Below are positions 1 through 64,000 of a stretch of 64,000 nucleotides of DNA, one piece after another. The translations under genes were made by a program, and so were the position numbers. Within the stretch, counting starts at the first letter, position 1. The number at the start of each line of letters is the position of its first letter. Origin of the DNA: Psychroflexus torquis ATCC 700755 (GTDB taxonomy: Bacteria; Bacteroidota; Bacteroidia; Flavobacteriales; Flavobacteriaceae); assembly GCF_000153485.2 (NCBI RefSeq), contig NC_018721.1, positions 1,488,001 to 1,552,000 of the forward strand, given 5' to 3'. Under the pieces are notes generated by a model. The model did not search any database, was not told where the DNA came from, and saw only the letters and a list, made by a program, of their open reading frames with translations.

Positions 1-1
1 T

Positions 2-274
2 AGTCTTTGGCTCAAAAGGATGAACGAGGCAATTTACCCATTTTATATATTACATCAGACAGTACTAGTAATTTTTGGATACTATATTATTCAGCTGAAT
101 GTAAATATCCCTCTTAAAATGATACTGCTTTTTATAAGCTCATTTTTGGTCATTGTACTCTTATATCGTTTATTCATTTATCCTTTTAAAGTTACTCGAG
201 TGCTCTTTGGAATGAAAAAGAAGAATGAAAAACGCAAAAACATCACAGCTATTAGAACAAAGAAATTAGTCTAA
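2..274 (+). CDS. Acyltransferase family 3 membrane protein, C-terminal end (partial)
   Basis: The frame is open from the left edge of the window (codons for SLWLKR precede the first ATG at 20), so this is the 3' end of a longer gene. The visible part has the NEAIYPFYILHQTV motif and two hydrophobic helices followed by a Lys/Arg-rich tail. That is the usual C-terminus of acyltransferase-3 (OafA/OpgC-like) integral membrane proteins, which O-acylate surface sugars. The family call rests only on this tail; substrate unknown. Confidence 0.7.
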   Translation, partial: SLWLKRMNEAIYPFYILHQTVLVIFGYYIIQLNVNIPLKMILLFISSFLVIVLLYRLFIYPFKVTRVLFGMKKKNEKRKNITAIRTKKLV

Positions 275-326
275 TTAAAAAACTCATTGTCAATGGTTTG
301 TACTAATGCAAATCACAATTAAAAAA

Positions 327-477
327 GCCAGCAGGTAACACCGTATAAAATTAATTGCTGGTTTTTGTTAATTTACGAATCCCGAAGCGTAGGGACTCAC
401 AGATTTTCTTGGTTAGTTTTTATTTACTAAATTATTCGCTTAAAACACGCAACTAACTTTATACAAACCCATTGCCT
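327..477 (+). repeat. attC-like imperfect palindrome between gene cassettes
   Basis: A long imperfect palindrome directly upstream of the DUF998 gene. The left core GTATAAAATTAATTGC (343-358) pairs with GCAACTAACTTTATAC (449-464), 14 of 16 positions. Both mismatches are A on the left against C on the right. Outer arms GCAGG (left) and CCTGC (right) also pair. The same architecture recurs at 19574, 20114, 20836 and 22840. Its left part could also act as a terminator, because CCAGCA...TGCTGG is followed by TTTTTG. Confidence 0.6.
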
Positions 478-497
478 GCAATTTAAAAAAACAATTA

Positions 498-1136
498 ATG
501 AATAGTAAAACAATCTTTTTAGTAGGAGTAATTGGTGTAATTTTATTTGTAATTAGCTGTGTTATCGGTGGGCTTTTAATCGATAATTATAGCATAACTG
601 GTCAATATATTAGCGAAACTTATGCAATAGATACTGAATACGGAATCGTATTAAGAGTCTTTGGGCATATTCCAAGTGGAATTTTATTTACAATTTTTAG
701 CATTCTTGGATACAAGTATTTTCCTTATTCTAATTTAACTAAAATCGGGTTTTATGGACTTGGTCTATTCTATGGTATCGGAACTATTGTGGTTTCAATA
801 TTTCCATGCGATAGTGGTTGTAATACCGAATTTATCGACCCAAGTATTTCACAAGTGATTCATAATTTAGCAGCTTTATTAATATATACTTTTGTACCTA
901 TCAGTATTATCCTAACTGGTATTGGATTAAAGAAATTCTCAAATTATAGAAGCCTTTCAATTATAGCTTTAGTTCTAGGAGTACTAAGTATTCTGTTTGT
1001 CTATATATTGATTTCCGAACTCAATCCAGAATTTGTAGGTCTTTATCAACGAATTATTGAGTCTTTGATTTTAATTTGGATAATTGCTTGTGCTTTAAAA
1101 ATAAAAAGAACATCAGGTAACAAAGAACTGAGGTAA
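498..1136 (+). CDS. DUF998 family integral membrane protein
   Basis: A 212-residue protein with about six hydrophobic segments. It has the DUF998 layout: a first helix followed by a short ISET-type loop, an FPCDSGC motif near residue 115, and a conserved His in the next helix (SQVIHNLAALLIY). The function of the family is not established. The gene starts about 20 bases after an attC-like palindrome and is read away from it, so it looks like a single-gene cassette. The cassette's far end was apparently lost to an IS110 insertion. Confidence 0.7.
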   Translation: MNSKTIFLVGVIGVILFVISCVIGGLLIDNYSITGQYISETYAIDTEYGIVLRVFGHIPSGILFTIFSILGYKYFPYSNLTKIGFYGLGLFYGIGTIVVSIFPCDSGCNTEFIDPSISQVIHNLAALLIYTFVPISIILTGIGLKKFSNYRSLSIIALVLGVLSILFVYILISELNPEFVGLYQRIIESLILIWIIACALKIKRTSGNKELR

Positions 1137-1177
1137 AAAATAACTCTTTTCTACTTTAATTTGAAACACTAGCAGTC

Positions 1178-1372
1178 TAGGCTCATGAATTCATAAAACT
1201 GATTCTTTGAGCTTTTTAAATTTATTTTTCTCTATTTATTAAGGCAAAACAAAAACCTAACTTTTATCATATGGCCTGCCTGATTTTGAGATGGTAAAAC
1301 AGTGCTTGAGTAGCTTGATGACCAAGGCGATTAAGGCTAGCTTTTTACTCTTGCCTTTGTTAACAATCTAGT
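1178..1372 (-). pseudogene. IS110-family transposase, C-terminal remnant
   Basis: On the minus strand 1266-1372 reads NKGKSKKLALIALVIKLLKH and then SKSGRPYDKS. It aligns with the C-terminus of the intact IS110 transposase at 21651 (KGKSKKLALIAVCNKLLKQ...SKSG). The end motif AGGCTCATGAATTCA near 1178 recurs as AGGCTCGTCAATTCA at 6590, so these are ends of related elements. Only the 3' part is left. Confidence 0.65.
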
Positions 1373-1375
1373 AAT

Positions 1376-1743
1376 AATAGGTGTATTCTCTCTTTTAGGA
1401 ACCGACTTATCAAGCATCTCGATTATTGATTTTTTACTACTGTCGTTGACAATGCTTTCGGTTGGATTTGTAGAAGAGTTTATTTTTAGAGGTATTCTTC
1501 AATCTGTATTTTTAAAGCACAAGCAATTTTATTAAAGACCAATAAGTTAATCTCTTTGGCTATACTACATGGTCTTATCAATACCATCTTTAGCATCAAC
1601 ACATTATTAGACGATAGTGCAGTAATCGGAGAAATTGAACAGCAAGATATCGGATAGGTTCTATGGTGGTGGTTTTGCCATTATTTATTGCTGGTTTATG
1701 TATCTTACGTGAAATTAACATTGGAAGTATTCAAGAAAAGTAG
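1376..1743 (+). pseudogene. CPBP/CAAX intramembrane protease, degraded
   Basis: A plus-strand reading frame contains FVEEFIFRGILQSVFLKH, the Glu-Glu...Arg signature of CPBP (Abi/CAAX) intramembrane proteases. The frame then breaks: after the stop near 1534 a second frame continues with KLISLAILHGLINTIF, and a third gives GSMVVVLPLFIAGLCILREI. At least two frameshifts and a missing N-terminus make this a dead gene. It abuts the IS110 remnant, which probably truncated it. Confidence 0.65.
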
Positions 1744-1776
1744 TTCTATCTAACAAGAATAAAATATTGTAATGCG

Positions 1777-2139
1777 ATGAATTTAAAAGAAAAACTATCA
1801 GAAATTACAGACTATTATGCTCCTAAAATAGTAGGCGAAGTAAATGACGTTTTCATCAAATTAGTGAAGATAAATGGTAACAAAGTACCTTGGCACATTC
1901 ATGAAAATGAAGACGAATTATTCTATGTTCTAAGTGGAAGTCTTCTTTTTGAAGTTGAAAATCGCGAGCCTTTTACGATGAACAATGGAGATCTATTCAT
2001 AGTTAAGCGAGGACTAAATCATCGGATTAGTTCTAAAGGGGAATGTCACATAATGCTCGTTGAAAATAAAATGACCCTGCACACTGGAGGAACGGTTAAT
2101 GAAATAACAAAGTCTATTAAAGAACAAAGACTATCTTAA
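1777..2139 (+). CDS. Small cupin-domain protein
   Basis: A 120-residue single-domain cupin. Metal-ligand candidates are His40, His42 and Glu46 in WHIHENEDE and His82 in GLNHRIS, which fits the two cupin motifs. GSLLFEVE and NGDLFIVKRG lie where the beta strands are expected. No extra domain indicates a substrate; relatives include isomerases and small-molecule binders. ATG at 1777 is the first in frame. The neighbours on both sides are broken genes, so there is no operon context. Confidence 0.75.
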   Translation: MNLKEKLSEITDYYAPKIVGEVNDVFIKLVKINGNKVPWHIHENEDELFYVLSGSLLFEVENREPFTMNNGDLFIVKRGLNHRISSKGECHIMLVENKMTLHTGGTVNEITKSIKEQRLS

Positions 2140-2152
2140 ATGAATATCACAT

Positions 2153-2500
2153 AGGTATTTCCAAGATGATGGAATGCCTATCAAGCAGTAATGAAAGGAT
2201 TTATTGACCGTACATTTTTACCAGGAATAACCTTCCAACCTTTCGAAGGAAAAGTAACACCAAAAAAATTATTGAAAGGAAAAACGGCAAGAATCATTAT
2301 AACTCCTGATACCCCTAAATGGTATGACTCCTTATTTGTGAAAAGACTAGCTATCCATCAATTCCAAAAAAGAACCTTAGAGTTTTGTAAAATCAATCCT
2401 ATTGAAGTGACCTATATTTCACCTATTAACGAGTTCAAATGTCTGTTATAAAAAGAATTGGTTAGAGGAAATAGCAGCCTTAGGTGATACATTAAAGTAA
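2153..2500 (+). pseudogene. Flavodoxin-fold NAD(P)H dehydrogenase (quinone), C-terminal remnant
   Basis: An 86-codon frame from 2191 begins KGFIDRTFLPGITF and has KGKTARIIITPDTPKWYD and TLEFCKINPIEVTY. These are hallmarks of the C-terminal half of flavodoxin_2 NAD(P)H:quinone reductases. Upstream, FPR-stop-WNAYQAVM continues the family sequence across a TGA. Downstream, another frame encodes the expected tail KKNWLEEIAALGDTLK. The FMN-binding N-terminus is missing, so this is a non-functional remnant. Confidence 0.65.
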
Positions 2501-2547
2501 CTACTGCAAACACAACATTAAATCATTTGCTTTCAAACCAACATCTA

Positions 2548-2697
2548 TAATTAGTACCTCAAAACTTTCTATCTGGTTATTTAGGAATTACAAAGCGCCA
2601 TTTACATCGTACAAAAAAGTCGATATCGAATGAGACAAATGTCCTTTCTAAGGAATTTCACTCTACCGTTCTTTGTGAAAAAATAAAAACATACTAA
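2548..2697 (+). pseudogene. Crp/Fnr-type regulator, HTH remnant
   Basis: A short frame reads LVPQNFLSGYLGITKRHLHR followed by KKSISNE. It resembles the DNA-recognition helices at the C-terminus of Crp/Fnr family regulators of Bacteroidetes (SYLGIT...LSRIRK pattern). No cyclic-nucleotide-binding domain precedes it. It is cut off close to the left end of the IS1595 element. Confidence 0.45.
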
Positions 2698-2728
2698 AAG
2701 TAAAAATAGTACTGTTATAATAAAAATT

Positions 2729-3809
2729 GGCTCTAGTTTAGGTCTGCGTTGATATTAAGTTTTCATATCTAGATTCGATTTGATTATACCGTTTCAATGT
2801 ACCTAGAGCAATTGTTTCTTCCACAAAGGCGTTGGCTCTATCGCTTCTAGACTTTATATTTTCCTTTATTCGATACCAATTCATATATTGTTGTAGATAT
2901 TTTGTTGATACTCCCCAAAAGGTATTTTCAATCCATTTTTTAACTCTATTGTGAGTAGAATTAACGTGTTGTATGTGATACTTTCCTTTTACTCTTTCTC
3001 CTTTTGATGCATTTACGATGTGGAACTCTGTTTCGCTATCTTTGGCAAACCCTTTATAACTGTGATGGGCATCGCTACACAATATGGTTATATCCTTTAT
3101 AACACGTTTACCGATAGCATTTTCTATATCTACTTTTCCTATTCGACCGAGTTTAGCCACGCTAAGGTCTAATGTTGATTTTCTATCCTGTGTTACAATT
3201 ACCGCAACTTGATCTTTACTTATACCTCTCTTTTTAGACTTACCGCCTCTTTTTCTTGATTCCCTATCTTTTACCTCCATACCTTTTTCTGATCTTAGGA
3301 AAAAGGTTTCGTCACTCTCTGTAATACCTGTAAAGTTGTCTTGGTCATCGTCATTTTTAGTATCGAATGAAGCTAATATCTTATGACGCCAATCAAAGGC
3401 TGTCTTTTTATTGATGCCTAATTCTGAACTTATTTTATCTAAACTTTTTTCTTGAACCATAAGACTTAAATAAGATGAAATCATATCCTTTCTTTGAAGT
3501 CCCGCCATCCAAGTGCCAGTATATTCAGTAAAGCTTCTATTGCAAGACTTGCACTTATAGCGCTGCGAGCCTTTGTCAACTCCAAAACGAACATATTTTT
3601 CATGTAAACAATGTGGGCATCCGCCCATTTTATTATCTAAAATATGGCGACGGGAAGCCCGCTCAACCAATTGATTATGCTCAAGTGAATCTGTAATATC
3701 CTTTAACAGATTATCACGATCTAGAGTGGATAGTGATAGTATTTCCTCTTTTAGATTATCTATGTTCATAATCTAAATATACATATAATAGCTGTATTAA
3801 ACTAGAGCC
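2729..3809 (-). mobile_element. Complete IS1595-family insertion sequence
   Basis: Perfect 12-base terminal inverted repeats GGCTCTAGTTTA (2729-2740) and TAAACTAGAGCC (3798-3809) enclose one transposase gene. The element is flanked by an exact 8-base target duplication TAAAAATT (2721-2728 and 3810-3817), the length expected for IS1595. Intact ends, target duplication and ORF indicate a recent insertion. It lies in the gap upstream of the hydrolase gene at 3857 and may have displaced that gene's promoter. Confidence 0.92.
2738..3769 (-). CDS. IS1595-family transposase
   Basis: A 343-residue protein. It has an N-terminal zinc ribbon (CPHC...CKSC, residues about 51-77), a helix-turn-helix region (LDKISSELGINKKTAFDWRHK), and then an ISXO2-like catalytic domain with TESDETFF, ILCSDAHHSY and the HIQHVNSTHNRVKKWIEN segment. 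It catalyses cut-and-paste movement of the enclosing element. The ORF appears intact. Confidence 0.88.
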   Translation of the reverse strand: MNIDNLKEEILSLSTLDRDNLLKDITDSLEHNQLVERASRRHILDNKMGGCPHCLHEKYVRFGVDKGSQRYKCKSCNRSFTEYTGTWMAGLQRKDMISSYLSLMVQEKSLDKISSELGINKKTAFDWRHKILASFDTKNDDDQDNFTGITESDETFFLRSEKGMEVKDRESRKRGGKSKKRGISKDQVAVIVTQDRKSTLDLSVAKLGRIGKVDIENAIGKRVIKDITILCSDAHHSYKGFAKDSETEFHIVNASKGERVKGKYHIQHVNSTHNRVKKWIENTFWGVSTKYLQQYMNWYRIKENIKSRSDRANAFVEETIALGTLKRYNQIESRYENLISTQT

Positions 3810-3856
3810 TAAAAATTTAAATAACTAATTTTAAGGAGTATTAAAAACAGGCAGCG

Positions 3857-5290
3857 ATGAAATTAAAAATTAGTGTGTCACTTCTTATTTTAGGTACCCA
3901 AACTATTTTTTGGGGTCAGAACCTTGAGATTAAACCCTACGAATTTATTTCAAAAGCTCAGGATACCGTACAAGCAGAATTAGGGACTTTTAAAGTTATA
4001 GAAGACCGAGCAAATGGGGGTGAAGATTCTATCCAACTTTCTTTCGTCCGATTTAAAAGCACCAATCCGAATCCGAAAAGTCCCATTATATATCTGTCGG
4101 GTGGGCCTGGCGGTTCCGGAACTGGAACTGCTAAAAGGGGAAGGTTTAAACTTTTTATGAAACTTCGCGAAGTAGCAGATGTGATTGCTTTTGACCAACG
4201 TGGCACTGGAAAGTCTGTAAGACTTCCCAATTGTCCTTACTCCGCAGAATTTGAACTCTCTAAACCAACTTACAAAAAAGAATACATCGACAAAACAACA
4301 GCTAACATTTCGAAATGCTTAGACTATTGGAATACTAAAAATATAAACCTAAAGGCATACAATACAAGCGAAAGTGCAAAAGACTTGGATGATTTGCGAA
4401 AAGCTTTAGATACTGATAAAATTTCACTTTGGGGAATTAGCTATGGTTCACATCTCGCATTTGAATATATCAGGTTGTTCGAGAAAAACATAGACAAAAT
4501 GGTTCTTGCAAGTTTGGAAGGCCCAAATGAAACGATAAAATTACCAAAGAACACCGAACATTTCGTTTTCCAAATTGCAGAAAATGCAGAAGATAATTAT
4601 GGTCCTGAACTTAACTATAAAGACTTAAAATCAAAAATTATAGCTGTTCACAATAGACTTAAAGAAAGTCCTGTTACAAGTCCATATAAAAACAGGAGTG
4701 GCGGAATCGACACCATTGGTATTTCAAACTTCGAATTACAATTGGCAATCGCAACTTTCTATCTTAAAAATCCAGCCGATAGTAAAAAACTGCCGAAAAT
4801 ATATACCCAAATGTATCAGGGTAACTTTTCAGAAATAGCATCGGATGTTATGGTAATAAAAAAATATGTTCTCAACCGGATCCGCCCAATGGCTTTTGCT
4901 ATGGATATGCAAAGTGGTATTTCAGATGACCGTCGTAGAAAAGTCAGCGAACAAATAGATGAATCCATTTTAGGTAGTTCGATAAACTTTTTACTCTTCG
5001 AATGGATGACGCATAGTAATTTTCCACAACTGCCCAATGAATTTAGAGAAATGGCAGACAACCAAGTTGATGCCTTGCTTTTGAGTGGAACATTAGACGG
5101 TCGAACATATGTAAATGCGGGAATTGACATAGCCAAAAAATTTAAGAACGGGCAACACGTGACTATTGTAAATGCTGGACACGATTTGTATATGCAATCA
5201 CCCCTGATAGGTGATTTAGTCGTAGACTTTTTAAAAGGTGAGGATTTAAATTTCAAAAAAATAGAGTTAGCACCAACAGTATCAGAATAA
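3857..5290 (+). CDS. Secreted alpha/beta hydrolase, peptidase S33 (tripeptidyl/prolyl aminopeptidase) type
   Basis: A 477-residue protein with a signal peptide (hydrophobic KISVSLLILGTQTIFWG after Met-Lys). The S33 core begins with the oxyanion motif LSGGPGGSG. Ser195 in GISYGS is the nucleophile, Asp414 in TLDGRT the acid and His442 in NAGHDL the base, so the triad is complete. The family releases N-terminal residues or short peptides from peptides, or hydrolyses esters. Export to the periplasm is predicted. The 5' flank is occupied by the IS1595 element, so expression may now depend on it. Confidence 0.8.
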   Translation: MKLKISVSLLILGTQTIFWGQNLEIKPYEFISKAQDTVQAELGTFKVIEDRANGGEDSIQLSFVRFKSTNPNPKSPIIYLSGGPGGSGTGTAKRGRFKLFMKLREVADVIAFDQRGTGKSVRLPNCPYSAEFELSKPTYKKEYIDKTTANISKCLDYWNTKNINLKAYNTSESAKDLDDLRKALDTDKISLWGISYGSHLAFEYIRLFEKNIDKMVLASLEGPNETIKLPKNTEHFVFQIAENAEDNYGPELNYKDLKSKIIAVHNRLKESPVTSPYKNRSGGIDTIGISNFELQLAIATFYLKNPADSKKLPKIYTQMYQGNFSEIASDVMVIKKYVLNRIRPMAFAMDMQSGISDDRRRKVSEQIDESILGSSINFLLFEWMTHSNFPQLPNEFREMADNQVDALLLSGTLDGRTYVNAGIDIAKKFKNGQHVTIVNAGHDLYMQSPLIGDLVVDFLKGEDLNFKKIELAPTVSE

Positions 5291-5372
5291 AACTATGCCT
5301 AAAAACTAAGCATATAAGGTGTGGATAAACTAGTGCACGCAACAATTTACTTGCAAGCTAAAAAAAATACAA

Positions 5373-6518
5373 ATGAATTACGATTACATTATTACGGGTT
5401 CAGGCTTTGCAGGATTGAGCCTACTTTATAGAATTTTAAAAGACCCCGTTTTACAAACTAAAAAAGTCCTGGTCCTAGATAAAACCGAAAAAAAGACAAA
5501 TGATAGGACTTGGTGTTATTGGGAAAAAGGCAAAGGACTGTTTGAACCCATAGTGACTCACGAATGGAAAGAGCTTGAGTTTTTAACTTCAAATCTAACG
5601 AGGAGGTTCAAATTGGACCAGTACAGTTACAAAATGATTAAAGGTATTGATTTTTATAATCATGTTTTAAACTTTAGCCAAGCCTTTGAAAACGTGACTT
5701 TTAAATATGAAACTGTGAAGCAAATTCAAATCGAAAATGATATTGCTTTTGTAGAAACTGAAAATGCTACATACGCTGCCGAATATATTTTTAATTCTAC
5801 GACCCTTTTTAATCCTAAAATAAATACACAGAATTCTCTCTTACAACATTTTGAAGGCTGGATAATTAAAACAAAAAAACCATCCTTTAATAGTAAGATT
5901 GGCACGCTGATGGACTTTAGACTAAACCAAGAGCATGGTACAACTTTTATGTATGTTCTGCCAACCTCAGCGAAAGAGGCTTTGGTAGAGTATACCTTAT
6001 TTAGCGAAAAAGTACTAGACAAGGAACGCTATAAAGTAGCATTAGAAAATTATATAAAAGACGATCTGAAAATTGAAGACTATGAAATTACGCACAAAGA
6101 GTTTGGAATTATACCCATGTCTTTAGCTGATTTTTCAAGAAGTCCAAATTCTGAAAAAAGAATTATCAATATAGGAACCGCTGGCGGATATACAAAAGCA
6201 AGCAGCGGTTATACGTTTCAGTTTATTCAAAAAAACACAAAGGAAATCCTAAACAATCTACGAAAGGGTAAGCCTCCAAATCCAAAGATTACTTTTCGAG
6301 ACCACAGGTTTCATTGGTACGACCGAACCTTGTTAGAAGTAATTATCTCTGGAAAGATGACGGGAAAAGAAATATTCTCAATACTATTCAAAAAAATACA
6401 ACCAGAGAAAATTTTGGGTTTTTTGGCCAATGAAAGTACTCTTAAAGACGACATTAAACTAATGAATTGCTTACCGAAAACACCCTTTCTGATAGCTGGA
6501 TTCAAACAATTAATATAG
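5373..6518 (+). CDS. crtY: Lycopene beta-cyclase (CrtY type)
   Basis: A 381-residue flavoprotein-like cyclase. The N-terminal Rossmann motif is GSGFAGL (residues 9-15). The family motif NDRTWCYW lies at residues 43-50, and the conserved NIGTAGGYTKASSGYTF segment lies about residues 263-280. CrtY converts the linear ends of lycopene to beta-ionone rings, giving beta-carotene, the precursor of zeaxanthin and retinal. No other carotenoid gene is nearby, so this copy stands apart from the usual crt cluster. The 3' end runs almost into an end fragment of the MITE family at 6539. Confidence 0.85.
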   Translation: MNYDYIITGSGFAGLSLLYRILKDPVLQTKKVLVLDKTEKKTNDRTWCYWEKGKGLFEPIVTHEWKELEFLTSNLTRRFKLDQYSYKMIKGIDFYNHVLNFSQAFENVTFKYETVKQIQIENDIAFVETENATYAAEYIFNSTTLFNPKINTQNSLLQHFEGWIIKTKKPSFNSKIGTLMDFRLNQEHGTTFMYVLPTSAKEALVEYTLFSEKVLDKERYKVALENYIKDDLKIEDYEITHKEFGIIPMSLADFSRSPNSEKRIINIGTAGGYTKASSGYTFQFIQKNTKEILNNLRKGKPPNPKITFRDHRFHWYDRTLLEVIISGKMTGKEIFSILFKKIQPEKILGFLANESTLKDDIKLMNCLPKTPFLIAGFKQLI

Positions 6519-6538
6519 CAGATACAAAAAAACTAATG

Positions 6539-6583
6539 CCAAATTATATTTATAATGCCGTATTAATAAATTGAATTATACTA
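6539..6583 (+). repeat. Solo end of the IS630-related MITE family
   Basis: CCAAATTATATTTATAATG is followed by CCGTATTAATAAATTGAATT. It matches the left 45 bases of the complete MITE at 10077 and stops where an IS110 remnant begins. Only one end is left. Confidence 0.7.
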
Positions 6584-6584
6584 C

Positions 6585-6880
6585 TATTTTAGGCTCGTCA
6601 ATTCAAAAATTAGAGTCTATGAGCTTTTTTATCAATGATTTTTAATTACTTCACTCGCCATATAAAAACACGGGCATTCTCATAGGGTCTGCCAGATTTG
6701 GCTATAACAAAACGTTGATTGAGTAACTTTTTCGAGATTGATATCAAGACCAATTTCTTAGGCTTATTACTATTTATGATTCGATCACATACACTTATAC
6801 AAGCCTCATTATGTTTAGAGGAATTAAATGAGCATAAGAGATCCCTCAGCTTGCTGTAACCAACTTTACTTAAGCGACTA
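6585..6880 (-). pseudogene. IS110-family transposase, C-terminal remnant
   Basis: The minus strand reads KLRDLLCSFNSSKHNEACIS, then NKPKKLVLISISKKLLNQRF and IAKSGRPYENARVFIWRVK. It aligns along about 70 residues with the C-terminus of the intact IS110 transposase at 21651. The N-terminal DEDD part is absent. It sits between a solo MITE end and a divergent MITE. Confidence 0.7.
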
Positions 6881-6881
6881 A

Positions 6882-7065
6882 TACCAATTTAATTTTTAAA
6901 CATAATATTAAAAATTTGAATTATACTATGACGTAGCTCAACGCAGATTTATAATTAGTTGATGAAAAATAGATAAGCATAGCACTAGTTACGCTTCTAT
7001 TTTATAACGATTAATAAGTGAAGAAGAAGCTGATTTTATCCGACATTTGAATGCTAAATTGGTAT
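6882..7065 (+). repeat. Divergent MITE-like palindromic element
   Basis: About 184 bases bounded by TACCAATTTAA and TTAAATTGGTA-like ends. It contains TTGAATTATACTATGACGTAGCTCAACGCAG, split here only by small differences from the internal arm of the MITE at 10077. The flanks are TAA on the left and TTA on the right, so the target duplication is no longer exact. It terminates a YceI coding frame at its right end, so it appears to have interrupted that gene. Confidence 0.6.
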
Positions 7066-7315
7066 TAAAAGTAAAGTTCAATTCTGGATAGGCAGCATTA
7101 AAAAAATCGTCTGATTTTAGGCTAGCATCTCTATCACTGTTTTTTGTGTTGATAGAATTTGTTTGTGTTGTAAAACTGATGTCTGAATCATTAAAGTTTT
7201 CTGTTTCAGTTTCAACGGTAGACTTAAAATGTTCAAAGTGACCTGTAACCGTTGAAATCATCATATGCTTTACTCTAAAACCGATTTCAGAATACGTTGG
7301 GTCAATGTTCCATTT
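7066..7315 (-). pseudogene. YceI-family polyisoprenoid-binding protein, N-terminal remnant
   Basis: The frame starts upstream of the ATG at 7264, with KWNIDPTYSEIGFRVKHMMI. It continues STVTGHFEHFKSTVETETEN and RDASLKSDDFFNA, the classic N-terminal half of YceI lipid-binding proteins. It then runs into the MITE-like element, whose sequence supplies the meaningless tail NTNLAFKCRIK. The C-terminal half is not found on the other side of the element. Confidence 0.7.
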
Positions 7316-7411
7316 TATTTATCAAAGTCAAACAAAAGAAATAAAAAGACTAGACCCCGACTCCCTCCAACACTACCAAACCCCTTTAAAAACAAAGATT
7401 ATCACCTATTA

Positions 7412-7575
7412 TATCAAATTATATTTATAATGCCGTATGAATAAATTGAATTATTTTTTGATTGATTGATTGAAATCAAAAATAACTAGCATAGCCTTAG
7501 CTACGGTAATTATTTTTGATGAAAAGCAGACGAAAAAGAAACGATTTATTGCGTCATTATAGGTCTAATTTGGTA
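7412..7575 (-). repeat. MITE copy A (164 bp, internally deleted)
   Basis: The ends TATCAAATTA and TAATTTGGTA are flanked by TTA on both sides (7409-7411 and 7576-7578). The sequence matches the full copy at 10077 but lacks two blocks that pair with each other in the full element's hairpin. The central arm (AAATCAAAAATAACTAGCAT and its partner TAATTATTTTTGAT) is retained. It lies 36 bases past the stop codon of the ribosomal-protection-like gene and could serve as its transcription end. Confidence 0.75.
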
Positions 7576-7613
7576 TTATATCGGTAAAAAGATCTCAGTT
7601 TTCGTACACATCA

Positions 7614-9596
7614 TCAAATTATTCGCTCATCAGCTTTATAAGCGCCACGTCGGTGTAATATCCACTGTGCTTCATCTAACGGATTTACCCCTTTATATTC
7701 TCGAATAGCCCCTTCGCCTTTAGGACAGGTATCATATCCATAAAACTGTAATTTAAGACGTAGCTTACCACTTGTAATGGCATTTAATTTGATACTAAAA
7801 TCTAATGATGTTGCCACAGGGATGGTTCCTCTTAAGCGAAATGTGTCATCAACAAATTGCGGAGTCTCAAAATTCGCTCTTCGTGTACTTAGCTCAGATA
7901 CTATTTTTCCTAATAAGGCTTCGTTTGCTTTTATTTCAAAGCTCAATATAGGTTCTAATAAATGTGTTCCACCAATTTTTAATCCCTGCATAATTCCCAT
8001 TGGAGTTGCTAAATTAAAATCACCCGGTCTAGAATGCACATTATGGTCTTCTCCTTTTATTAAAGTGATTTTCACATCGGTAACTTCCCATCCTAAAATT
8101 CCCTGTACCAAAGCTTTTGGAATGCTGCGTTCAATTTCATTCTGATATTTAATGTGCACGTCGTTTTGTGAAACGATAGAACGATATCTAACTCCAGAAT
8201 TTAATGGCGCAGGCTCTATTAAAAAAGTCATGATAGCCCAACAAGGTTTAGGCATCCAATACCTGATGTATCCTTCTGCTTTTGAACTGATGGTTTCTTT
8301 GTATACGACTTCAGGATCTGTAAAACTTGCTTTTATTGAAAACCGTGTATTTAAAACGTACTCTAATATTTCAATTTGCATTTGCCCCATGAGCAATAAT
8401 TGCAACTCTTTTTCAGCCTTAAACCATTTGAAACTTAAAGAAGGATCTTCTCTATCTAATTGCTGAAGCGCTTCTGCTAAGGCATTATAATCGGTATTAT
8501 TATCTGGAATTACCTGAACTGTAAGAACGGGAATATGGAGCTGAGGTAATTTAGGAATTCCCTCAGGATTTCCTATAACATCACCAGATTTTGTTCCTAA
8601 AACACCTGTTATTACTCCTATATTACCAGCGGTTAAAATAACATTGTCAGTGTATTTTGTGTGATGTAATTGTTTGGTTTGATTTATTTTCGATTCTAAC
8701 TGCTGTGTATGATTGTAAATAGTAGATTTAGAAGATAGTTCTCCAGAAAAAACTTTTACATGAGCCATAGTGCCATAAATTTTATGGTGTTCTAACTTAA
8801 AAACAAATGCAGAAAGTTCTTTTGTAGTCGTTGTTTTAGAAGTTGGACAGTAGTCAATTATTCCATCCATCAATTCGGTTACTCCAATATTTTTTTTTGC
8901 GATTCCTGTATAAACAGGAGTAATCATATTGTCAATGGTTAATCTGCGAATACGCTGTAAATAGTCGTCATCAGTAATAGATTCAGAGTTCAAAAAACGC
9001 TCCAACAAATGCTCTTCACACTCTAAAAGATGCTCAATTGTTTTCTCTTTAATTTCAGTATGAGTCGAAGTATTAAAAACAGAAGTGATTGCTGCATTTG
9101 TTAATCCCTCATTTTCAGATGAAAATAGCACTACAGGCTTTGCTTTTAAATCGTGTTCTAATTGTGCAATTGTGGTTTCTGCATCCGCCCCTTGGCGATC
9201 AATCTTATTGATAAAAATGAGTGTTGGAATTTGCAATTCTTTTAAAGAATCCCAAATATTCAACGTGTGTGCTTGCACGCCTTCAACTGCTGAAACTACT
9301 AATACAGCAGTATCAACTATACATAAGACACGTTCTACTTCACTTGAAAAATCAACGTGACCAGGCGTATCTATTAGATTGATTTTGACTCCCTTCCATT
9401 CAAACGAAGTAGTTGCAGCTTTTATAGAAATGCCACGTTCTTTTTCTATATCCAAACTGTCTGTACGTGTTGAACCTTTATCTACACTACCCAGTATTTT
9501 AATGGCGCCAGAGTTGTATAAAAATTGCTCTGTAAGTGTTGTTTTACCAGCATCTACGTGAGCTAAAATTCCGATGTTAATCGTTGGTTTTTTCAT
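7614..9596 (-). CDS. TetM/TetQ-type ribosomal protection GTPase (EF-G superfamily)
   Basis: A 660-residue translational GTPase. G1 is AHVDAGKTT (12-20), the TRTD switch I region follows at 44-47, G3 is DTPGH (76-80) and G4 is NKID (130-133). Length and whole-protein pattern (LYNSGAI..LGSVDKG, EPAPLNSGVRYRS, SRPGDFNLATP, LEPILSFEI) fit tetracycline ribosomal protection proteins, which are about 640 residues, rather than EF-G (about 700) or LepA (about 600). Such proteins remove tetracycline from the ribosomal A site. Whether this chromosomal homologue confers resistance cannot be told from sequence alone. It appears intact and monocistronic. Confidence 0.75.
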   Translation of the reverse strand: MKKPTINIGILAHVDAGKTTLTEQFLYNSGAIKILGSVDKGSTRTDSLDIEKERGISIKAATTSFEWKGVKINLIDTPGHVDFSSEVERVLCIVDTAVLVVSAVEGVQAHTLNIWDSLKELQIPTLIFINKIDRQGADAETTIAQLEHDLKAKPVVLFSSENEGLTNAAITSVFNTSTHTEIKEKTIEHLLECEEHLLERFLNSESITDDDYLQRIRRLTIDNMITPVYTGIAKKNIGVTELMDGIIDYCPTSKTTTTKELSAFVFKLEHHKIYGTMAHVKVFSGELSSKSTIYNHTQQLESKINQTKQLHHTKYTDNVILTAGNIGVITGVLGTKSGDVIGNPEGIPKLPQLHIPVLTVQVIPDNNTDYNALAEALQQLDREDPSLSFKWFKAEKELQLLLMGQMQIEILEYVLNTRFSIKASFTDPEVVYKETISSKAEGYIRYWMPKPCWAIMTFLIEPAPLNSGVRYRSIVSQNDVHIKYQNEIERSIPKALVQGILGWEVTDVKITLIKGEDHNVHSRPGDFNLATPMGIMQGLKIGGTHLLEPILSFEIKANEALLGKIVSELSTRRANFETPQFVDDTFRLRGTIPVATSLDFSIKLNAITSGKLRLKLQFYGYDTCPKGEGAIREYKGVNPLDEAQWILHRRGAYKADERII

Positions 9597-9730
9597 TCTT
9601 TGGGCTGATCTTATAAAACGTTCTTAATAAAAGTATCACGTAGCGTTACAAAATTAATGTATTAAAAAGCGTGATGTCATAGTGCTCGTTTTTCTTTTTA
9701 ATAGTCATTATAAAAAAACACAATTGATAT

Positions 9731-9764
9731 TTCTCATCATCTTGCCTGAGCAAGATGATGAGAA
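9731..9764 (-). terminator. Strong stem-loop, probable terminator or boundary hairpin
   Basis: A perfect 15-bp stem, TTCTCATCATCTTGC (9731-9745) with GCAAGATGATGAGAA (9750-9764), and a CTGA loop. No U tract follows on either strand. It sits about 135 bases upstream of the ribosomal-protection-like gene, between it and the next minus-strand frame. Confidence 0.5.
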
Positions 9765-9824
9765 TAAAGCTGATTATATCTATTCAACTTTTAAAAAAAC
9801 AATCAAAAAATAACTGGCTAATCT

Positions 9825-10013
9825 TTATATTTTTTCCATTTTTAAAAAGAAAAAGAATGACTCCTTTATAAATCCCAATTTAGTGAATACAAAATCAACT
9901 AGAAAATCTGCAAGGATTTCCGAAAGTGGAATAGGTCTAGCAATTAATCTATACGGTGTTGACAACCGCTTATATTTCTTTGGAATTCGTAAACCTCCTA
10001 AAGTCGATTTCAT
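9825..10013 (-). CDS. Short hypothetical ORF or gene fragment
   Basis: A 62-codon frame, basic in its first half (GGLRIPKKYKRLSTPYRLIA) and hydrophobic in its second (FLVDFVFTKLGF). I do not recognise it. It lies between a strong hairpin and MITE copy B among degraded genes, so it is more likely a remnant than a working gene. Confidence 0.25.
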   Translation of the reverse strand: MKSTLGGLRIPKKYKRLSTPYRLIARPIPLSEILADFLVDFVFTKLGFIKESFFFFLKMEKI

Positions 10014-10076
10014 AAATTTTTTACTCCTAGGGGAAAGTTGACGAAAATGTTATTAAAAAAATGCAACGAGAACTTA

Positions 10077-10292
10077 TACCAAATTATATTTATAATGCCG
10101 TATGAATAAATTGAATTATACTACGACGTAGCTCAGCACAGGTTTTTTGATTGATTGATTGATTGAAATCAAAAATAACTAGCATAGCCTTAGCTACGGT
10201 AATTATTTTTGATGAAAAGCAGGCGAAAAAAGCCTGTGCCGAATTCGTATCGGTAAAACAATTTATTGCGTCATTATAGGTTTAATTTGGTA
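10077..10292 (+). repeat. MITE copy B (216 bp, full length)
   Basis: The left end TACCAAATTA...TAATGCCGTAT and the right end CGTCATTATAGG...TAATTTGGTA form long imperfect terminal inverted repeats. TTA flanks both sides (10074-10076, 10293-10295). Inner arms CAGCACAGG / GCCTGTGC and a central arm also pair, so the whole element is one long hairpin with no coding capacity. The ends match those of the IS630 element at 31669-32790. Confidence 0.85.
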
Positions 10293-10303
10293 TTATTTAG
10301 ACA

Positions 10304-10561
10304 TACGCGTTTTGAAGAGTTCTAAAAGTGAGTTTTAGGGTCTTTCTTTTAATCATTTTTAAAGGTTCTTTTACTAATAGAATTTCAGTTTCAAATAGTG
10401 CCGTGTAGAACTTTTCTCATATCAGATAAGGTAGATGCCATACTCCCTTCAGCATTAACAACCTTTGTGAAAAATTGATAATCTAAATAGGTGGTCACAT
10501 CTCTATCTTTATGGTAAGGTGGTGCTGAATTTGGAATGCTTTGCGAAATAGGTTTTATCAT
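10304..10561 (-). pseudogene. Unidentified gene fragment with a frameshift
   Basis: A frame starting at 10561 reads IKPISQSIPNSAPPYHKDRD and then VTTYLDYQFFTKVVNAEGSM before stopping near 10391. Another frame continues with ALFETEILLVKEPLKMIKRK. The change of frame around HGT suggests one broken gene. No family was recognised. It follows the ferritin remnant by 8 bases in the same direction. Confidence 0.35.
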
Positions 10562-10568
10562 AAGAAAA

Positions 10569-11095
10569 TTAGTTTTTGGGTTGACCACCATCCATCATTC
10601 CAACAAGGTCCCTATCAAAAAAGTAATGTTCAGTTTTGTCATTACCTATTATGGTTAGTTTATCGAGATGTTTGCGTGTAGTGGTCTTTTCTTCGAGCTT
10701 TTTAGTGACATACCTCTGCATAAATTAGTCACATCATAATCCTTATTTTCAAGACATTCAAAGATAATTTTTATTGTTTTGTTCCGAAAAAATATTTCAC
10801 TTTTTAAGAATTTTTCGATAAGCGAGTATACTGACTCAAATACTGATAAAGGCACTTCCAAAGCGGGTACTATCATCTTACCGCTGCGCTCGTTAATGAA
10901 CTTTACAAGTTTAGTCATGTGTAAACGTTCCTCCTCCGATTGAGCATAAAAAAATCTGCTATTTCTCCATAATCTTTTGTATCCGCCCAAGAAGCCATAG
11001 CCAGATAATGCATGGAGGCTTGTACGTCGTATTTAATCTGGTCGTTAAGTACATTTTCTATTGATGTTGTTATAGTTGTAAGATTCAGTTAACAA
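10569..11095 (-). pseudogene. Bacterial ferritin (FtnA type), frameshifted
   Basis: Minus-strand frames together encode most of a ferritin: NDQIKYDVQASMHYLAMASW, then FFYAQSEEERLHMTKLVKFI, then PALEVPLSVFESVYSLIEKF and NKIIFECLENKDYDV-like sequence, ending in DGGQPKN. The iron-site residues of the EEERLHM helix are recognisable. The reading frame changes at least near 10965 and again near 10710, and the start is out of frame. The gene is dead, so this locus no longer stores iron. Confidence 0.8.
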
Positions 11096-11135
11096 TGATA
11101 TAATGATGTGGTTAAACGAATTAATCACAAATATT

Positions 11136-11189
11136 TATTTAGAATCATTATAAATTATTATTTAGAATCATTATTAATAACTATTTTTG
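11136..11189 (+). promoter_or_regulatory. Tandem 16-bp direct repeats upstream of a TAnnTTTG promoter element
   Basis: TATTTAGAATCATTAT occurs exactly twice, at 11136-11151 and 11159-11174, a 23-bp period (about two helical turns). It is followed by TATTTTTG at 11182-11189, which fits the Bacteroidetes -7 consensus TAnnTTTG, 15 bases before the ATG at 11204. The arrangement looks like a tandem activator or repressor site for the CoA-transferase gene. I see no good -33 TTG. Confidence 0.45.
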
Positions 11190-11203
11190 TGGAAAAAAAC
11201 GAA

Positions 11204-12484
11204 ATGATTATATACGAAACTACTGCAAAAGAAGCTGTTAATATCATAAAATCAGGCGATCGTGTTTTTATTCATACTGCTGCAGCGGCTCCCGCACAAC
11301 TCATTCAAGCGATGACGGATAGGCATGATGAGCTGGAAAATGTAGAAATTATCTCTGCACATACTGAGGGTGAAGTACCCTATGCAGATGATGCTTATGC
11401 CAGAAGTTTTAGTATCAATTGTTTCTTCGTAGGACATAATATGAGGGCGCATGTGCAGAGAGGACGTGCTCACTATATACCTATTTTCCTGAGTGAAATT
11501 CCTGAACTTTTTAGGAGTAGAAAAATGCCCATTGATGTAGCTTTAGTTACAGTATCTGTTCCCAATGATAAGGGCTTTTGCTCTTTAGGCTGCTCGGTAG
11601 ATATTTCTGATGCAGCTATTGATACGGCTCGTTATGTCATCGCTCAGATTAATCCAAATATGCCTTTTGTACATGGTAATGGTATTATTCATTTAAGTCG
11701 CATACACGCTTGTGTACATGTAGATGAACCCCTATTTGAAATGAAAATTAATACTATAACGGATACAGAAAAAAGTATAGGTAAACATATTGCAGGTTTA
11801 GTTGAAGACGGTGCTACGTTACAAATGGGTATCGGAGGAATCCCAAACGCTGCACTGTCTTATCTAACTAATCATAAAAACTTAGGCGTTCATACAGAAA
11901 TGTGTTCTGACGGTATTATCGATCTTGTAGAAACAGGTATTATTAATGGTAGTAAGAAAGTGACAGAACCTGGTAAAGTAGTTTCTGGTTTTGCTTTTGG
12001 AACAAAACGTATTTATAATTTTATTGATAAAAACCCAATAGTAAACCTGAAGGATGTTGGTTATGTAAATGATACGCGTACCATACGCCAAAATCCGAAA
12101 GTCACCTCCATAAATAGTGCCATAGAAATCGATTTATATGGCCAGGTATGTGCCGATTCCATAGGGACAAAGCATTACTCCGGAGTAGGAGGTCAAATGG
12201 ATTTCATCCGTGGTGCGACACTTTCAAAAGGTGGAAAAGCAATTCTTGCCTTACCCTCACGTACCTCTAAGGATATTCCACGTATAGTCCCAACGTTGAA
12301 AATGGGTGCTTCTGTAGTGACTACGAGAGCACACGTGCAGTATATAGTGACAGAATTTGGTATAGCCTCCTTATACGCAAAAAACTTAAAAGAACGAGCT
12401 AGAGCTATGATCAGCATTGCACATCCTAATGATCGTGAATTTCTATGCAGAGAAGTATATAAAAATTCAAAAATTATGGTGTAA
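11204..12484 (+). CDS. Acetyl-CoA hydrolase/transferase family CoA-transferase
   Basis: A 426-residue protein beginning MIIYETTAKEAVNIIKSGD. The frame is open for 32 codons further upstream, but that part is AT-rich and overlaps the promoter repeats, so ATG 11204 is preferred. Family features are the N-terminal IKSGDRVFIHTAAAAP loop, GMGIGGIPNAAL-type glycine motif, and the HTEMCSDG segment carrying the likely catalytic Glu. Members move CoA between acetate and acids such as 4-hydroxybutyrate or succinate. The substrate cannot be assigned here. The neighbouring ferritin and sigma-54-activator genes are broken. Confidence 0.8.
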   Translation: MIIYETTAKEAVNIIKSGDRVFIHTAAAAPAQLIQAMTDRHDELENVEIISAHTEGEVPYADDAYARSFSINCFFVGHNMRAHVQRGRAHYIPIFLSEIPELFRSRKMPIDVALVTVSVPNDKGFCSLGCSVDISDAAIDTARYVIAQINPNMPFVHGNGIIHLSRIHACVHVDEPLFEMKINTITDTEKSIGKHIAGLVEDGATLQMGIGGIPNAALSYLTNHKNLGVHTEMCSDGIIDLVETGIINGSKKVTEPGKVVSGFAFGTKRIYNFIDKNPIVNLKDVGYVNDTRTIRQNPKVTSINSAIEIDLYGQVCADSIGTKHYSGVGGQMDFIRGATLSKGGKAILALPSRTSKDIPRIVPTLKMGASVVTTRAHVQYIVTEFGIASLYAKNLKERARAMISIAHPNDREFLCREVYKNSKIMV

Positions 12485-12636
12485 TGCTTCTATTATTCAC
12501 AATAATGCACCATTTAGAACAGAATCATTAATCTTAATTGTTCTGTTACAACACTAATGAATAGTTCGCTTTCGCTAAAGAATATCAAGAAGAATAAAAA
12601 TTTTAAAAATTGACCACTAAAAAAATACGTATATCT

Positions 12637-13005
12637 ATGAAAATAAATAGCAAAGATTTAAATAAGCTCTACAGCAACGATATAGGAATTATATTTAAAT
12701 GGAAAGGTGCCTCTGAAGGACACCCCTATCACGATAAAATTAATTTTGTATTCAATGAGACTGGATTACATTTTGATCTCGCAGAACTATACATTTTCCA
12801 GCAAGATGTTGAAAATGCACTGAGGAGGCCTCTACAATGTGGGTGTGAATATCCGAAAGAATGCAGATCAATACTTCTAGAAACACCCTTTTCTCAGCTT
12901 AGCTTCGCTATGAGTTATAATGAATTGATATTGATGAAAGAACTCATTGAAGGGAGTTTGTTTCAAATAGAATTATCAGATATACTTCTGAATATTCTAG
13001 AATAA
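12637..13005 (+). CDS. Small conserved hypothetical protein
   Basis: 122 residues from ATG 12637; a TTG at 12610 would add nine residues. It contains an acidic N-terminal region and a cysteine cluster CGCEYPKEC near residue 76. ILLETPFSQLSFAMSYNELI follows, which has the feel of small Bacteroidetes proteins with no assigned role. I do not recognise a fold. It is about 150 bases downstream of the CoA-transferase gene in the same direction. Confidence 0.5.
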   Translation: MKINSKDLNKLYSNDIGIIFKWKGASEGHPYHDKINFVFNETGLHFDLAELYIFQQDVENALRRPLQCGCEYPKECRSILLETPFSQLSFAMSYNELILMKELIEGSLFQIELSDILLNILE

Positions 13006-13080
13006 ACCATCACTATATTTGGAACAACGTATCCTCATTTTCATCGGTGTGCTATCTCTTATTTCAAACACCATCACCGT

Positions 13081-13411
13081 CTTAATGGCCTACAATTTTC
13101 CAGGAAACATTAAAGAATTAGAAAATCTAATTGAGCGGGCTGTTATTGTGGAAAGTGGCACAACATTGAGCCCAGGACGTTGGATGCCAAAAACTGATGT
13201 TTTAACTCATACGGATGATTTTAAATCATTTGAAGCGTTGCAACGCGATTATATTATTGACGTTTTAAACTATACTAATTGGCGTGTTAGCGGACATAAA
13301 GGAGCCGCTACTATTCTTAATATAAAAGATAAAACGCTTTTTGCCAAAATGAAACGTTTAGGTATTAAGAAACAAATTTCACTGAAAAGTAGTCGATGGG
13401 CAACTAAATAA
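13081..13411 (+). pseudogene. Sigma-54-dependent activator (NtrC type), C-terminal remnant
   Basis: The frame reads LMAYNFPGNIKELENLIERA, the end of the sigma-54 AAA+ domain (usually YxWPGNVRELxNxxER). A Fis-type helix-turn-helix follows: FEALQRDYIIDVL, then GHKGAATILNIKDKTLFAKM. The receiver/GAF part and the ATP-binding part of the AAA+ domain are missing. The apparent start upstream of 13081 is unrelated sequence. It may once have controlled the nearby CoA-transferase gene. Confidence 0.7.
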
Positions 13412-13445
13412 TTTGGCTTAAAAGTTCAAATAAAGTGAAGAGAGT

Positions 13446-13475
13446 AAAACTTAAAATTTCTAGAGTTTAAGTTTT
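13446..13475 (+). terminator. AT-rich stem-loop
   Basis: AAAACTTAAA (13446-13455) pairs perfectly with TTTAAGTTTT (13466-13475) across a 10-base loop. It lies 35 bases after the end of the sigma-54 activator remnant. A weak terminator is plausible. Confidence 0.4.
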
Positions 13476-13631
13476 GAGAGATAGCCGATTGCATTAATAA
13501 GAGATGTTTAAAGTTATTCTTATTAAAACAATAAAAAAATTACTAGATTTATACTTAAAATAAGATGGAAATAACACAACTTGATTTGTTATCAATATGT
13601 TGGCAACAAGCTAAAAAAATAATCTAACTGA

Positions 13632-14024
13632 ATGGAATTTGACCGAACGGGAATAATATTATACACGCTTAAATACAAAAAGTGCGTCGAATTTTATGAA
13701 AATATACTTGGACTAAAAACAATGTTCGAAAGCGAAAATTTAACATGTTTTGAGTTTGGACAAGCATATTTAATGGTAGAATTGGATGATATATCTGATG
13801 GACAAAAAACTGGACTAGAGCGGACAAAAACATGTTTACGTATGAATGTGTCAAGCGTGAAAATAATTGCGGAAAAATTGATTTCGAAAAATATAGAAGT
13901 TGATTATCAAGAGCATTCATGGGGAACAATTGCTAAAATTTTAGACCCTGACGGTAATTTATGCGCTTTTAAGGACAGCAAAATGTTCGAACAACAAATT
14001 TCGTCTCATAAGCAAATGGACTAA
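13632..14024 (+). CDS. VOC (glyoxalase/dioxygenase) superfamily protein
   Basis: A 130-residue protein with two beta-alpha-beta-beta-beta units of the VOC fold. KKCVEFYENILGLKTMFESE lies in the first unit and LDPDGNLCAFKD (the usual DPDGN turn) in the second. The family includes glyoxalase I, fosfomycin-modifying enzymes and bleomycin-binding proteins. The substrate is unknown. It stands alone; a partial palindrome (CAAAACCTAT...ATAGGTTTGCG) follows at 14051-14117. Confidence 0.7.
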   Translation: MEFDRTGIILYTLKYKKCVEFYENILGLKTMFESENLTCFEFGQAYLMVELDDISDGQKTGLERTKTCLRMNVSSVKIIAEKLISKNIEVDYQEHSWGTIAKILDPDGNLCAFKDSKMFEQQISSHKQMD

Positions 14025-14250
14025 TCAGAGCGTAAAAAAAGCCTACTTACAACAAAACCTATAAGTAATGCGGGCTAAGGTGCTAAATCGATAGGTTTGC
14101 GTATTTTTATGAGGTCGCAAAATCTTTAGAATTTTACTTTAGACATAAAATATAAATTAAACAAAAAGCTTTTGCTACTGGCTGTGGGGGAATGGGAATT
14201 GCTTCTCTGCTCCCGCACTAATTATAGCTTAGGCGATGGCAATAGTTAGA

Positions 14251-14814
14251 TTACAACTGTGAATGTAGAAAATCAGCAGTTTCTTTCAATCCTCTATTTC
14301 TTAGTATATCCAAGACTTGGAACTCATCTAAATCTGGGTTTCTTCTGTTTAATACCAATTCCCTAAAAGCTTTGACTGCCTGTTCTGGATTTAAATCTAT
14401 AATATCAGTTAAAAAATCATCAGCTGTTTTTGCTGTTAATCCGAAAGAAGCTAAATAATCTTTTGGAAAGTGCTTTATGTTGTTTGTGACAATAACATTT
14501 GCGTTTGTCTTAATTGCAGCTGCAAGAACGTGCCTATCTTTTGGGTCTGGTAATTTCAAACTACTAATTAAACCTGAATAATTATTAACTAAAGCATCTG
14601 GAAAAGCGTCATTTGCTCTTTTTGCTCTTTTATTGGCTTCCTCTTCACTTACATCTTTTCTTGCCATTACATCTTTCCATTCATCAAAAATATGTTCGCT
14701 CCATTTTGGAGTAAACATATCATAATATGCAAACCAAAATAGTAAATCCCTAATCTCAATCGGATAAATTACATTGGTATCTAAAACGCATTTAAATCTT
14801 ACACTATGAATCAT
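14251..14814 (-). CDS. PIN-domain ribonuclease toxin
   Basis: A 187-residue PIN protein. Metal-binding acidic residues are Asp12 (VLDTNVIYP), Glu45, and Asp90/Asp93 (LPDPKDRHVLA), with TNN at 110-112. This is the PIN_3/VapC-like pattern of single-strand RNases. The start overlaps the end of the upstream HTH gene by 11 bases, which implies translational coupling as in toxin-antitoxin pairs. RNA target unknown. Confidence 0.8.
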   Translation of the reverse strand: MIHSVRFKCVLDTNVIYPIEIRDLLFWFAYYDMFTPKWSEHIFDEWKDVMARKDVSEEEANKRAKRANDAFPDALVNNYSGLISSLKLPDPKDRHVLAAAIKTNANVIVTNNIKHFPKDYLASFGLTAKTADDFLTDIIDLNPEQAVKAFRELVLNRRNPDLDEFQVLDILRNRGLKETADFLHSQL

Positions 14815-15259
14815 AAATTCCTAATTCTTCGTCCGACTTCATTATATCAATAATATTTTGTTTCTGAATTTTCTTCATTCTATTTTTATATCTCATAACA
14901 TCTTCTAACTTAACCCTTCTATGCTTACCAACTTTAGTATATTCTATTTGACCATCTTCAAGTAGCTTAACTAAATGAGGTCTTGAGCAACCAATGATTT
15001 CGGCAGCTTTTTGGGTTGTAACTTCGGTTGCAACAGGAACTAATGAAAATGGTTTTCCTTGACTCATTGCTTTTAATATTTCACCCAAGAATTTTAAAGC
15101 GCTTAAAGGAATTTTAATTCTCTCATGAGTTTCCTCAATCTCAATCTCTGGATTTTCTGACTTCAATTGTTCAATTACAGAAGCCAAAGCATCATAGGAT
15201 TCTATTGCTACCTTTTGCTCATCTTTCGAAGGCTTATTGAATTTTCTATAAGTTTCCAT
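14804..15259 (-). CDS. Excisionase-type HTH antitoxin of the PIN toxin
   Basis: A 151-residue protein. Residues about 78-125 form an excisionase/MerR-like winged helix (TTQKAAEIIGCSRPHLVKLL, then TKVGKHRRVKLEDV). A charged N-terminal part and a C-terminal tail (IMKSDEELGIYDS) could bind the toxin. As the first gene of the pair it probably neutralises the PIN protein and represses its own promoter. This two-gene arrangement is known from other bacteria. Confidence 0.72.
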   Translation of the reverse strand: METYRKFNKPSKDEQKVAIESYDALASVIEQLKSENPEIEIEETHERIKIPLSALKFLGEILKAMSQGKPFSLVPVATEVTTQKAAEIIGCSRPHLVKLLEDGQIEYTKVGKHRRVKLEDVMRYKNRMKKIQKQNIIDIMKSDEELGIYDS

Positions 15260-15350
15260 TGTCCCTGTTTTAGTTTATTCTGCACAATATTAAACGAAAT
15301 AAACGAAATAACCTTACAGTCTGGTGATAAATTTTTTAAATAAGTATTGC

Positions 15351-15975
15351 CAATAACTAAGCATATGGCTTGCCGATAGGCGAACACTTCGACAGGCAGG
15401 CTCAGTGGAGTACGCTATATGATTTGTTGACTGATCCGGGATTGCTGGTAAGGGGGAATTCGATGAGTTGGCAGGAACCTTACAAGAGGAGAAGGTTGTT
15501 TTTAGAGTGCTTTGCATCCCTTTTTATTCAGTTGCTTATCTAAATAAGGCACTTTTTAGAGAAATCATGCTTTTTTTGTGTGAGAATCTGCTGTTTTTTA
15601 TCATTTTCCTTCAGTTTAGGCACTAGTAAGTCAAGGCTCTTTTTAGAACCGTTTTTAATGTTTGTATTCCAGTTTATCCTTTATAATTTTTTTGTAATCC
15701 CTGGGCGGTCCACGACTGTCAAAAGTGAAAAGTGTGATTAAGGTCTTCTTTTTACAACTCGGATAACAGCGATGTAAGGACTTCTCTTGAGTGGCAAAGG
15801 TTATTATGTGTACCAAGTTTTTATCTCTTAATTGCAATTGTAATAGCGAATTTCTCTTTTTTCCAACTGCTGCTCAAAAACTCATAATGCCTTATTCGAG
15901 TAAAGCCTTTGGAAAGAATATGGAGTTGAAAACGCCGTATAAATTCTTTAGTGGAGAGTTATAGTGTGGTTTTTT
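15351..15975 (-). mobile_element. Partial IS91-like element: duplicated 3' end (copy 1)
   Basis: This segment repeats 17156-17751, the 3' end of the IS91-like element, from AATAACTAAGCATATGGCTT to AGTGTGGTTTTTT. It includes the end of the transposase frame (LRDKNLVHIITFATQEKSLH). It differs by point changes and by a roughly 26-base GC-rich insert (ACACTTCGACAGGCAGGCTC, about 15387-15418). The rest of the transposase is missing. Confidence 0.75.
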
Positions 15976-16214
15976 TAATAATCTTACAGCAATCATTACT
16001 CGGCGGACTACTAAGCAAATTTTGCATTTATTTTTACAACATCTCAACGAGGACATAACTTTAGGCTATCCGTTCTTAACGGTTAAATACCTTTAAATGA
16101 TTAAAAAAGTAGTTTTTTAAAGTCTATTTTAACTAATTTAGTTGATTAAGGCATGATTAATTTATGACTAAAAATAACGAAAGCAGCTAAAGTTCAGACT
16201 ATGTATCGCAAAGC

Positions 16215-16413
16215 TTTAAAAACACTAACGGTAAGCCTTGGAGCACCCCACACACTTTACGTCATAGTTTTTCAACACCCTTATGGAACGAGGAACAAGC
16301 TTAAGACATATTCTGGCTGCTTTAAGTCATAATAGCTTCAAAGCGACAGAAATTTATACTCGAGTTTTAGTGATGAATACAAAGCCCATTGGATATTATG
16401 TGTGAAAGTGTTA
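16215..16413 (+). pseudogene. Tyrosine recombinase, C-terminal remnant
   Basis: Two overlapping frames read PHTLRHSFSTPLMERGTSLR, then HILAALSHNSFKATEIYTRV. These are the HxLRH box and the catalytic-Tyr region of a tyrosine recombinase. The N-terminal part is absent and a frame change is needed inside TPLM. It lies directly upstream of the cassette that starts at 16490. Confidence 0.65.
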
Positions 16414-16489
16414 GATTAGATGAAAATAAAACAACGTCCTAAATAGATATATACCCTATAATGAAGATTTGAATGGGGTTTATACGGAT

Positions 16490-17157
16490 GTTACCACACA
16501 TTTGAGAAAAATCGTAATCATATTGATATTAGTGAGTTTGTTTTATAATTGTAAAACTGACAATACTAAAGTGGAACAGAAAAATGCGGAATTTTATTAT
16601 CCACGAATTACGAATTTTGAGAAAGACTCGACTCTGACAAAAATTTATTTGGATTCTATCAAAGATTATGGCGAACTGATTAAAATAGCGGATAGAATTG
16701 CTTGCAATGGAAAACTACCTGTTCTGAAATTTAGTTCTGACAAAAACGACTTCAATCTTTTAGTTTTTAAAATGTGTTCAGAATCGAATATTATAGCAGA
16801 TTATTCAGGGAAAAATGTAATCTCAATCGAAAATAATACAGTAATCATAAATGACCAAATTGAAAAGCCTTTCGATAGTTTAAAAACTGTTTTACGAAAT
16901 CATATCCTAAATCCCCAAAAGCAATCTGACTATTCTCAAAATATAAACAAAGCTTTAATTTTCTATTATCAAGATAGTCTATTTGGAAAAGAAGAAATCA
17001 AAAAACAACTTATAAAAATAACAACTGAATTTAACGAGCTGAATCGGAAAAACGGCAATAGCCTTCCATTGAAAATTAAGTTAAGTGATTATCCATACAT
17101 CCGAATTGAAATGCCGATACCACCACCACCGAATGAAAAATAAAAAACGTGTGGTAA
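16490..17157 (+). other. Gene cassette 1, bounded by complementary arms
   Basis: It starts with GTTACCACAC (16490-16499) and ends with GTGTGGTAA (17149-17157) followed by TAAC. The arms are complementary over nine bases. The base after the arm is A at the start and G in the reverse complement of the end, the same mismatch as in the other cassettes. It carries one gene. IS91-like 3' ends adjoin it on the right and lie upstream on the left. Confidence 0.6.
16502..17143 (+). CDS. Hypothetical lipoprotein in cassette 1
   Basis: About 214 residues. The frame opens at 16469, but the first 11 codons are cassette boundary sequence. TTG at 16502 gives MRKIVIILILVSLFYNC, a lipoprotein signal with lipobox Cys, so TTG is the likelier start. 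The mature part is Lys/Asn/Asp-rich with no recognised domain. The C-terminus ends in a PIPPPPNEK proline run. The neighbouring cassette gene at 21069 also ends in a proline run (SPPPPSF). Outer-membrane or periplasmic location is predicted; function unknown. Confidence 0.65.
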   Translation: MRKIVIILILVSLFYNCKTDNTKVEQKNAEFYYPRITNFEKDSTLTKIYLDSIKDYGELIKIADRIACNGKLPVLKFSSDKNDFNLLVFKMCSESNIIADYSGKNVISIENNTVIINDQIEKPFDSLKTVLRNHILNPQKQSDYSQNINKALIFYYQDSLFGKEEIKKQLIKITTEFNELNRKNGNSLPLKIKLSDYPYIRIEMPIPPPPNEK

Positions 17158-17443
17158 TAACTAAGCATATGGCTTGCCGATAGGCCAAAGCTATATGATT
17201 TGTTGACTGATCCGGGATTGCTGGTAAGGGGGAATTCGATGAGTTGGCAGGAACCTTACAAGAGGAGAAGGTTGTTTTTAGAGTGCTTTGCATCCCTTTT
17301 TATTCAGTTGCTTATCTAAATAAGGTACTTTTTAGTGAGATCATGCTTTTTTTGTGTTAGAATCTGCTGTTTTTTATCATTTTCCTTCAGTTTAGGCACT
17401 AGTAAGTCAAGGCTCTTTTTAGAACTGTTTTTTAATTTTTGTA

Positions 17444-18576
17444 TTATAGTTTATCCTTTATAATTTTTTTGTGATCCTTTGGCGGCCCGCGACTGTCAAA
17501 AGTAAAAAGTGTGATCAAGGTTTGCTTTTTACAACTTGGACAACAGCGATGTAAGGACTTCTCTTGAGTGGCAAAGGTTAATATGTGTGCCAAGTTTTTA
17601 TCTCTTAATTGCAATTGTAGTAGCGGCAACTTCTCTTTTTTCCAACTGCTGCTCAAAAACCCATAATGCCTTATTCGAGTAAAGCCTTTGGAAAGAATAT
17701 GGAGTTGAAAACGCCTTATAAACTCTTTAGTGGAGAGTGTTAGTGTGGTTTTTTGCCCACCTTTTCTATAGTCTTTTAAACTAAATGTAATCCTCCTTTT
17801 TTCTTTATCAATCGACAAGATACGGTGATTACTTATCGCTATTTTATGGGTGTACCTACCTAAATATTCAATCACATGTTCTGGTTTTCCAAAAGGAGAT
17901 TTGGCATACACCACCCACTCTTTTTTGAACAACTTATCATATAAAGATTGGGGTAATTGGGGAAGTGCTTTTCGTAATTTGGACACAAAACGACCTCTAA
18001 ATTTATCACTCATCGCCTCTACTGAAAATAGAAAATCATCTTTTGCTGTTCCTTTTTCCAGAATCCTGCCTCACAAACACCTCCCCCTGGAACAATACAG
18101 TGCAAATGCGGGTGCAATTGCAAATTCTGACCCCAAGTATGTAGCACGGCAATCATCCCTAGTTTTGCACCTAGATGTTTGGGGTTGTGTCCAAAGGCAG
18201 ATAGGGTTTCCCAAGCGCTATCAAATAAGATCTTATAAAGCACTTTGGGATAAGGTATTGCCACAGAATTGAGATGGTCTGGGAGTGTAAAAACAACATG
18301 AAAATAAGGCACAGGAAGGAGTTCTTGCGTTCTTGCAGCAACCCACTCATGCTGCTTATGCCCTTGGCAAGTAGGACAATGCCTATTGCGACAGGAATTG
18401 AATTGCAAATGGAGCTTCTTGCAATTCATACACCAATCTAAATGTCCACCAAGAGCTTTAGTGCGGCATTTTCTTATCGCATGCAAAGCTCTTTCATTCC
18501 AACTGGTATGGGCTATTTCTTGTAGATGATCTACCTCTAGATTCAATACATCTGCTACTCTATGTTTGGGTTGCAT
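17444..18576 (-). pseudogene. IS91-family transposase, frameshifted
   Basis: Frame 1 (18576-18019) has the N-terminal zinc-binding domain (CMNCKKL...CRNRHCPTCQGH) and the HUH region HPHLHCIVPGGG. Frame 2 (18013-17444) carries FRGRFVSKLRKALPQ, VIEYLGRYTHKIAISNHR and the Y-containing catalytic region. They join if the frame is changed near 18050: the alternative reading AKDDFLFSVEAMSDKF continues the family sequence. One indel therefore inactivates an otherwise complete transposase. Confidence 0.78.
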
Positions 18577-19488
18577 TAGTTTGTAAACAAGGTATCCAGG
18601 GGACTGAATTTAACTGAACTTCCAGAATTGGACACTTGCAAATACACAATGGTAGTTTCTATATGAGCGTGCCCCAAAAGCTCTTTTAAACACATAATAT
18701 TGAGCCCATCTTCAAGCAAATGGGTGGCGTAGGAATGTCTAAGAGTGTGGGCTGTGAACTTCTTTTGTGTGTTTACCTTAGGACGACATTCTTTAATAAC
18801 CCATTGGAGAGCTCTTGTAGTGATCGGTCCTGGCAGACAATCTGTGGTTTTCTGACTGTTGAAAACATGTTTTACAGGATTTTCTGTTTTAAAATATTTT
18901 TGTAAGCCTCTAATTAAATGAGCACTCAAAGGAACGTAGCGGTCTATTTTTCCTTTCTGTTTTTTTACAAATACCGTTTTACGCTCAAAGTCAATATCAG
19001 CCTGCAACAAATTACAAAGCTCGTAGCTACGCAATCCGCAGCCGTAAAGCATAGCTAACATCAATTGATGTTTTAGGTATTTAGGAGCCTTTAATAACTC
19101 GCGAACTTCCTTTTTGTTGAGCACAATGGGAAGATCATTCTGCCTTTTTATTTGCGGAAGCTGGATGCGCTTTTTATCCATTCCCATCACCTTGTAAGCA
19201 GATCGAAGACCATAGATGGTGTGTTTAAAAAAGCTTTCGGAAGGCGTGTTGTGTAGGTTCTGGCAGTGGAATAAGTAGTCGTTGATCTCTTCTTCACTAA
19301 GGTGGACAGGACTGCATTTATAGTAAATAGCCAAGTGAGCAAGGCAGCGCAAGTAATTGTTTAAGGTGCTTTTTGCTTTACCATTGATGGCAAAGCTTTT
19401 TTCTAAAGTAAGGGCAAGTTCTTTAAAGTCGGGAACTTGGTCTAAGGCCGTTTCTAAAATCGTTTTGACTTTTTTTTAAATACATCAT
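18576..19488 (-). pseudogene. Tyrosine recombinase associated with the IS91-like element
   Basis: The C-terminal catalytic domain is complete: Arg in CGLRSYELCNL, HTLRHSYATHLL, LLGHAHIETTIVYL. The open frame upstream of 19352 continues without a stop through ILETALDQVPDFKELALTLE to a run of eight A on the minus strand (19470-19477). An ATG in another frame (MMYLKKK) precedes that run. One more A would give a protein of about 303 residues, the normal length. As read, the gene lacks a proper start. It overlaps the transposase start, suggesting a joint operon. Confidence 0.6.
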
Positions 19489-19573
19489 TATAGGTTTTTT
19501 GTGAATCCATCAAGATAATGTATTTTTAGCTTGACTCTAGAAGCTTCCGAGGTACGAGGATTAGTTCAACACG

Positions 19574-19700
19574 GTGTATAATTAATTGCTTTGACCAGTG
19601 CTTATTTGGAAAATTCCTTCGGAATTTTCTCTAGTCCGTATTTGTTTATTAATTTAGTTGCTTAACCACGCAACTAACCATACACATCACGTTGTAAGTA
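19574..19700 (+). repeat. attC-like palindrome between cassettes (site 1)
   Basis: The left core GTGTATAATTAATTGC (19574-19589) pairs with GCAACTAACCATACAC (19670-19685). All three mismatches are A opposite C. The right side ends in CACGTTGTAAGTA, the first arm of the next cassette. Between the cores is a smaller hairpin, AAAATTCCTTCGGAATTTT. Confidence 0.65.
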
Positions 19701-20123
19701 ATTGGGGAAAATCCTCAAACTGAATAAATTTATAGTGGAATAATCTTAAATTTCTCTATTTTTAATTTCGAAAAAAATGAAAACTATGGAACACTCTTTC
19801 GCTAATTGGAATTTTATCAAAACGCAAAATTTACAAAGTTTGCGGAATTGAGCAACTTTCGGAATTAAGCAAGTTTGAGGAATTAAGCAAATTTTCAGGA
19901 TTGAGCTACGTCCGAAATTGAGCAAGTTTGCGGAATTTTTACTTATTTAAAAAATATCTAAATTTCGGGATTGAGCAAAAGAAGGAATTTAAAAGATTGC
20001 GGAATTTTCACTTTTTTGGAAAACAGAAACCAAACAAAAATTGCGGAATTAAACATAAGACGGAATTAAAAAAGTTAGAAAAATTAATGAAAATGTGATA
20101 ATAAATAAACAACTACTTACAAC
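19691..20123 (+). other. Cassette 2: non-coding cassette with GGAATTRAGCAA repeats
   Basis: It starts GTTGTAAGTA (19691-19700) and ends TACTTACAAC (20114-20123), perfectly complementary over 10 bases. No frame of useful length is present. Between about 19838 and 20075 the motif GGAATTRAGCAA (often preceded by GC or TC) and partial versions of it recur about nine times at irregular 15-40 base spacing, all on one strand. A structural RNA, a protein-binding array or an exhausted gene are possible. Confidence 0.55.
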
Positions 20124-20249
20124 ACCGTGCATAATTTATTGCTGTATTGTTTTTCTTGCGAAAATCCTCGGAATCGTCAAAGTCTGTGTATTTTAATTAA
20201 TTTTTTGCTAAATTTACGCAACAAATCATGCACAAACCCGTTGGCGTTA
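20114..20249 (+). repeat. attC-like palindrome between cassettes (site 2)
   Basis: The left core GTGCATAATTTATTGC (20127-20142) pairs with GCAACAAATCATGCAC (20218-20233), 14 of 16, both mismatches A opposite C. The left outer arm belongs to cassette 2 (TACTTACAAC) and the right outer arm to cassette 3 (GTTGGCGTTA). The outer arms therefore do not match each other but match the far ends of their own cassettes. Confidence 0.7.
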
Positions 20250-20277
20250 ATTAAAAAAAAGCGAACCATTTAATACA

Positions 20278-20370
20278 ATGATTTCAAAACTGAAAATTTC
20301 AGAAATTAGAGACAGATTGGAAACCATTACAGAGTATGGCAATCAAAGATTAAAGGAATCCTATTTCTAA
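20278..20370 (+). CDS. Short ORF of 30 codons at the head of cassette 3
   Basis: ATG at 20278 gives a 30-residue charged peptide (MISKLKISEIRDRLETITEY...) ending at TAA 20370, 63 bases before the membrane-protein gene. It could be a leader peptide or a fragment. No relative is recognised. Confidence 0.25.
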   Translation: MISKLKISEIRDRLETITEYGNQRLKESYF

Positions 20371-20433
20371 ATTGACTTTTTTCAGAAAGAACAGAATTGA
20401 AGTTTTGTAAACTTTTAGAAAAACCCGAATAAA

Positions 20434-20838
20434 ATGAAAAGACACATAGTGACTTTCTTAATTATAGCCCTGATAAAAAGTGGACTGCTTTTTTTGATAA
20501 TCCTTCTTGGCGAGTGGATTCCTTCGGCTTTTGGCATATTGAGATTTATTGTGTTTTTCATATTTATTTGGCTCATTGATTTAATAGTACTGAAAAAGAA
20601 ACTAATAGAATTCATAAATCCCAATTGGATTAAATATACGTTGTATCTATTTGGAACCTATTCGATGGTTATTTTTATTACTGGGCCAATGTTTCTGTTA
20701 TACAATTTGATTTTAAATATTCAACCTGATTCGGAAACCAAAACACCAACTGTTGCTATAATTGGTTTTCTTATTATTGGATTAATAATTTCTACAATTA
20801 ACTCAGTATTGATTTTGAATAGGGAGAAGAATAACTAA
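20434..20838 (+). CDS. Small four-helix membrane protein in cassette 3
   Basis: A 134-residue protein with hydrophobic segments at about 5-27, 31-52, 68-93 and 105-127, short charged loops and a Lys/Asn tail. No domain is recognised. The stop codon TAA (20836-20838) is itself part of the cassette's terminal arm TAACGCCAAC, which leaves no 3' untranslated spacer. This is typical of compact single-gene cassettes. Confidence 0.6.
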   Translation: MKRHIVTFLIIALIKSGLLFLIILLGEWIPSAFGILRFIVFFIFIWLIDLIVLKKKLIEFINPNWIKYTLYLFGTYSMVIFITGPMFLLYNLILNIQPDSETKTPTVAIIGFLIIGLIISTINSVLILNREKNN

Positions 20839-20973
20839 CGCCAACAAAAAATATAGTGCATTTGGCAGATAGTGCTAAAGATGAAGATGGTAGCAATAAA
20901 TAAACATAATAGTAAATTGAAAAACTGGAGCATTGAAATGCCAAACGCACCATACACAATTCCGTTGTATGCA
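20836..20973 (+). repeat. attC-like palindrome between cassettes (site 3)
   Basis: The left core GTGCATTTGGCA (20856-20867) pairs with TGCCAAACGCAC (20939-20950), 11 of 12, the mismatch again A opposite C. The left outer arm TAACGCCAAC closes cassette 3; the right outer arm GTTGTATGCA (20964-20973) opens cassette 4. The core sequence differs from sites 1 and 2, but the layout and spacing are the same. Confidence 0.65.
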
Positions 20974-21068
20974 ATGCAAAAAAATCAACGTTGTGAATTT
21001 GAACAGAGGTATTTTAATTAAAACGGAGTAAGCCGAAAACCGATTAAAGTAGGCATCAAAATAATATT

Positions 21069-21590
21069 ATGATTAAAATATTTTCATTTAGACCAATCGT
21101 ATTAATTGGATTATTATTAATTGTTGGCTGTTCAAATGTTGAAAAATCAAAATCTTCAATATCCGATAACAAAGATTCAGAATCCGTAAAGAACGAACTC
21201 GATACTGCATTTAAAAAAATGTGGAAGAATGTAACTCTAAAAAATGCAACTGAATATTTCAAAACTGATGTTTCCGACAATTTCTTTACTATAAATGCAG
21301 ATGGAATTGTTCAAAATAAGTCGGAATTACTCGCTGATACAAAACGACTTGAAATGCTTGAAATTTTGAGTTTTGAATTTTTCGACCAACAAATTAAAGT
21401 TTATGACAATGTTGGAATTATCAATGGAAGAATAAAAGCCTTTTCAGAGGGAACATATGTTGGCGAGATTTTTTATACAGCAATATTTGTAAAACAAAAA
21501 GACATTTGGAAATATGAAAACTGGCAAGGAACTTGGACAAAAGACTCACCACCACCACCATCTTTTATTTCGGAAAATGAATTAGAATAA
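21069..21590 (+). CDS. NTF2-like (DUF4440/SnoaL-type) lipoprotein in cassette 4
   Basis: A 173-residue protein with a lipoprotein signal (LIGLLLIVGC, Cys21). The mature domain reads DTAFKKMWKNVTLKNATEYF, then IVQNKSELLADTKR, then YVGEIFYTAIFVKQKDIWKY. This is the alternating helix/sheet pattern of DUF4440 NTF2-like proteins, which bind small ligands or act as cone-shaped enzymes. The C-terminus is DSPPPPSFISENELE. Cassette 4 runs from GTTGTATGCA (20964) to TGCATACAAC (21611-21620). Confidence 0.7.
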   Translation: MIKIFSFRPIVLIGLLLIVGCSNVEKSKSSISDNKDSESVKNELDTAFKKMWKNVTLKNATEYFKTDVSDNFFTINADGIVQNKSELLADTKRLEMLEILSFEFFDQQIKVYDNVGIINGRIKAFSEGTYVGEIFYTAIFVKQKDIWKYENWQGTWTKDSPPPPSFISENELE

Positions 21591-21610
21591 ATTAACGGAA
21601 TGAAAAGCAC

Positions 21611-21650
21611 TGCATACAACAAAGTACTGTGGCTAAAAACAAGTAAAAAC
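21611..21650 (+). repeat. Left half of an attC-like palindrome, cut by IS110
   Basis: TGCATACAAC (21611-21620) closes cassette 4 and is followed by AAAGTACTGTGGC. The matching right half does not follow; the IS110 transposase gene begins at 21651 instead. A separate complete palindrome lies beyond the element at 22840. Confidence 0.45.
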
Positions 21651-22622
21651 TCATTTATTTCTCACTAAAGTACTTTTATATTCTTTATCATATATCAACC
21701 CTGATTTAGCAATAGCAAAGGCCTGTTTTAACAGCTTATTGCACACCGCAATAAGTGCTAATTTCTTACTCTTTCCTTTGGCCACTATTCGCTCGTAAAG
21801 ATCTCTGCAAGCCTTGTTATATTTACAAGCATTAAAACTGCACATAAATAATAAATTACGAAGTTTTTGATTGCCAATTTTACTTATTCGAGGGCGTCCT
21901 TTTACACTACTACCACTTTGCCTAATCACCGGTGTTAGACCAGCATAACTGCATAGTTCTGCTGCACTTGTAAACCGATCAAAACCACCTGTTAAAACCA
22001 CTAACATAATTGATGTTTTAGGCCCAATGCCTGGAATAGTTTTTAAACGAGTTAATAGGTCTTGATGTGATTGTTTTACCAAAACCAACAACTTATCTTC
22101 TAAGGTTTTCATCTCTTTTGTAAGCTGTTTTAAACTCCGTTTTAAGGACCTTACAACTGCTTTACTTGGCTCTCCCAAAACAGCTTCTCCATGTAATTTG
22201 TTTTTTAACATGGTGCTCTGCTTTGTATATACAGAGAGAGCTCTGGTGATTTGAAGGCATTCCATCTCATCTTTAGTGTTACCCTTCCACAGTTTTAAAT
22301 CTACCTTCTGAGCATACTCACAAATAAGTTTTGAATCACTCTTATCTGTCTTGATTTTTGACAACTTCATCTGGATAAAACGTTTTACAGCTAATGGGTT
22401 TTCTACAGATACTTTTATACCAGATTCAAGTAAAAAATAAGCCAGTTGGTAGTGGTAATAACCGGTGGCTTCCATCACACAGTGACTCTGTTGATTTAAG
22501 AGTTTTACAAACTTTTTAAAGCCAGAAGAATTGTTTTTAAACTGATGATAATTACCATTGGAATCCGTGATGTCGAAAACTAAATGGCTAATGTCAATTC
22601 CAAAATATTTAATATCTTTAAT
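21651..22622 (-). CDS. IS110-family transposase (DEDD)
   Basis: About 323 residues from the ATG at 22622, where MIKDIKYFGIDIS is the usual N-terminus; a further in-frame ATG lies at 22652. The N-terminal RuvC-like DEDD domain starts FGIDIS and continues with VMEATGYYHYQLAY and KTDKSDSKLICEYA. The C-terminal IS116/IS110/IS902 domain has IPGIGPKTSIMLV and the serine-containing SYAGLTPVIRQSGSS. The enzyme recombines donor and target under guidance of an element-encoded RNA. The ORF appears intact, while three relatives in this window survive only as C-terminal remnants. Confidence 0.88.
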   Translation of the reverse strand: MKDIKYFGIDISHLVFDITDSNGNYHQFKNNSSGFKKFVKLLNQQSHCVMEATGYYHYQLAYFLLESGIKVSVENPLAVKRFIQMKLSKIKTDKSDSKLICEYAQKVDLKLWKGNTKDEMECLQITRALSVYTKQSTMLKNKLHGEAVLGEPSKAVVRSLKRSLKQLTKEMKTLEDKLLVLVKQSHQDLLTRLKTIPGIGPKTSIMLVVLTGGFDRFTSAAELCSYAGLTPVIRQSGSSVKGRPRISKIGNQKLRNLLFMCSFNACKYNKACRDLYERIVAKGKSKKLALIAVCNKLLKQAFAIAKSGLIYDKEYKSTLVRNK

Positions 22623-22800
22623 CATAACAAAATGTTTTTTTTGAAAGTACATACTACGCGAGTTTCAACGACTTAAAATCGAGGTCTAAAGCCTCATACA
22701 ACTGTTCGAAATCTGTGTAGAAAAGAGAGGGGATTTTCAATGTTGACGAAATCATAGTCTCTGCGTATATAATAACCTTATTCCTCTCTTTGGTGCTTTC
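22623..22800 (-). other. IS110 upstream non-coding end: candidate guide-RNA region, with a 33-codon ORF
   Basis: About 180 bases upstream of the IS110 transposase have no long gene. Members of the IS110 group are known to transcribe a bridge RNA from this end. A small minus-strand ORF at 22755-22654 (MISSTLKIPSLFYTDFEQLY...) lies inside. The segment GAGGAATAAGG...TATACGCAGAGAC (minus strand, about 22758-22789) recurs on the plus strand at 30838-30869. Neither the element boundary nor an RNA fold could be fixed by eye. Confidence 0.3.
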
Positions 22801-22839
22801 TGATTTATATCTAAATTTAATGAATTGTAAACTTAAGCC

Positions 22840-22946
22840 GTATATAATTTATTGCTTGCTTCTGGCTTACTTACGAAAGTCCTCGCGGACTTTCTTGGTC
22901 GGTAATTATTTACTAAATTAGTTCCTTAAAACACGCAACAAACCAT
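22840..22946 (+). repeat. attC-like palindrome (site 4)
   Basis: The left core ATAATTTATTGC (22844-22855) pairs with GCAACAAACCAT (22935-22946), 9 of 12, with all three mismatches A opposite C. An inner hairpin GAAAGTCC...GGACTTTC lies between. It is the same family as the palindromes at 343, 19574 and 20127. Flanking cassette arms are not identifiable because IS110 and the group II intron lie on either side. Confidence 0.55.
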
Positions 22947-23154
22947 AGTGTGCCAAGAATCAACCATGGCAATAAATAAAATGGTTGAATGCTGTGTATA
23001 GTGTCTGGTCGGAAATACAGCAAAATTAAAAATGTTTCTTTTTGCGATTTTCATCTTAAATTTTAATCGCCTGATGCTAATGCATCACCTCATAAAATAA
23101 AAAACAAATCTCATCAAAAATAATTCATTTTATAAAATCTGTCTATTTCCAACC

Positions 23155-23990
23155 AGTCACTAGTTAAGATGATGGTAAGTCCATCAGAGTCGTTGTATAG
23201 GCGATGGCTCTAAACCCCCTAAAGGTGTTGTTGTAAAGAGCTCCGAAGCCTCGGGGGTGCTGAGCGTTTAGGAGAATCCAATCCACGAGGTTGGCAAGGT
23301 GTGAGTAATGGAGTTGAACCCTTCGTCAAGCTCAGGATAAACTTCAGTAAACCACTGACGAGGTGTCCCCGAAAAAACGGGGCAGGCTGAGAAGTAGGAA
23401 CCTCCAGTCAAAAGCTACAGGGCGGAGCGTTAAGAAAATGTCCTGAGGACATTTTTAGTGAACGAGCGATCAGGCGCGAGGGGCGATACGGAGTGAAAGG
23501 TAATGTTAGCAACAACATTAATTACAGAGATAACCTATTTATTTTCTGTAAGGCTGGCGTCATTCAGGTGGCAAGAACTTTACTTGGGCTTAATTATGGA
23601 ACTTGGGAATCTGCTTATCGATGATATACTTGTGTAAGGCTACCGCATTAGGATTCGCTACAAGACAAAGGGAAATATTCAATCGAAACAATCGAGAGAT
23701 AGTCCCGATAGCAATCGGAAGAAGTTATAAGCAGAGGCGGACTCATTCGTAGTAGTGTTGATCCCGAAACTTCGGGAGTGTAATGAAACTGGAGCAAAGG
23801 GATGGGCTAATTTTAATTTACAATTTGCCAACTTGAAAAAGGATGAGCTTATATTTGTATACTAAATTAGAAGAGCCCCCGACAAAAACGGGGTAGGCTG
23901 TGTGAGGGGAGACTTTCAAAGCCTGTCCCGTGTTTTCGGGACACGATTCTGTGAGAGGCTTGGGGTGAAATTCCCCTTGTCTACTCGACT
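23155..23990 (+). ncRNA. Group II intron, ORF-less and damaged
   Basis: The sequence follows the ribozyme core of a bacterial group II intron. Domain I blocks include GATGGTAAGTCCATC, GCTGAGCGTTTAGGAG and GGTTGGCAAGGTGTGAG. ACTCATTCGTAGTAGTG and TGAAACTGGAGCAAAGGGAT stand where domain IV normally begins. GTGTGAGGGGAGACTTTC, TTCTGTGAGAGGCTTGGGG and CCCCTTGTCTACTCGAC form the 3' end. No reverse transcriptase frame is present. Domain V is split by two GC-rich hairpins (about 23876-23898 and 23921-23946), so splicing is unlikely. The 5' boundary is approximate. It ends nine bases before the arm of cassette 5. Confidence 0.72.
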
Positions 23991-24010
23991 ACAACAACGT
24001 TGGTGGGCAT

Positions 24011-24559
24011 ATGAAACGACACGTATATGACAGGGAAAAAAATATGATAATATCACAAGAAGATAAAGATGAGAGTGTAAAAATTATTCAATTAATTAAG
24101 AAGGTTGATAATATTGACGAAGTTTATGTTAACTCAGAAAGTGAAATAATATCTCAAAAACAACCTTTTTTAATTTCATTACTGTTGGGTTATAGATTTG
24201 ACTTAAAAGAAAATGAATTAGAAGAAATAATGAAAATTATTTTTATCATTTGGGAGTATTTTAAGAGCTTTGAACAAATTCTTAAAATTAAGGTCTCTGA
24301 AAAACAGTTTGAGAAAATTCAACAACGAAATATTAATATGCTTAAATATTTTGAGGGAGAAAATGGACAAAATTCACAATACAACCTTGTTGAATCTGAT
24401 TTAAGACATTTACATTCAAAAGCACTTTTGACTGGAATATTTTTTCAATTCAATCACAAAAAATCACTTGTTGAGATGAATAATGAAGAGAAAGGGATTA
24501 TACTAATTGGCATGAAAAGTTTAATAGAATGTTTTGATGAAATTAATGCAAAAAATTAG
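24011..24559 (+). CDS. Hypothetical protein in cassette 5
   Basis: Up to 182 residues from ATG 24011, which lies two bases past the cassette arm. ATG 24044 is an alternative start (MIISQEDKDESVKI). It is helical and rich in Lys, Glu and Ile, with no signal peptide and no recognised domain. The C-terminus has FNHKKSLVEMNNEEKGI. The DUF6155 gene follows after 14 bases in the same direction, and the two may be co-transcribed. Confidence 0.55.
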   Translation: MKRHVYDREKNMIISQEDKDESVKIIQLIKKVDNIDEVYVNSESEIISQKQPFLISLLLGYRFDLKENELEEIMKIIFIIWEYFKSFEQILKIKVSEKQFEKIQQRNINMLKYFEGENGQNSQYNLVESDLRHLHSKALLTGIFFQFNHKKSLVEMNNEEKGIILIGMKSLIECFDEINAKN

Positions 24560-24573
24560 AATAATATTATGGA

Positions 24574-25068
24574 TTGAGAAAAGTAAAATTAGAACTAAAT
24601 AAGCTTGAAAAAGAGACTTTGATAAAGCATATTTTAGAACTCTATAAGAAATTTAAACCCGTTAAAGAATATTTTGACTTTTATATCAATCCAAATGAAA
24701 GTAAAATATTGGAAGAATATAGAGAAAAAGTTCGAGAAGGATTTTATCCAAAACGTGGAGATAGATTAAGGTTATCAATTTAAAGAAAAGCAATTAATGA
24801 TTTTAAAAAACTGGGAACTTCAAAGGAAAGTATTGCTGATTTGTTATTGTATTATGTTGAGTGTGGTGTGGAATTAACCAATGAATTCGGAGATATTGAT
24901 GAAAATTTCTATACAAGCATTGAAAATGCCTATGGAACATCACTCGAATTAATGAGCAATGAAGGGATTTTAAGTAAATATAAAGACAGAACACGTGAAA
25001 TAGTAAATAAAACTGAGAATATAGGATGGGGATTTCACGACTATTTGTGGGATGTGTATTATGAATGA
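24574..25068 (+). pseudogene. DUF6155 family protein interrupted by one in-frame TAA
   Basis: The first part (TTG start at 24574, RKVKLELNKLEKETLIKHIL, then PVKEYFDFYINPNESKILEE) ends at TAA 24781-24783. The same frame continues at once with RKAINDFKKLGTSKESIADL and ends GWGFHDYLWDVYYE at 25068. Together the 165 codons cover the whole DUF6155 family pattern without loss. A single base change (for example AAA to TAA) explains the interruption. Function of the family is unknown. Confidence 0.7.
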
Positions 25069-25213
25069 AATACGCCCTACAACACTATTTATGTTTAATG
25101 CCGATTTATTGTAAAATTCAATAGTATAACCATTAATAAATCATTGCTAAACGAAAAGTTAGGGCCTTCGAAATCTGCCACCAATCGATTACCAAACCTT
25201 AGCAGACATCTGG

Positions 25214-25795
25214 TCAAACCAACAATGATAATACAATGTTTATAGAATCAGATGATTCTTTTTTATTCGGACGAGTTTTGGAAACAACTCGAATACCATT
25301 ATATAAGGTGTAAAAAAGAGTTGCAAGGGATTTTAAATCTTGTGTTGTACTTAATTGACCACTTTCTTGACCTTTTTTAAGATAATTATAAAATACGTTC
25401 TCAAAATCTCGTTTGTTCTTTTGTAAAATTAGTAAAAGACTTTTATCATTTGGAATAAGTTCTGTTGTCGTATTTACAGCAAAGCAACCCTTGTTATCTT
25501 TATCAAGTATGTCTTCTTGAATAGCAGTATGAAAAAGTTCTGAAAATCCAATCTTTACATTCGGTCGAGTTTCAAAAAAATGCATGACTCCTTCAAGATT
25601 TATCTTACGGTAAAGCTCAAACGATTTTTTAAAAAGTTGTTCTTTACCTCCAAAAGTATCATATAAACTTGCTCTATTAATACCCAAATGGCTCACCAAA
25701 TCTTGGACAGAAGTAGCTGAATAGCCTTGTTTCCAAAACAAATTCATTGCTTTGGTCAAGACTTCATTTTCATCAAATAATTTTACTCTTGGCAT
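25214..25795 (-). CDS. TetR/AcrR family repressor of the adjacent SDR gene
   Basis: A 193-residue protein with an N-terminal HTH (SVQDLVSHLGINRASLYDTF, residues about 29-48) and a ligand domain of the YxaF/LmrA type (FAVNTTTELIPND). It follows the SDR gene on the same strand. An 18-base palindrome lies upstream of this gene and two related ones lie upstream of the SDR gene, so it probably represses both. A hairpin with a T8 run sits between its promoter region and its start codon. Confidence 0.82.
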   Translation of the reverse strand: MPRVKLFDENEVLTKAMNLFWKQGYSATSVQDLVSHLGINRASLYDTFGGKEQLFKKSFELYRKINLEGVMHFFETRPNVKIGFSELFHTAIQEDILDKDNKGCFAVNTTTELIPNDKSLLLILQKNKRDFENVFYNYLKKGQESGQLSTTQDLKSLATLFYTLYNGIRVVSKTRPNKKESSDSINIVLSLLV

Positions 25796-25806
25796 ACGAA
25801 AAAAAA

Positions 25807-25831
25807 TGTGGAAGCATTAAATACTTCCACA
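25807..25831 (-). terminator. Hairpin plus T8 directly before the tetR start codon
   Basis: TGTGGAAG and CTTCCACA form a perfect 8-bp stem with a 9-base loop. Read on the minus strand it is followed by ATTTTTTTTCGT and then the tetR ATG at 25795. It has the form of an intrinsic terminator for SDR transcripts, and it lies inside the presumed tetR leader. Confidence 0.6.
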
Positions 25832-25842
25832 AATGTAATTTA

Positions 25843-25860
25843 TTGGAACATTCATTCCAA
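25843..25860 (-). promoter_or_regulatory. TetR operator upstream of tetR
   Basis: TTGGAACATTCATTCCAA, with arms TTGGAA/TTCCAA. It shares the pattern GGAAYRTTYATTCC with two sites upstream of the SDR gene. This is the type of site used by YxaF/LmrA-like regulators. Confidence 0.65.
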
Positions 25861-25875
25861 ATATTGCTAAAAAAA

Positions 25876-26631
25876 TTAACTCAAAAGTGGATTAATAATT
25901 ATTCCACCATCTATATTGTACTCACTTCCAGTAATGAATGAAGCATCATCAGATGCTAAAAACGAAACAAGTTTAGCAATATCTTCAGGTTGACCAAAAC
26001 GTTTTAAAGGAATACGATTTTGCATAGCTTCTGCAAATCCATTTAATTGTTCTTCTTCCATTCCTGTTTTACCATAAATTGGTGTTGAAACTGGACCTGG
26101 ATTTACAGAGTTTATTCTTATTTTCCTTGGTGCCAATTCAGTCGCAGCAGTCCTTGTATAAGCGTTCAATGCAGCTTTTGATGCCGCATAAACCGCAGTA
26201 TTTGGCATTCCAGTATAAGCATTTACAGAAGACAAATTGATGACTGATGCACCATCATTTAAAATTGGCAGAAACTTTTCAGTTGTAAAAAATGCACCTT
26301 TAAAGTTTATACTCATTTGGTGGTCGAACATTTCTTCGCTAATTTGACCAACAGGAGCAGGTTGAAAAATACCAGCATTTACGAATAGAACATCAACTTT
26401 TCCAAAATCTGATTTTACTTGTGCCACCAAATCATCTATTGCCGAAAGACTTTTAACATCAGCAACAATTCCTTTTACACCAAGCTCTTGTGATGCTTTT
26501 GCAACCTTTTCCGAATCTCTTCCTGTAATTACAACAGTTGCACCTTGACTTTTAAATTCTTTAGCAGAGGCATAACCAATACCACTATTACCACCTGTAA
26601 CAACAGCAATTTTTCCATTTAATTTACTCAT
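25876..26631 (-). CDS. SDR family oxidoreductase
   Basis: 251 residues from ATG 26631 (MSKLNGKIAVVTGG). An upstream in-frame ATG at 26685 lies over the operators and is rejected. Classical SDR motifs are TGGNSGIG (12-19), NAG (85-87), Ser135, Tyr148 and Lys152, with GSEYNIDGG near the C-terminus. The last is common in quinone or glucose-1-dehydrogenase-like SDRs. It probably reduces a reactive carbonyl using NAD(P)H. Control by the downstream TetR repressor is indicated by shared palindromes. Confidence 0.82.
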   Translation of the reverse strand: MSKLNGKIAVVTGGNSGIGYASAKEFKSQGATVVITGRDSEKVAKASQELGVKGIVADVKSLSAIDDLVAQVKSDFGKVDVLFVNAGIFQPAPVGQISEEMFDHQMSINFKGAFFTTEKFLPILNDGASVINLSSVNAYTGMPNTAVYAASKAALNAYTRTAATELAPRKIRINSVNPGPVSTPIYGKTGMEEEQLNGFAEAMQNRIPLKRFGQPEDIAKLVSFLASDDASFITGSEYNIDGGIIINPLLS

Positions 26632-26661
26632 TTTATCTATTTTTTTATGTGTTAATAATAC

Positions 26662-26713
26662 TGGAACGTTTATTCCATTATGCAAACATACGAATACTAG
26701 AATGTTTATTCCA
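26662..26713 (-). promoter_or_regulatory. Two TetR operators upstream of the SDR gene
   Basis: TGGAACGTTTATTCCA (26662-26677) and TAGAATGTTTATTCCA (26698-26713) lie 36 bp apart centre to centre. Both match the palindrome upstream of tetR at 25843. The first is 30 bases from the SDR start codon, where it would overlap the promoter or early leader. Confidence 0.65.
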
Positions 26714-26861
26714 AATAAAATATTGAATTTTACAAAAAAATATAGCCGTTAACAGAAAACTGAAGGGAAAAACAACTCTTTTTATCATTGATTTAGGGCA
26801 CTCGTATTTTAGGTTCATAGATCCACCGTAGTCATTCAAAAAACTTTTTTATTGATAATTT

Positions 26862-26975
26862 ATAGTGATTTTATTCGCAACAAAGAACCGCATGTTTACG
26901 CATAATGTCAGCCCACTTTTGATACAGCATAAATTTAATTGAGTAACTTATTGGAGACTGCTTTAAATGAAAGCG
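26862..26975 (-). pseudogene. IS110-family transposase remnant
   Basis: The minus strand reads FKAVSNKLLN-stop-IYAVSKVG, the same C-terminal stretch as AVCNKLLKQAFAIAKSG of the intact IS110 enzyme, with stops and substitutions. The rest of 26714-27191 shows nothing else identifiable. Confidence 0.4.
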
Positions 26976-27191
26976 TCTGAAAACGCCACCCTATTTACGA
27001 TTCACTCCTGCACCCTTTTGAAAGCAATCTCATACTCATAAGTATTGTCCAAAAAAAGACCAGCAGGCACCTTCGCTTACTAAGACATTTAAATAGCATT
27101 ATAAAGTAATTTTCCTTTTAGACAATTGTCCTATTTCAACCTTTATAAGAGTTTTAATTTTGCTCATGTTAATTTAAGAAACAAAAACAAG

Positions 27192-28211
27192 ATGAGTACG
27201 ACTATTTTAATTATTGGCGGAACTGGTTTGATAGGAAAAACCATTCATAATATGCTTTCCAAAAGAGACCCACAGTTAAAAATCCTAATTGGGACACGTA
27301 AAAAAGATGCAATCCATAATCATATCCAGTTAGATATAAATAACTTAGAATCGTTTGAATCTTTGAAAAAGCATTCTATAAATGTTATTATCGTTTGCAC
27401 AAAAGACGCAAATAATCATGTTTTGAATTACGCCATAAAACATAAAATTGATTATGTCGATATTACAAAGCCTTCCAATGAATTATTAAAGGCTCATGAC
27501 AGCATCAAAAACAATGTCATAAAAAGTAAAATTGTGTTTAGTTCGGGCTGGATGGGTGGAATTGCGCCTTCATTACTTTATGCTACTGGTATTTTGGCAA
27601 AAGACATACAAAGTGTCAAAATGATGGTATACTACTCTACTAAAGATAAAGCAGGTAGTAGTTCAGCCGATTTTATGGCTCATAATGTGAGCAAACCATT
27701 TTTCTTTTATCAAAACAATGTAGCCAAACAAACAAAACATTTTTTAGATGGAGAGGATACCATATTTCATTTTGATAACCAAAAAAGAAAAGTAGCTGAC
27801 TTTGACATCCCAGATTTATATATTTTTAATCAAATAGAACAAATTCCAAATGTAAGAGCTAAAATGACATTCGATTCTAAAGTAGTCTCAGCCATATTAG
27901 CCTTTATGCAAAAAATAGGATTTTTTAAGATGTTAGGCTTTAGAGAAAAAAAATGGATTTTTGGTGGTAGTGGGAATGGTGATATTTCATCCTTTGAAAT
28001 TATATATGCTGACAATACATCAAAAGAAAATAGAATCGTTTTGAAATGTGACGAAGGGCAATCAGAACTTACTGCTTTTTCAACAGTGCTTCATGTTGAA
28101 AAAATGCTTGGAAATTCAAACCCAAAAGGTATTTATTTTAGTCATCAATTGCATGATTCCAAGAAGTTTATGGATTCATTAATCTCAAATAAATCAATAT
28201 CAATACATTAA
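27192..28211 (+). CDS. Saccharopine dehydrogenase-like NAD(P)-binding protein
   Basis: 339 residues from ATG 27192 (MSTTILIIGGTGLIGKTI); the frame extends upstream to a TTG at 27126 but that part is not conserved-looking. The Rossmann motif is GGTGLIG, followed by VIIVCTKDANNHVLNYAI and DYVDITKPSNELL. This is the layout of saccharopine dehydrogenase NADP-binding domain proteins of unknown substrate. A short GWMGGIAPSLL segment begins the second domain. No partner gene is adjacent; a hairpin terminator follows. Confidence 0.7.
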   Translation: MSTTILIIGGTGLIGKTIHNMLSKRDPQLKILIGTRKKDAIHNHIQLDINNLESFESLKKHSINVIIVCTKDANNHVLNYAIKHKIDYVDITKPSNELLKAHDSIKNNVIKSKIVFSSGWMGGIAPSLLYATGILAKDIQSVKMMVYYSTKDKAGSSSADFMAHNVSKPFFFYQNNVAKQTKHFLDGEDTIFHFDNQKRKVADFDIPDLYIFNQIEQIPNVRAKMTFDSKVVSAILAFMQKIGFFKMLGFREKKWIFGGSGNGDISSFEIIYADNTSKENRIVLKCDEGQSELTAFSTVLHVEKMLGNSNPKGIYFSHQLHDSKKFMDSLISNKSISIH

Positions 28212-28346
28212 TTTAAAGAGAAAAATAGTTTAAATATTCATGTGCATTTAAATAATTACAATCTAAACTTTGCATGCACATATGTTTAGATAAAAGAGCG
28301 TTTTTGAAGAAAACTAAAGTGACTACTGAGAACAATATGAAAAAAC

Positions 28347-28391
28347 CATAAGGAGGTCTGAGCTTAGTTCAAAGACTTGGACTTCCTTATG
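28347..28391 (+). terminator. Probable intrinsic terminator
   Basis: CATAAGGAGGTC (28347-28358) pairs with GACTTCCTTATG (28380-28391) with one mismatch, followed by ATTTT. It lies about 135 bases after the saccharopine dehydrogenase-like gene. Confidence 0.55.
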
Positions 28392-28528
28392 ATTTTGCCA
28401 AATTATCAATTCGGCTTTTAAAAAATTTAAAGTTAACTATGTACTTTTTGCTTAGTCATAAATAGAAAAAGAAGGCTTCCCTCCTACTCTAAATTTCTTA
28501 AATTAACCCCCCTTTTAAATACTATAAA

Positions 28529-29218
28529 ATGAATCACCCCTTTTACCTAAAACCTAGTAAAGAACAGCGCCAAATTCAAATAAAAATTGGAGTTATCGCT
28601 TTATTTTTTAATGTAATTGTTTCAGTATTATCAATAGTTAGTGGTTTGTATTTTTTTATATGTGTATCAATAGCCATTACCCTTTCTATAATCGCCCCTT
28701 TTTTTGATATTCCAGCTCTTAAAAAGCAGGGAAAGTTGATATATTATTCTACTCTTTTTATTACTGAAAAAGAGTAGAAAGGAATCATCAAAATTCACGG
28801 CGGTTCCTTATTTGATTATGTTTTTGTGATAGACAAAACATTGAGTGGTAAGCAAAAAACCAATTTTATACTGCAGAAGTATTTAGAAGGAATTTTGAAT
28901 TTAATAGATAGTTGTGAAAAAGACAATAATACTGCTGTCAGAATTAAGGGAACTACGTATATTCTAAATGAAAGAACGGCTCATAAAATTGGGTTGAACA
29001 TCATTAAAACTGACTTTATTCAAAAAGTGATCTTGACATTTAATTATGTGAATATTCTGATATCCAATTCAATTACAAAACGAAAATTATCATTTCCAAA
29101 ATTGACTACTATTAAAACGTTTGAAAGTACTGTAGAGGAATTAATTAAACGGAGAGAATTCATTGAAGGATTAAATGATAAATTAAAAAATAAAGTCACT
29201 TTAAGCCAAAGTCACTAA
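28529..29218 (+). pseudogene. Two-helix membrane protein gene interrupted by one in-frame TAG
   Basis: The first part (82 codons, NHPFYLKPSKEQRQIQIKIG followed by two membrane helices at about 20-67) stops at TAG 28775-28777. The same frame stays open to 29218 with KGIIKIHGGSLFDYVFVIDK and a soluble domain containing TAVRIKGTTYILNERTAHKI. The 230-codon frame with a single stop looks like one gene damaged by one substitution. No family recognised. Confidence 0.6.
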
Positions 29219-29587
29219 ATAGCCTTAAGCATTGACTTTAGCAGATTCGATATAATTATAAAATTCAAAAAAGAATGGCGCTAAGCCTAATCTATTAACG
29301 AAAATTTGAAATTGATAGTCTCTTCTTATTAAGCTTGAATTCAATTTCTAAAATCTATAGCCTCTTCTTAAAATCTAAAAAACGCCATTTTCCTGTGTTG
29401 GAAAATGATAGAATTATAGATATTATGAGTCAGAAAGACCTCTTAAAAGCCGCTTTATAATACTGAAGAGTTTTTGCTGGAAGCGTAAATGAAATAATTT
29501 CAAATATCAGACTTCTAATTTAGTGCTTAGCATTTAAACTCTGGACTTTCGTCTATTGATTATCATCTAAACTATAGATGTTTAACT
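29219..29587. other. Intergenic, nothing identified
   Basis: About 370 bases of AT-rich sequence with no supported gene, repeat or RNA between the interrupted membrane-protein gene and the convergent histone-deacetylase-like gene. CTCTTCTTA occurs twice (29320s and 29360s) but with no clear structure. Confidence 0.5.
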
Positions 29588-30496
29588 CTAAAAATAGATC
29601 TGCTGTGCCGTACGGTAAGTGTTGGCATGCGCATCTATAATGGTTTTTATATCTTTAGAATAGCCTCCGCCCATACTCACCTCAACAGGAATTTCTCGTT
29701 GTAAACACTGCTCAAAAACAAATTCATCTCTTTTTTTACAGCCAGCCACACTGCAACCTAGTTTTCCCAATTTGTCAGTACTCAAAATATCTACTCCAGA
29801 AAGGAAGAATATAAAGTCTGGTTTCACCTGATCTATAAGTTTCGGCAAAGTCACTTTTAAAGTCTCTAAATACTGGTCATCATCGCAATTGTCTTCCATG
29901 GGAATATCCAAGTCTGAAATCTCCTTTTTGAACGGGTAATTACTTTTTCCGTGCATAGAAAAGGTAAACACTCTATCGTCTTTTTGAAAAATTTCTGCTG
30001 TTCCATTCCCTTGGTGGACGTCTAAATCAACAACAAGAATTTGCTTTGCCAACTTATTTTGCAAGAGATAGTGAGCGGCAATAGCTTGATCGTTTAACAT
30101 ACAAAAAGCTTCCCCATGATCTGAATAAGCATGGTGAGTCCCTCCAGCAATATTCATAGAAACACCATATTCTAAAGCATAATTACAGGCTTCAATAGTG
30201 CCATTGGTAATTATTCTTTCTCTTTTAACCAATTCTGCAGACAATGGAAACCCAATTTTACGAGCGACTCTTGGTTCTATACTAATGTTATACAGTTGCT
30301 CTAAATAGTCTGAGGTATGGACAGACTGTATATAAGTTTCATTGTCGAGATTTATTTGTGGCTCAAAGAAATTTTCTGGTTCACACGTACCCTCGTGAAG
30401 CAATTGCTTGGGAAGCAAATCATACTTATCCATTGGAAAGCGGTGCCCTTCGGGTAGTGGATGTTTATAAATGGGATGTAAAGCTATTTTGAGCAT
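29588..30496 (-). CDS. Histone deacetylase superfamily hydrolase
   Basis: A 302-residue protein with the arginase/deacetylase fold. It has the His pair in GGTHHAYSDHGEAFC (121-122), zinc ligands Asp159 and His161 in VVDLDVHQGNGT and Asp236 in LSGVDILSTDKLG, and a late GGGYS motif. This is the compact class IV-like bacterial form. Bacterial members deacetylate polyamines, lysine side chains or small amides. The substrate is unknown. It is monocistronic and appears intact. Confidence 0.82.
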   Translation of the reverse strand: MLKIALHPIYKHPLPEGHRFPMDKYDLLPKQLLHEGTCEPENFFEPQINLDNETYIQSVHTSDYLEQLYNISIEPRVARKIGFPLSAELVKRERIITNGTIEACNYALEYGVSMNIAGGTHHAYSDHGEAFCMLNDQAIAAHYLLQNKLAKQILVVDLDVHQGNGTAEIFQKDDRVFTFSMHGKSNYPFKKEISDLDIPMEDNCDDDQYLETLKVTLPKLIDQVKPDFIFFLSGVDILSTDKLGKLGCSVAGCKKRDEFVFEQCLQREIPVEVSMGGGYSKDIKTIIDAHANTYRTAQQIYF

Positions 30497-31360
30497 ACTT
30501 TAAATAAAGAAAAACCAAAAGTATTTATTTTGAAGCTGTTCTTACTTGAAAAAGAGTTTAAATTTTTGATAAAATTGTTTACTGAATTCTTCACTCGCAA
30601 CCTTGCCCAGTAGTTTTTGATTCATCCAATTGAGTATCTATTTTCTTAAATTCAGCTATTACTTTATTTTGGCGTCCTGTTTTCTGAATCTTTAATGTTC
30701 CAAATTAGTCGATTTTAGGAATTTGATGATCTCACAAAATCAATTATACCATTGAGTTAAGCGACAAATGCCCAATTATTTTTATACGGCTTAAGTTTAG
30801 AGTTCAAAATTTAGGTGTATATCAGAATGCCCCAAAATGAGGAATAAGGTTTTTTTATACGCAGAGACCAATTTAAAAGGAGATAAAAACCTTGGATAAT
30901 AGGTTGCTGATTTTTATAAACAATCACATTAAGACGTTTTAATGTGATTAAAAATGAGGTCAAGGATTGATAATAAAGCATCAATTGTGTTAATGGCTAT
31001 TTTTCTTGCAGTAGCAGAAGCAGCAGTCTCTTTTCTATAGGATATTCTGTTGAAAACGTTAAAAAGGTGAGTGTCTTTTAAATTTCCAATCGAATTAGCA
31101 GTCTGTCTTAAAGTAATTTTAAGCCTATTGCCAAGACTCATCAAGAAAAAGAATTGAAAATGCCACTTAAAACTATTCAGTCCTCTTAAAAATCGCTTTA
31201 CACTTATTGAAAATTCAAAAATCAAAAAAACAGGGAATTTAAAGTAAAAGACTCAAAGCTGCTTGGAACGAAAAATATTTACTAAAAGTTCTTAACGTCA
31301 AAGTATAAGTTTGCCCTAGTGTACCTTAACTCCGCAAAACTTTATAGTTTTTTTTTAGAA
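30497..31360. other. Non-coding remnant region upstream of IS1380
   Basis: No supported gene in about 860 bases. A 98-codon minus-strand frame (30929-31225) resembles no family I know and is not called. The block GAGGAATAAGG...TATACGCAGAGAC at 30838-30869 repeats the upstream end of the IS110 element at about 22758-22789 in inverted orientation, so part of this region is probably an IS end. Confidence 0.35.
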
Positions 31361-31363
31361 GAA

Positions 31364-31395
31364 AACACTGTGTATAAAAGATTACACACAGTGTT
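31364..31395 (+). terminator. Stem-loop at the left flank of the IS1380 transposase
   Basis: AACACTGTGT (31364-31373) pairs perfectly with ACACAGTGTT (31386-31395). It lies 65 bases before the transposase start. It may protect the element from outside transcription or be part of its left end. Confidence 0.45.
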
Positions 31396-31668
31396 TCAAT
31401 GTAAATCTTTTCACTTATTTTAGTGATGTCAAAGTCATAAAACAGTTTAAGATATTTACAATGATAAAAGTACAAAATTATAAGAAATCTGTAAGTCCTT
31501 TTTCGGGAATTTCATTTGTTAACGAATCCTTCAACAGTATAGGTTTGTCAAGTTTAATAGATTCAGAACTCGGTAAAAGGGTTAAATACACTGGCTATTC
31601 ATACAGCGAAATAATCAGAAGCCTAACCAATGTATTTTTAAGTGGAGGCGATGTTATTGAAGATGTTA

Positions 31669-32790
31669 TACCAATTTAGTTATTAAATGCCGTATTAAAA
31701 GCCTTTAGAAAATGATGGTTTCCTGTTATAGATTTAATGGTTTCAGGTTTCATTTCGCAGACCATTTCGCTTAGCCATTGTTTTAAACTTTTCATCGATT
31801 CGAATCTTTGATTCTTAAATCGATTTTTAATGTATTGCCATACTTGTTCGCATGGGTTTAGTTCAGGATTGTATGGGGGTATTCTTAACAAGACTATATT
31901 TTGTGGCACCTCTATATTTTTTGTAGAATGAAACCCTGCATTATCAATCACTACAATTTTATATTCCTTTGGATTATGTGTTGAAAATTCCCGCAGATAG
32001 GCTTGAAATATGTTAGTACTTACACCATTTATTTCCCAAACAAAAGAGTCTCCGTTTATTGGAGAGTAACTACCATATAGATAGGTCGTTTTATAAATAT
32101 GTTGATAGGTCACTATTGGCTTTACACCGCTAGCGGTTATGTATTTTCCAAGATGATTCATCATTCCAAATCGAGCTTCATCTTGAAAGTATAAATTAAC
32201 AGAGTCGTAACTATCTTTATTAAGACTAATTCTAATGTTATCTAGCGTATTAGGGAGTTTTTAAAAAAGCTTTTTCAGCCTCTACATCTTTTTTGTAGTG
32301 AGATTTCCTAGGAGTCTTGGGTTTTGTTTTAAAATGTTGAATCAAATACTCACGGATCCGTTGGTACTTAACAACTACGCCATACTCTTGTTCTACCCAA
32401 TTTTGAGCATCCCAGTATCCCAAAAAAGGATTATTTGGGTCATGTACTCTTTGGGATAAACCCTTATGTATTTGTGGTGTAATAATTTTAGACGTTTTAT
32501 TTTTAGGCTTATCAGTTAACATCATCTCAACCCCACCAGCATTGTAGTTCACAATCCACCTTTCTAGGGTTCTGATATGAATCCCTAAAAAATCAGCTAA
32601 TTCTTGTCGGGTTTCAAATTTGCCAGACTTAATGGCTAGCAAACTCTTTAAACGTTTTTCTGCTTTTAAGGTTTTCTGTTTTAACAAGAGTTTGTTTAGC
32701 TCCGAATCTGATTCCTTGATCTCTAAAATTGCTTTTCTTCCCATTCATAAATATACGAAAAATATACGGCAATACAAAACATATTTGGTA
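31669..32790 (-). mobile_element. IS630-family insertion sequence inside IS1380
   Basis: The ends are TACCAATTTAG...AAATGCCGTATT at the left and, as reverse complement of the right, TACCAAATATG...TATTGCCGTATA. TTA flanks both sides (31666-31668 and 32791-32793), and the target reading frame is restored if one TTA is kept. The terminal repeats closely match those of the MITEs at 7412, 10077 and 52131. It carries one frameshifted transposase gene. Confidence 0.85.
31676..32744 (-). pseudogene. IS630-family transposase in two frames
   Basis: The N-terminal part (32744-32250) has a winged HTH: FETRQELADFLGIHIRTLER. The C-terminal part has the DDE domain: VNLYFQDEARFGMMNHLGKY, VIDNAGFHSTK and IPPYNPELNPCEQVW. 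The frames change at TTTTTTAAAAAC near 32260: the second frame is +1 relative to the first, so one A fewer would join them. Joined length is about 345 residues, normal for IS630. It is either inactive or dependent on slippage. Confidence 0.8.
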
Positions 32791-33866
32791 TTAATTCTCA
32801 TTTAGGCATACATTTAAAGGGAATTCCCAATAACAATGTTCCTAGTCCAGATACAATTCAAAGAGGTCTCAAAGAATTAACGACAGAGAATGCGATTTAT
32901 CAATCAAAATCTGGCATAAACTATGATTTTAACATCAACAAAAAGCTAAATTTACTCAATATTAAGTCTTTACTTTTAACCAAACAATTGGAATCAAATA
33001 AGAGCTACGATTTTGATTATGACAATCAAATAACAGCTAATAAAAAATATGATGCAAAACGCACATACAAGAAGAATAAAGGTTACTTCCCAGGTGTAGC
33101 AACGATTGGCGACAATATTGTTTATATTGAAAACCGAGACGGAAATGCCAATGTAAAATTTAAACAAGCACAAACACTTGAGAATGCCTATGGTCTATTG
33201 AACTCGCAAGGCATTACTATAAATCGCTCAAGGATGGATGCAGGATCATATTCAAAAGAGATTATAGAGGTCGTTGCAAAAAACAGTAAACTATTTTACA
33301 TAAGAGCCAATAAAAGTGATGCTGTTTTTGAACAAATACAAGAAATAAGTGACTGGATAGATATTGAGTTAAACTACAAAAACTATAAAGTAGCTTCGAT
33401 ACGGTTTAAGCAATTTAACGAAGATAAAAATTATCGTTTGGTAATTATGCGAGAAAAAACAACTAATAATCAGGTTGATGCTTTTACTGGGGACACTTTC
33501 AAATACCGTTCAATACTTACAAGTGATTGGGAAAATACAGAAAAACAAATTATTGAATATTACAATAATAGAGGAGCAAGCGAAAAGATTTTTGATGTAA
33601 TGAATAATGATTTTGGCTGGAAACGAATGCCTTTTTCATTTCTAAATCAAAACAATACCTTTATGATTATTACAGCACTGATAAAAAATTTCTACACTTA
33701 TTTTGTTGTTTTAGTCTCAAAGGTGTTTGAAAATATTGCGCCAACAACTCGTCTTAAAAGGTTTGTTTTTAGATTCATAAACGTGGCTGGTAAATGGGTG
33801 TATCAAGGCAGGAATTGGGTATTAAAACTCTACAGTGAAGCACCTTATGAACAGCTTTTGATTTAA

Positions 33867-34452
33867 AAAACAACATTTTTTTAAGAACATAGGATAACTA
33901 TGCCTTGTAAGATTATTTAAAACAACACAAAAGCCTGTTTATCAATGTCTTATTAAATTAACAGCATTTCTAGAAACAAACAAGAAAAAACGTCATTTCA
34001 AAAGCAGTTGGAAAAGAGAAATCTTGTTTTTTTTATGCAAATTCCCTTCAAAATAAATTCAAAATATGATGTTTTATAGGAACTTTGTAGATTTGAAGTC
34101 AACTTGCGGATTTAAGGTTTAATAAAAATACAAAAAAAACTTTCGCTATGGAATTTAGAGGTAAGCGTTCATCTGTATCTTAATGAGTACTTAGCTATAA
34201 AAGAAAAATATGGCAGAAACAAAAGACGCAAGGTTGAGTACAGAATTTCAGTTTAGAAGATTTAGGAGGTACATCTCTAAAAAATGAACAAAAGGTTTAG
34301 ATAATTATATAGGGAGAAAATCTTAACATAGATTCAGGCAGTTATTTTATAGAGCGGTTTCAGAAGAAATTATTTCAACGCTTAAAGTAACAAACTTATC
34401 TAATTAAAACTTAGTAGCATTTGGAAAACGGCGCATTGCTATTTTAAAATGA
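33867..34452. other. Intergenic, nothing identified
   Basis: About 590 bases between the IS1380 transposase and the phosphopantetheinyl transferase gene. Only short frames occur (for example 25 codons from about 34210), with no supported function. Part of it must include the right end of the IS1380 element. Confidence 0.4.
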
Positions 34453-35097
34453 TTAGTCTTTCAATAAATCCTTTAATTCAATAAATTCCATAGCAATAGC
34501 AGTCTGAGTCTCCGTCGCGACTATTCCATTAAAATCAGGATCAAAATCAAAGGATTTAAAATAATAGCGTTTCTCCTTATACGTCCCGTAATGCTCATAT
34601 ACTTCTAGTTGTTTTAACTCTTTCAAAGTACAGCCAACTGCCTTTAATAAGGCTTCTTTACGGATCCAAAACCAATAAAACCGCTCTAAGGAATTTTTAG
34701 CATTTAAAATAGACGCCCACTCCAGTGCCGTAAATAAATAGCTAAATAGTTTTAAATCTATAGTTTTCTTTTTCTCAATATCTATACCAACAGAAAAATT
34801 GGTACTAAAAGCTAAGACAACGTACCCATTGCTATGAGAAATAGAGAAATTATGATCTTTAAAACTCGGTTTTCCTTGTTCAGAATAGCCTATTTCTTCC
34901 AATAAAGAAGCTGGAAGTCCGTTTTCAGATAATGCTCTTTTTAACAACAGGCGCCCAGCACTATAACTCATTGAACTTTCTTCGTCTAAATACCTTTTTG
35001 CCCTTTCTTGAAGCCTCTTCGGGAGGTTTTTTAATAATAGTTCTTTTGTGAAAAAAGGCTTGTTTTTAGCTATCTCAACGATCCTTATTTTTAGCAT
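34453..35097 (-). CDS. pfaE: Sfp-type 4'-phosphopantetheinyl transferase for the PUFA synthase
   Basis: A 214-residue protein with the Sfp/AcpT motifs GKPSF (75-79), FSISHSNG (84-91), VGIDIE (103-108; magnesium-binding Asp/Glu) and WIRKEALLKAVG (144-155). It transfers phosphopantetheine from CoA to the Ser of carrier proteins, here most likely the six ACP domains of PfaA. It is transcribed divergently from the regulator and synthase genes across a 118-base gap that carries a candidate operator. All catalytic residues are present. Confidence 0.88.
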   Translation of the reverse strand: MLKIRIVEIAKNKPFFTKELLLKNLPKRLQERAKRYLDEESSMSYSAGRLLLKRALSENGLPASLLEEIGYSEQGKPSFKDHNFSISHSNGYVVLAFSTNFSVGIDIEKKKTIDLKLFSYLFTALEWASILNAKNSLERFYWFWIRKEALLKAVGCTLKELKQLEVYEHYGTYKEKRYYFKSFDFDPDFNGIVATETQTAIAMEFIELKDLLKD

Positions 35098-35163
35098 TTA
35101 TTCGGTATTAAGAAACATTTATGATAAAACATAAATCACTTTAATTTATAAATCAGTTCTTTA

Positions 35164-35178
35164 CGGTACTAACGGTAC
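35164..35178 (+). promoter_or_regulatory. Candidate TetR operator between pfaE and the pfa operon
   Basis: CGGTACTAACGGTAC contains a 9-base direct repeat of CGGTAC. It also forms the inverted repeat GTAC-N5-GTAC (35166-35169, 35175-35178). It lies 38 bases before the regulator start and 66 bases from the pfaE start, so one bound repressor could control both directions. No other copy is visible in the window. Confidence 0.4.
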
Positions 35179-35215
35179 ATAAATATTACCACCAGAACAA
35201 ATGTAGGCAAATTAT

Positions 35216-35827
35216 ATGATTACAAAAGACTACATAATAGAGATAACCACTCAATTATACTTAAAAAACGGTGTGAAAGCGGTGACTATTGCTGACATCA
35301 CTAAAGAATTAAGCACGTCTAAACGTACGATTTACAATCATTTTATAGATAAAACTGATTTAATGCAAGCCTGTATAGAACGGTATTTGGCTGGTATTAG
35401 AAGCAATAACGACGAGATAATTAACAACTGTAGCTCTGCGATTGAAGCGATGGGAATAATTCAACAACAAATTTTAAAAAGAGCGGATTATAGCAATGCA
35501 CACTTTTATAAAGATATACTAAGGTATTTTCCTAGTGTCTTAAAAGACTCGTACGAAAAGAATTCAGAATTCGCTTTTCGCGAATTGCTTTATTTAGCCA
35601 AATGGGGCGTAAAAGATGGTTTATTCAGAAAAGATTTAGACCCAGAAGTTACAATGGCTACAGTTCAAACATTGCTAAAATTATGTAACAATACAAAAGT
35701 ATTTCCATCAGCACAATTTTCTAAAGCCAGGCTTACTGAAGGCATTATGGTCGTTTACCTAAGAGGATTGTGTACCGAAAAAGGGCTTTTAGAAGTTGAA
35801 AAACAGAAACATCTATACTTAACATAG
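35216..35827 (+). CDS. TetR family regulator heading the PUFA synthase operon
   Basis: A 203-residue protein. The N-terminal HTH is AVTIADITKELSTSKRTIYN (about 21-40), followed by HFIDKTDLMQACIE. The C-terminal domain is unassigned. The stop is 10 bases before the pfaA ATG, so it is co-transcribed with the synthase. It probably senses a fatty-acyl or temperature-related signal and autoregulates. The ligand is unknown. Confidence 0.8.
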   Translation: MITKDYIIEITTQLYLKNGVKAVTIADITKELSTSKRTIYNHFIDKTDLMQACIERYLAGIRSNNDEIINNCSSAIEAMGIIQQQILKRADYSNAHFYKDILRYFPSVLKDSYEKNSEFAFRELLYLAKWGVKDGLFRKDLDPEVTMATVQTLLKLCNNTKVFPSAQFSKARLTEGIMVVYLRGLCTEKGLLEVEKQKHLYLT

Positions 35828-35837
35828 ACTAAAAATT

Positions 35838-38800
35838 ATGGACACTATAAACAGTTCACTTAAAAAAACACCAGTAGCAATTATTGGTTTGTCTGCAATG
35901 TTTGCTGATGCCAGCAATGTAGAAGAATATTGGAATAATATTATCAATCAGAAAGATAGTATTGTGGATGTTCCAGAATCGCGTTGGAAAATCGAAGATT
36001 ATTACGATGCTGACCCTACAATAGCAGACAAAACCTATTGTAAAAAAGGAGGGTTTATTCCTGATATTGACTTTAATCCAATGGAATTTGGTTTGCCTCC
36101 CAATATTTTAGAAGTCACGGATGTGTCTCAATTATTGTCCTTAATAGGTGCTAGAGATGCATTTGAAGATGCTGGTTATGGTAGGGAATCAGGTAAATTT
36201 ACGGCACTTTTAAAAGAAAAAACCGGAGTGATTTTAGGAGTTGGTGGTGGTCAAAAACTAATTACGCCGCTAACCTCAAGGTTGCAAGCTCCTATTTGGG
36301 AAAAAGCCCTTAAAAGTAGTGGCATTAGCGATGCTGATATTCCGCACATTATTGAAAAAATGAAGAAAGCATATGTTGGATGGAATGAAAATTCTTTTCC
36401 GGGTATGTTAGGCAATGTCATCTCTGGTCGAATCACGAATCGTTTTGACTTAGGAGGCATTAACTCAGTCGTGGATGCGGCCTGTGCGGCCTCACTCTCT
36501 GCTATTAAAATGGCAGTCTCAGAATTGATTGAAGGACGATGTGATATGATGCTCACAGGAGGTGTCGATACAGATAATTCTCCTTTTATGTATATGTCGT
36601 TCTCTAAAACTCCCGCATTTTCACAAAAAGGAAGTATTCGTCCTTTTGATACCGACTCAGACGGCATGTTGATTGGAGAAGGAATTGGAATGTTAGTTTT
36701 AAAAAGGTTAGAAGATGCAGAACGTGATGGGGATCGAGTTTATGGGTTACTTACTGGGGTTGGTTCTTCAAGTGATGGGCGTTATAAATCGGTTTATGCG
36801 CCACGTCCTCACGGTCAGGCTTTGGCGATGCAACGTGCTTATGACGAGGCAGGCTATGATGCTTCTACGGTAAAATTAATTGAAGGTCACGGCACTGCAA
36901 CAGGAGCAGGAGATGCTGCCGAGTTTGAGTCAATGTCTATGGTTTTTGGCAAAAGTGACACGACAAAAAATCATATTGCGATTGGTTCTGTAAAATCACA
37001 AATAGGGCATACAAAATCGGCTGCAGGTGCTGCTGGAATGATAAAAGCAGCTTTAGCTTTATATCATAAAGTGTTGCCAGGCACGATAAACGTTACCAAG
37101 CCTCACGAAAAATTTGAGATTGAAAATTCTCCTTTTTATGTCAATGCAGAAACCAGACCTTGGTTTAAAAACGGTGTACCTCGTAGAGCTGGAATATCTG
37201 CTTTTGGATTTGGTGGTGTGAACGTGCATTTTGCTATGGAAGAATATGAAAACAAAACGTCCTTTACAGATAGAGTACATCAAACATTTCACAGTATTTA
37301 CCTTAAAGCTACTAATGCTAACGACTTATTAACGCATCTGAAAAACACAGTTGCTGGATTGAATTCGAAGGAAGCAACGGCGTCATATTATAACTTAAAA
37401 GAAAGTTCTAAGCAAGGCACTGCAAAACAAAACGAAGCGCGTTTAGGTTTTGTTGCAGAATCTTTAGAGGATTGTATTTCTAAACTAGAAATTGCAGTCA
37501 AACAATTAGAAAATAATAAGAACGCTTGGTCGCACCCAAAAGAAATTTTCTTTAGACCAAACGGAATTTCAAGCAGTATAAAAGTGGCTTCATTATTCTC
37601 TGGTCAGGGTTCTCAATATGCTAATATGGCAAAAGAGGCGACGAGTAGTTTTGAAACGCTACAACAAACAATTGCTGCTTTTGATGCTAAAAAAGGATAT
37701 GATTTAGCAACTAAAATATATCCAAAACCTGTGTTTACACCAGAGGATAATGATAGCTTAGAAAAAAATATTACAAATACAGAGTTTGCGCAACCTGCCA
37801 TAGGTGCCATAAGTTTAGGGTACTATAAAGTCTTTAAAAATGCTGGTCTTGTAAGTGATATGGTGGCTGGACATAGTTTTGGTGAGCTTACTGCACTTTG
37901 TGCATCAGGCGTACTTAGCGAAAGTGATTATATGACACTTGCCATTGCTCGTGGTAAGGCTATGGCAGGTGAAAATACAAGTGGAGATGCTGGTATGATG
38001 TTAGCTGTTAAAGCGGCTACTTCTGAAATTCAGCCTTTAATTGCTAGTATTCCAGGGGTTTCTATTGCAAATATTAACGCCTCAAACCAACTCGTTTTAG
38101 GAGGAACAACAGAAGGTATAACGAAAGCAAAAACGCTGTTAGATACTAAAAGCTACCGTTCCGTTATATTACCTGTTTCTGCAGCTTTCCACACGGATTG
38201 TGTTGGACACGCACAACAGCCTTTTGAAAAAAGTATACAGGCTATAGAATTCTCAAGCCCCGTGATCCCTGTGTATTCAAATTCGACAGGAAATGCCTAC
38301 CCAACGAAGACTCCTGAAATTAAAAATATCTTAGCGCAACATATTTTAAATACGGTCGATTTTAAAACTGAAATTGAAAATATGTACGCTGCTGGTGCGC
38401 GTGTTTTTGTTGAATTTGGGCCTAAATCTATTTTAACCAATCTCGTAAAAGACATCTTAGCTGATAAAGAACATTTTGTGGTGGCAACAAATGCAAAAGC
38501 AACTAAAAACAGTGATTTACAAATTAGAGAAGCTGCCATACAATTACAAGTTCTAGGATGTGAATTAGGTGCCATTGACAGTAACGCACGTCGAGTAGCA
38601 GCGCCTTTAGTACAACCAAAAATGGCGGTAAAAATAGCGGGTAACAATTATGTGAGTCCTGCAACACAAAAAGTGTATAATGACGCTTTAAACAACGGAT
38701 TTAAAGTGAGCAACGCTACAGAAATTGTTAAAACCGTAGAAGTGATCAAGGAAGTGATAAAAGAGGTTCCTGTTTCTATAAATAAAATCAGTACAGACCA

Positions 38801-41093
38801 AGTTACAGAAGAAGATATGAAGTCTACGATCATTAAAAGCGCCATTGATGGCATTAAGGAAAATCAATCTAAAACATTAGATATGTTCCAAACTATTTTG
38901 ACGGAACAAAACAAACAAACAGCGCAATTATTAGCCCTTTTATCAGACAATTTTGAAGGGGAACAAAACCCTGAAAATGCTGCTACTGTTGCTATTAAAA
39001 CACCTGCTGACACTAGTCCTCCAGCTCCTCCAGCTTCAGTTTCAGCTCAAATAGTTGAACCCAATAAACCTGCTGCTGCGAAACCCGTAATTGAAACCGC
39101 GGTGCCGACTGAAGGGAATTCAGAAATGCTTGACCTTATGCTAAGCGTCGTTGCGGACAAAACAGGCTACCCTGCTGAAATGTTAGAATTGAGTATGGAT
39201 ATGGAGGCCGATTTAGGAATCGATTCTATCAAACGTGTGGAGATTTTTGGTGCTATTACTGAGCAATCAGATAAGTTAACAGACATCAACCCTAACGACC
39301 TCACAGAACTTAGAACATTACAAGAAATTGTGGATTACATTTCTAGTAAAGCTGGAATTAGTGGTACTTCTGCACCTGTTGCTGAACCAATAGCTCAAAC
39401 AGTTGTGAATACCAAGCCTACTGCAACACCAGTTGTCGAAACAGCGGTGCCGACTGAAGGAAATTCAGATATGTTAGACCTTATGCTAACTGTAGTTGCT
39501 GACAAAACAGGCTATCCTGCTGAAATGTTAGAACTAAGTATGGATATGGAGGCCGATTTAGGAATCGATTCTATCAAACGGGTAGAGATTTTTGGAGCGA
39601 TCACTGAGCAATCAGATAAGTTAACAGACATCAACCCTAACGACCTCACAGAATTAAGAACATTACAAGAGATTGTGGATTACATTTCTAGTAAAGCTGG
39701 AATTAGCGCCACTTCTGCACCTGTTGCTGAACCAATAGCTCAAACAGTTGTGAATACAGATCCTATTGCAACACCAGTTGTCGAAAAAGCGGTGCCGACT
39801 GAAGGAAATTCAGAAATGTTAGACCTAATGCTAACTGTAGTTGCTGACAAAACGGGGTATCCTGCTGAAATGTTAGAACTAAGTATGGATATGGAAGCCG
39901 ATTTAGGAATCGATTCTATCAAACGTGTCGAGATTTTTGGAGCGATCACTGAGCAATCAGATAAATTAACAGACATCAACCCTAACGACCTCACAGAATT
40001 AAGAACGCTACAAGAAATTGTGGATTACATTTCTAGTAAAGCTGGAATTAGCGCTACTTCTGCACCTGTTGCTAAACCAATAGCTCAAACAGTTGTGAAT
40101 ACAGATCCTATTGCAACACCAGTTGCCGAAACAGCGGTGCCGACTGAAGGAAATTCAGAAATGTTAGACCTTATGCTAACTGTAGTTGCTGACAAAACGG
40201 GGTATCCTGCTGAAATGTTAGAACTAAGTATGGATATGGAAGCCGATTTAGGAATCGATTCTATCAAACGTGTCGAGATTTTTGGAGCGATTACTGAGCA
40301 ATCAGATAAATTAACTGACATCAACCCTAACGACCTCACAGAGTTAAGAACGTTACAAGAAATTGTGGATTATATTTCTACAAAAGCCGGAATTAACGCA
40401 ACTTCTGCACCTGTTGCTCAACCAGTTGAAGCAACGAAGTCTATCGCTACGCCATTAGCTGAACAAGGTGTACCTGAGGAAGGAAATTCAGAAATGTTAG
40501 ACCTTATGCTAACTGTAGTTGCTGACAAAACGGGGTATCCTGCTGAAATGTTAGAACTAAGTATGGATATGGAAGCCGATTTAGGAATCGATTCTATCAA
40601 ACGTGTCGAGATTTTTGGAGCGATTACTGAGCAATCAGATAAATTAACTGACATCAATCCTAATGACCTCACAGAACTTAGAACATTACAAGAGATTGTG
40701 GATTACATTTCTGCCAAAGCGGGAATTAGGGTTACTTCTGAACCAGTAGCTCAAACAGTTGAAGCAACGAAGTCTATCGCTACGCCATTAGCTGAACAAA
40801 GTGTACCTGAGGAAGGAAATTCAGAAATGTTAGACCTTATGCTAACTGTAGTTGCTGACAAAACAGGCTACCCTGCTGAAATGTTAGAGCTAAGTATGGA
40901 TATGGAAGCCGATTTAGGAATCGACTCTATCAAACGTGTGGAGATTTTTGGAGCGATTACTGAGCAATCAGATAAATTAACTGACATTAACCCTAATGAC
41001 CTCACAGAACTTAGAACATTACAAGAGATTGTGGATTACATTTCTGCCAAAGCCGGAGGTGTTATTAAAAAAAAAAATCTCAGCCTAACTTAA
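35838..41093 (+). CDS. pfaA: PUFA synthase subunit A: KS-MAT-ACP x6
   Basis: A 1751-residue multidomain enzyme. The ketosynthase (about 10-470) has Cys216 in DAACAAS, His351 in EGHGTATGAGD and His391 in GSVKSQIGHTKSAAG. The malonyl-CoA acyltransferase (about 580-870) has Ser680 in GHSFGE. A Val/Lys-rich linker (about 960-1040) precedes six ACPs with phosphopantetheine Ser at 1130, 1245, 1360, 1475, 1586 and 1697 in GIDSIKR. It loads malonate and carries out condensation in PUFA synthesis. In related systems the same chain continues with KR, or KR-DH. Here the frame ends with VIKKKNLSLT after an A11 run, and the KR-DH lies in the next frame. Confidence 0.93.
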   Translation: MDTINSSLKKTPVAIIGLSAMFADASNVEEYWNNIINQKDSIVDVPESRWKIEDYYDADPTIADKTYCKKGGFIPDIDFNPMEFGLPPNILEVTDVSQLLSLIGARDAFEDAGYGRESGKFTALLKEKTGVILGVGGGQKLITPLTSRLQAPIWEKALKSSGISDADIPHIIEKMKKAYVGWNENSFPGMLGNVISGRITNRFDLGGINSVVDAACAASLSAIKMAVSELIEGRCDMMLTGGVDTDNSPFMYMSFSKTPAFSQKGSIRPFDTDSDGMLIGEGIGMLVLKRLEDAERDGDRVYGLLTGVGSSSDGRYKSVYAPRPHGQALAMQRAYDEAGYDASTVKLIEGHGTATGAGDAAEFESMSMVFGKSDTTKNHIAIGSVKSQIGHTKSAAGAAGMIKAALALYHKVLPGTINVTKPHEKFEIENSPFYVNAETRPWFKNGVPRRAGISAFGFGGVNVHFAMEEYENKTSFTDRVHQTFHSIYLKATNANDLLTHLKNTVAGLNSKEATASYYNLKESSKQGTAKQNEARLGFVAESLEDCISKLEIAVKQLENNKNAWSHPKEIFFRPNGISSSIKVASLFSGQGSQYANMAKEATSSFETLQQTIAAFDAKKGYDLATKIYPKPVFTPEDNDSLEKNITNTEFAQPAIGAISLGYYKVFKNAGLVSDMVAGHSFGELTALCASGVLSESDYMTLAIARGKAMAGENTSGDAGMMLAVKAATSEIQPLIASIPGVSIANINASNQLVLGGTTEGITKAKTLLDTKSYRSVILPVSAAFHTDCVGHAQQPFEKSIQAIEFSSPVIPVYSNSTGNAYPTKTPEIKNILAQHILNTVDFKTEIENMYAAGARVFVEFGPKSILTNLVKDILADKEHFVVATNAKATKNSDLQIREAAIQLQVLGCELGAIDSNARRVAAPLVQPKMAVKIAGNNYVSPATQKVYNDALNNGFKVSNATEIVKTVEVIKEVIKEVPVSINKISTDQVTEEDMKSTIIKSAIDGIKENQSKTLDMFQTILTEQNKQTAQLLALLSDNFEGEQNPENAATVAIKTPADTSPPAPPASVSAQIVEPNKPAAAKPVIETAVPTEGNSEMLDLMLSVVADKTGYPAEMLELSMDMEADLGIDSIKRVEIFGAITEQSDKLTDINPNDLTELRTLQEIVDYISSKAGISGTSAPVAEPIAQTVVNTKPTATPVVETAVPTEGNSDMLDLMLTVVADKTGYPAEMLELSMDMEADLGIDSIKRVEIFGAITEQSDKLTDINPNDLTELRTLQEIVDYISSKAGISATSAPVAEPIAQTVVNTDPIATPVVEKAVPTEGNSEMLDLMLTVVADKTGYPAEMLELSMDMEADLGIDSIKRVEIFGAITEQSDKLTDINPNDLTELRTLQEIVDYISSKAGISATSAPVAKPIAQTVVNTDPIATPVAETAVPTEGNSEMLDLMLTVVADKTGYPAEMLELSMDMEADLGIDSIKRVEIFGAITEQSDKLTDINPNDLTELRTLQEIVDYISTKAGINATSAPVAQPVEATKSIATPLAEQGVPEEGNSEMLDLMLTVVADKTGYPAEMLELSMDMEADLGIDSIKRVEIFGAITEQSDKLTDINPNDLTELRTLQEIVDYISAKAGIRVTSEPVAQTVEATKSIATPLAEQSVPEEGNSEMLDLMLTVVADKTGYPAEMLELSMDMEADLGIDSIKRVEIFGAITEQSDKLTDINPNDLTELRTLQEIVDYISAKAGGVIKKKNLSLT
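39107..41056 (+). repeat. Six tandem ACP-coding repeats
   Basis: ACP units recur at 345, 345, 345, 333 and 333 bases. The 73-residue cores are almost identical; the first differs by LSVVADK for LTVVADK. Linkers are Ala/Pro/Thr-rich and differ more than the cores. Near identity at DNA level indicates ongoing homogenisation by recombination. Six is within the range (about 4-9) seen in PUFA synthases. Confidence 0.9.
41067..41077 (+). other. A11 slip site joining pfaA to the KR-DH frame
   Basis: Eleven A residues follow GTTATT. In the pfaA frame (AAA AAA AAA AAT) translation ends at TAA 41091. In the frame of the KR-DH gene the run is preceded by a stop (TAA at 41066-41068) and the frame is open from AAA at 41069. 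It reads KKKSQPNLSVEENN and then the annotated ATG at 41111. A -1 slip, or a transcript with 12 or 9 A, yields one fused protein. Confidence 0.7.
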
Positions 41094-41110
41094 GTGTAGA
41101 AGAAAACAAT

Positions 41111-43588
41111 ATGGAAATCAAGGAGACTACCTCAAAACAGGAATTCTCCTTGCCTACCAAATTCTACAATGTGCCCCGGAAATCTATCGGCTTAAAATTT
41201 ATTCCTAAAGTAGATCTTTTAGTACAGGACATTTCGGCATTAAAACCTGTTGTAATTACAGACGAAGGAAGCGATTTGACTTTGGCTGTAAAAGCAAAAT
41301 TAGAAAGCGAAGGCCATACCGTTATTGTCATTCAATTTGACGCTTTTAAAAAGAATCCTAATCTAAAAAATGGGATTTCTATTTCAGACATAAATGACCA
41401 AAATATAAAAACGGCTATTGATACAATCTTAGCTAAAAATGACATTGGTTCTTTTATTTATTTACACCCACATTTCACCTTTTCAGGATCTAATTTCACA
41501 CAACATTTTGATACAGAGCGTGCATTGCTAAAAGCCACTTTCTTATTGGCAAAACAGCTACAAGCACCATTAAATGCCAACAGCAAAACACAACGAACTG
41601 CTTTTATGACCGTATCTCGTTTAGACGGAAAATTTGGAATGGACAAACGTTCTAATATGTCTATCATTGCTGGTGGATTATCTGGATTAACGAAATGTAT
41701 GAATCTAGAATGGTCTCCAGTATTTTGCAGAGCAATCGATGCAAAACCTGAATTAGCGGCAACAGAAATTGCGGATGCTTTATTCTTAGAATTACACGAT
41801 GCAGATGTACGCTATGTCGATGTCGCCATCACTGAAAATGGACGGATGACTTATGAGGTTACAACGAATGAAGTAAGTGCTGCAGAAGACTACCAACAAA
41901 CGGTTACAGATAAAGACGTTTTTTTAGTTGCTGGCGGTGGTAGAGGTGTTACCGCGACCTGTATCAAAGAAATGAACATTGCTTTTAAATCCAAATTTAT
42001 CCTTTTAGGGAGATCTGCTTTAGATTTTGAATTACCAGCTTATGCGTTAAATGGAGTCGGCCCTGCAGCCCTTAAAAATGAGATTATGCAGGAGATGAAA
42101 TCCGGTGGAGAAAAAGTTTCAATTAAAGGGCTAAACAATAGGTTTAATAAATACGTTGCTAAAAAGGAAATTGAAGAAACTATTGCGCACATCAAAGCAA
42201 ATGGTGGCGACGCTATTTATGTGGCGGGTGATGTTACGAATTTAACCATCAAACCTGAATTACTTGAGATTGAAAAAAAATGGGGTAAAATTACTGGAAT
42301 TATTCACGGTGCTGGTCGTTTAGCGGATAAGCTCATTCAAGATAAAACTGAACAGATTTTTGATGATGTGACTTCCGTAAAATTAGATGGTTTAACAAGC
42401 CTCTTAAAAATGGTAAACGTGAACGAATTAAGGCATTTAATTATGTTTTCTTCAGTGGCGGGTTTCTACGGAAATGTTGGCCAATCTGATTATGCGATGG
42501 CCAACGAAATTTTAAGTACCGCGGCACATTTGTTTAGTACCAACCATCCTAACACTAAAGTTACCTCAATTAATTGGGGCGCTTGGGAAGGCGGTATGGT
42601 AAGTCCGGAGTTACAAAAAATGTTTGAAGAAGCAGGTGTTTCTTTGGTCAACCATCCAGGCGGCGCTGCTCGTTTTGTTCAAGAATTAAACGGGGCGTAT
42701 CACCACCAATCCCAAGTCATAATTGGAGGCACTTTACCTGCAAGTATTTCAGATATTTCTGGCCCTTTAAAAAACTATACTATTCAACGGCATTTAAGTT
42801 TAAAAGACAATGCGTTTTTAAAGGATCACGTTATTCAAGGCAATTCTGTTTTACCAATGGTAAACGCCACAGCGTGGATGGCAGATTCTTGTGTAAAACT
42901 ATTCCCAGATTATAAATTAACGAGTATAGCACATGTAAAACTGTTTAAAGGGATTGTTTTTGATGGCACTGAAAAAGAAGTTTATTTCACAGAAATTAAA
43001 GAACAAAGTAAAACTGCAGACCATATTGTTTGTGATGTCACTGTGTATAGTAAAGGGGTGAAGCTACCTTTAAATCATTACCGTTCAACCATTACGCTTT
43101 CGCGAAAAAGAAGCGATAAACCTAAATTTCAAACCCCTACACTAAAAGAGAACAAAATAGATGGCGCTACCTTTTATAAAGATGGTTCTTTATTTCAAGG
43201 TCCTTTTTACCAAGGGATAGAAACGGTTTTATCTATAGATAAAGATCAAGTTTTACTAAAATGTAAAGCACCAGCAGTTTCTTTAGAAACACAAGGGCAG
43301 TTTCCTAGCACGAGTTTAAACGCATTTTTCTTAGATATACAATATCAAGGCATGATTCTATGGGTGCAAAAGTATCATAACGGTGCTAATAGTTTGCCTT
43401 TACAAACAATAGAAGGACTGGTTTATGGGGAAATTCCTGCAAATAAAAGTTTCTATGTACATATGAAAGTACAAGAAAATTCAGCTATAAAAATGATCGC
43501 AGACATAACCGTATATGATGAAAATAGAGATGTTTTTTTATTCACAGAAGGCGCTGGATTAACCGTTTCAGAAGGCTTAACCTGGTAG
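41111..43588 (+). CDS. PUFA synthase KR-DH subunit
   Basis: 825 residues. The ketoreductase has an N-terminal structural half and a Rossmann half: nucleotide-binding AGGGRGVT (274-281), a catalytic-site region with Ser447/Ser448 (MFSSVAGF), Tyr461 and Asn465 (SDYAMAN). The C-terminal PKS-type dehydratase has His573-V-I-Q-Gly577...Pro582 (HxxxGxxxxP) and Asp742 in LDIQYQ (DxxxQ). The pair reduces and dehydrates the beta-keto intermediate. In myxobacterial and gammaproteobacterial systems this block is the C-terminus of PfaA. Here it has its own ATG 17 bases past the pfaA stop, in the -1 frame. The true N-terminus may lie in the A11 run. Confidence 0.88.
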   Translation: MEIKETTSKQEFSLPTKFYNVPRKSIGLKFIPKVDLLVQDISALKPVVITDEGSDLTLAVKAKLESEGHTVIVIQFDAFKKNPNLKNGISISDINDQNIKTAIDTILAKNDIGSFIYLHPHFTFSGSNFTQHFDTERALLKATFLLAKQLQAPLNANSKTQRTAFMTVSRLDGKFGMDKRSNMSIIAGGLSGLTKCMNLEWSPVFCRAIDAKPELAATEIADALFLELHDADVRYVDVAITENGRMTYEVTTNEVSAAEDYQQTVTDKDVFLVAGGGRGVTATCIKEMNIAFKSKFILLGRSALDFELPAYALNGVGPAALKNEIMQEMKSGGEKVSIKGLNNRFNKYVAKKEIEETIAHIKANGGDAIYVAGDVTNLTIKPELLEIEKKWGKITGIIHGAGRLADKLIQDKTEQIFDDVTSVKLDGLTSLLKMVNVNELRHLIMFSSVAGFYGNVGQSDYAMANEILSTAAHLFSTNHPNTKVTSINWGAWEGGMVSPELQKMFEEAGVSLVNHPGGAARFVQELNGAYHHQSQVIIGGTLPASISDISGPLKNYTIQRHLSLKDNAFLKDHVIQGNSVLPMVNATAWMADSCVKLFPDYKLTSIAHVKLFKGIVFDGTEKEVYFTEIKEQSKTADHIVCDVTVYSKGVKLPLNHYRSTITLSRKRSDKPKFQTPTLKENKIDGATFYKDGSLFQGPFYQGIETVLSIDKDQVLLKCKAPAVSLETQGQFPSTSLNAFFLDIQYQGMILWVQKYHNGANSLPLQTIEGLVYGEIPANKSFYVHMKVQENSAIKMIADITVYDENRDVFLFTEGAGLTVSEGLTW

Positions 43589-43618
43589 TATCCTTAACGC
43601 CCCAATCAACACTAAAGC

Positions 43619-46600
43619 ATGAAAGAAAAAATAGCAATTATTGGCATGTCCTCTCTTTTTCCTGGCTCTAAAACGGTACAAGAGTTTTGGAATAACCTTA
43701 TGGATAAAAAGGACTTGACTGGTATGGCAACAAAAGAGGATTTTGGTGCCGACCCCGCACTCTTCTATAAAAAAGATAAAGGAACTATAGACCGGTGTTA
43801 TTCCTTACGTGGAGGCTACATTCGTGATTATAATTTTAACAGCGCAGACTTCGGTTCTGAAGACTTAAATGACTTAGACCAAATGTATCAATGGGGCTTG
43901 CAAGTAACCAAAGATGCTTTAATGCACGGCGGTTACTGGAATAAAACTGAAGCTTTAGACCACTGTGGCGTCATCTTTGGAAATTTATCTTTTCCAACAA
44001 AATCCTCCCATAAAATTATGGCGCCCATTTATACAAAAACCCTTGAAAAAGGAATTAAAACCCTTTTAAAAGATGACAGTTTTGAAATTCCAGCAACAGC
44101 ATATGAAATTCCAAAAAACAATCCTCTTGAAGGTGATGTCTCGGAATTGGTTAAAAATGTAATTGGTTTAAAAGGCACAAATTTCGACCTAGACGCCGCT
44201 TGTGCTTCTTCGCTCTACGCTATAAAAATGGCTTGTGACGAATTGTTAATCGGCAAAGCCGATATGATGTTGGCAGGAGCCGTTTGTTCGTCAGACCAAT
44301 TGTTTATCCACATGGGGTTTTCAATTTTGCATGCCTATGCAGGTCATGATCATAAATACTCACCATTAGATAAGGACTCTGCTGGATTAGTATCGTCGGA
44401 AGGCGCTGGGATGATCCTTATGAAACGCTTATCAGATGCAGAAAAAGATGGCGATAATATCATCGGTGTTATTTCAGGAATTGGTTTATCCAATGACGGC
44501 GGTGGTAAATATTTATTAAGTCCCAATCCAAAAGGACAAACATTAGCTTATGAAAGAGCGTATAACGGAACAGTTTCTAAAGAAAATACCTCGTATATAG
44601 AATGCCACGCAACAGGCACGCCTCTTGGCGATGTTACAGAAATCAACTCACTCGAAACTTTCTTTGGGGACAATCCAGAAAAATTGCGTTTAGGGTCTGT
44701 AAAATCAAATATTGGGCATATGCTCACGGCAGCAGGAATGCCTAGTCTAATGAAAGTTTTACTTTCTATGGAGCATCATAAGATTCCACCTGGAATTAAT
44801 TTGTCTACCGCAATTCAATCTAAAAAAGGCTGGTTTACGCAAGAGCAAATCATAGAAGAGCCTTTAAAATGGGAGACAAACGATAAGCAAGCAGCGGTAA
44901 ATTCTTTTGGCTTTGGAGGCACCAATGCCCATTTGGTTGTGGAAAGCCATCATAAAGAAAAAAGTAAGAAACACACAGACGTCAAACTTAAAGAAATGGC
45001 CATCACGAGTATGGAAGTTCATTTTGGTGATTGCGTTAATCTAGATGCTTTTTATCGATCTATTTTTGAAGGAACCCAGCATTTTTCTGAGATGCCAATT
45101 CATAGATGGAAGGGTTTTGAAAAAAATGATGACTTATTATCCAATTTTGGTTTAGATACTAAAAAGCCACTTAGAGGCAGCTTTATAGCTGATTTTGAAA
45201 TGGATTTAATGCGCTATAAAATTCAGCCTAACGAAGTTGGCACTATGGAACCACAGCAAGCTTTAATCTTAAAGGTTGCTGACCAAGCCATTCAGAAATC
45301 AAACTTAAAAAAAGGGGAAAACGTAGCGGTTTTAATTGCGATGAATCCCGAACTTGCGATACATCATTACCTAGCGCGTTGGGATAGCAAATGGCAATTA
45401 GATGAAGCATTAGATCGTGCTGGAATTGATTTAGAAGACACACAAAAAGCAAGCCTTTTAGGCGAATGTCGTAATATATTGTATAAGATAGAGAACGCAC
45501 AGACCCCTAGTCAGCATACTAGTTTTGTTGGTAATATTATGTCGAGTCGTATTTCCGCTTTATGGGATTTTAGTGGCCCCTCATTTACAATTACCAATGG
45601 AAATAACGGAACAACAAGAGCTTTAGAAGTCGCTCAGAATATGTTGTCTTTAGGCGAAGTTGATGCTGTTGTTGTGGGAGCAGTTGAGTTTTCGGGAGGT
45701 ATGGAAGCCGTTCTTTTACGGAATCTGATTGCCAGCGTAAACCAAAATAAACAACCAAGTTTGTCTTTCAATGTAGACGATTATGGTTGGTTGATTGGCG
45801 AAGGGGCATCGGTTATTGTTTTAAAGGCTGATGACAAGATAACAGAAAAAGATGCTATTTATGCTACTATTGATGCTATCGGAGATTTGTCAACAGGTAA
45901 AAATATCGCCTTACAAGAATTAGTAGCTTCTGGATTTAAGCAAGAGGATGACTTAGAACAAGCCCAATTATTAGCGCAGACATCGGATCATAAAATTGCA
46001 TTAGGGTCTGTAAAAACGAATATCGGACATACGTTTGCGGCAGCGGGATTAGCTTCTGTTGTAAAAACAGCCCTTTGTTTGTATCATCAATTTATTCCGG
46101 GCATTCCAAATTGGAAATCTGTAAAAAAAGATGCCTTAAAAAATAGCAATTACTATTTTCCAAGCCAATCAAGACCTTGGATTAATGAGACAGATTACCC
46201 GAGACAGGCACTCGTAAATTTGAGTCCACATTCTCGTGTAAAACTATCAGAGGTTTCACATCCTAAACATCCTAAAATTGATAATTTCTTAAAAAAGCAT
46301 CTGTTTGTTTTAAAAGGAAATACGCAAAATGAGCTTAGAGAAGACCTAAACCTAATTAGCAAAGATATTCTTGTTGATGACTTGGGATTTATAGCACAGA
46401 AGTGTTATAACAAAGCAGCCAAAACCAAAGCAATATATAGCCTTGTTCTAGTTGCTTCTAGTCAGAAATCGCTACTACAAGATATCGGGTTTATAGAAAA
46501 ACAATTAGCGGTAGCCTTTGATAAAAATACAGATATCAAACTCCCTAGTGGTTCTTTCTTTAGTCCAAATCCAAGCGCAGCTAAAGGCGATTTAGCATTT

Positions 46601-49600
46601 GTATACCCAGGCTCCGCGACAAGTTATGAGGGATTAGGACACGATTTATTTCAGTTTTTTCCAAACCTTTTAAGCGATTTTGAAAACAAAATTCCAAACC
46701 TTAAAGATTTCTTTGGCTTAGACTATTTATTTCCTAAAAAGCAAGACCTTGAAACAGCTTCTCTAAACATTCAGAATGATGCTATTTCTATGATGTCTGT
46801 GGGGGTGCTTTATTCGACCTTGTACACGCACATATTAAGAGCATATTTTGGCGTAAAGCCAAAAGCAGCTATGGGTTATTCTATGGGGGAGTGCAGCTCT
46901 ATGTGGTATTCATTTGGCATTTGGAATCCCGGTGAGGGAACAAAAATATTCCGCAACTCTCCAATTTTTAAAAATAAATTTTCTGGCAATTTGGAATTAT
47001 TAGCCGAAGAATGGAATATCAGTACAAAAGAAGCAAAAGCCAGATGGCAAAGCTGGATTTTATTAGAAACCAGAGAGAAGGTAGAAGCCCATATTTCTAA
47101 GTTTGATAAGGTCTTCATCACTTTTGTAAACTCTGAAAAGGAGTTGATAATTTCTGGTGATAAAAGTCAGTGTGAAATGTTAATTAAGGCTTTAAATTGT
47201 GCATCAGTACTCGTGCCTTTTCAAAATGTTATCCATAACGAGTTCTGTAAAAAGGAATACGATGGATTGATCGAAATGCATAATTTCCCATTAGAAAACC
47301 ATCCAGAAGTTGACTTTTATTCTAGTTTAACGGGTGAAAAAATTCCTATGGAGTCGTTAGAAATAGCAGAGAATTCGACAAAAGTGTGCTATAAAACAGT
47401 AGACTTTCCCGCTTTTGCGAAAAAAATGTCAATAAACGGATTTAGTACGTTTGTAGAACTCGGTCCGAATAGGACCTGCACCAATTGGCTTAAAGCTACG
47501 CTGAACCAACAGCAACATACTGCTTGTGCTATTGATAAAAAAGGCACGAGTTCTATTCAGTCTCTTTACGAATGTTTGGCGCAATTAATTTCTAACGGAA
47601 TTGATATTGATTTAAGTTTATTATACCCAAATACCAATCAGAAACAACCCAAAAAGCATTTTACTAAAAAGGTAAAAACCGGGGGGAGTCCTGTGTATGA
47701 TGTGTTATTATCTGAGGATATTCAGCGGCAGTTTGCTACCGTAAAAAGAAAAGAGAAATCACAAAACACAACAAAAAACAAAGGGGCTAGTCAGCCTATT
47801 ACAACAAAAAATACCTTAGAAAAAATAGCTAGTATGATAGATACTTCAATACGAAAAACAGATCCCAAAACGACTGTTAAAATCGCAGAAAACGGATTAA
47901 AATTACAGGATTATAATGACCCAAATCACTTAAAAGATAAGAACGTTATTTACACGAAAGAAGATTTAATTGAATTTTCAGAAGGAAAAATCGGTAATGT
48001 GTTTGGTGCAGAATACAATGTTATAGACCAATACAAACGCAGGGTGATGTTGCCAATGGATCCTTATTTATTGGTGAGTAGAGTTACTGGTTTAGATGCT
48101 AAACTGGGCGAATACAAACCATCTACCATGCAAACCGAATACGACATTCCGTATAACTCAGGATATGCAACCGATACACAAATTCCTTGGGCAGTGTCTG
48201 TAGAATCTGGGCAATGTGATTTAATGTTGATTTCTTATTTGGGAATCGATTTAGAAAACAAAGGAGATTATGTGTATCGTTTATTGGATTGCACCTTAGA
48301 ATTTATCGACGATTTACCTTTTGAAGGGCAAACTTTGCGCTATGATATTTCTATCAATTCATTCGTTAGAAACGGACGTAATTTATTGTTTTTCTTCAGC
48401 TACGAATGTTTTGTAGAAGACCGTATGGTTTTAAAAATGACCAATGGCGTTGCTGGATTCTTTACTGATGAAGAATTGAGTAAAGGAAACGGGGTGGTTT
48501 ATACAGACAGTGAAAAGAAAGTGTTAGCAGGTGTAGAAAAGAAAAATTTCATTCCTTTTTTAACCACAAAAAAGACTGCTTTTGATATTGAGGATTTAAG
48601 ACATCTGATCAATGGAGATGCCCATAAATGTTTTGAAGATATTTCTTATTTCCCTAATGGAAAAAATAAATCGATACGATTAGCTCCAGAAAAAATGCTG
48701 ATGTTAGATCGTATTGTTAAGGCAGATGTCAATGGGGGTGCTTATGGTTTGGGAGAAGTTATAGCAGAAAAAGACTTAAGTCCAGACGATTGGTATTTTC
48801 CTTGTCATTTTAGAGATGACCAAGTATTGGCAGGTTCTTTACAAGCAGAAGGTGGCGGAAATCTACTGCGTTTCTTTATGATGATGCTCGGTTTGCAGCG
48901 CCTTAAAAAAGATGCGCGTTTCCAACCCATTTATGGACTCCAACAAAAAGTAAGATGTAGAAAAGAAGTCACTCCTAACGATAAAATATTAACCTATCGC
49001 CTTGTCATTAAAGAAATCGGCTTATTGCCTGACCCTTATGTGATCGGTGATTTAGAAATTATTGTAGATGGTGTTATTACGGTTCATTTTGCCAATCTAG
49101 GATTGCAATTAAGAGAAAAAGACAATCCGAAATACTTAGAGCAACCTAAGAAAGAGACCGAAAATGTTTTGCTAAATGAAACTGATATCGAAATATTTGC
49201 TTTGGGAAGATTAGCCGACTGTTTTGGGCCAGAGTATGCCGTTTATGACAATAGAGCCTTATCGCGTCAACCAAACACAGATTTACAAGTCGTAAGCCGT
49301 GTGATTAAAATTGACGGAGAGCGTTTTGATTTCTCAAAACCAACAAATATCTGGACAGAATACGACGTGCCTCAAGATGTTTGGTATTACAAACAAAATG
49401 CATCCATGACAATACCTTACGCGATATTGATGGAAATTGCACTACAACCTTGTGGACTCTTAGGTGCTTATTTGGGAAGTACCTTATTATTTCCTGACAA
49501 AGATTTATACCTTAGAAACCTAGATGGTGACGGTGAATTATTAGAACTTCCTATAGGTACAGATTTTAGAGGAAAAGTGATTAAAAATAAATCAACCTTA

Positions 49601-50317
49601 ACGTCTTCTACCTCATTAGGCGGTTATGTAATTCAGAAATATCTGTTTGAAGTCTCGGTTGATGAGCAGGTCTTCTATAAAGGATTTTCTTCTTTTGGAT
49701 TTTTCCCTAAGGAAGCTTTAGCGCAACAAGTAGGCTTAGATAAAGGAAAGGATATCCCAGCTTGGTATGTGCAAAACAACTTGACAACTAAAGATTATTT
49801 CCAAATAAAACTAGATTCTTTATACGCAAAAATGAAATTGTATAAAGAAAATGACAAAGCAAACGCCTTCCGTTTGGCAGAAGACCAGCTTAATTTACTA
49901 GACAGCGGTGTCGTAGTGAAAAATGGGGGTGAATTTAATAAAGGCTATATCCATTGTTCCAAAGCCATTCATACTTATGACTGGTTCTTTACCTGCCATT
50001 TTTATTCTGATCCTGTAATGCCAGGATCTTTGGGTGTCGAAGCTATTTCGCAAGCCATGCAGTTATTTGCATTACAACAAGATCTAGGGAAAGATTTTAA
50101 CAAACCACGATTTGTACAAGTTGTAAACAATAAAACCGAATGGAAATACCGTGGACAAATAAGAGTAAATGTAGAAAACATGCATTTAGAAGTCCATTTT
50201 AAAACTATAGAAAAACGAGGCGCTACTTTGGTTTTGATCGCTAATGCTTACCTCTGGAACGAAGGCACAAGAATTTACCAAGTCACAGATTTGGCATTGG
50301 GAATTCAAGAAGCATAA
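43619..50317 (+). CDS. pfaC: PUFA synthase subunit C with fused acyltransferase: KS-CLF-AT-DH-DH
   Basis: 2232 residues. KS (about 1-460): Cys195 in DAACASS, His330 in ECHATGTPLGD, His367 in SNIGHMLTAAG. Chain-length factor (about 470-890): KS-like, but the Cys position is Asn662 (TNGNNGT). Acyltransferase (about 995-1330): Ser1088 in GYSMGE. Then two FabA-type dehydratase/isomerase units with His1730 (CHFRDDQVLAGSL) and His2127 (CHFYSDPVMPGSL). They set double-bond number and position. Shewanella-type systems place the acyltransferase in separate PfaB; the fused form matches myxobacterial Pfa3, though without its C-terminal acylglycerolphosphate acyltransferase. No pfaB gene exists here. Confidence 0.92.
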   Translation: MKEKIAIIGMSSLFPGSKTVQEFWNNLMDKKDLTGMATKEDFGADPALFYKKDKGTIDRCYSLRGGYIRDYNFNSADFGSEDLNDLDQMYQWGLQVTKDALMHGGYWNKTEALDHCGVIFGNLSFPTKSSHKIMAPIYTKTLEKGIKTLLKDDSFEIPATAYEIPKNNPLEGDVSELVKNVIGLKGTNFDLDAACASSLYAIKMACDELLIGKADMMLAGAVCSSDQLFIHMGFSILHAYAGHDHKYSPLDKDSAGLVSSEGAGMILMKRLSDAEKDGDNIIGVISGIGLSNDGGGKYLLSPNPKGQTLAYERAYNGTVSKENTSYIECHATGTPLGDVTEINSLETFFGDNPEKLRLGSVKSNIGHMLTAAGMPSLMKVLLSMEHHKIPPGINLSTAIQSKKGWFTQEQIIEEPLKWETNDKQAAVNSFGFGGTNAHLVVESHHKEKSKKHTDVKLKEMAITSMEVHFGDCVNLDAFYRSIFEGTQHFSEMPIHRWKGFEKNDDLLSNFGLDTKKPLRGSFIADFEMDLMRYKIQPNEVGTMEPQQALILKVADQAIQKSNLKKGENVAVLIAMNPELAIHHYLARWDSKWQLDEALDRAGIDLEDTQKASLLGECRNILYKIENAQTPSQHTSFVGNIMSSRISALWDFSGPSFTITNGNNGTTRALEVAQNMLSLGEVDAVVVGAVEFSGGMEAVLLRNLIASVNQNKQPSLSFNVDDYGWLIGEGASVIVLKADDKITEKDAIYATIDAIGDLSTGKNIALQELVASGFKQEDDLEQAQLLAQTSDHKIALGSVKTNIGHTFAAAGLASVVKTALCLYHQFIPGIPNWKSVKKDALKNSNYYFPSQSRPWINETDYPRQALVNLSPHSRVKLSEVSHPKHPKIDNFLKKHLFVLKGNTQNELREDLNLISKDILVDDLGFIAQKCYNKAAKTKAIYSLVLVASSQKSLLQDIGFIEKQLAVAFDKNTDIKLPSGSFFSPNPSAAKGDLAFVYPGSATSYEGLGHDLFQFFPNLLSDFENKIPNLKDFFGLDYLFPKKQDLETASLNIQNDAISMMSVGVLYSTLYTHILRAYFGVKPKAAMGYSMGECSSMWYSFGIWNPGEGTKIFRNSPIFKNKFSGNLELLAEEWNISTKEAKARWQSWILLETREKVEAHISKFDKVFITFVNSEKELIISGDKSQCEMLIKALNCASVLVPFQNVIHNEFCKKEYDGLIEMHNFPLENHPEVDFYSSLTGEKIPMESLEIAENSTKVCYKTVDFPAFAKKMSINGFSTFVELGPNRTCTNWLKATLNQQQHTACAIDKKGTSSIQSLYECLAQLISNGIDIDLSLLYPNTNQKQPKKHFTKKVKTGGSPVYDVLLSEDIQRQFATVKRKEKSQNTTKNKGASQPITTKNTLEKIASMIDTSIRKTDPKTTVKIAENGLKLQDYNDPNHLKDKNVIYTKEDLIEFSEGKIGNVFGAEYNVIDQYKRRVMLPMDPYLLVSRVTGLDAKLGEYKPSTMQTEYDIPYNSGYATDTQIPWAVSVESGQCDLMLISYLGIDLENKGDYVYRLLDCTLEFIDDLPFEGQTLRYDISINSFVRNGRNLLFFFSYECFVEDRMVLKMTNGVAGFFTDEELSKGNGVVYTDSEKKVLAGVEKKNFIPFLTTKKTAFDIEDLRHLINGDAHKCFEDISYFPNGKNKSIRLAPEKMLMLDRIVKADVNGGAYGLGEVIAEKDLSPDDWYFPCHFRDDQVLAGSLQAEGGGNLLRFFMMMLGLQRLKKDARFQPIYGLQQKVRCRKEVTPNDKILTYRLVIKEIGLLPDPYVIGDLEIIVDGVITVHFANLGLQLREKDNPKYLEQPKKETENVLLNETDIEIFALGRLADCFGPEYAVYDNRALSRQPNTDLQVVSRVIKIDGERFDFSKPTNIWTEYDVPQDVWYYKQNASMTIPYAILMEIALQPCGLLGAYLGSTLLFPDKDLYLRNLDGDGELLELPIGTDFRGKVIKNKSTLTSSTSLGGYVIQKYLFEVSVDEQVFYKGFSSFGFFPKEALAQQVGLDKGKDIPAWYVQNNLTTKDYFQIKLDSLYAKMKLYKENDKANAFRLAEDQLNLLDSGVVVKNGGEFNKGYIHCSKAIHTYDWFFTCHFYSDPVMPGSLGVEAISQAMQLFALQQDLGKDFNKPRFVQVVNNKTEWKYRGQIRVNVENMHLEVHFKTIEKRGATLVLIANAYLWNEGTRIYQVTDLALGIQEA

Positions 50318-50381
50318 CCAGACGTCGCAACTAAAAAAATAGGATTATTTAAACGGGCAGTAGTGTTGTTTGTCTGGTTAT
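50314..50381 (+). other. Inverted repeat spanning the pfaC stop and the pfaC-pfaD gap
   Basis: ATAACCAGAC (50314-50323) and GTCTGGTTAT (50372-50381) are perfect 10-base arms 48 bases apart. The left arm contains the pfaC stop codon. It could limit transcription into pfaD, protect mRNA ends or block late-translating ribosomes from reaching pfaD. No U tract follows. Confidence 0.5.
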
Positions 50382-50411
50382 AGATTAATAAAATAAATTA
50401 AAATATTAAAA

Positions 50412-52010
50412 ATGATTGACTTAAAATGGATAGGATCTCCCAGAGAGATTTCATTTGACATCACAGGAATGTTTGACAAACTAAAAAACACTGCCGTACC
50501 TTGTTATGTGGTAAAAGATTTGTCAGGTCGCATTGGAGTTACCAATACGGGAACCATTCAATCAGAAGGAAAGGGCTTATTTTTAAAAGCTATAGTGCCT
50601 GCGTTTACAGCAGAAGATTTAGGGGATGCCTCGTTTAAAGAAGACTACAAATTAAAATATGCCTATAAAGCAGGTGCCATGGCAAACGGAATTGCCTCTA
50701 CAGACTTGGTCATTGCTTTAGGAAAAAAACAAATGATGGGATCCTTTGGAGCTGCGGGGATGATTCCTTCGCGCGTTAAAGAAGCCATTGCCACGATTCA
50801 AAAAGCATTGCCTACTCAGGCCTATGCTTGCAACCTTATTCATAGTCCCATTGAAAAAGCCTTGGAAGAAGGTGCCGTTAACTTGTTTATAGAACACGGT
50901 GTAAAAGTGGTAGAAGCTTCTGCTTATATGAACCTGTCAGAGCAAATTGTAAAATACAGGGCTGTAGGATTGAGTTTAGATGCGCAAGACGAAATTATCA
51001 TTGCCAATAAAGTGATTGGTAAAATTTCTAGAAAAGAAGTGGCTGAACGTTTTATGTCGCCTGCACCCATACAATTTTTAGATAAATTACTAGCTGTTGG
51101 AAAAATTACGCAACAACAGTATGAATTGGCTCAAAAAGTTCCCATGGCAGATGATATTACTGTGGAATCAGATTCTGGCGGACATACAGACAACCGTCCT
51201 ATGATCGTTGTATTGCCTATCATTTTACAATTGAGAGACGAAATTCAGGATAAATACCAATACAAAAAACAAATTAGAGTCGGTGCTGCTGGAGGAATAG
51301 GGACTCCCGCCTCTGCTTTAGCAGCTTTTGCTATGGGTGCCGCCTATGTGGTAACAGGTTCTATCAACCAAGCTTGTGTAGAATCGGGGACTTCAGAAGC
51401 TGTGAAGGACTTACTTGCCAAAGTAACCTCAACAGATATCACCATGGCTCCTGCTTCAGATATGTTTGAGTTAGGCGTAGAACTGCAAGTCCTAAAACGA
51501 GGCACTTTATTTGGTGCCAGAGCAAAGAAATTATACGAAATCTACAACCGTTATCAGGGCATTGATGCCATTCCTAAAGACGAAAGACTAAAGTTAGAAA
51601 CTAAAACGTTTAAAATGCCTTTAGAAGAGGTGTGGAACCGATGTGTCAGTTTCTTTGAAGAAAGAGATCCAGAGCAAATAAAAAATGCCCAAGGAAATCC
51701 AAAACGTAAAATGGCTTTGATTTTTCGTTGGTATTTAGGGCTGTCTTCTAATTGGGCCAATGCAGGTGATCCAGACAGAGTGATGGATTATCAAATTTGG
51801 TGTGGCCCTGCGATGGGTGCTTTTAACGAATGGACTAAAAACTCCTATTTAAGAGAAGCAAAAAACAGAAAAGTGGCCGATGTAGCGACCCACTTGTTGG
51901 AAGCTGCTGCATATTTACACAGGATCAATACCATAAAAAATCAAGGCGTGGATTTGCCGCTTGACCTATTGCATCTGGGTATTGAAGATAAACATTTTGC
52001 AATGGTTTAG
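50412..52010 (+). CDS. pfaD: PUFA synthase enoyl reductase PfaD
   Basis: A 532-residue FMN-dependent reductase of the 2-nitropropane dioxygenase-like TIM-barrel type. The PfaD signature SGGHTDNRP starts at Ser255. The phosphate-binding GAAGGIGTP is at about 291-299, followed by AAFAMGAAYVVTGSINQACV. It saturates selected double bonds during PUFA chain building. The start ATG at 50412 follows the pfaC stop by 94 bases, and a strong hairpin closes the operon. Confidence 0.93.
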   Translation: MIDLKWIGSPREISFDITGMFDKLKNTAVPCYVVKDLSGRIGVTNTGTIQSEGKGLFLKAIVPAFTAEDLGDASFKEDYKLKYAYKAGAMANGIASTDLVIALGKKQMMGSFGAAGMIPSRVKEAIATIQKALPTQAYACNLIHSPIEKALEEGAVNLFIEHGVKVVEASAYMNLSEQIVKYRAVGLSLDAQDEIIIANKVIGKISRKEVAERFMSPAPIQFLDKLLAVGKITQQQYELAQKVPMADDITVESDSGGHTDNRPMIVVLPIILQLRDEIQDKYQYKKQIRVGAAGGIGTPASALAAFAMGAAYVVTGSINQACVESGTSEAVKDLLAKVTSTDITMAPASDMFELGVELQVLKRGTLFGARAKKLYEIYNRYQGIDAIPKDERLKLETKTFKMPLEEVWNRCVSFFEERDPEQIKNAQGNPKRKMALIFRWYLGLSSNWANAGDPDRVMDYQIWCGPAMGAFNEWTKNSYLREAKNRKVADVATHLLEAAAYLHRINTIKNQGVDLPLDLLHLGIEDKHFAMV

Positions 52011-52030
52011 TTGGTGTGCTGATTAATTGA

Positions 52031-52063
52031 AGACAGAATCTGTTGTCACAACAGATTCTGTCT
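52031..52063 (+). terminator. Terminator hairpin of the pfa operon
   Basis: AGACAGAATCTGTTG (52031-52045) and CAACAGATTCTGTCT (52049-52063) form a perfect 15-bp stem with a TCA loop, 20 bases past the pfaD stop. A downstream U tract is absent, as often in Bacteroidetes. Confidence 0.7.
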
Positions 52064-52130
52064 ATAAAAAATAGGAAAAGTAAATTTGGTTTCTCAGTTT
52101 AGTTGTAGGCTATACTGGACGAGGGTATCA

Positions 52131-52338
52131 TACCAAATTAGACCTATAATGACGCAATAGATCGTTTTACCGATATGAAATCGGCACAGGCTTTTTTCGC
52201 CTGCTTTTCATCAAAAATAATTACCGTAGCTAAGGCTATGCTACTTATTTTTGATTTCAATCAATCAAAAAACCTGTGCTGAGCTACGTCGTAGTATAAT
52301 TCAATTTATTCATACGGCATTATAAATATAATTTGGTA
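52131..52338 (-). repeat. MITE copy C (208 bp), inverted
   Basis: Reverse orientation of the element at 10077, including both long terminal repeats, the GGCACAGGC / CCTGTGC arms and the central hairpin. It is flanked by TCA on both sides (52128-52130 and 52339-52341). It sits directly after the pfa operon terminator. Confidence 0.85.
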
Positions 52339-52390
52339 TCATTTCTTGCACAGTTGAATTTTCGTTTGTAAAGAAAGTAGATCAGCTTTT

Positions 52391-53821
52391 TTATTTATTC
52401 AGTTCTATAGTTCCGAGTTGCTTATTTAAAAAAATAAATATTCTATTCCACGAATCTATGGAAGCTAATGCGTTTCCTTGAAAATTTCCACCTGATTTCC
52501 AAGTGCTGATATTGGAAAAATCTAGTTGTGGGATAAATGGTAGGTCATCGAATTGGTGTCCTGCATTTTCATACGAATAATGCTTGATTTCATAGTTGAA
52601 TTTATACTTCTCTGCTCTAGCTTTAATTCGATTACTCATCATCGTCGATGGCCATTGAAGGTCGTCTTCCCCAGAAATTAATAAGATAGGACATTTTATA
52701 TTTTCGATTTTAATGGAGCTCTTTTCGATTCTTTTAGTTTTTTCAAATGCACTTAACATATAAGGAAGTTGAACTTGAGCTTTGCCCCCCGTACTTTTTA
52801 AATATCTAATGCCTCCTCTAGCCTTAGGAACGCCTTTACCATTATAACTCCAAGGGGACTTTATATAGCGTTTAGAGCTCCAAGTAACACTTGAACCAAC
52901 TTCAGAAACAAGAGCCTTAACGTCATTGTACTTTGAGGCATATAATAACGCATATTCTGCGCCTTTAGATCTGCCCATAAGAGCAATTTTTGAGGAATCA
53001 ACTGCTGGTTTATTTTTTAACCAATTAATTGCGTTGTGAAGATACTCTAAAGGAACATTTTCCAGATTTTCTGGTAAATTTTTTGCTCCAAAATATTTTA
53101 AATCCAATACATTATAACCTTTAGAAGCTATATACCCTGCTTTACGATGTTGAAAATTACCGCCAGACCCTGGTAACAGAACAAGTGTTGGTCTTTGGGT
53201 ATCTGTTTCGTGCAGGTAAAAATTAGCAACCATTTTATTCCGAATCTCTTTTTTTGTAATGTTATGATTTTCAATATTTTCATAACTTTTTCTGAGAATT
53301 GTACGCGTTAACCTGTCGCCATCACCTGTGTCAAAACTAATCGTAAAATTCAAGTCGGTATCAAAATGGAATGAACTTAATTTTTCCGGTTTTAGAGACC
53401 AAAAAAGTCCCATTGTATGCTTTCCTTCATAGGAGCCTCCAGCTATAGGTGCTTGATTTTCAGGATTTATTTCGCCAGATTCATTGGCTTGAAAACAAGC
53501 AACGGATTCCCAACGTATATCTTTAGAATCTGTTACGGATAGTTTTAAAGACCCAATTTGAAAGGGTTGTAATCCTGTAATATGTATAGCTACTATATCG
53601 TCTGAGTATGAAATATTAGGTGTTACCTGTAACGTTCCTTTTTTGCCTGTTTTAATTTCTAAAGTCTGACAGGGTTTTGTGTCGGAATTAAAAAGCTGAC
53701 TCTTAACTCTTGAAGAAGGGTAAGATGAAATACAGCTATAAAATAGAACTGATGGAATGAAAATTAATAATATAGTCGCAGAAATTATTTTCAATCCACT
53801 TTTTATAATAGTTATTATCTT
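52391..53821 (-). CDS. BAAT-family acyl-CoA thioesterase/acyltransferase-like lipoprotein
   Basis: 476 residues from ATG 53821 (MKIITIIKSGLKII); the longer reading from 53854 is less likely, since MKI...SVLFYSC is a good lipoprotein signal. The N-terminal beta domain (residues about 40-180) resembles the acyl-CoA thioesterase/BAAT N-terminal domain (WESVACFQANESGEINPE). The C-terminal alpha/beta hydrolase has Ser285 in GRSKGAE, Asp in SGEDDLQWP and His in NAGHQFDD. Family members cleave or transfer acyl chains. Membrane anchoring suggests an extracytoplasmic substrate. Despite its closeness to the pfa cluster, a role in PUFA release is only a guess. Confidence 0.7.
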   Translation of the reverse strand, partial: KIITIIKSGLKIISATILLIFIPSVLFYSCISSYPSSRVKSQLFNSDTKPCQTLEIKTGKKGTLQVTPNISYSDDIVAIHITGLQPFQIGSLKLSVTDSKDIRWESVACFQANESGEINPENQAPIAGGSYEGKHTMGLFWSLKPEKLSSFHFDTDLNFTISFDTGDGDRLTRTILRKSYENIENHNITKKEIRNKMVANFYLHETDTQRPTLVLLPGSGGNFQHRKAGYIASKGYNVLDLKYFGAKNLPENLENVPLEYLHNAINWLKNKPAVDSSKIALMGRSKGAEYALLYASKYNDVKALVSEVGSSVTWSSKRYIKSPWSYNGKGVPKARGGIRYLKSTGGKAQVQLPYMLSAFEKTKRIEKSSIKIENIKCPILLISGEDDLQWPSTMMSNRIKARAEKYKFNYEIKHYSYENAGHQFDDLPFIPQLDFSNISTWKSGGNFQGNALASIDSWNRIFIFLNKQLGTIELNK

Positions 53822-54079
53822 CATTAGTTTGTATCTAACTGCTGTTTCCAACATTTATAAAGTTTTTTTAATTGCTGGTAACTCCTTATGTGTGAATAAA
53901 TATAAGTAACATTTGTTTTTTTTCTAAAGATAATACAATATGTAAATCCCTTTTTATTCCTAAAAGTTAAAACTTAAAAATTCTTTTTAACGCTAGTTTC
54001 TTATACTAGTTATTATCTTCATTAGTTCATATTTAACGCTGTTTCCAACATTTATAAAGTTTTTTTAATTGCTGATAAT
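53805..54079 (-). repeat. Duplicated upstream region of the BAAT-like gene
   Basis: The segment 53805-53882 (start of the hydrolase gene plus leader) is repeated with about 88% identity at 54001-54079, including ACATTTATAAAGTTTTTTTA. The distal copy lacks the rest of the gene. It may be a partial duplication left by an insertion between them. Confidence 0.6.
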
Positions 54080-54149
54080 GGGAGTCTGCGCAGCAACTCC
54101 ATTTGGATTAAAGTTAGCGAATTGATTAGGATTTAGCTAAAGTACTTTT

Positions 54150-54575
54150 CTACGTTGTATCTGAATGGGGATGTGGAATCCGGGATAAAAGAAAGTCTGC
54201 CCTAGGGGCCGATATTTCCTCTAACAGGCCAAAAAATATGGGGACAAGCCTTTTTAGCCTGTCTTTCAACACTTTTGTGTCAAGAATGGACACAAGTCTT
54301 TTGATATTGTAACATATCATGATTAGGTTCACCTCGGAGAGCACGTTCTGTTTTCCTTTCATCAATGTATGAGTGAAGCCCCATTGCCTTTTTAGGGTAC
54401 CGAACTGATGCTCTGTTATTTGTTGCCTTAGCCTATAGTATTCCGGGTTTTCCTCTATCCTTTTTTTGTTTTCCTCCAAGGCCTCCTGATAGATAGAGCG
54501 GTCTATGAATCGTCCGTTTTATTTGCGATACATAGATGTCTTACGGTGCATGTCTTGCAGGCGGGTTAGTTCTTG
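54150..54575 (-). pseudogene. IS1182-family transposase, C-terminal remnant
   Basis: An intact 109-codon frame (54479-54150) reads TEHQFGTLKRQWGFTHTLMK, then EVNLIMICYNIKRLVSIL, the conserved end of IS1182 transposases. The frame upstream, to about 54575, continues DRSIYQEALEENKK and LQDMHRKTSMYRK with a stop between. The catalytic DDE part is absent. Confidence 0.75.
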
Positions 54576-54781
54576 TAATGCTTTACCTTACTTACACCAT
54601 TAAAAAACACTTGAAACTTATCAGTAAAAAAATAAAAAGTGACATAGTAGAACTAGGTTACTTAATTATTTTTAAAACGGATCAAATAGCAAGTGAAACT
54701 TATATTTTAGATTGAAAATAGTTCGTCATTTCAAATAAAATCCGCTGGATAAACATATTAATTATATATGCTCCTCAAATA

Positions 54782-55834
54782 TTACTTCGAATTTTGAATT
54801 ACAAACGCACTAACATCACTTAAAACATCTTTGACGAATGCCCGCTTTCCAAATAATTCTAATTTAATTAAAAAACCAATCCCGGGATTCATAGCACTAA
54901 AGTGCTTACTTTTCAATAGGCCGTGTTCTGCTTCTTGATATATTTTTAATTGGTAATTATCAGTATTATGTGTTGAAAAAATACGCTCATACGTTTGATG
55001 AGATTCTTCAAAGTCTACATTCAAATCCTCTGCACCAAATACACCAAAAATGGGGCATCGAATATTTTTTAAATCTTGCTCTGCATCACTTGAAATATTT
55101 TTTTTGACAAAATAAAATCGCTCCTCGCTCATAAAGTCGCAGTCCTCTTCTTGTTCATTTTTACATTGTTCTTTCTGATATGTCACATAGTCGGAATAGG
55201 TACTATTCGCATTAAAAAGATTGAAATCAATTTCATTTTGTCTTACCCCTGCTTCAATCGCGTCTTTATTAGCACCTTCCAACTCCATTCTTGTTCGAGT
55301 TAAATAGTTGCTTTGTCGTTTCCAATTAATCGCACCGGATACACTAATGATAAAATCAGGATACTTCGATAAAGTCACCACTTTTGGCATTACCCATCCT
55401 GCTTGACTAAAACCCATTAATCCTATTGAAGAAAAATTAAAACGAGGATCTGCTTTGATAAAGTCAATCGCGGCAATTACTTCATATGCTCGGTCTTCCA
55501 TAGATTGATTGAGCCATTTTCCAGTACTTTCGCCTATGCCTTTTTTATCCCAAGACATGCTTGCAATACCTTTTTTTGCTAATTCATTCCAGATATGTTC
55601 GTAATAGCCGTAGGCATCACGTCCTAATTCTCCGTCACCATGAACAAAGATGACCAGAGGCGTTTTCTCTCCAAGGCTAAACTTTTTCTTGGGTAAATTC
55701 ACGACTCCTTCAATGGTATCTGATTGAAATTGAAAATGGATAACTTGACTTTGGTAATTCGTTTTCCCCCACAAGAAAGTAGTGGCAACTAGGAGTAAAA
55801 TTATGACGATAATTATTTTTGATATTTTATTCAT
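54782..55834 (-). CDS. Exported alpha/beta hydrolase, dienelactone hydrolase-like
   Basis: A 350-residue protein with an N-terminal membrane anchor or signal (IIIVIILLLVATTFLWG). The hydrolase core has the oxyanion segment VIFVHGDGELG, Ser143 in GFSQAG, Asp in FGAEDLNVD and His in EAEHGLL. A Cys-containing insertion (EQCKNEQEEDCDF) lies before the last acidic residue. This is the general esterase/peptidase-type fold of exported Bacteroidetes hydrolases. It stands alone and the substrate is unknown. Confidence 0.75.
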   Translation of the reverse strand: MNKISKIIIVIILLLVATTFLWGKTNYQSQVIHFQFQSDTIEGVVNLPKKKFSLGEKTPLVIFVHGDGELGRDAYGYYEHIWNELAKKGIASMSWDKKGIGESTGKWLNQSMEDRAYEVIAAIDFIKADPRFNFSSIGLMGFSQAGWVMPKVVTLSKYPDFIISVSGAINWKRQSNYLTRTRMELEGANKDAIEAGVRQNEIDFNLFNANSTYSDYVTYQKEQCKNEQEEDCDFMSEERFYFVKKNISSDAEQDLKNIRCPIFGVFGAEDLNVDFEESHQTYERIFSTHNTDNYQLKIYQEAEHGLLKSKHFSAMNPGIGFLIKLELFGKRAFVKDVLSDVSAFVIQNSK

Positions 55835-55895
55835 TGTATGTATGTTTTAATTTTAGTTATGCACTTACTACGTTTGAGTTCTGAAATAAATTCAA

Positions 55896-56093
55896 TTAAA
55901 AATTAAATCTTACTTCTAACTGAAATCCGAAATTTCTATTGATCCCTTTAGACGTTTGCCAATGTTGAAAAACTCCTGCTCCAATCACGATTCCAAACTC
56001 TGTCCAAGGAATTGCCTTTATTTGTTTATGAATTGAAGGGCAAAGATATTTTGCAATAAAGAATAAAGTGAACCTCCCTATAATGTGAAGCAA
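55896..56093 (-). pseudogene. C-terminal fragment of an outer-membrane beta-barrel protein
   Basis: The frame ends WTEFGIVIGAGVFQHWQTSK, then NFGFQLEVRFNF. The terminal aromatic and alternating pattern are typical of a last outer-membrane strand. The rest of the barrel is missing, so this is a remnant downstream of the IS200/IS605 gene. Confidence 0.4.
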
Positions 56094-56248
56094 AAAAAAG
56101 TGTCTTACTTTATCGGGAACACACTACTAATACTATTAAAGTGCTTGTATACAAGTAGTTAAGTAAGTAAAAAAAGCGCATTCAATATACCTGAAAAATA
56201 ATTAATCATGTATACCCTTGTGCTGTTTACTATCCGAAACTATCGTGA

Positions 56249-56764
56249 TTACTGCTTTTCTGATAAAAAGATAGGAAATAAACCACTATGACTGGAAGTC
56301 CATAGTTTAATAAAGAATGAAATTCTTTCTAGCATATCTAATATCCAGTTACTTTTCTGAATGGGCTTAACTTTATGGTGCTCAAGATATTCTTGAACCA
56401 TCTCATCAGTTAACTGGCCAGTAATCCACGCCCCATATCCTACTTCCCAAAAATGTCTACCCCAATATTGCTTATTCAACTTGGGAAATTCCTTCTGTAT
56501 TAGTCGAGAAGAGCGGCCTTTCAATTTCTTTACCAAAATACTTACACTCAATGAAGGTGGGTACTCAACATGCATGTGTACATGGTCCTTACTCACAACT
56601 CCCTTTAGAATTTGTACATTCTCAGAATTGCATATCTGTATCAACAAATCTCGACAGCGATGCTGTATATCGCCTTGTAAAACAGAGTAACGATATTTTG
56701 TCGCCCATACTATATGACAACTCAAATTAGTTATTGAGTGGGAATTCTTGCGGTAGTTTGACAT
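56249..56764 (-). CDS. IS200/IS605-family transposase TnpA
   Basis: A 171-residue Y1 HUH single-strand transposase. HUH is His63-Met64-His65 in KDHVHMHVEYPP and the catalytic Tyr126 lies in VQEYLEHH. NLSCHIVWATKYR is the usual N-terminus. It cuts and joins single-stranded ends marked by small hairpins. There is no TnpB gene, so it is an IS200-like element. The C-terminus (about 20 residues) may be extended compared with relatives. Confidence 0.88.
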   Translation of the reverse strand: MSNYRKNSHSITNLSCHIVWATKYRYSVLQGDIQHRCRDLLIQICNSENVQILKGVVSKDHVHMHVEYPPSLSVSILVKKLKGRSSRLIQKEFPKLNKQYWGRHFWEVGYGAWITGQLTDEMVQEYLEHHKVKPIQKSNWILDMLERISFFIKLWTSSHSGLFPIFLSEKQ

Positions 56765-56811
56765 CCAACAAAACTAAAAAAATTTATAGAAACTAAAGTA
56801 ACTGCAATGAA

Positions 56812-56828
56812 ATTGCAGGGTTTTAACC
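56812..56828 (-). repeat. Subterminal hairpin of the IS200/IS605 element
   Basis: CTGCAAT-GAA-ATTGCAG lies 47 bases upstream of the transposase start, where the left-end recognition hairpin of IS200/IS605 elements is expected. The element's exact ends were not fixed. Confidence 0.5.
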
Positions 56829-57125
56829 TTTAACTAGATAATAAAATCTAACAAGAGAATGCTGTATATTTCAAATGTATAGTTTCTGACATTTTAATAG
56901 ATGAAACAGACCTATTCAAAATTTAGCATCTAAAGGAATCATTAATAGCGAATAGCGTTTGACCATTGAAAAATAAGGAATAAAGCCACCTGAAAAAAAT
57001 CTCATTATCTTCTCGGAATAAAAGGAGGTTTATTAGTATCAAGCAAAATACGAACACAACAACGGAAGATTAGCAAGTGAAGTTTTTCAGGTCGAAAAAA
57101 AAGCGTTGGCAGTTTGCATTGGCTT

Positions 57126-58211
57126 TCATCCTGTAATTTTTCGCATGATATACTCCAGGGGGCCTTTTTTAAATTTCATGCACCAAATATGAGAAAAAAA
57201 TATAATTACAACGCTAAAAACAATCGCATAAACTATGGTAAATTCAATAGAAAATGCAAACTCTAATTTCCTAAAAAACAATTTTATAGCCAGCATTCCA
57301 ATGATAACGTGAAAGAAGTAATTACTTAATGAAAGCTGTCCTGTGCTTACCATCTGCTTTATAAAAAGGGTATGCGATAATTTAGTACTAATGTATATGG
57401 ATATTGAAATAATAAAAACAGCTAAACTAGAAGCTGTAATCATATAAAAAAACATTGGTGGCATTGGTGTTGTTCCTAAAAGATAGGTAAGGTCCGATGC
57501 TTTTGTTGGCGATAATTGACTTAGATTATCAATTAAAAATAGTGAAATACTTTTAAAAACAAGAAATAGTGTAAGAGAAAATAGGCTTACTCGCTTTCTT
57601 ACCTTCGCATTATTAAAGTTTATCCTTCCAATCCAAATGCCTGTTAGAAGAAAAGCAATCCAAGGGAAAACAGGATGAAAGCCATTCAGAAAAAAATTGC
57701 GAAAAAATCCGTTTACGGTATAGAAATCTGTGTATTCTAAAGTAGTCCAATCCCAACCTGCTTCATAATTAAAGAATAACAGGAAAGCAGAATAAGCTAT
57801 TATTAACAAAAAACTTAGTGTTTGTAACCAGTTGCGGGAGACAGACAAAAACAAAATTCCTATTGGTAAATACAGACCATAATAATGTAAAATATCGCCA
57901 GGCCAAATAGAATAATAGCTCAAGCCTAAAACCAAAAGGAATGCAGCTCTTTTTAATAGGATTGTTTTTACTTTTCTTATTTCGCCAACATCATTTTTAG
58001 CTTTTGCACTTTGATACATTAAAGTCATACCAACACCCACAAGAACTACAAAAAGAGCCGCTGCTTTACCCGATACTAATTCTACCAACTGATACAAATA
58101 AGCATCAGTTTCTACTACCATCACGGTCTTAAAATTCACGAATATCATTCCAATGATAGCGAGACCTCTTGCAAAATCATACCCTAAAATGCGATGCGTT
58201 TCACCTGTCAT
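57126..58211 (-). CDS. DUF418/YeiB-like integral membrane protein
   Basis: A 361-residue protein with about ten membrane helices. The N-terminus RILGYDFARGLAIIGMIFVN matches the DUF1624/YeiB heparan-N-acetyltransferase-like start. The C-terminal DUF418 region contains STGQLSLSNYFFHVIIGML and FKKGPLEYIMR. A role in acyl transfer across the membrane is suggested by fold relatives only. Its start overlaps the stop of the upstream secreted-protein gene by one base, so it is translationally coupled and the last gene of the efflux operon. Confidence 0.75.
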   Translation of the reverse strand: MTGETHRILGYDFARGLAIIGMIFVNFKTVMVVETDAYLYQLVELVSGKAAALFVVLVGVGMTLMYQSAKAKNDVGEIRKVKTILLKRAAFLLVLGLSYYSIWPGDILHYYGLYLPIGILFLSVSRNWLQTLSFLLIIAYSAFLLFFNYEAGWDWTTLEYTDFYTVNGFFRNFFLNGFHPVFPWIAFLLTGIWIGRINFNNAKVRKRVSLFSLTLFLVFKSISLFLIDNLSQLSPTKASDLTYLLGTTPMPPMFFYMITASSLAVFIISISIYISTKLSHTLFIKQMVSTGQLSLSNYFFHVIIGMLAIKLFFRKLEFAFSIEFTIVYAIVFSVVIIFFSHIWCMKFKKGPLEYIMRKITG

Positions 58212-58594
58212 TATTCTTTTGTTGTATAATGAATATCAACACCGTCCATTTCTTTAATGTCAATATTCAAAACCATTTTATTCATTGATAGCTTATCAAT
58301 AAAAAAATTTATAGCTTCTCCTTTATCATTAAACATAGTAAAATAGTTTTTCTCAGTATTGAAAGTCCATTTTCCTGCTGTTTTTATCCCCTCATCCAAA
58401 CCCATATAAGTCATATCGCTTTTTAGCAACATATAATCGTTCTTTTCTTTTTCCTCAGGTTCGTAATCTACCCACATAACTTCATACTTTTCGAGATACC
58501 ACTTTTTACAAAGTGTTTCTGTGTTTAAAGTTTGTGAAAACCCACTCGTATATAAAAGGGTAAGAAGTACAGATGTTAATAGTATTTTCTTCAT
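58211..58594 (-). CDS. Small secreted lipocalin-like protein
   Basis: 127 residues with a signal peptide (KKILLTSVLLTLLYTSGFSQ). The mature part starts with a KWYLEKYEVMW strand and has GKWTFNTEKNYFTMF. This is the one-sided beta pattern of lipocalin-like domains in Bacteroidetes. The ligand is unknown. It lies between the RND pump gene (44-base gap) and the DUF418 gene (1-base overlap). Confidence 0.6.
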   Translation of the reverse strand: MKKILLTSVLLTLLYTSGFSQTLNTETLCKKWYLEKYEVMWVDYEPEEKEKNDYMLLKSDMTYMGLDEGIKTAGKWTFNTEKNYFTMFNDKGEAINFFIDKLSMNKMVLNIDIKEMDGVDIHYTTKE

Positions 58595-58638
58595 GGTATA
58601 AGATTTATAAAAAATTAGTATTGAATAACTCGATGAAT

Positions 58639-61600
58639 CTATTTCTTAATTAAGGTGGTAAATAAGACAGGGATCACCACCAATGTTAAAATTGTTGCTA
58701 CAATTAAACCAAACATAAGTGCTACTGCTAAGGGAACAAACATTTCGTTGCCCGATAGCGAAAGTGGAATAAGAGCCATTACGGTAGTTGCTGTGGTGAC
58801 CATAATTGGAACAAATCGCTGATTGGATGAATCTCTACTCGCTTCGATAATACTCATTCCTTGCTCTTTGGCCCTGTTAATGAACGTAATGAGCAATATG
58901 GCATCGTTTACAACAATACCTATCAAACTGGCAATTCCTAAAATTGCGGTAAATGAAAAGGGCTGACCAGTAACAAGCAACCCTGCAATTGAGCCAATAA
59001 ATGCCAATGGCAAAGTGAGTAGTATTACAAAAGGTTGTGCAAATGAATTAAATTCAATCATTAAAATAATATAGACAAGGAATATTGCAGCAAGTGCAGC
59101 GAAGCCTATGTTTCCAGAATCTTTTTTAGATGCTTCCCGCTCTCCATTGAAGGTAATATCCGTTCCACTTGTATTTAGTTTTGGTAAGATTTCAAATTCA
59201 ATAATATCGGCAATTTCGGTAGCACTATAACCCTCTTTTGCATCGCAAAATACGCTTATGTTTCGTTCCTTATTGGTATGCCTGATGACAGGATATTTCT
59301 TCTCAATTTTGATATCTGCTATTTGTTTTAGCAGGATTTTTTGTTGAGTTTGTGACGAGACAATTCCCAAATTCTCAAGCTCGGAAATAGAAGATATATC
59401 ACCCGAAATGTTCACAGGGAATTCGTTTCCATTTTTCCTATATTTTGTCAGTTCGCTGCCCATAAGAGCCAAATTAATTTGCTTTTGAATATCGTATTGG
59501 CTTAAACCTAGCGACGCTGCTAAATTAAAATCAATATCGGCTACATATTCGTATTTCGCATTACTTATGCTCGTCCCAATTTTATAGGCTCCTTCAAGGT
59601 TTCGAAGTGTGTCTCTTATCATTTTTGCAACTTCAATATTTCTATCAATATTATCGCTCGAGATATCGAGTAGCACTGCACCACCCCCCGAACCCGACAA
59701 GCTTAATAAGCGGGTTTGAACAGAAGCTCCTATAATTTTTTCGTTAAATTGATTTTGTAAATAGGCTGCCAGTTCTTTTTTATTGGTGAACTTTTCGCTC
59801 TTATCCATATCAAAATCAACTTTAATTTGTGCATATTCCAAGGATTGCACATTTACTTCCATCAGTTGATAAAAGCGAGGCAATGGTTTACCAATAGATG
59901 AGGTATATGATTTTGTTTCGGGTTGTTGTTGTATAATATGCTCTATTTTTTCAACAACATTTTCTGTATTTTCTAGACTAAAACTTTCGCCAGAAATATC
60001 AATATAAAGCGTTTGCTTATCTGCTGGGGGGAAATATTCCTCATTGAGAAACCGCACTGATATAAAAGCTACTATTAATACTACAAAACTAATGGTAAGT
60101 GTTGCCTTTTTATAGGTCAAAGCTTTGTCCAAGAAATTAATAAAGAACATTCGCAAATAATTTTTCCTTATTTTTTTCTCTTTAGACTTTCGTGCAAATA
60201 ATACGGTTAAGGCTGGTATGACCAGCATTGACACAAAATAGGAAGCAATTAAGGAAATAATTACAATTTTTGGTATGGCACCCAACAAATCGCCAGCAGC
60301 ACCAGGTAAAAATAATAAAGGCGAAAAAGCCGCAATAGTGGTTAATGTTGCCGAAAGTATTGGTTTTGCAGTTTCTTTTGCACCCAGATATGCGGCTTGT
60401 AATTTATCTTTTCCTTTATTGAGGTGTTCTTGCACTGCTTCTACCACAACAATGGCGTTATCGACGAGCAAACCCAAAGCAATAATTAAAGCCGTTGTAG
60501 ATATTTGGTGAACCTTTAAATCGAAAACCCACATGGCGATAAAACTGATAAGTATTGAAAGCGGTATAGCCACCGAAACAATAATTGCATTTCTGGAACC
60601 CAAAGCAATAAAAACCACAATCATCACAAAAGCAATACCCTGCAAAAGATTCATCATAAAATCAGAAATTGATTTATCTATGCTCTCTGGCTCAAAAGAT
60701 ATTTCATCAATAATTAAATCATCAGGGAAATCTTGTTTTGTGCTTTCAATTCGTTGTCGCACATCCTTACCTATTGGGATAATATTCTTCCCAGATTTAA
60801 AGAAACCTGCCAGCAAAACCGCATTTTTTCCATTTTGTTTGGTTTTGTATTTTACATCTTTACTTTCTACTATTTTTACAGTAGCTAAGTCTTTAAGCCT
60901 TACAGAACTGCCATTTTCTGTAGAGGTATAGAGTATTGTATTTTCAATATCCTTTACAATTCCGAATGGGCTAGTAATATTCACGTTTATCTGGCCATTT
61001 TCAGTTTTAATTGCTCCAGCAGGAAAGGTAACATTCTGAGCTTTTATTATGTCTGCTACATTTTCAATCGAAATTGGATATTTCTGAAGTTGAGCAATAT
61101 CAACCTTAATTTCAATTTCTTGTGGAATTTTCCCAATCAGTTCAAAACGAGTAACTCCATCAACTTTGGAGAGTTGCTTCTGAAAAACTTCAGCATAGGC
61201 CGATAATTGTTCATAGTTATAGTTTTCGCCGGAAAAACTGATGATCATTCCTGCAGTTTCAATCAGTTTTGTGTCTATGTAAGGCTTATAGGCCTCTTTC
61301 GGAATACTACTATCAATATCATTAATAACTCTTCTGAGTTCTTGCCACGATTTTTCTACCTCAGCGTCATTGGTTAAGGATACGACAACAATAGAAGCAC
61401 TATTAAAGGAATAGCTCTCTACTTTATCAAAACCTGAAATCTCATTAACAGCATTTTCAATTGGATTCGTAATAAGTTGCTCAATATCTGTTAGGGATGC
61501 ACCCGGATAAATGGTCGTAATCATGGCAACAGGCACTGCGATATCTGGGTTTTCTTGTTTTGGTAAAAGAGTGTAAAAATAGAAACCAACGATGGCAACA

Positions 61601-61686
61601 GCAATTGCGATAAACAAGGTAATCTTGCTCTGTTTTATTGGAGCTGATAGAAACGATGTTTTTAAATTTTGATTTGTTTTATTCAT
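58639..61686 (-). CDS. RND-family efflux transporter permease (HAE1/AcrB type)
   Basis: A 1015-residue protein with twelve predicted helices and two large periplasmic loops. The N-terminal PKQENPDIAVPVAMITTIYP, the helix 4 motif GLLVDNAIVVVEAVQEH (proton-relay Asp) and the second-half ASLIGIVVNDAILLI are RND landmarks. The sequence resembles the AcrB/MdtB drug or lipid group rather than CusA, as the metal-binding Met triplet is not evident. It forms a tripartite pump with the adaptor and TolC gene upstream, 5 bases away. Confidence 0.9.
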   Translation of the reverse strand: MNKTNQNLKTSFLSAPIKQSKITLFIAIAVAIVGFYFYTLLPKQENPDIAVPVAMITTIYPGASLTDIEQLITNPIENAVNEISGFDKVESYSFNSASIVVVSLTNDAEVEKSWQELRRVINDIDSSIPKEAYKPYIDTKLIETAGMIISFSGENYNYEQLSAYAEVFQKQLSKVDGVTRFELIGKIPQEIEIKVDIAQLQKYPISIENVADIIKAQNVTFPAGAIKTENGQINVNITSPFGIVKDIENTILYTSTENGSSVRLKDLATVKIVESKDVKYKTKQNGKNAVLLAGFFKSGKNIIPIGKDVRQRIESTKQDFPDDLIIDEISFEPESIDKSISDFMMNLLQGIAFVMIVVFIALGSRNAIIVSVAIPLSILISFIAMWVFDLKVHQISTTALIIALGLLVDNAIVVVEAVQEHLNKGKDKLQAAYLGAKETAKPILSATLTTIAAFSPLLFLPGAAGDLLGAIPKIVIISLIASYFVSMLVIPALTVLFARKSKEKKIRKNYLRMFFINFLDKALTYKKATLTISFVVLIVAFISVRFLNEEYFPPADKQTLYIDISGESFSLENTENVVEKIEHIIQQQPETKSYTSSIGKPLPRFYQLMEVNVQSLEYAQIKVDFDMDKSEKFTNKKELAAYLQNQFNEKIIGASVQTRLLSLSGSGGGAVLLDISSDNIDRNIEVAKMIRDTLRNLEGAYKIGTSISNAKYEYVADIDFNLAASLGLSQYDIQKQINLALMGSELTKYRKNGNEFPVNISGDISSISELENLGIVSSQTQQKILLKQIADIKIEKKYPVIRHTNKERNISVFCDAKEGYSATEIADIIEFEILPKLNTSGTDITFNGEREASKKDSGNIGFAALAAIFLVYIILMIEFNSFAQPFVILLTLPLAFIGSIAGLLVTGQPFSFTAILGIASLIGIVVNDAILLITFINRAKEQGMSIIEASRDSSNQRFVPIMVTTATTVMALIPLSLSGNEMFVPLAVALMFGLIVATILTLVVIPVLFTTLIKK

Positions 61687-61691
61687 GATTT

Positions 61692-62753
61692 CTATTTAAC
61701 AATTTTTACTTTATAACCCTCTTTGATACTTGCCGCTCCCTTAGTAATTAACTTATCGTTTTCTCTTAGGCCAGAAACCCGAACTTCTTCGCCCGAAAAA
61801 TCAATAATTTGAACTACTTTTTTTCTTAATCTGTTGTTCTCTGACAGATTCACAAAGTCTTGCCCATTGTTTGAAATATATTTTATGGGAATCCAAATTC
61901 CTTGAAGCGTGTCGGTTTCAAAATATATTTTTGTGGTAAGCCCAATACTTGCTTTTATGGAACTATTATTTGAGAAATCAATTTTAACAGTATGCCTAAA
62001 AGTCTGAAAATCCGGAAGTGTAGCTATATAATTTACCTGACCATTTACTTTCTGATTTTTAATTTCAACGATTACTTTTGTGCCTTTTTTTATGATTTCC
62101 AAGTCTTTTTGCGACAATGCCGTTTCTGCAAATAATCCTTTGCCTTGAATAATTATGGTTTCTGCTCCTGCATCAATAAGTTCTCCAACTTTTGGTAAAA
62201 TATCAGAAACAATTCCGTTGGATTGAGCAATAAGTGTCGCTTGTTTAAAATCTTCATTTTTTGCATCGCTGTTGATTTTACTTTGTTCCCAATCTTTATA
62301 TTTTAGATCACGGTTCAGTTTTTCTTTTTCGATATCTGTTCCCGACACCCCTCCTAATTTAAATACTTTATCAAGGTTTTGACAATATTTTTTGGCTTCT
62401 AAATAGGCACTTTCAGCTTGTTTTTCTTGGTTCTTAGCTACATTTAAGGCTAAACTGAAACCTTTTGTTTCTAATTGCATCAATTTAGTGCCTTTTTTCA
62501 CAAACTGATTTTTACTGACAAAAATTGATTTTACTCTCCCAGGTGTCAGAAAGCTGTAGTTGATAATTTTAGAGCTTACTATTCCAAAATATTCAATCTG
62601 ACGAACTCTTTCTTTGTTTTTTAGAATTTCAATTTCAACAGGAAATTCTAGTTCTGCTATCTGTTCTTCATTTACATCATCGCAAGAAAATAGTGTAAAA
62701 ATCGCAAGGAATAGCAATGAGGAAGTAAAGGGTTTTAAACTAAATGTTTTCAT
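61692..62753 (-). CDS. RND efflux periplasmic adaptor, lipoprotein type
   Basis: A 353-residue protein with a lipobox signal (LLFLAIFTLFSC). The barrel-sandwich hybrid is split by a short coiled coil (NVAKNQEKQAESAYLEAKKY...), with KSIFVSKNQFVKKGTKLMQL and ATLIAQSNGIVSDILPKVGE as the lipoyl halves. C-terminal membrane-proximal domain: VRVSGLRENDKLITKGAASI. It bridges the RND pump to TolC. Spacing to both neighbours (11 and 5 bases) shows one operon. Confidence 0.88.
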   Translation of the reverse strand: MKTFSLKPFTSSLLFLAIFTLFSCDDVNEEQIAELEFPVEIEILKNKERVRQIEYFGIVSSKIINYSFLTPGRVKSIFVSKNQFVKKGTKLMQLETKGFSLALNVAKNQEKQAESAYLEAKKYCQNLDKVFKLGGVSGTDIEKEKLNRDLKYKDWEQSKINSDAKNEDFKQATLIAQSNGIVSDILPKVGELIDAGAETIIIQGKGLFAETALSQKDLEIIKKGTKVIVEIKNQKVNGQVNYIATLPDFQTFRHTVKIDFSNNSSIKASIGLTTKIYFETDTLQGIWIPIKYISNNGQDFVNLSENNRLRKKVVQIIDFSGEEVRVSGLRENDKLITKGAASIKEGYKVKIVK

Positions 62754-62764
62754 TTTTTATTTTT

Positions 62765-64000
62765 TTAGTAATTAGCAATTGCGTTGTTAAAATCAATCTG
62801 TGTGCACTTAAAATTATAAATGCTGTTGTATAAATTTATTTCAGCTCTGTTATAATCGTCACTTATATTTCTTAAATCAATTTGAGATATTAAACCGCTT
62901 TTTGCCGTTTCAACAGCAATTTCATAAGCTTTCTTTGCTGTTTCTCCTGTTGATGTAGCTGCCTGTATGGTTTCATATTCTTCTGATAATTTCAATTCTA
63001 GATTTTGAATTTCAATAGTCATACTCATTTTGGCTTCTTGTTTTTCAAGTGAAGTAATATTAGATACTATCTTTGCCTTACTTACTTGAGATTTTCTAAA
63101 ACCACCCGAAAAGATTGGAACAGTGAGTGTTACCGCTGCATATATAATTTTATTCTGATTATCTTGAAAGGTCCATTCATCTGAACTACCAAAATAACTG
63201 TAACCTGCTCTAAAGTCTAATGTTGGATAATACTCCGCTTGCTTATTTTTAATATCTAATTCTTGCAAATAAGTATTGGCTTCCAATAATCGGTAGTCTA
63301 TCCTATTGCCAATTACATCTTCTGAATTTACTGTAGAATCTTTTAATTCATATTCTGCTAAATCGTAATCTAATACAATGTTATCCTTTGGGTTTATTCC
63401 TGCAATTAATTTTAAATTTCCTAAAAGCATTAAATAATTTCTTTTTGCTTTTAGGGAATTTGGTAATTCTTCTTCCCAGCGTATTTTAGCTTGCAACAAA
63501 TCCAATTCAGATATTAACTGATTATCATATTTATTTTTAGACGCTATGTAGTTTTCTTTTGCATGTAACTCCGATACCTGACTAATTTGGTATACATTTT
63601 TAATTAATACGGTTTGTAAGAAGGCTTTTTTAGCTTCAGCAATTATCTTGATTATCCGGTCTTCATTTTGCAATCTTCCAATGTTAGAAAACTGTCGTGC
63701 TGATTTTAAATTGTAAATATTTCTAAGGCTAAATAAGTTTTGTTCTAACAAAATATTAGCCTGAAACTCGTTATTAAAATTTGTTTTGAATCTTTGCACT
63801 ATTTGAGGAACATCACCTGTAACAGGGTCAATATTTTCAAAATCTGGAGCCTCAAAAAAGATGAATTGATCGTTTAAATTACGTTTTACTTCAGTTTGTC
63901 CATTTATCTGTGGCAATAATGCCGACATAGCCTCTTTAATTGATAAGTCTGCTAATCGACTCTCTTTTTCAGAGATTTTTATTTGCAGATTATTTTCACG
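62765..64000 (-). CDS. TolC-family outer membrane efflux protein (partial)
   Basis: The frame stays open past the ATG at 63928 to the window edge (RENNLQIKISEKESRLADLS...), so the N-terminus is outside. The visible part has paired helices (AKKAFLQTVLIKNVYQISQV; LDLLQAKIRWEEELPNSLKA) and beta strands (YPTLDFRAGYSYFG; YAAVTLTVPIFSGG) of a TolC protomer. It gives the outer-membrane exit of the adjacent RND system. Confidence 0.88.
   Translation of the reverse strand, partial: RENNLQIKISEKESRLADLSIKEAMSALLPQINGQTEVKRNLNDQFIFFEAPDFENIDPVTGDVPQIVQRFKTNFNNEFQANILLEQNLFSLRNIYNLKSARQFSNIGRLQNEDRIIKIIAEAKKAFLQTVLIKNVYQISQVSELHAKENYIASKNKYDNQLISELDLLQAKIRWEEELPNSLKAKRNYLMLLGNLKLIAGINPKDNIVLDYDLAEYELKDSTVNSEDVIGNRIDYRLLEANTYLQELDIKNKQAEYYPTLDFRAGYSYFGSSDEWTFQDNQNKIIYAAVTLTVPIFSGGFRKSQVSKAKIVSNITSLEKQEAKMSMTIEIQNLELKLSEEYETIQAATSTGETAKKAYEIAVETAKSGLISQIDLRNISDDYNRAEINLYNSIYNFKCTQIDFNNAIANY

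What the first reader, a model, noticed from the sequence alone, without database searches (positions are those of the whole stretch)
16490..25083. Integron-like cassette chain: small genes with complementary end arms, separated by long palindromes
Five units carry end arms complementary to each other within the unit: 16490/17157 (9 bases), 19691/20123 (10), 20240/20845 (10), 20964/21620 (10) and 23999/25083 (8 of 10). Each begins with GTT (four of five with GTTG) and ends with AAC. Neighbouring units have different arms. The junctions are roughly 130-base palindromes with a conserved core. In integrons the first bases of a cassette (TTRRRY) likewise pair with the inverse core site at the end of the same cassette, because they adjoin in the excised circle. 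Here the arms only loosely fit GTTRRRY and no integron integrase was recognised. The contents are one-gene or no-gene units: lipoproteins, a small membrane protein and a repeat cassette. This suggests a mobile cassette system of Bacteroidetes that I cannot name.
Basis: partly seen in the sequence, partly recalled or inferred. Interest (0 to 1): 0.88.

Follow-up and report, generated by a model that had tools for sequence, protein, structure and literature searches.

The report
Bacteroidota integron without integron-type integrase
The window holds a worn piece of a widespread gene-cassette capture system of Bacteroidota bacteria that is built like an integron but whose recombinase lacks the part thought to make integrons possible, and a medically important resistance gene appears to sit in such a cassette.

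Summary
Confirmed and extended. The five units have complementary end arms, and the pairing belongs to the unit, not the junction. In 156 units from nine genomes (own plus eight relatives), arm positions 4-10 match 7/7 in 87 and at least 5/7 in 136; mean 5.99 against 2.62 reshuffled within genomes. The junctions are folded recombination sites whose non-Watson-Crick stem pairs are wobbles on the bottom strand (289 A.C versus 8 G.T cells on top), with strong covariation. Recurring same-arm cassettes keep the site downstream of the gene, not upstream (18/19 versus 1/19). Tyrosine recombinases head arrays, followed by an attI-like site. At one locus shared by two species, sequence is 113/115 identical up to GTT and 35/100 after it: different cassettes follow. 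All of this is integron architecture. Yet none of 17 such recombinases (11 from array heads) has the IntI-specific insert that 19 of 19 IntI have, and the tree separates the groups. The window is a decayed satellite array: recombinase 3' remnant, attI, five cassettes, and three site-targeting elements (IS91-like, IS110-family, ORF-less group II intron). Recombination itself was not tested.

The parts
15352..16208 (+). Left-end sequence of the IS91-like element and further sequence fused to what follows; head of this satellite array
   Evidence: AATAACTAAGC end at 15352; 15414-15975 is 94.5% identical to the left part of the IS91-like element at 17156
16209..16439 (+). Decayed 3' end (about residues 299-379) of the array recombinase, frameshifted
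   Evidence: tblastn with the intact 379-aa recombinase; frames; aligned with 13 other remnants and the intact gene
16446..16491 (+). attI-like site GATATATACCC...GGATG|TT; the first cassette starts at GTT 16490
   Evidence: Conserved in the 15 aligned heads, which diverge straight after GTT; coordinates
16490..17155 (+). Cassette 1 (lipoprotein-like ORF ending 17143); start arm GTTACCACAC, end arm GTGTGGT
   Evidence: no Pfam match
17156..19567 (-). IS91-like element (zinc-finger/Y2 transposase in two ORFs plus its own tyrosine recombinase) inserted at the AAC of the site of cassette 1; genes on the - strand
   Evidence: Pfam; other copies start next to other cassette end arms
19568..19690 (+). 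Recombination site 1 (palindrome; found on the - strand by the bottom-strand model)
   Evidence: covariance model hit 19568-19693, 121.2 bits; one of the 15 sites the model was built from
19691..20123 (+). Cassette 2, no ORF of 60 aa, GGAATT-rich repeats; arms GTTGTAAGTA / TACTTACAAC
20121..20239 (+). Recombination site 2
   Evidence: covariance model hit 20121-20242, 103.6 bits; also in the model's own set
20240..20845 (+). Cassette 3 (134-aa membrane-protein-like ORF 20434-20838); arms GTTGGCGTTA / TAACGCCAAC
20843..20963 (+). Recombination site 3, divergent type
   Evidence: direct reading; not found by the model
20964..21620 (+). Cassette 4 (173-aa DUF4440 lipoprotein-like ORF 21069-21590); arms GTTGTATGCA / TGCATACAAC
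21621..22836 (-). IS110-family element inserted right after the AAC of site 4 (transposase 21651-22652 on the - strand)
   Evidence: Pfam; the same insertion point after other cassette end arms in this genome and in G036
22837..22947 (+). Main part of recombination site 4
   Evidence: covariance model hit 22843-22947, 99.6 bits
22948..23989 (+). Group II intron without an ORF of 60 aa inside site 4 (GCAACAAACCATA|intron|TACAACAACGTTG)
   Evidence: Rfam RF01999 at 23171-23299, 79.5 bits; boundaries inferred from copies in other sites; ORF list
23990..23998 (+). Last bases of recombination site 4
23999..25083 (+). Cassette 5 (182-aa ORF 24011-24559, then a broken DUF6155 gene); arms match 8 of 10
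337..473 (+). A further solo recombination site
   Evidence: covariance model hit, 115.6 bits; also in the model's own set

Best explanation
This is an integron-type cassette system of Bacteroidota, run by a tyrosine recombinase that is not IntI. A cassette is one gene (or none) plus the palindromic site behind it. In the excised circle the start arm meets the end arm and completes a long hairpin on the bottom strand. The recombinase, encoded just upstream and in the same direction, would join this folded single strand to the attI site 3' of its own gene at G|TT, so arrays grow from the recombinase end. Shown by sequence: arms, sites, attI-like heads, cassette boundaries, different cassettes at one shared attI, and recombinases at array heads without the IntI insert. 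Inferred: that this recombinase catalyses the reaction, that the bottom strand is the substrate, and the order of steps. The window is a decayed satellite copy, probably spread by an IS91-like element; its sites are targets for an IS110-family element and a group II intron.
For: Within-unit arm pairing: mean 5.99/7 versus 2.62 reshuffled, maximum 3.04 of 2000 reshuffles. Across the same site the mean is 2.46 (n=167). Site stem: 98.6% standard pairs on the bottom strand, covariation 0.597 versus 0.127; wobble polarity 289 to 8. The circularised site folds lower on the bottom strand in 136/136 with DNA parameters and 135/136 with RNA parameters. In same-arm cassette pairs the site travels with the gene upstream of it: 18/19 versus 1/19. 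Array heads; start arm at attI pairs with the first site's end arm, 9 or 10 of 10, in 8 of 11 heads with a site. Of 64 testable named loci, 11 have an exact arm pair starting 15-300 bp 3' of the recombinase stop, 0.3 expected; 10 of the 11 have A/C at position 11. Same locus, different first cassette. Cassette matches starting at GTT. Of 95 cassettes with an ORF of 100 aa or more, 90 are read with the array. No IntI insert in 17 of 17 recombinases, 11 of them from array heads.
Against: No recombination was observed. Six of 37 site-bearing genomes have no recombinase found at E<=1e-50, among them G023, which has a clear array. In G027 and at one locus of G032 the nearest homologue points away from the array. 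In 3 of 11 heads (G010, G016, G042) no matching start arm was seen in the stretch printed. 53 of 64 testable named homologues have no exact arm pair at the tested place. 32 of 125 units and 20 of 156 have fewer than 5 matches, probably through missed sites, which I did not show case by case. In the 14 cassette pairs whose arms differ, the downstream site is at least 85% identical in only 4. Genome co-occurrence (31 both, 2 recombinase only, 6 site only, 21 neither, own genome included, tallied by hand) is confounded by family.
Confidence: 0.9

Rival explanations
1. A true IntI integron with an IntI encoded elsewhere; the array recombinases are bystanders.
For: Site and attI logic are those of IntI integrons; 84 of 296 genomes drawn from the phylum have IntI over the cut-off.
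Against: The complete own genome has no TIGR02249 match over the cut-off, and none of the 85 matching genomes is of the own family (one is of the own class). The array recombinases sit at array heads next to attI-like sites, and 14 decayed 3' ends of the own one precede such sites.
Confidence: 0.04
2. The units are moved by the IS91-like element (rolling-circle, HUH type); arms and sites are its terminal structures.
For: The IS91-like element abuts sites and carries its own tyrosine recombinase; it probably spread the satellite heads.
Against: Its ends are constant while arms are unit-specific, and it interrupts a site rather than bounding a unit. Arrays with matching arms behind a recombinase occur in G012 and Rufibacter, though I did not search those stretches for the IS91-like element.
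Confidence: 0.03
3. The hairpins act as RNA or terminators and the arm pairing is a by-product of transcript folding.
For: The palindromes fold well with RNA parameters.
Against: The wobbles favour the strand opposite to most of the genes. It does not explain different cassettes at one attI or sites travelling with genes.
Confidence: 0.02
4. A Y1/HUH single-strand transposase (IS200/IS605 or REP type) moves the units.
For: Single-strand hairpins are its substrates (recalled).
Against: Within-unit end complementarity, attI and tyrosine recombinases at the heads are unexplained. No Y1 search was made.
Confidence: 0.01

Closest known systems
Integrons (IntI-based; sedentary chromosomal integrons such as that of Vibrio cholerae)
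   Same: Recombinase gene plus adjacent attI plus array of mostly one-gene cassettes; GTT/AAC at the borders; cassette carries its own downstream folded site; bottom-strand bias; end boxes pair within the circular cassette; plasmid-borne versions.
   Different: The recombinase lacks the IntI-specific insert and falls outside the IntI clade; it has an extra N-terminal part; it is read in the same direction as the array, with attI at its 3' end; long unit-specific arms (about 14 bp) with a fixed wobble at position 11; unequal spacers of 3 and about 6 bases.
CALIN (arrays of attC sites without an integrase)
   Same: The window segment has sites and cassettes but no intact array recombinase.
   Different: A recombinase remnant and an attI-like site are present; the site was not tested with the published attC model.
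XerA/XerC/XerD and the 'integron-like' subgroup of simple tyrosine recombinases (MSB 2021, PMC8138268, passages seen)
   Same: Core fold and catalytic residues; best structural matches are XerA 5hxy and, at rank 4, the integron integrase 2a3v. That paper says the integron insertion is not fully conserved in its integron-like subgroup, so relatives without it were already known as proteins.
   Different: Xer enzymes serve dimer resolution (recalled); these head cassette arrays.
IS1111-attC elements and group IIC-attC introns (recalled, not read)
   Same: An IS110-family element and a group II intron each insert at one fixed point of the cassette site.
   Different: Different site; in this window the intron has no ORF of 60 aa.

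Membership tests
Integron | Integrase of the IntI type with the additional (I2) domain | tested here: not met
   0 of 17 recombinases have the insert (11 from array heads, 6 homologues without a shown array); 19 of 19 IntI have it (20 loci fetched, one gave no usable ORF; IntI were chosen by the family model)
Integron | Score over the curated IntI cut-off (TIGR02249, 265 bits) | tested here: not met
   187.7 bits for the own recombinase, 144.3 for the IS91-like one; own genome 0 over cut-off; other array recombinases not scored
Integron | Integrase within the IntI clade | tested here: not met
   21 rows labelled array and 19 IntI separated with 100/100 support, 24 unlabelled rows not counted; relation to the root unresolved
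Integron | attI next to the integrase gene, first cassette starting there | tested here: met
   8 of 11 heads
Integron | Tandem cassettes separated by palindromic sites with conserved structure | tested here: met
Integron | Cassette = gene plus the site downstream of it | tested here: met
   18/19 versus 1/19 in same-arm pairs (pairs share members)
Integron | R box GTTRRRY / RYYYAAC | tested here: inconclusive
   GTTR at 157/167 and AAC at 154/167 sites; position 5 is T or C in 92 of 136 and position 6 C or T in 60 of 136, so RRY is not kept
Integron | Folded bottom strand is the substrate | tested here: inconclusive
   Folding and wobble polarity favour it; no biochemistry
Integron | Extrahelical bases that choose the strand | tested here: inconclusive
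   Spacers of 3 (140/142) and 5-7 bases (6 in 116/142) leave extra unpaired bases on one side; role unknown
Integron | Integrase-catalysed insertion and excision | not testable with these tools
   needs experiment
Integron | Pc promoter driving the first cassettes | not tested
   no promoter analysis was made
IS200/IS605 or REP elements | Y1 HUH transposase in cis or trans | not tested
   no search was made

The most novel reading that the evidence does not exclude
Single-strand cassette recombination arose a second time, or is older than IntI: a Bacteroidota-wide class of integrons works without the I2 domain that is held to have made integrons possible. Its strand choice would come from fixed G-T wobbles and an asymmetric spacer, perhaps with the extra N-terminal domain. 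It has already delivered resistance genes such as tet(X) to pathogens as ready-made cassettes.
Probability: 0.6. Interest if true: 0.97.

Novelty: new variant of a known kind. Interest (0 to 1): 0.93.

Why it matters
The I2 domain is described as necessary for cassette capture and not found in any other protein, though the same paper says direct proof that I2 causes single-strand recombination is lacking (eLife 2020, PMC7790495, passages seen). IntegronFinder calls an integrase only if it matches the IntI-specific domain (Sci Adv 2022, PMC9668308, passages seen). A cassette system without that domain would be missed by design, yet its sites occur in 161 of 199 genomes sampled across the family, own included. 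It makes the origin of single-strand recombination testable by comparison. It also bears on resistance: tet(X2) on a Sphingobacterium plasmid looks like a complete cassette (arms, wobble and site), and tet(X3) and tet(X5) on Acinetobacter plasmids begin with the same bases directly behind an attI-like stretch of a truncated related recombinase; no end arm was found in those two.

Tried and rejected
The tyrosine recombinase in the window (18576-19475) was first taken as the candidate; it belongs to the IS91-like element, sits on a long branch in the tree, and was dropped. A DNA pattern for the site found nothing in viral contigs. A first per-pair count used columns shifted by one; it was redone and only the redo is used. 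In the arm scan of 15 loci the Persicobacter plasmid and the Pontibacter locus gave no pair; the Chryseobacterium plasmid gave three on one strand and two on the other. The Planctomycetaceae hit lacks the position-11 signature and is taken as chance. A first own-genome translation ran in the wrong frame; the 379-aa protein was used instead.

Literature: ten searches. In the listings seen (titles and abstract starts, several capped, for example 20 of 180 and 20 of 140) I found no paper on such a system in Bacteroidota. Only open-licence PMC papers are covered and no preprints. No search asked whether tet(X) has been described as a cassette, beyond the ten titles.

Rows dropped before counts; 150 of 4602 candidates were scored; units outside 100-4000 bp were not formed; of 243 nhmmer hits, those not spanning model positions 12-114 and overlapping ones were dropped, leaving 224 sites; only units of 100-2500 bp were formed. 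Searches used the 136 units with at least 5 matches; one of 20 IntI loci gave no usable ORF; 71 of the 80 loci were entered; seven of these had too little 3' sequence.
Full report
Observation. By a strict, model-free rule (GTTR, at least nine of ten arm bases, the fixed position 11, two of three further bases), the window holds three exact pairs and the 16490 unit on the + strand and nothing on the - strand; shuffles give 0-3. The fifth unit pairs 8 of 10. The window alone is suggestive; the rest of the work tested the idea elsewhere.

The site. Fifteen clean copies from the own genome gave a covariance model. It finds 68 places at E<=1 in the complete 4.32 Mb chromosome, sites in 37 of 60 genomes (own and 59 relatives) and in 161 of 199 genomes drawn across the family, 160 of 198 genera. 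On 142 sites (141 distinct) from seven relatives' genomes, the 16-pair stem is 98.6% standard on the bottom strand, with 464 cells changed on both sides (112.5 expected by shuffles) and a covariation score of 0.597 against 0.127. That alignment was fitted to the model and leans towards it, but sliding the partners by 1-3 columns drops pairing to 28-42%. Non-Watson-Crick cells are A.C on the top strand 289 times, G.T 8 times and other 23 times; two stem positions are A.C in 119 and 140 of 142. So the bottom strand is the one kept foldable. Spacers between arm and stem are 3 bases (140/142) on one side and 6 (116/142, else 5 or 7) on the other.

The arms. In the first count (167 sites, 125 units) positions 4-10 match 7/7 in 61 and at least 5/7 in 93; across the same site the mean is 2.46, random pairs 2.42. 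With better site finding (224 sites, 156 units, nine genomes with the own) 87 match 7/7 and 136 at least 5/7, mean 5.99; 2000 reshuffles within genomes gave mean 2.62, maximum 3.04. Position 11 is never Watson-Crick among the 136 and is A/C in 117, again a wobble on the bottom strand; pairing resumes at 12-14 (122, 126 and 117 of 136). The circularised site folds lower on the bottom strand in 136 of 136 with DNA parameters (mean -29.6 versus -25.5 kcal/mol) and 135 of 136 with RNA parameters. A scan by arms alone over 15 loci finds 12 pairs in one stretch of G012 (11 without overlap), 15 in one contig of G023 and 12 in a Rufibacter locus, each on one strand only and none in five shuffles of each; other loci gave 0-8. 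Rufibacter junctions are only 53 bases but have the same layout and position-11 rule.

Cassettes. Of 33 pairs of homologous cassettes (32 within one genome, members shared between pairs), 19 share arms. Among these the downstream site is at least 85% identical in 18 and the upstream site in 1, against a background of 65.7% (sd 8.3). This is the integron definition of a cassette. In the 14 pairs whose arms differ, the downstream site is at least 85% identical in 4 and the upstream in 1; each member still has matching ends, but members were chosen for that. With the G020 head as query, 15 of 40 matches in the genus start exactly at base 1207, the GTT of its first cassette, and the two long matches to its recombinase in G012 and G009 stop at base 1210. 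ORFs of 100 aa or more occur in 95 of 136 cassettes, 90 of them in array direction; 29 cassettes have no ORF of 60 aa.

The recombinase. A tblastn search with the own 379-aa tyrosine recombinase (G000:C1:3774742-3775878) found decayed copies of its 3' end. Fourteen remnants and the intact gene align through an attI-like stretch ending GGATGTT or a close variant and then diverge at once; by eye 10 of the 14 share one upstream junction, and IS91-like left-end sequence lies upstream of many, so that element probably spread the heads. Homologues 30-50% identical stand upstream of at least one site and in the array direction in G003, G010, G016, G020, G021, G029, G031, G032, G035 and G042. In G020 the array runs from about C1:1966000 to 2042800 with the recombinase at its head. 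Of 11 heads with a site (own included), the start arm at attI pairs with the end arm before the first site in eight, 9 or 10 of 10; in G010, G016 and G042 no match was seen in the stretch printed. G000 and G022 are colinear at 92.7-96.2% over 7.4 kb, the recombinase and about 6 kb upstream of it; identity is 113/115 up to GTT and 35/100 after it, and each first cassette has its own matching end.

Spread. A scan of one genome per species returned 80 named loci. I entered 71; 64 had enough sequence; 11 of these have an exact arm pair starting 15-300 bp behind the recombinase (0.3 expected). Ten show A/C at position 11: Bacteroidales, Rufibacter, Aquiflexum, Pontibacter (there without further pairing), Winogradskyella, Seonamhaeicola, a Flavobacteriaceae isolate, two Bacteroidota MAGs and one Spirochaetota MAG. 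A Chryseobacterium plasmid carries a recombinase with three arm pairs behind it (two on the other strand as control), and an annotated IS110 transposase and group II intron further on.

Not IntI. The own recombinase scores 187.7 bits against a cut-off of 265 for integron integrase and 194 against 220 for XerA. Aligned with 19 IntI of the phylum, none of 17 recombinases (11 from array heads, 6 homologues without a shown array) has the roughly 40-residue IntI insert between the KDR and LRHSF motifs; all 19 IntI have it. A tree of 64 proteins puts 21 array-labelled rows and 19 IntI on opposite sides of a 100/100 branch, 24 unlabelled rows not counted; it does not resolve which is closer to Xer. 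The predicted structure (mean pLDDT 79.3, pTM 0.52) resembles XerA and VchIntIA, with an added N-terminal alpha/beta part of moderate confidence.

Parasites of the site. The IS110-family element sits right after AAC behind at least four different end arms in the own genome and two in G036; the group II intron starts at one point of the stem in four copies; the IS91-like left end follows cassette end arms. This resembles IS1111-attC elements and group IIC-attC introns (recalled).

Known or new. IntegronFinder defines IntI by Pfam PF00589 plus the IntI-specific domain (PMC9668308, passages), and its authors report in Bacteroidetes proper one complete integron, in Salinibacter (PMC9024848, passages). 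The I2 domain is called necessary for capture and unique, with causality not directly proven (PMC7790495, passages). [quoted passage not shown] The listings of ten searches showed no description of this system. It works like an integron; by the integrase criteria tested it is not a member of the IntI class. I file it as a new variant.

Limits. No recombination was observed; co-occurrence within the family says little; 6 of 37 site-bearing genomes show no recombinase at the threshold used; 53 of 64 named homologues show no arm pair at the tested place; two homologues point away from the array.

Noticed in passing
L320:6001-7208 (Sphingobacterium faecium plasmid pWB8), L293:5353, L321:4170 (Acinetobacter plasmids): tet(X) looks like a cassette of this system. 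tet(X2) has an exact start arm, end arm and position-11 wobble, and is followed by a palindrome of about 120 bases and a further GTTR start. tet(X3) and tet(X5) begin with the same bases directly behind an attI-like stretch of a truncated related recombinase, and the contexts diverge exactly at GTT; no end arm was found in those two.
   Followed up: partly
L294:8013-17053 (Chryseobacterium sp. SNU WT5 plasmid): A plasmid-borne recombinase with three arm pairs behind it, and an IS110 transposase and a group II intron further on.
   Followed up: partly
window 17156-19567 and L044:2734-5146: An IS91-like element with its own tyrosine recombinase inserts at the AAC of cassette sites; its left-end fragments lie upstream of many satellite heads.
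   Followed up: partly
L125:6955 and L125:9268 (G020): Cassette bodies 90% identical whose arms differ at both ends in step: natural covariation, or replacement of both ends together.
   Followed up: no
L187:4356-6095, L181:7900-9666, L191:8977-10755: Three array recombinases are 580-593 aa, with a much longer N-terminal part of unknown function.
   Followed up: no
window 14251-15259: PIN-domain and helix-turn-helix genes side by side, possibly a toxin-antitoxin pair, just upstream of the array head.
   Followed up: no
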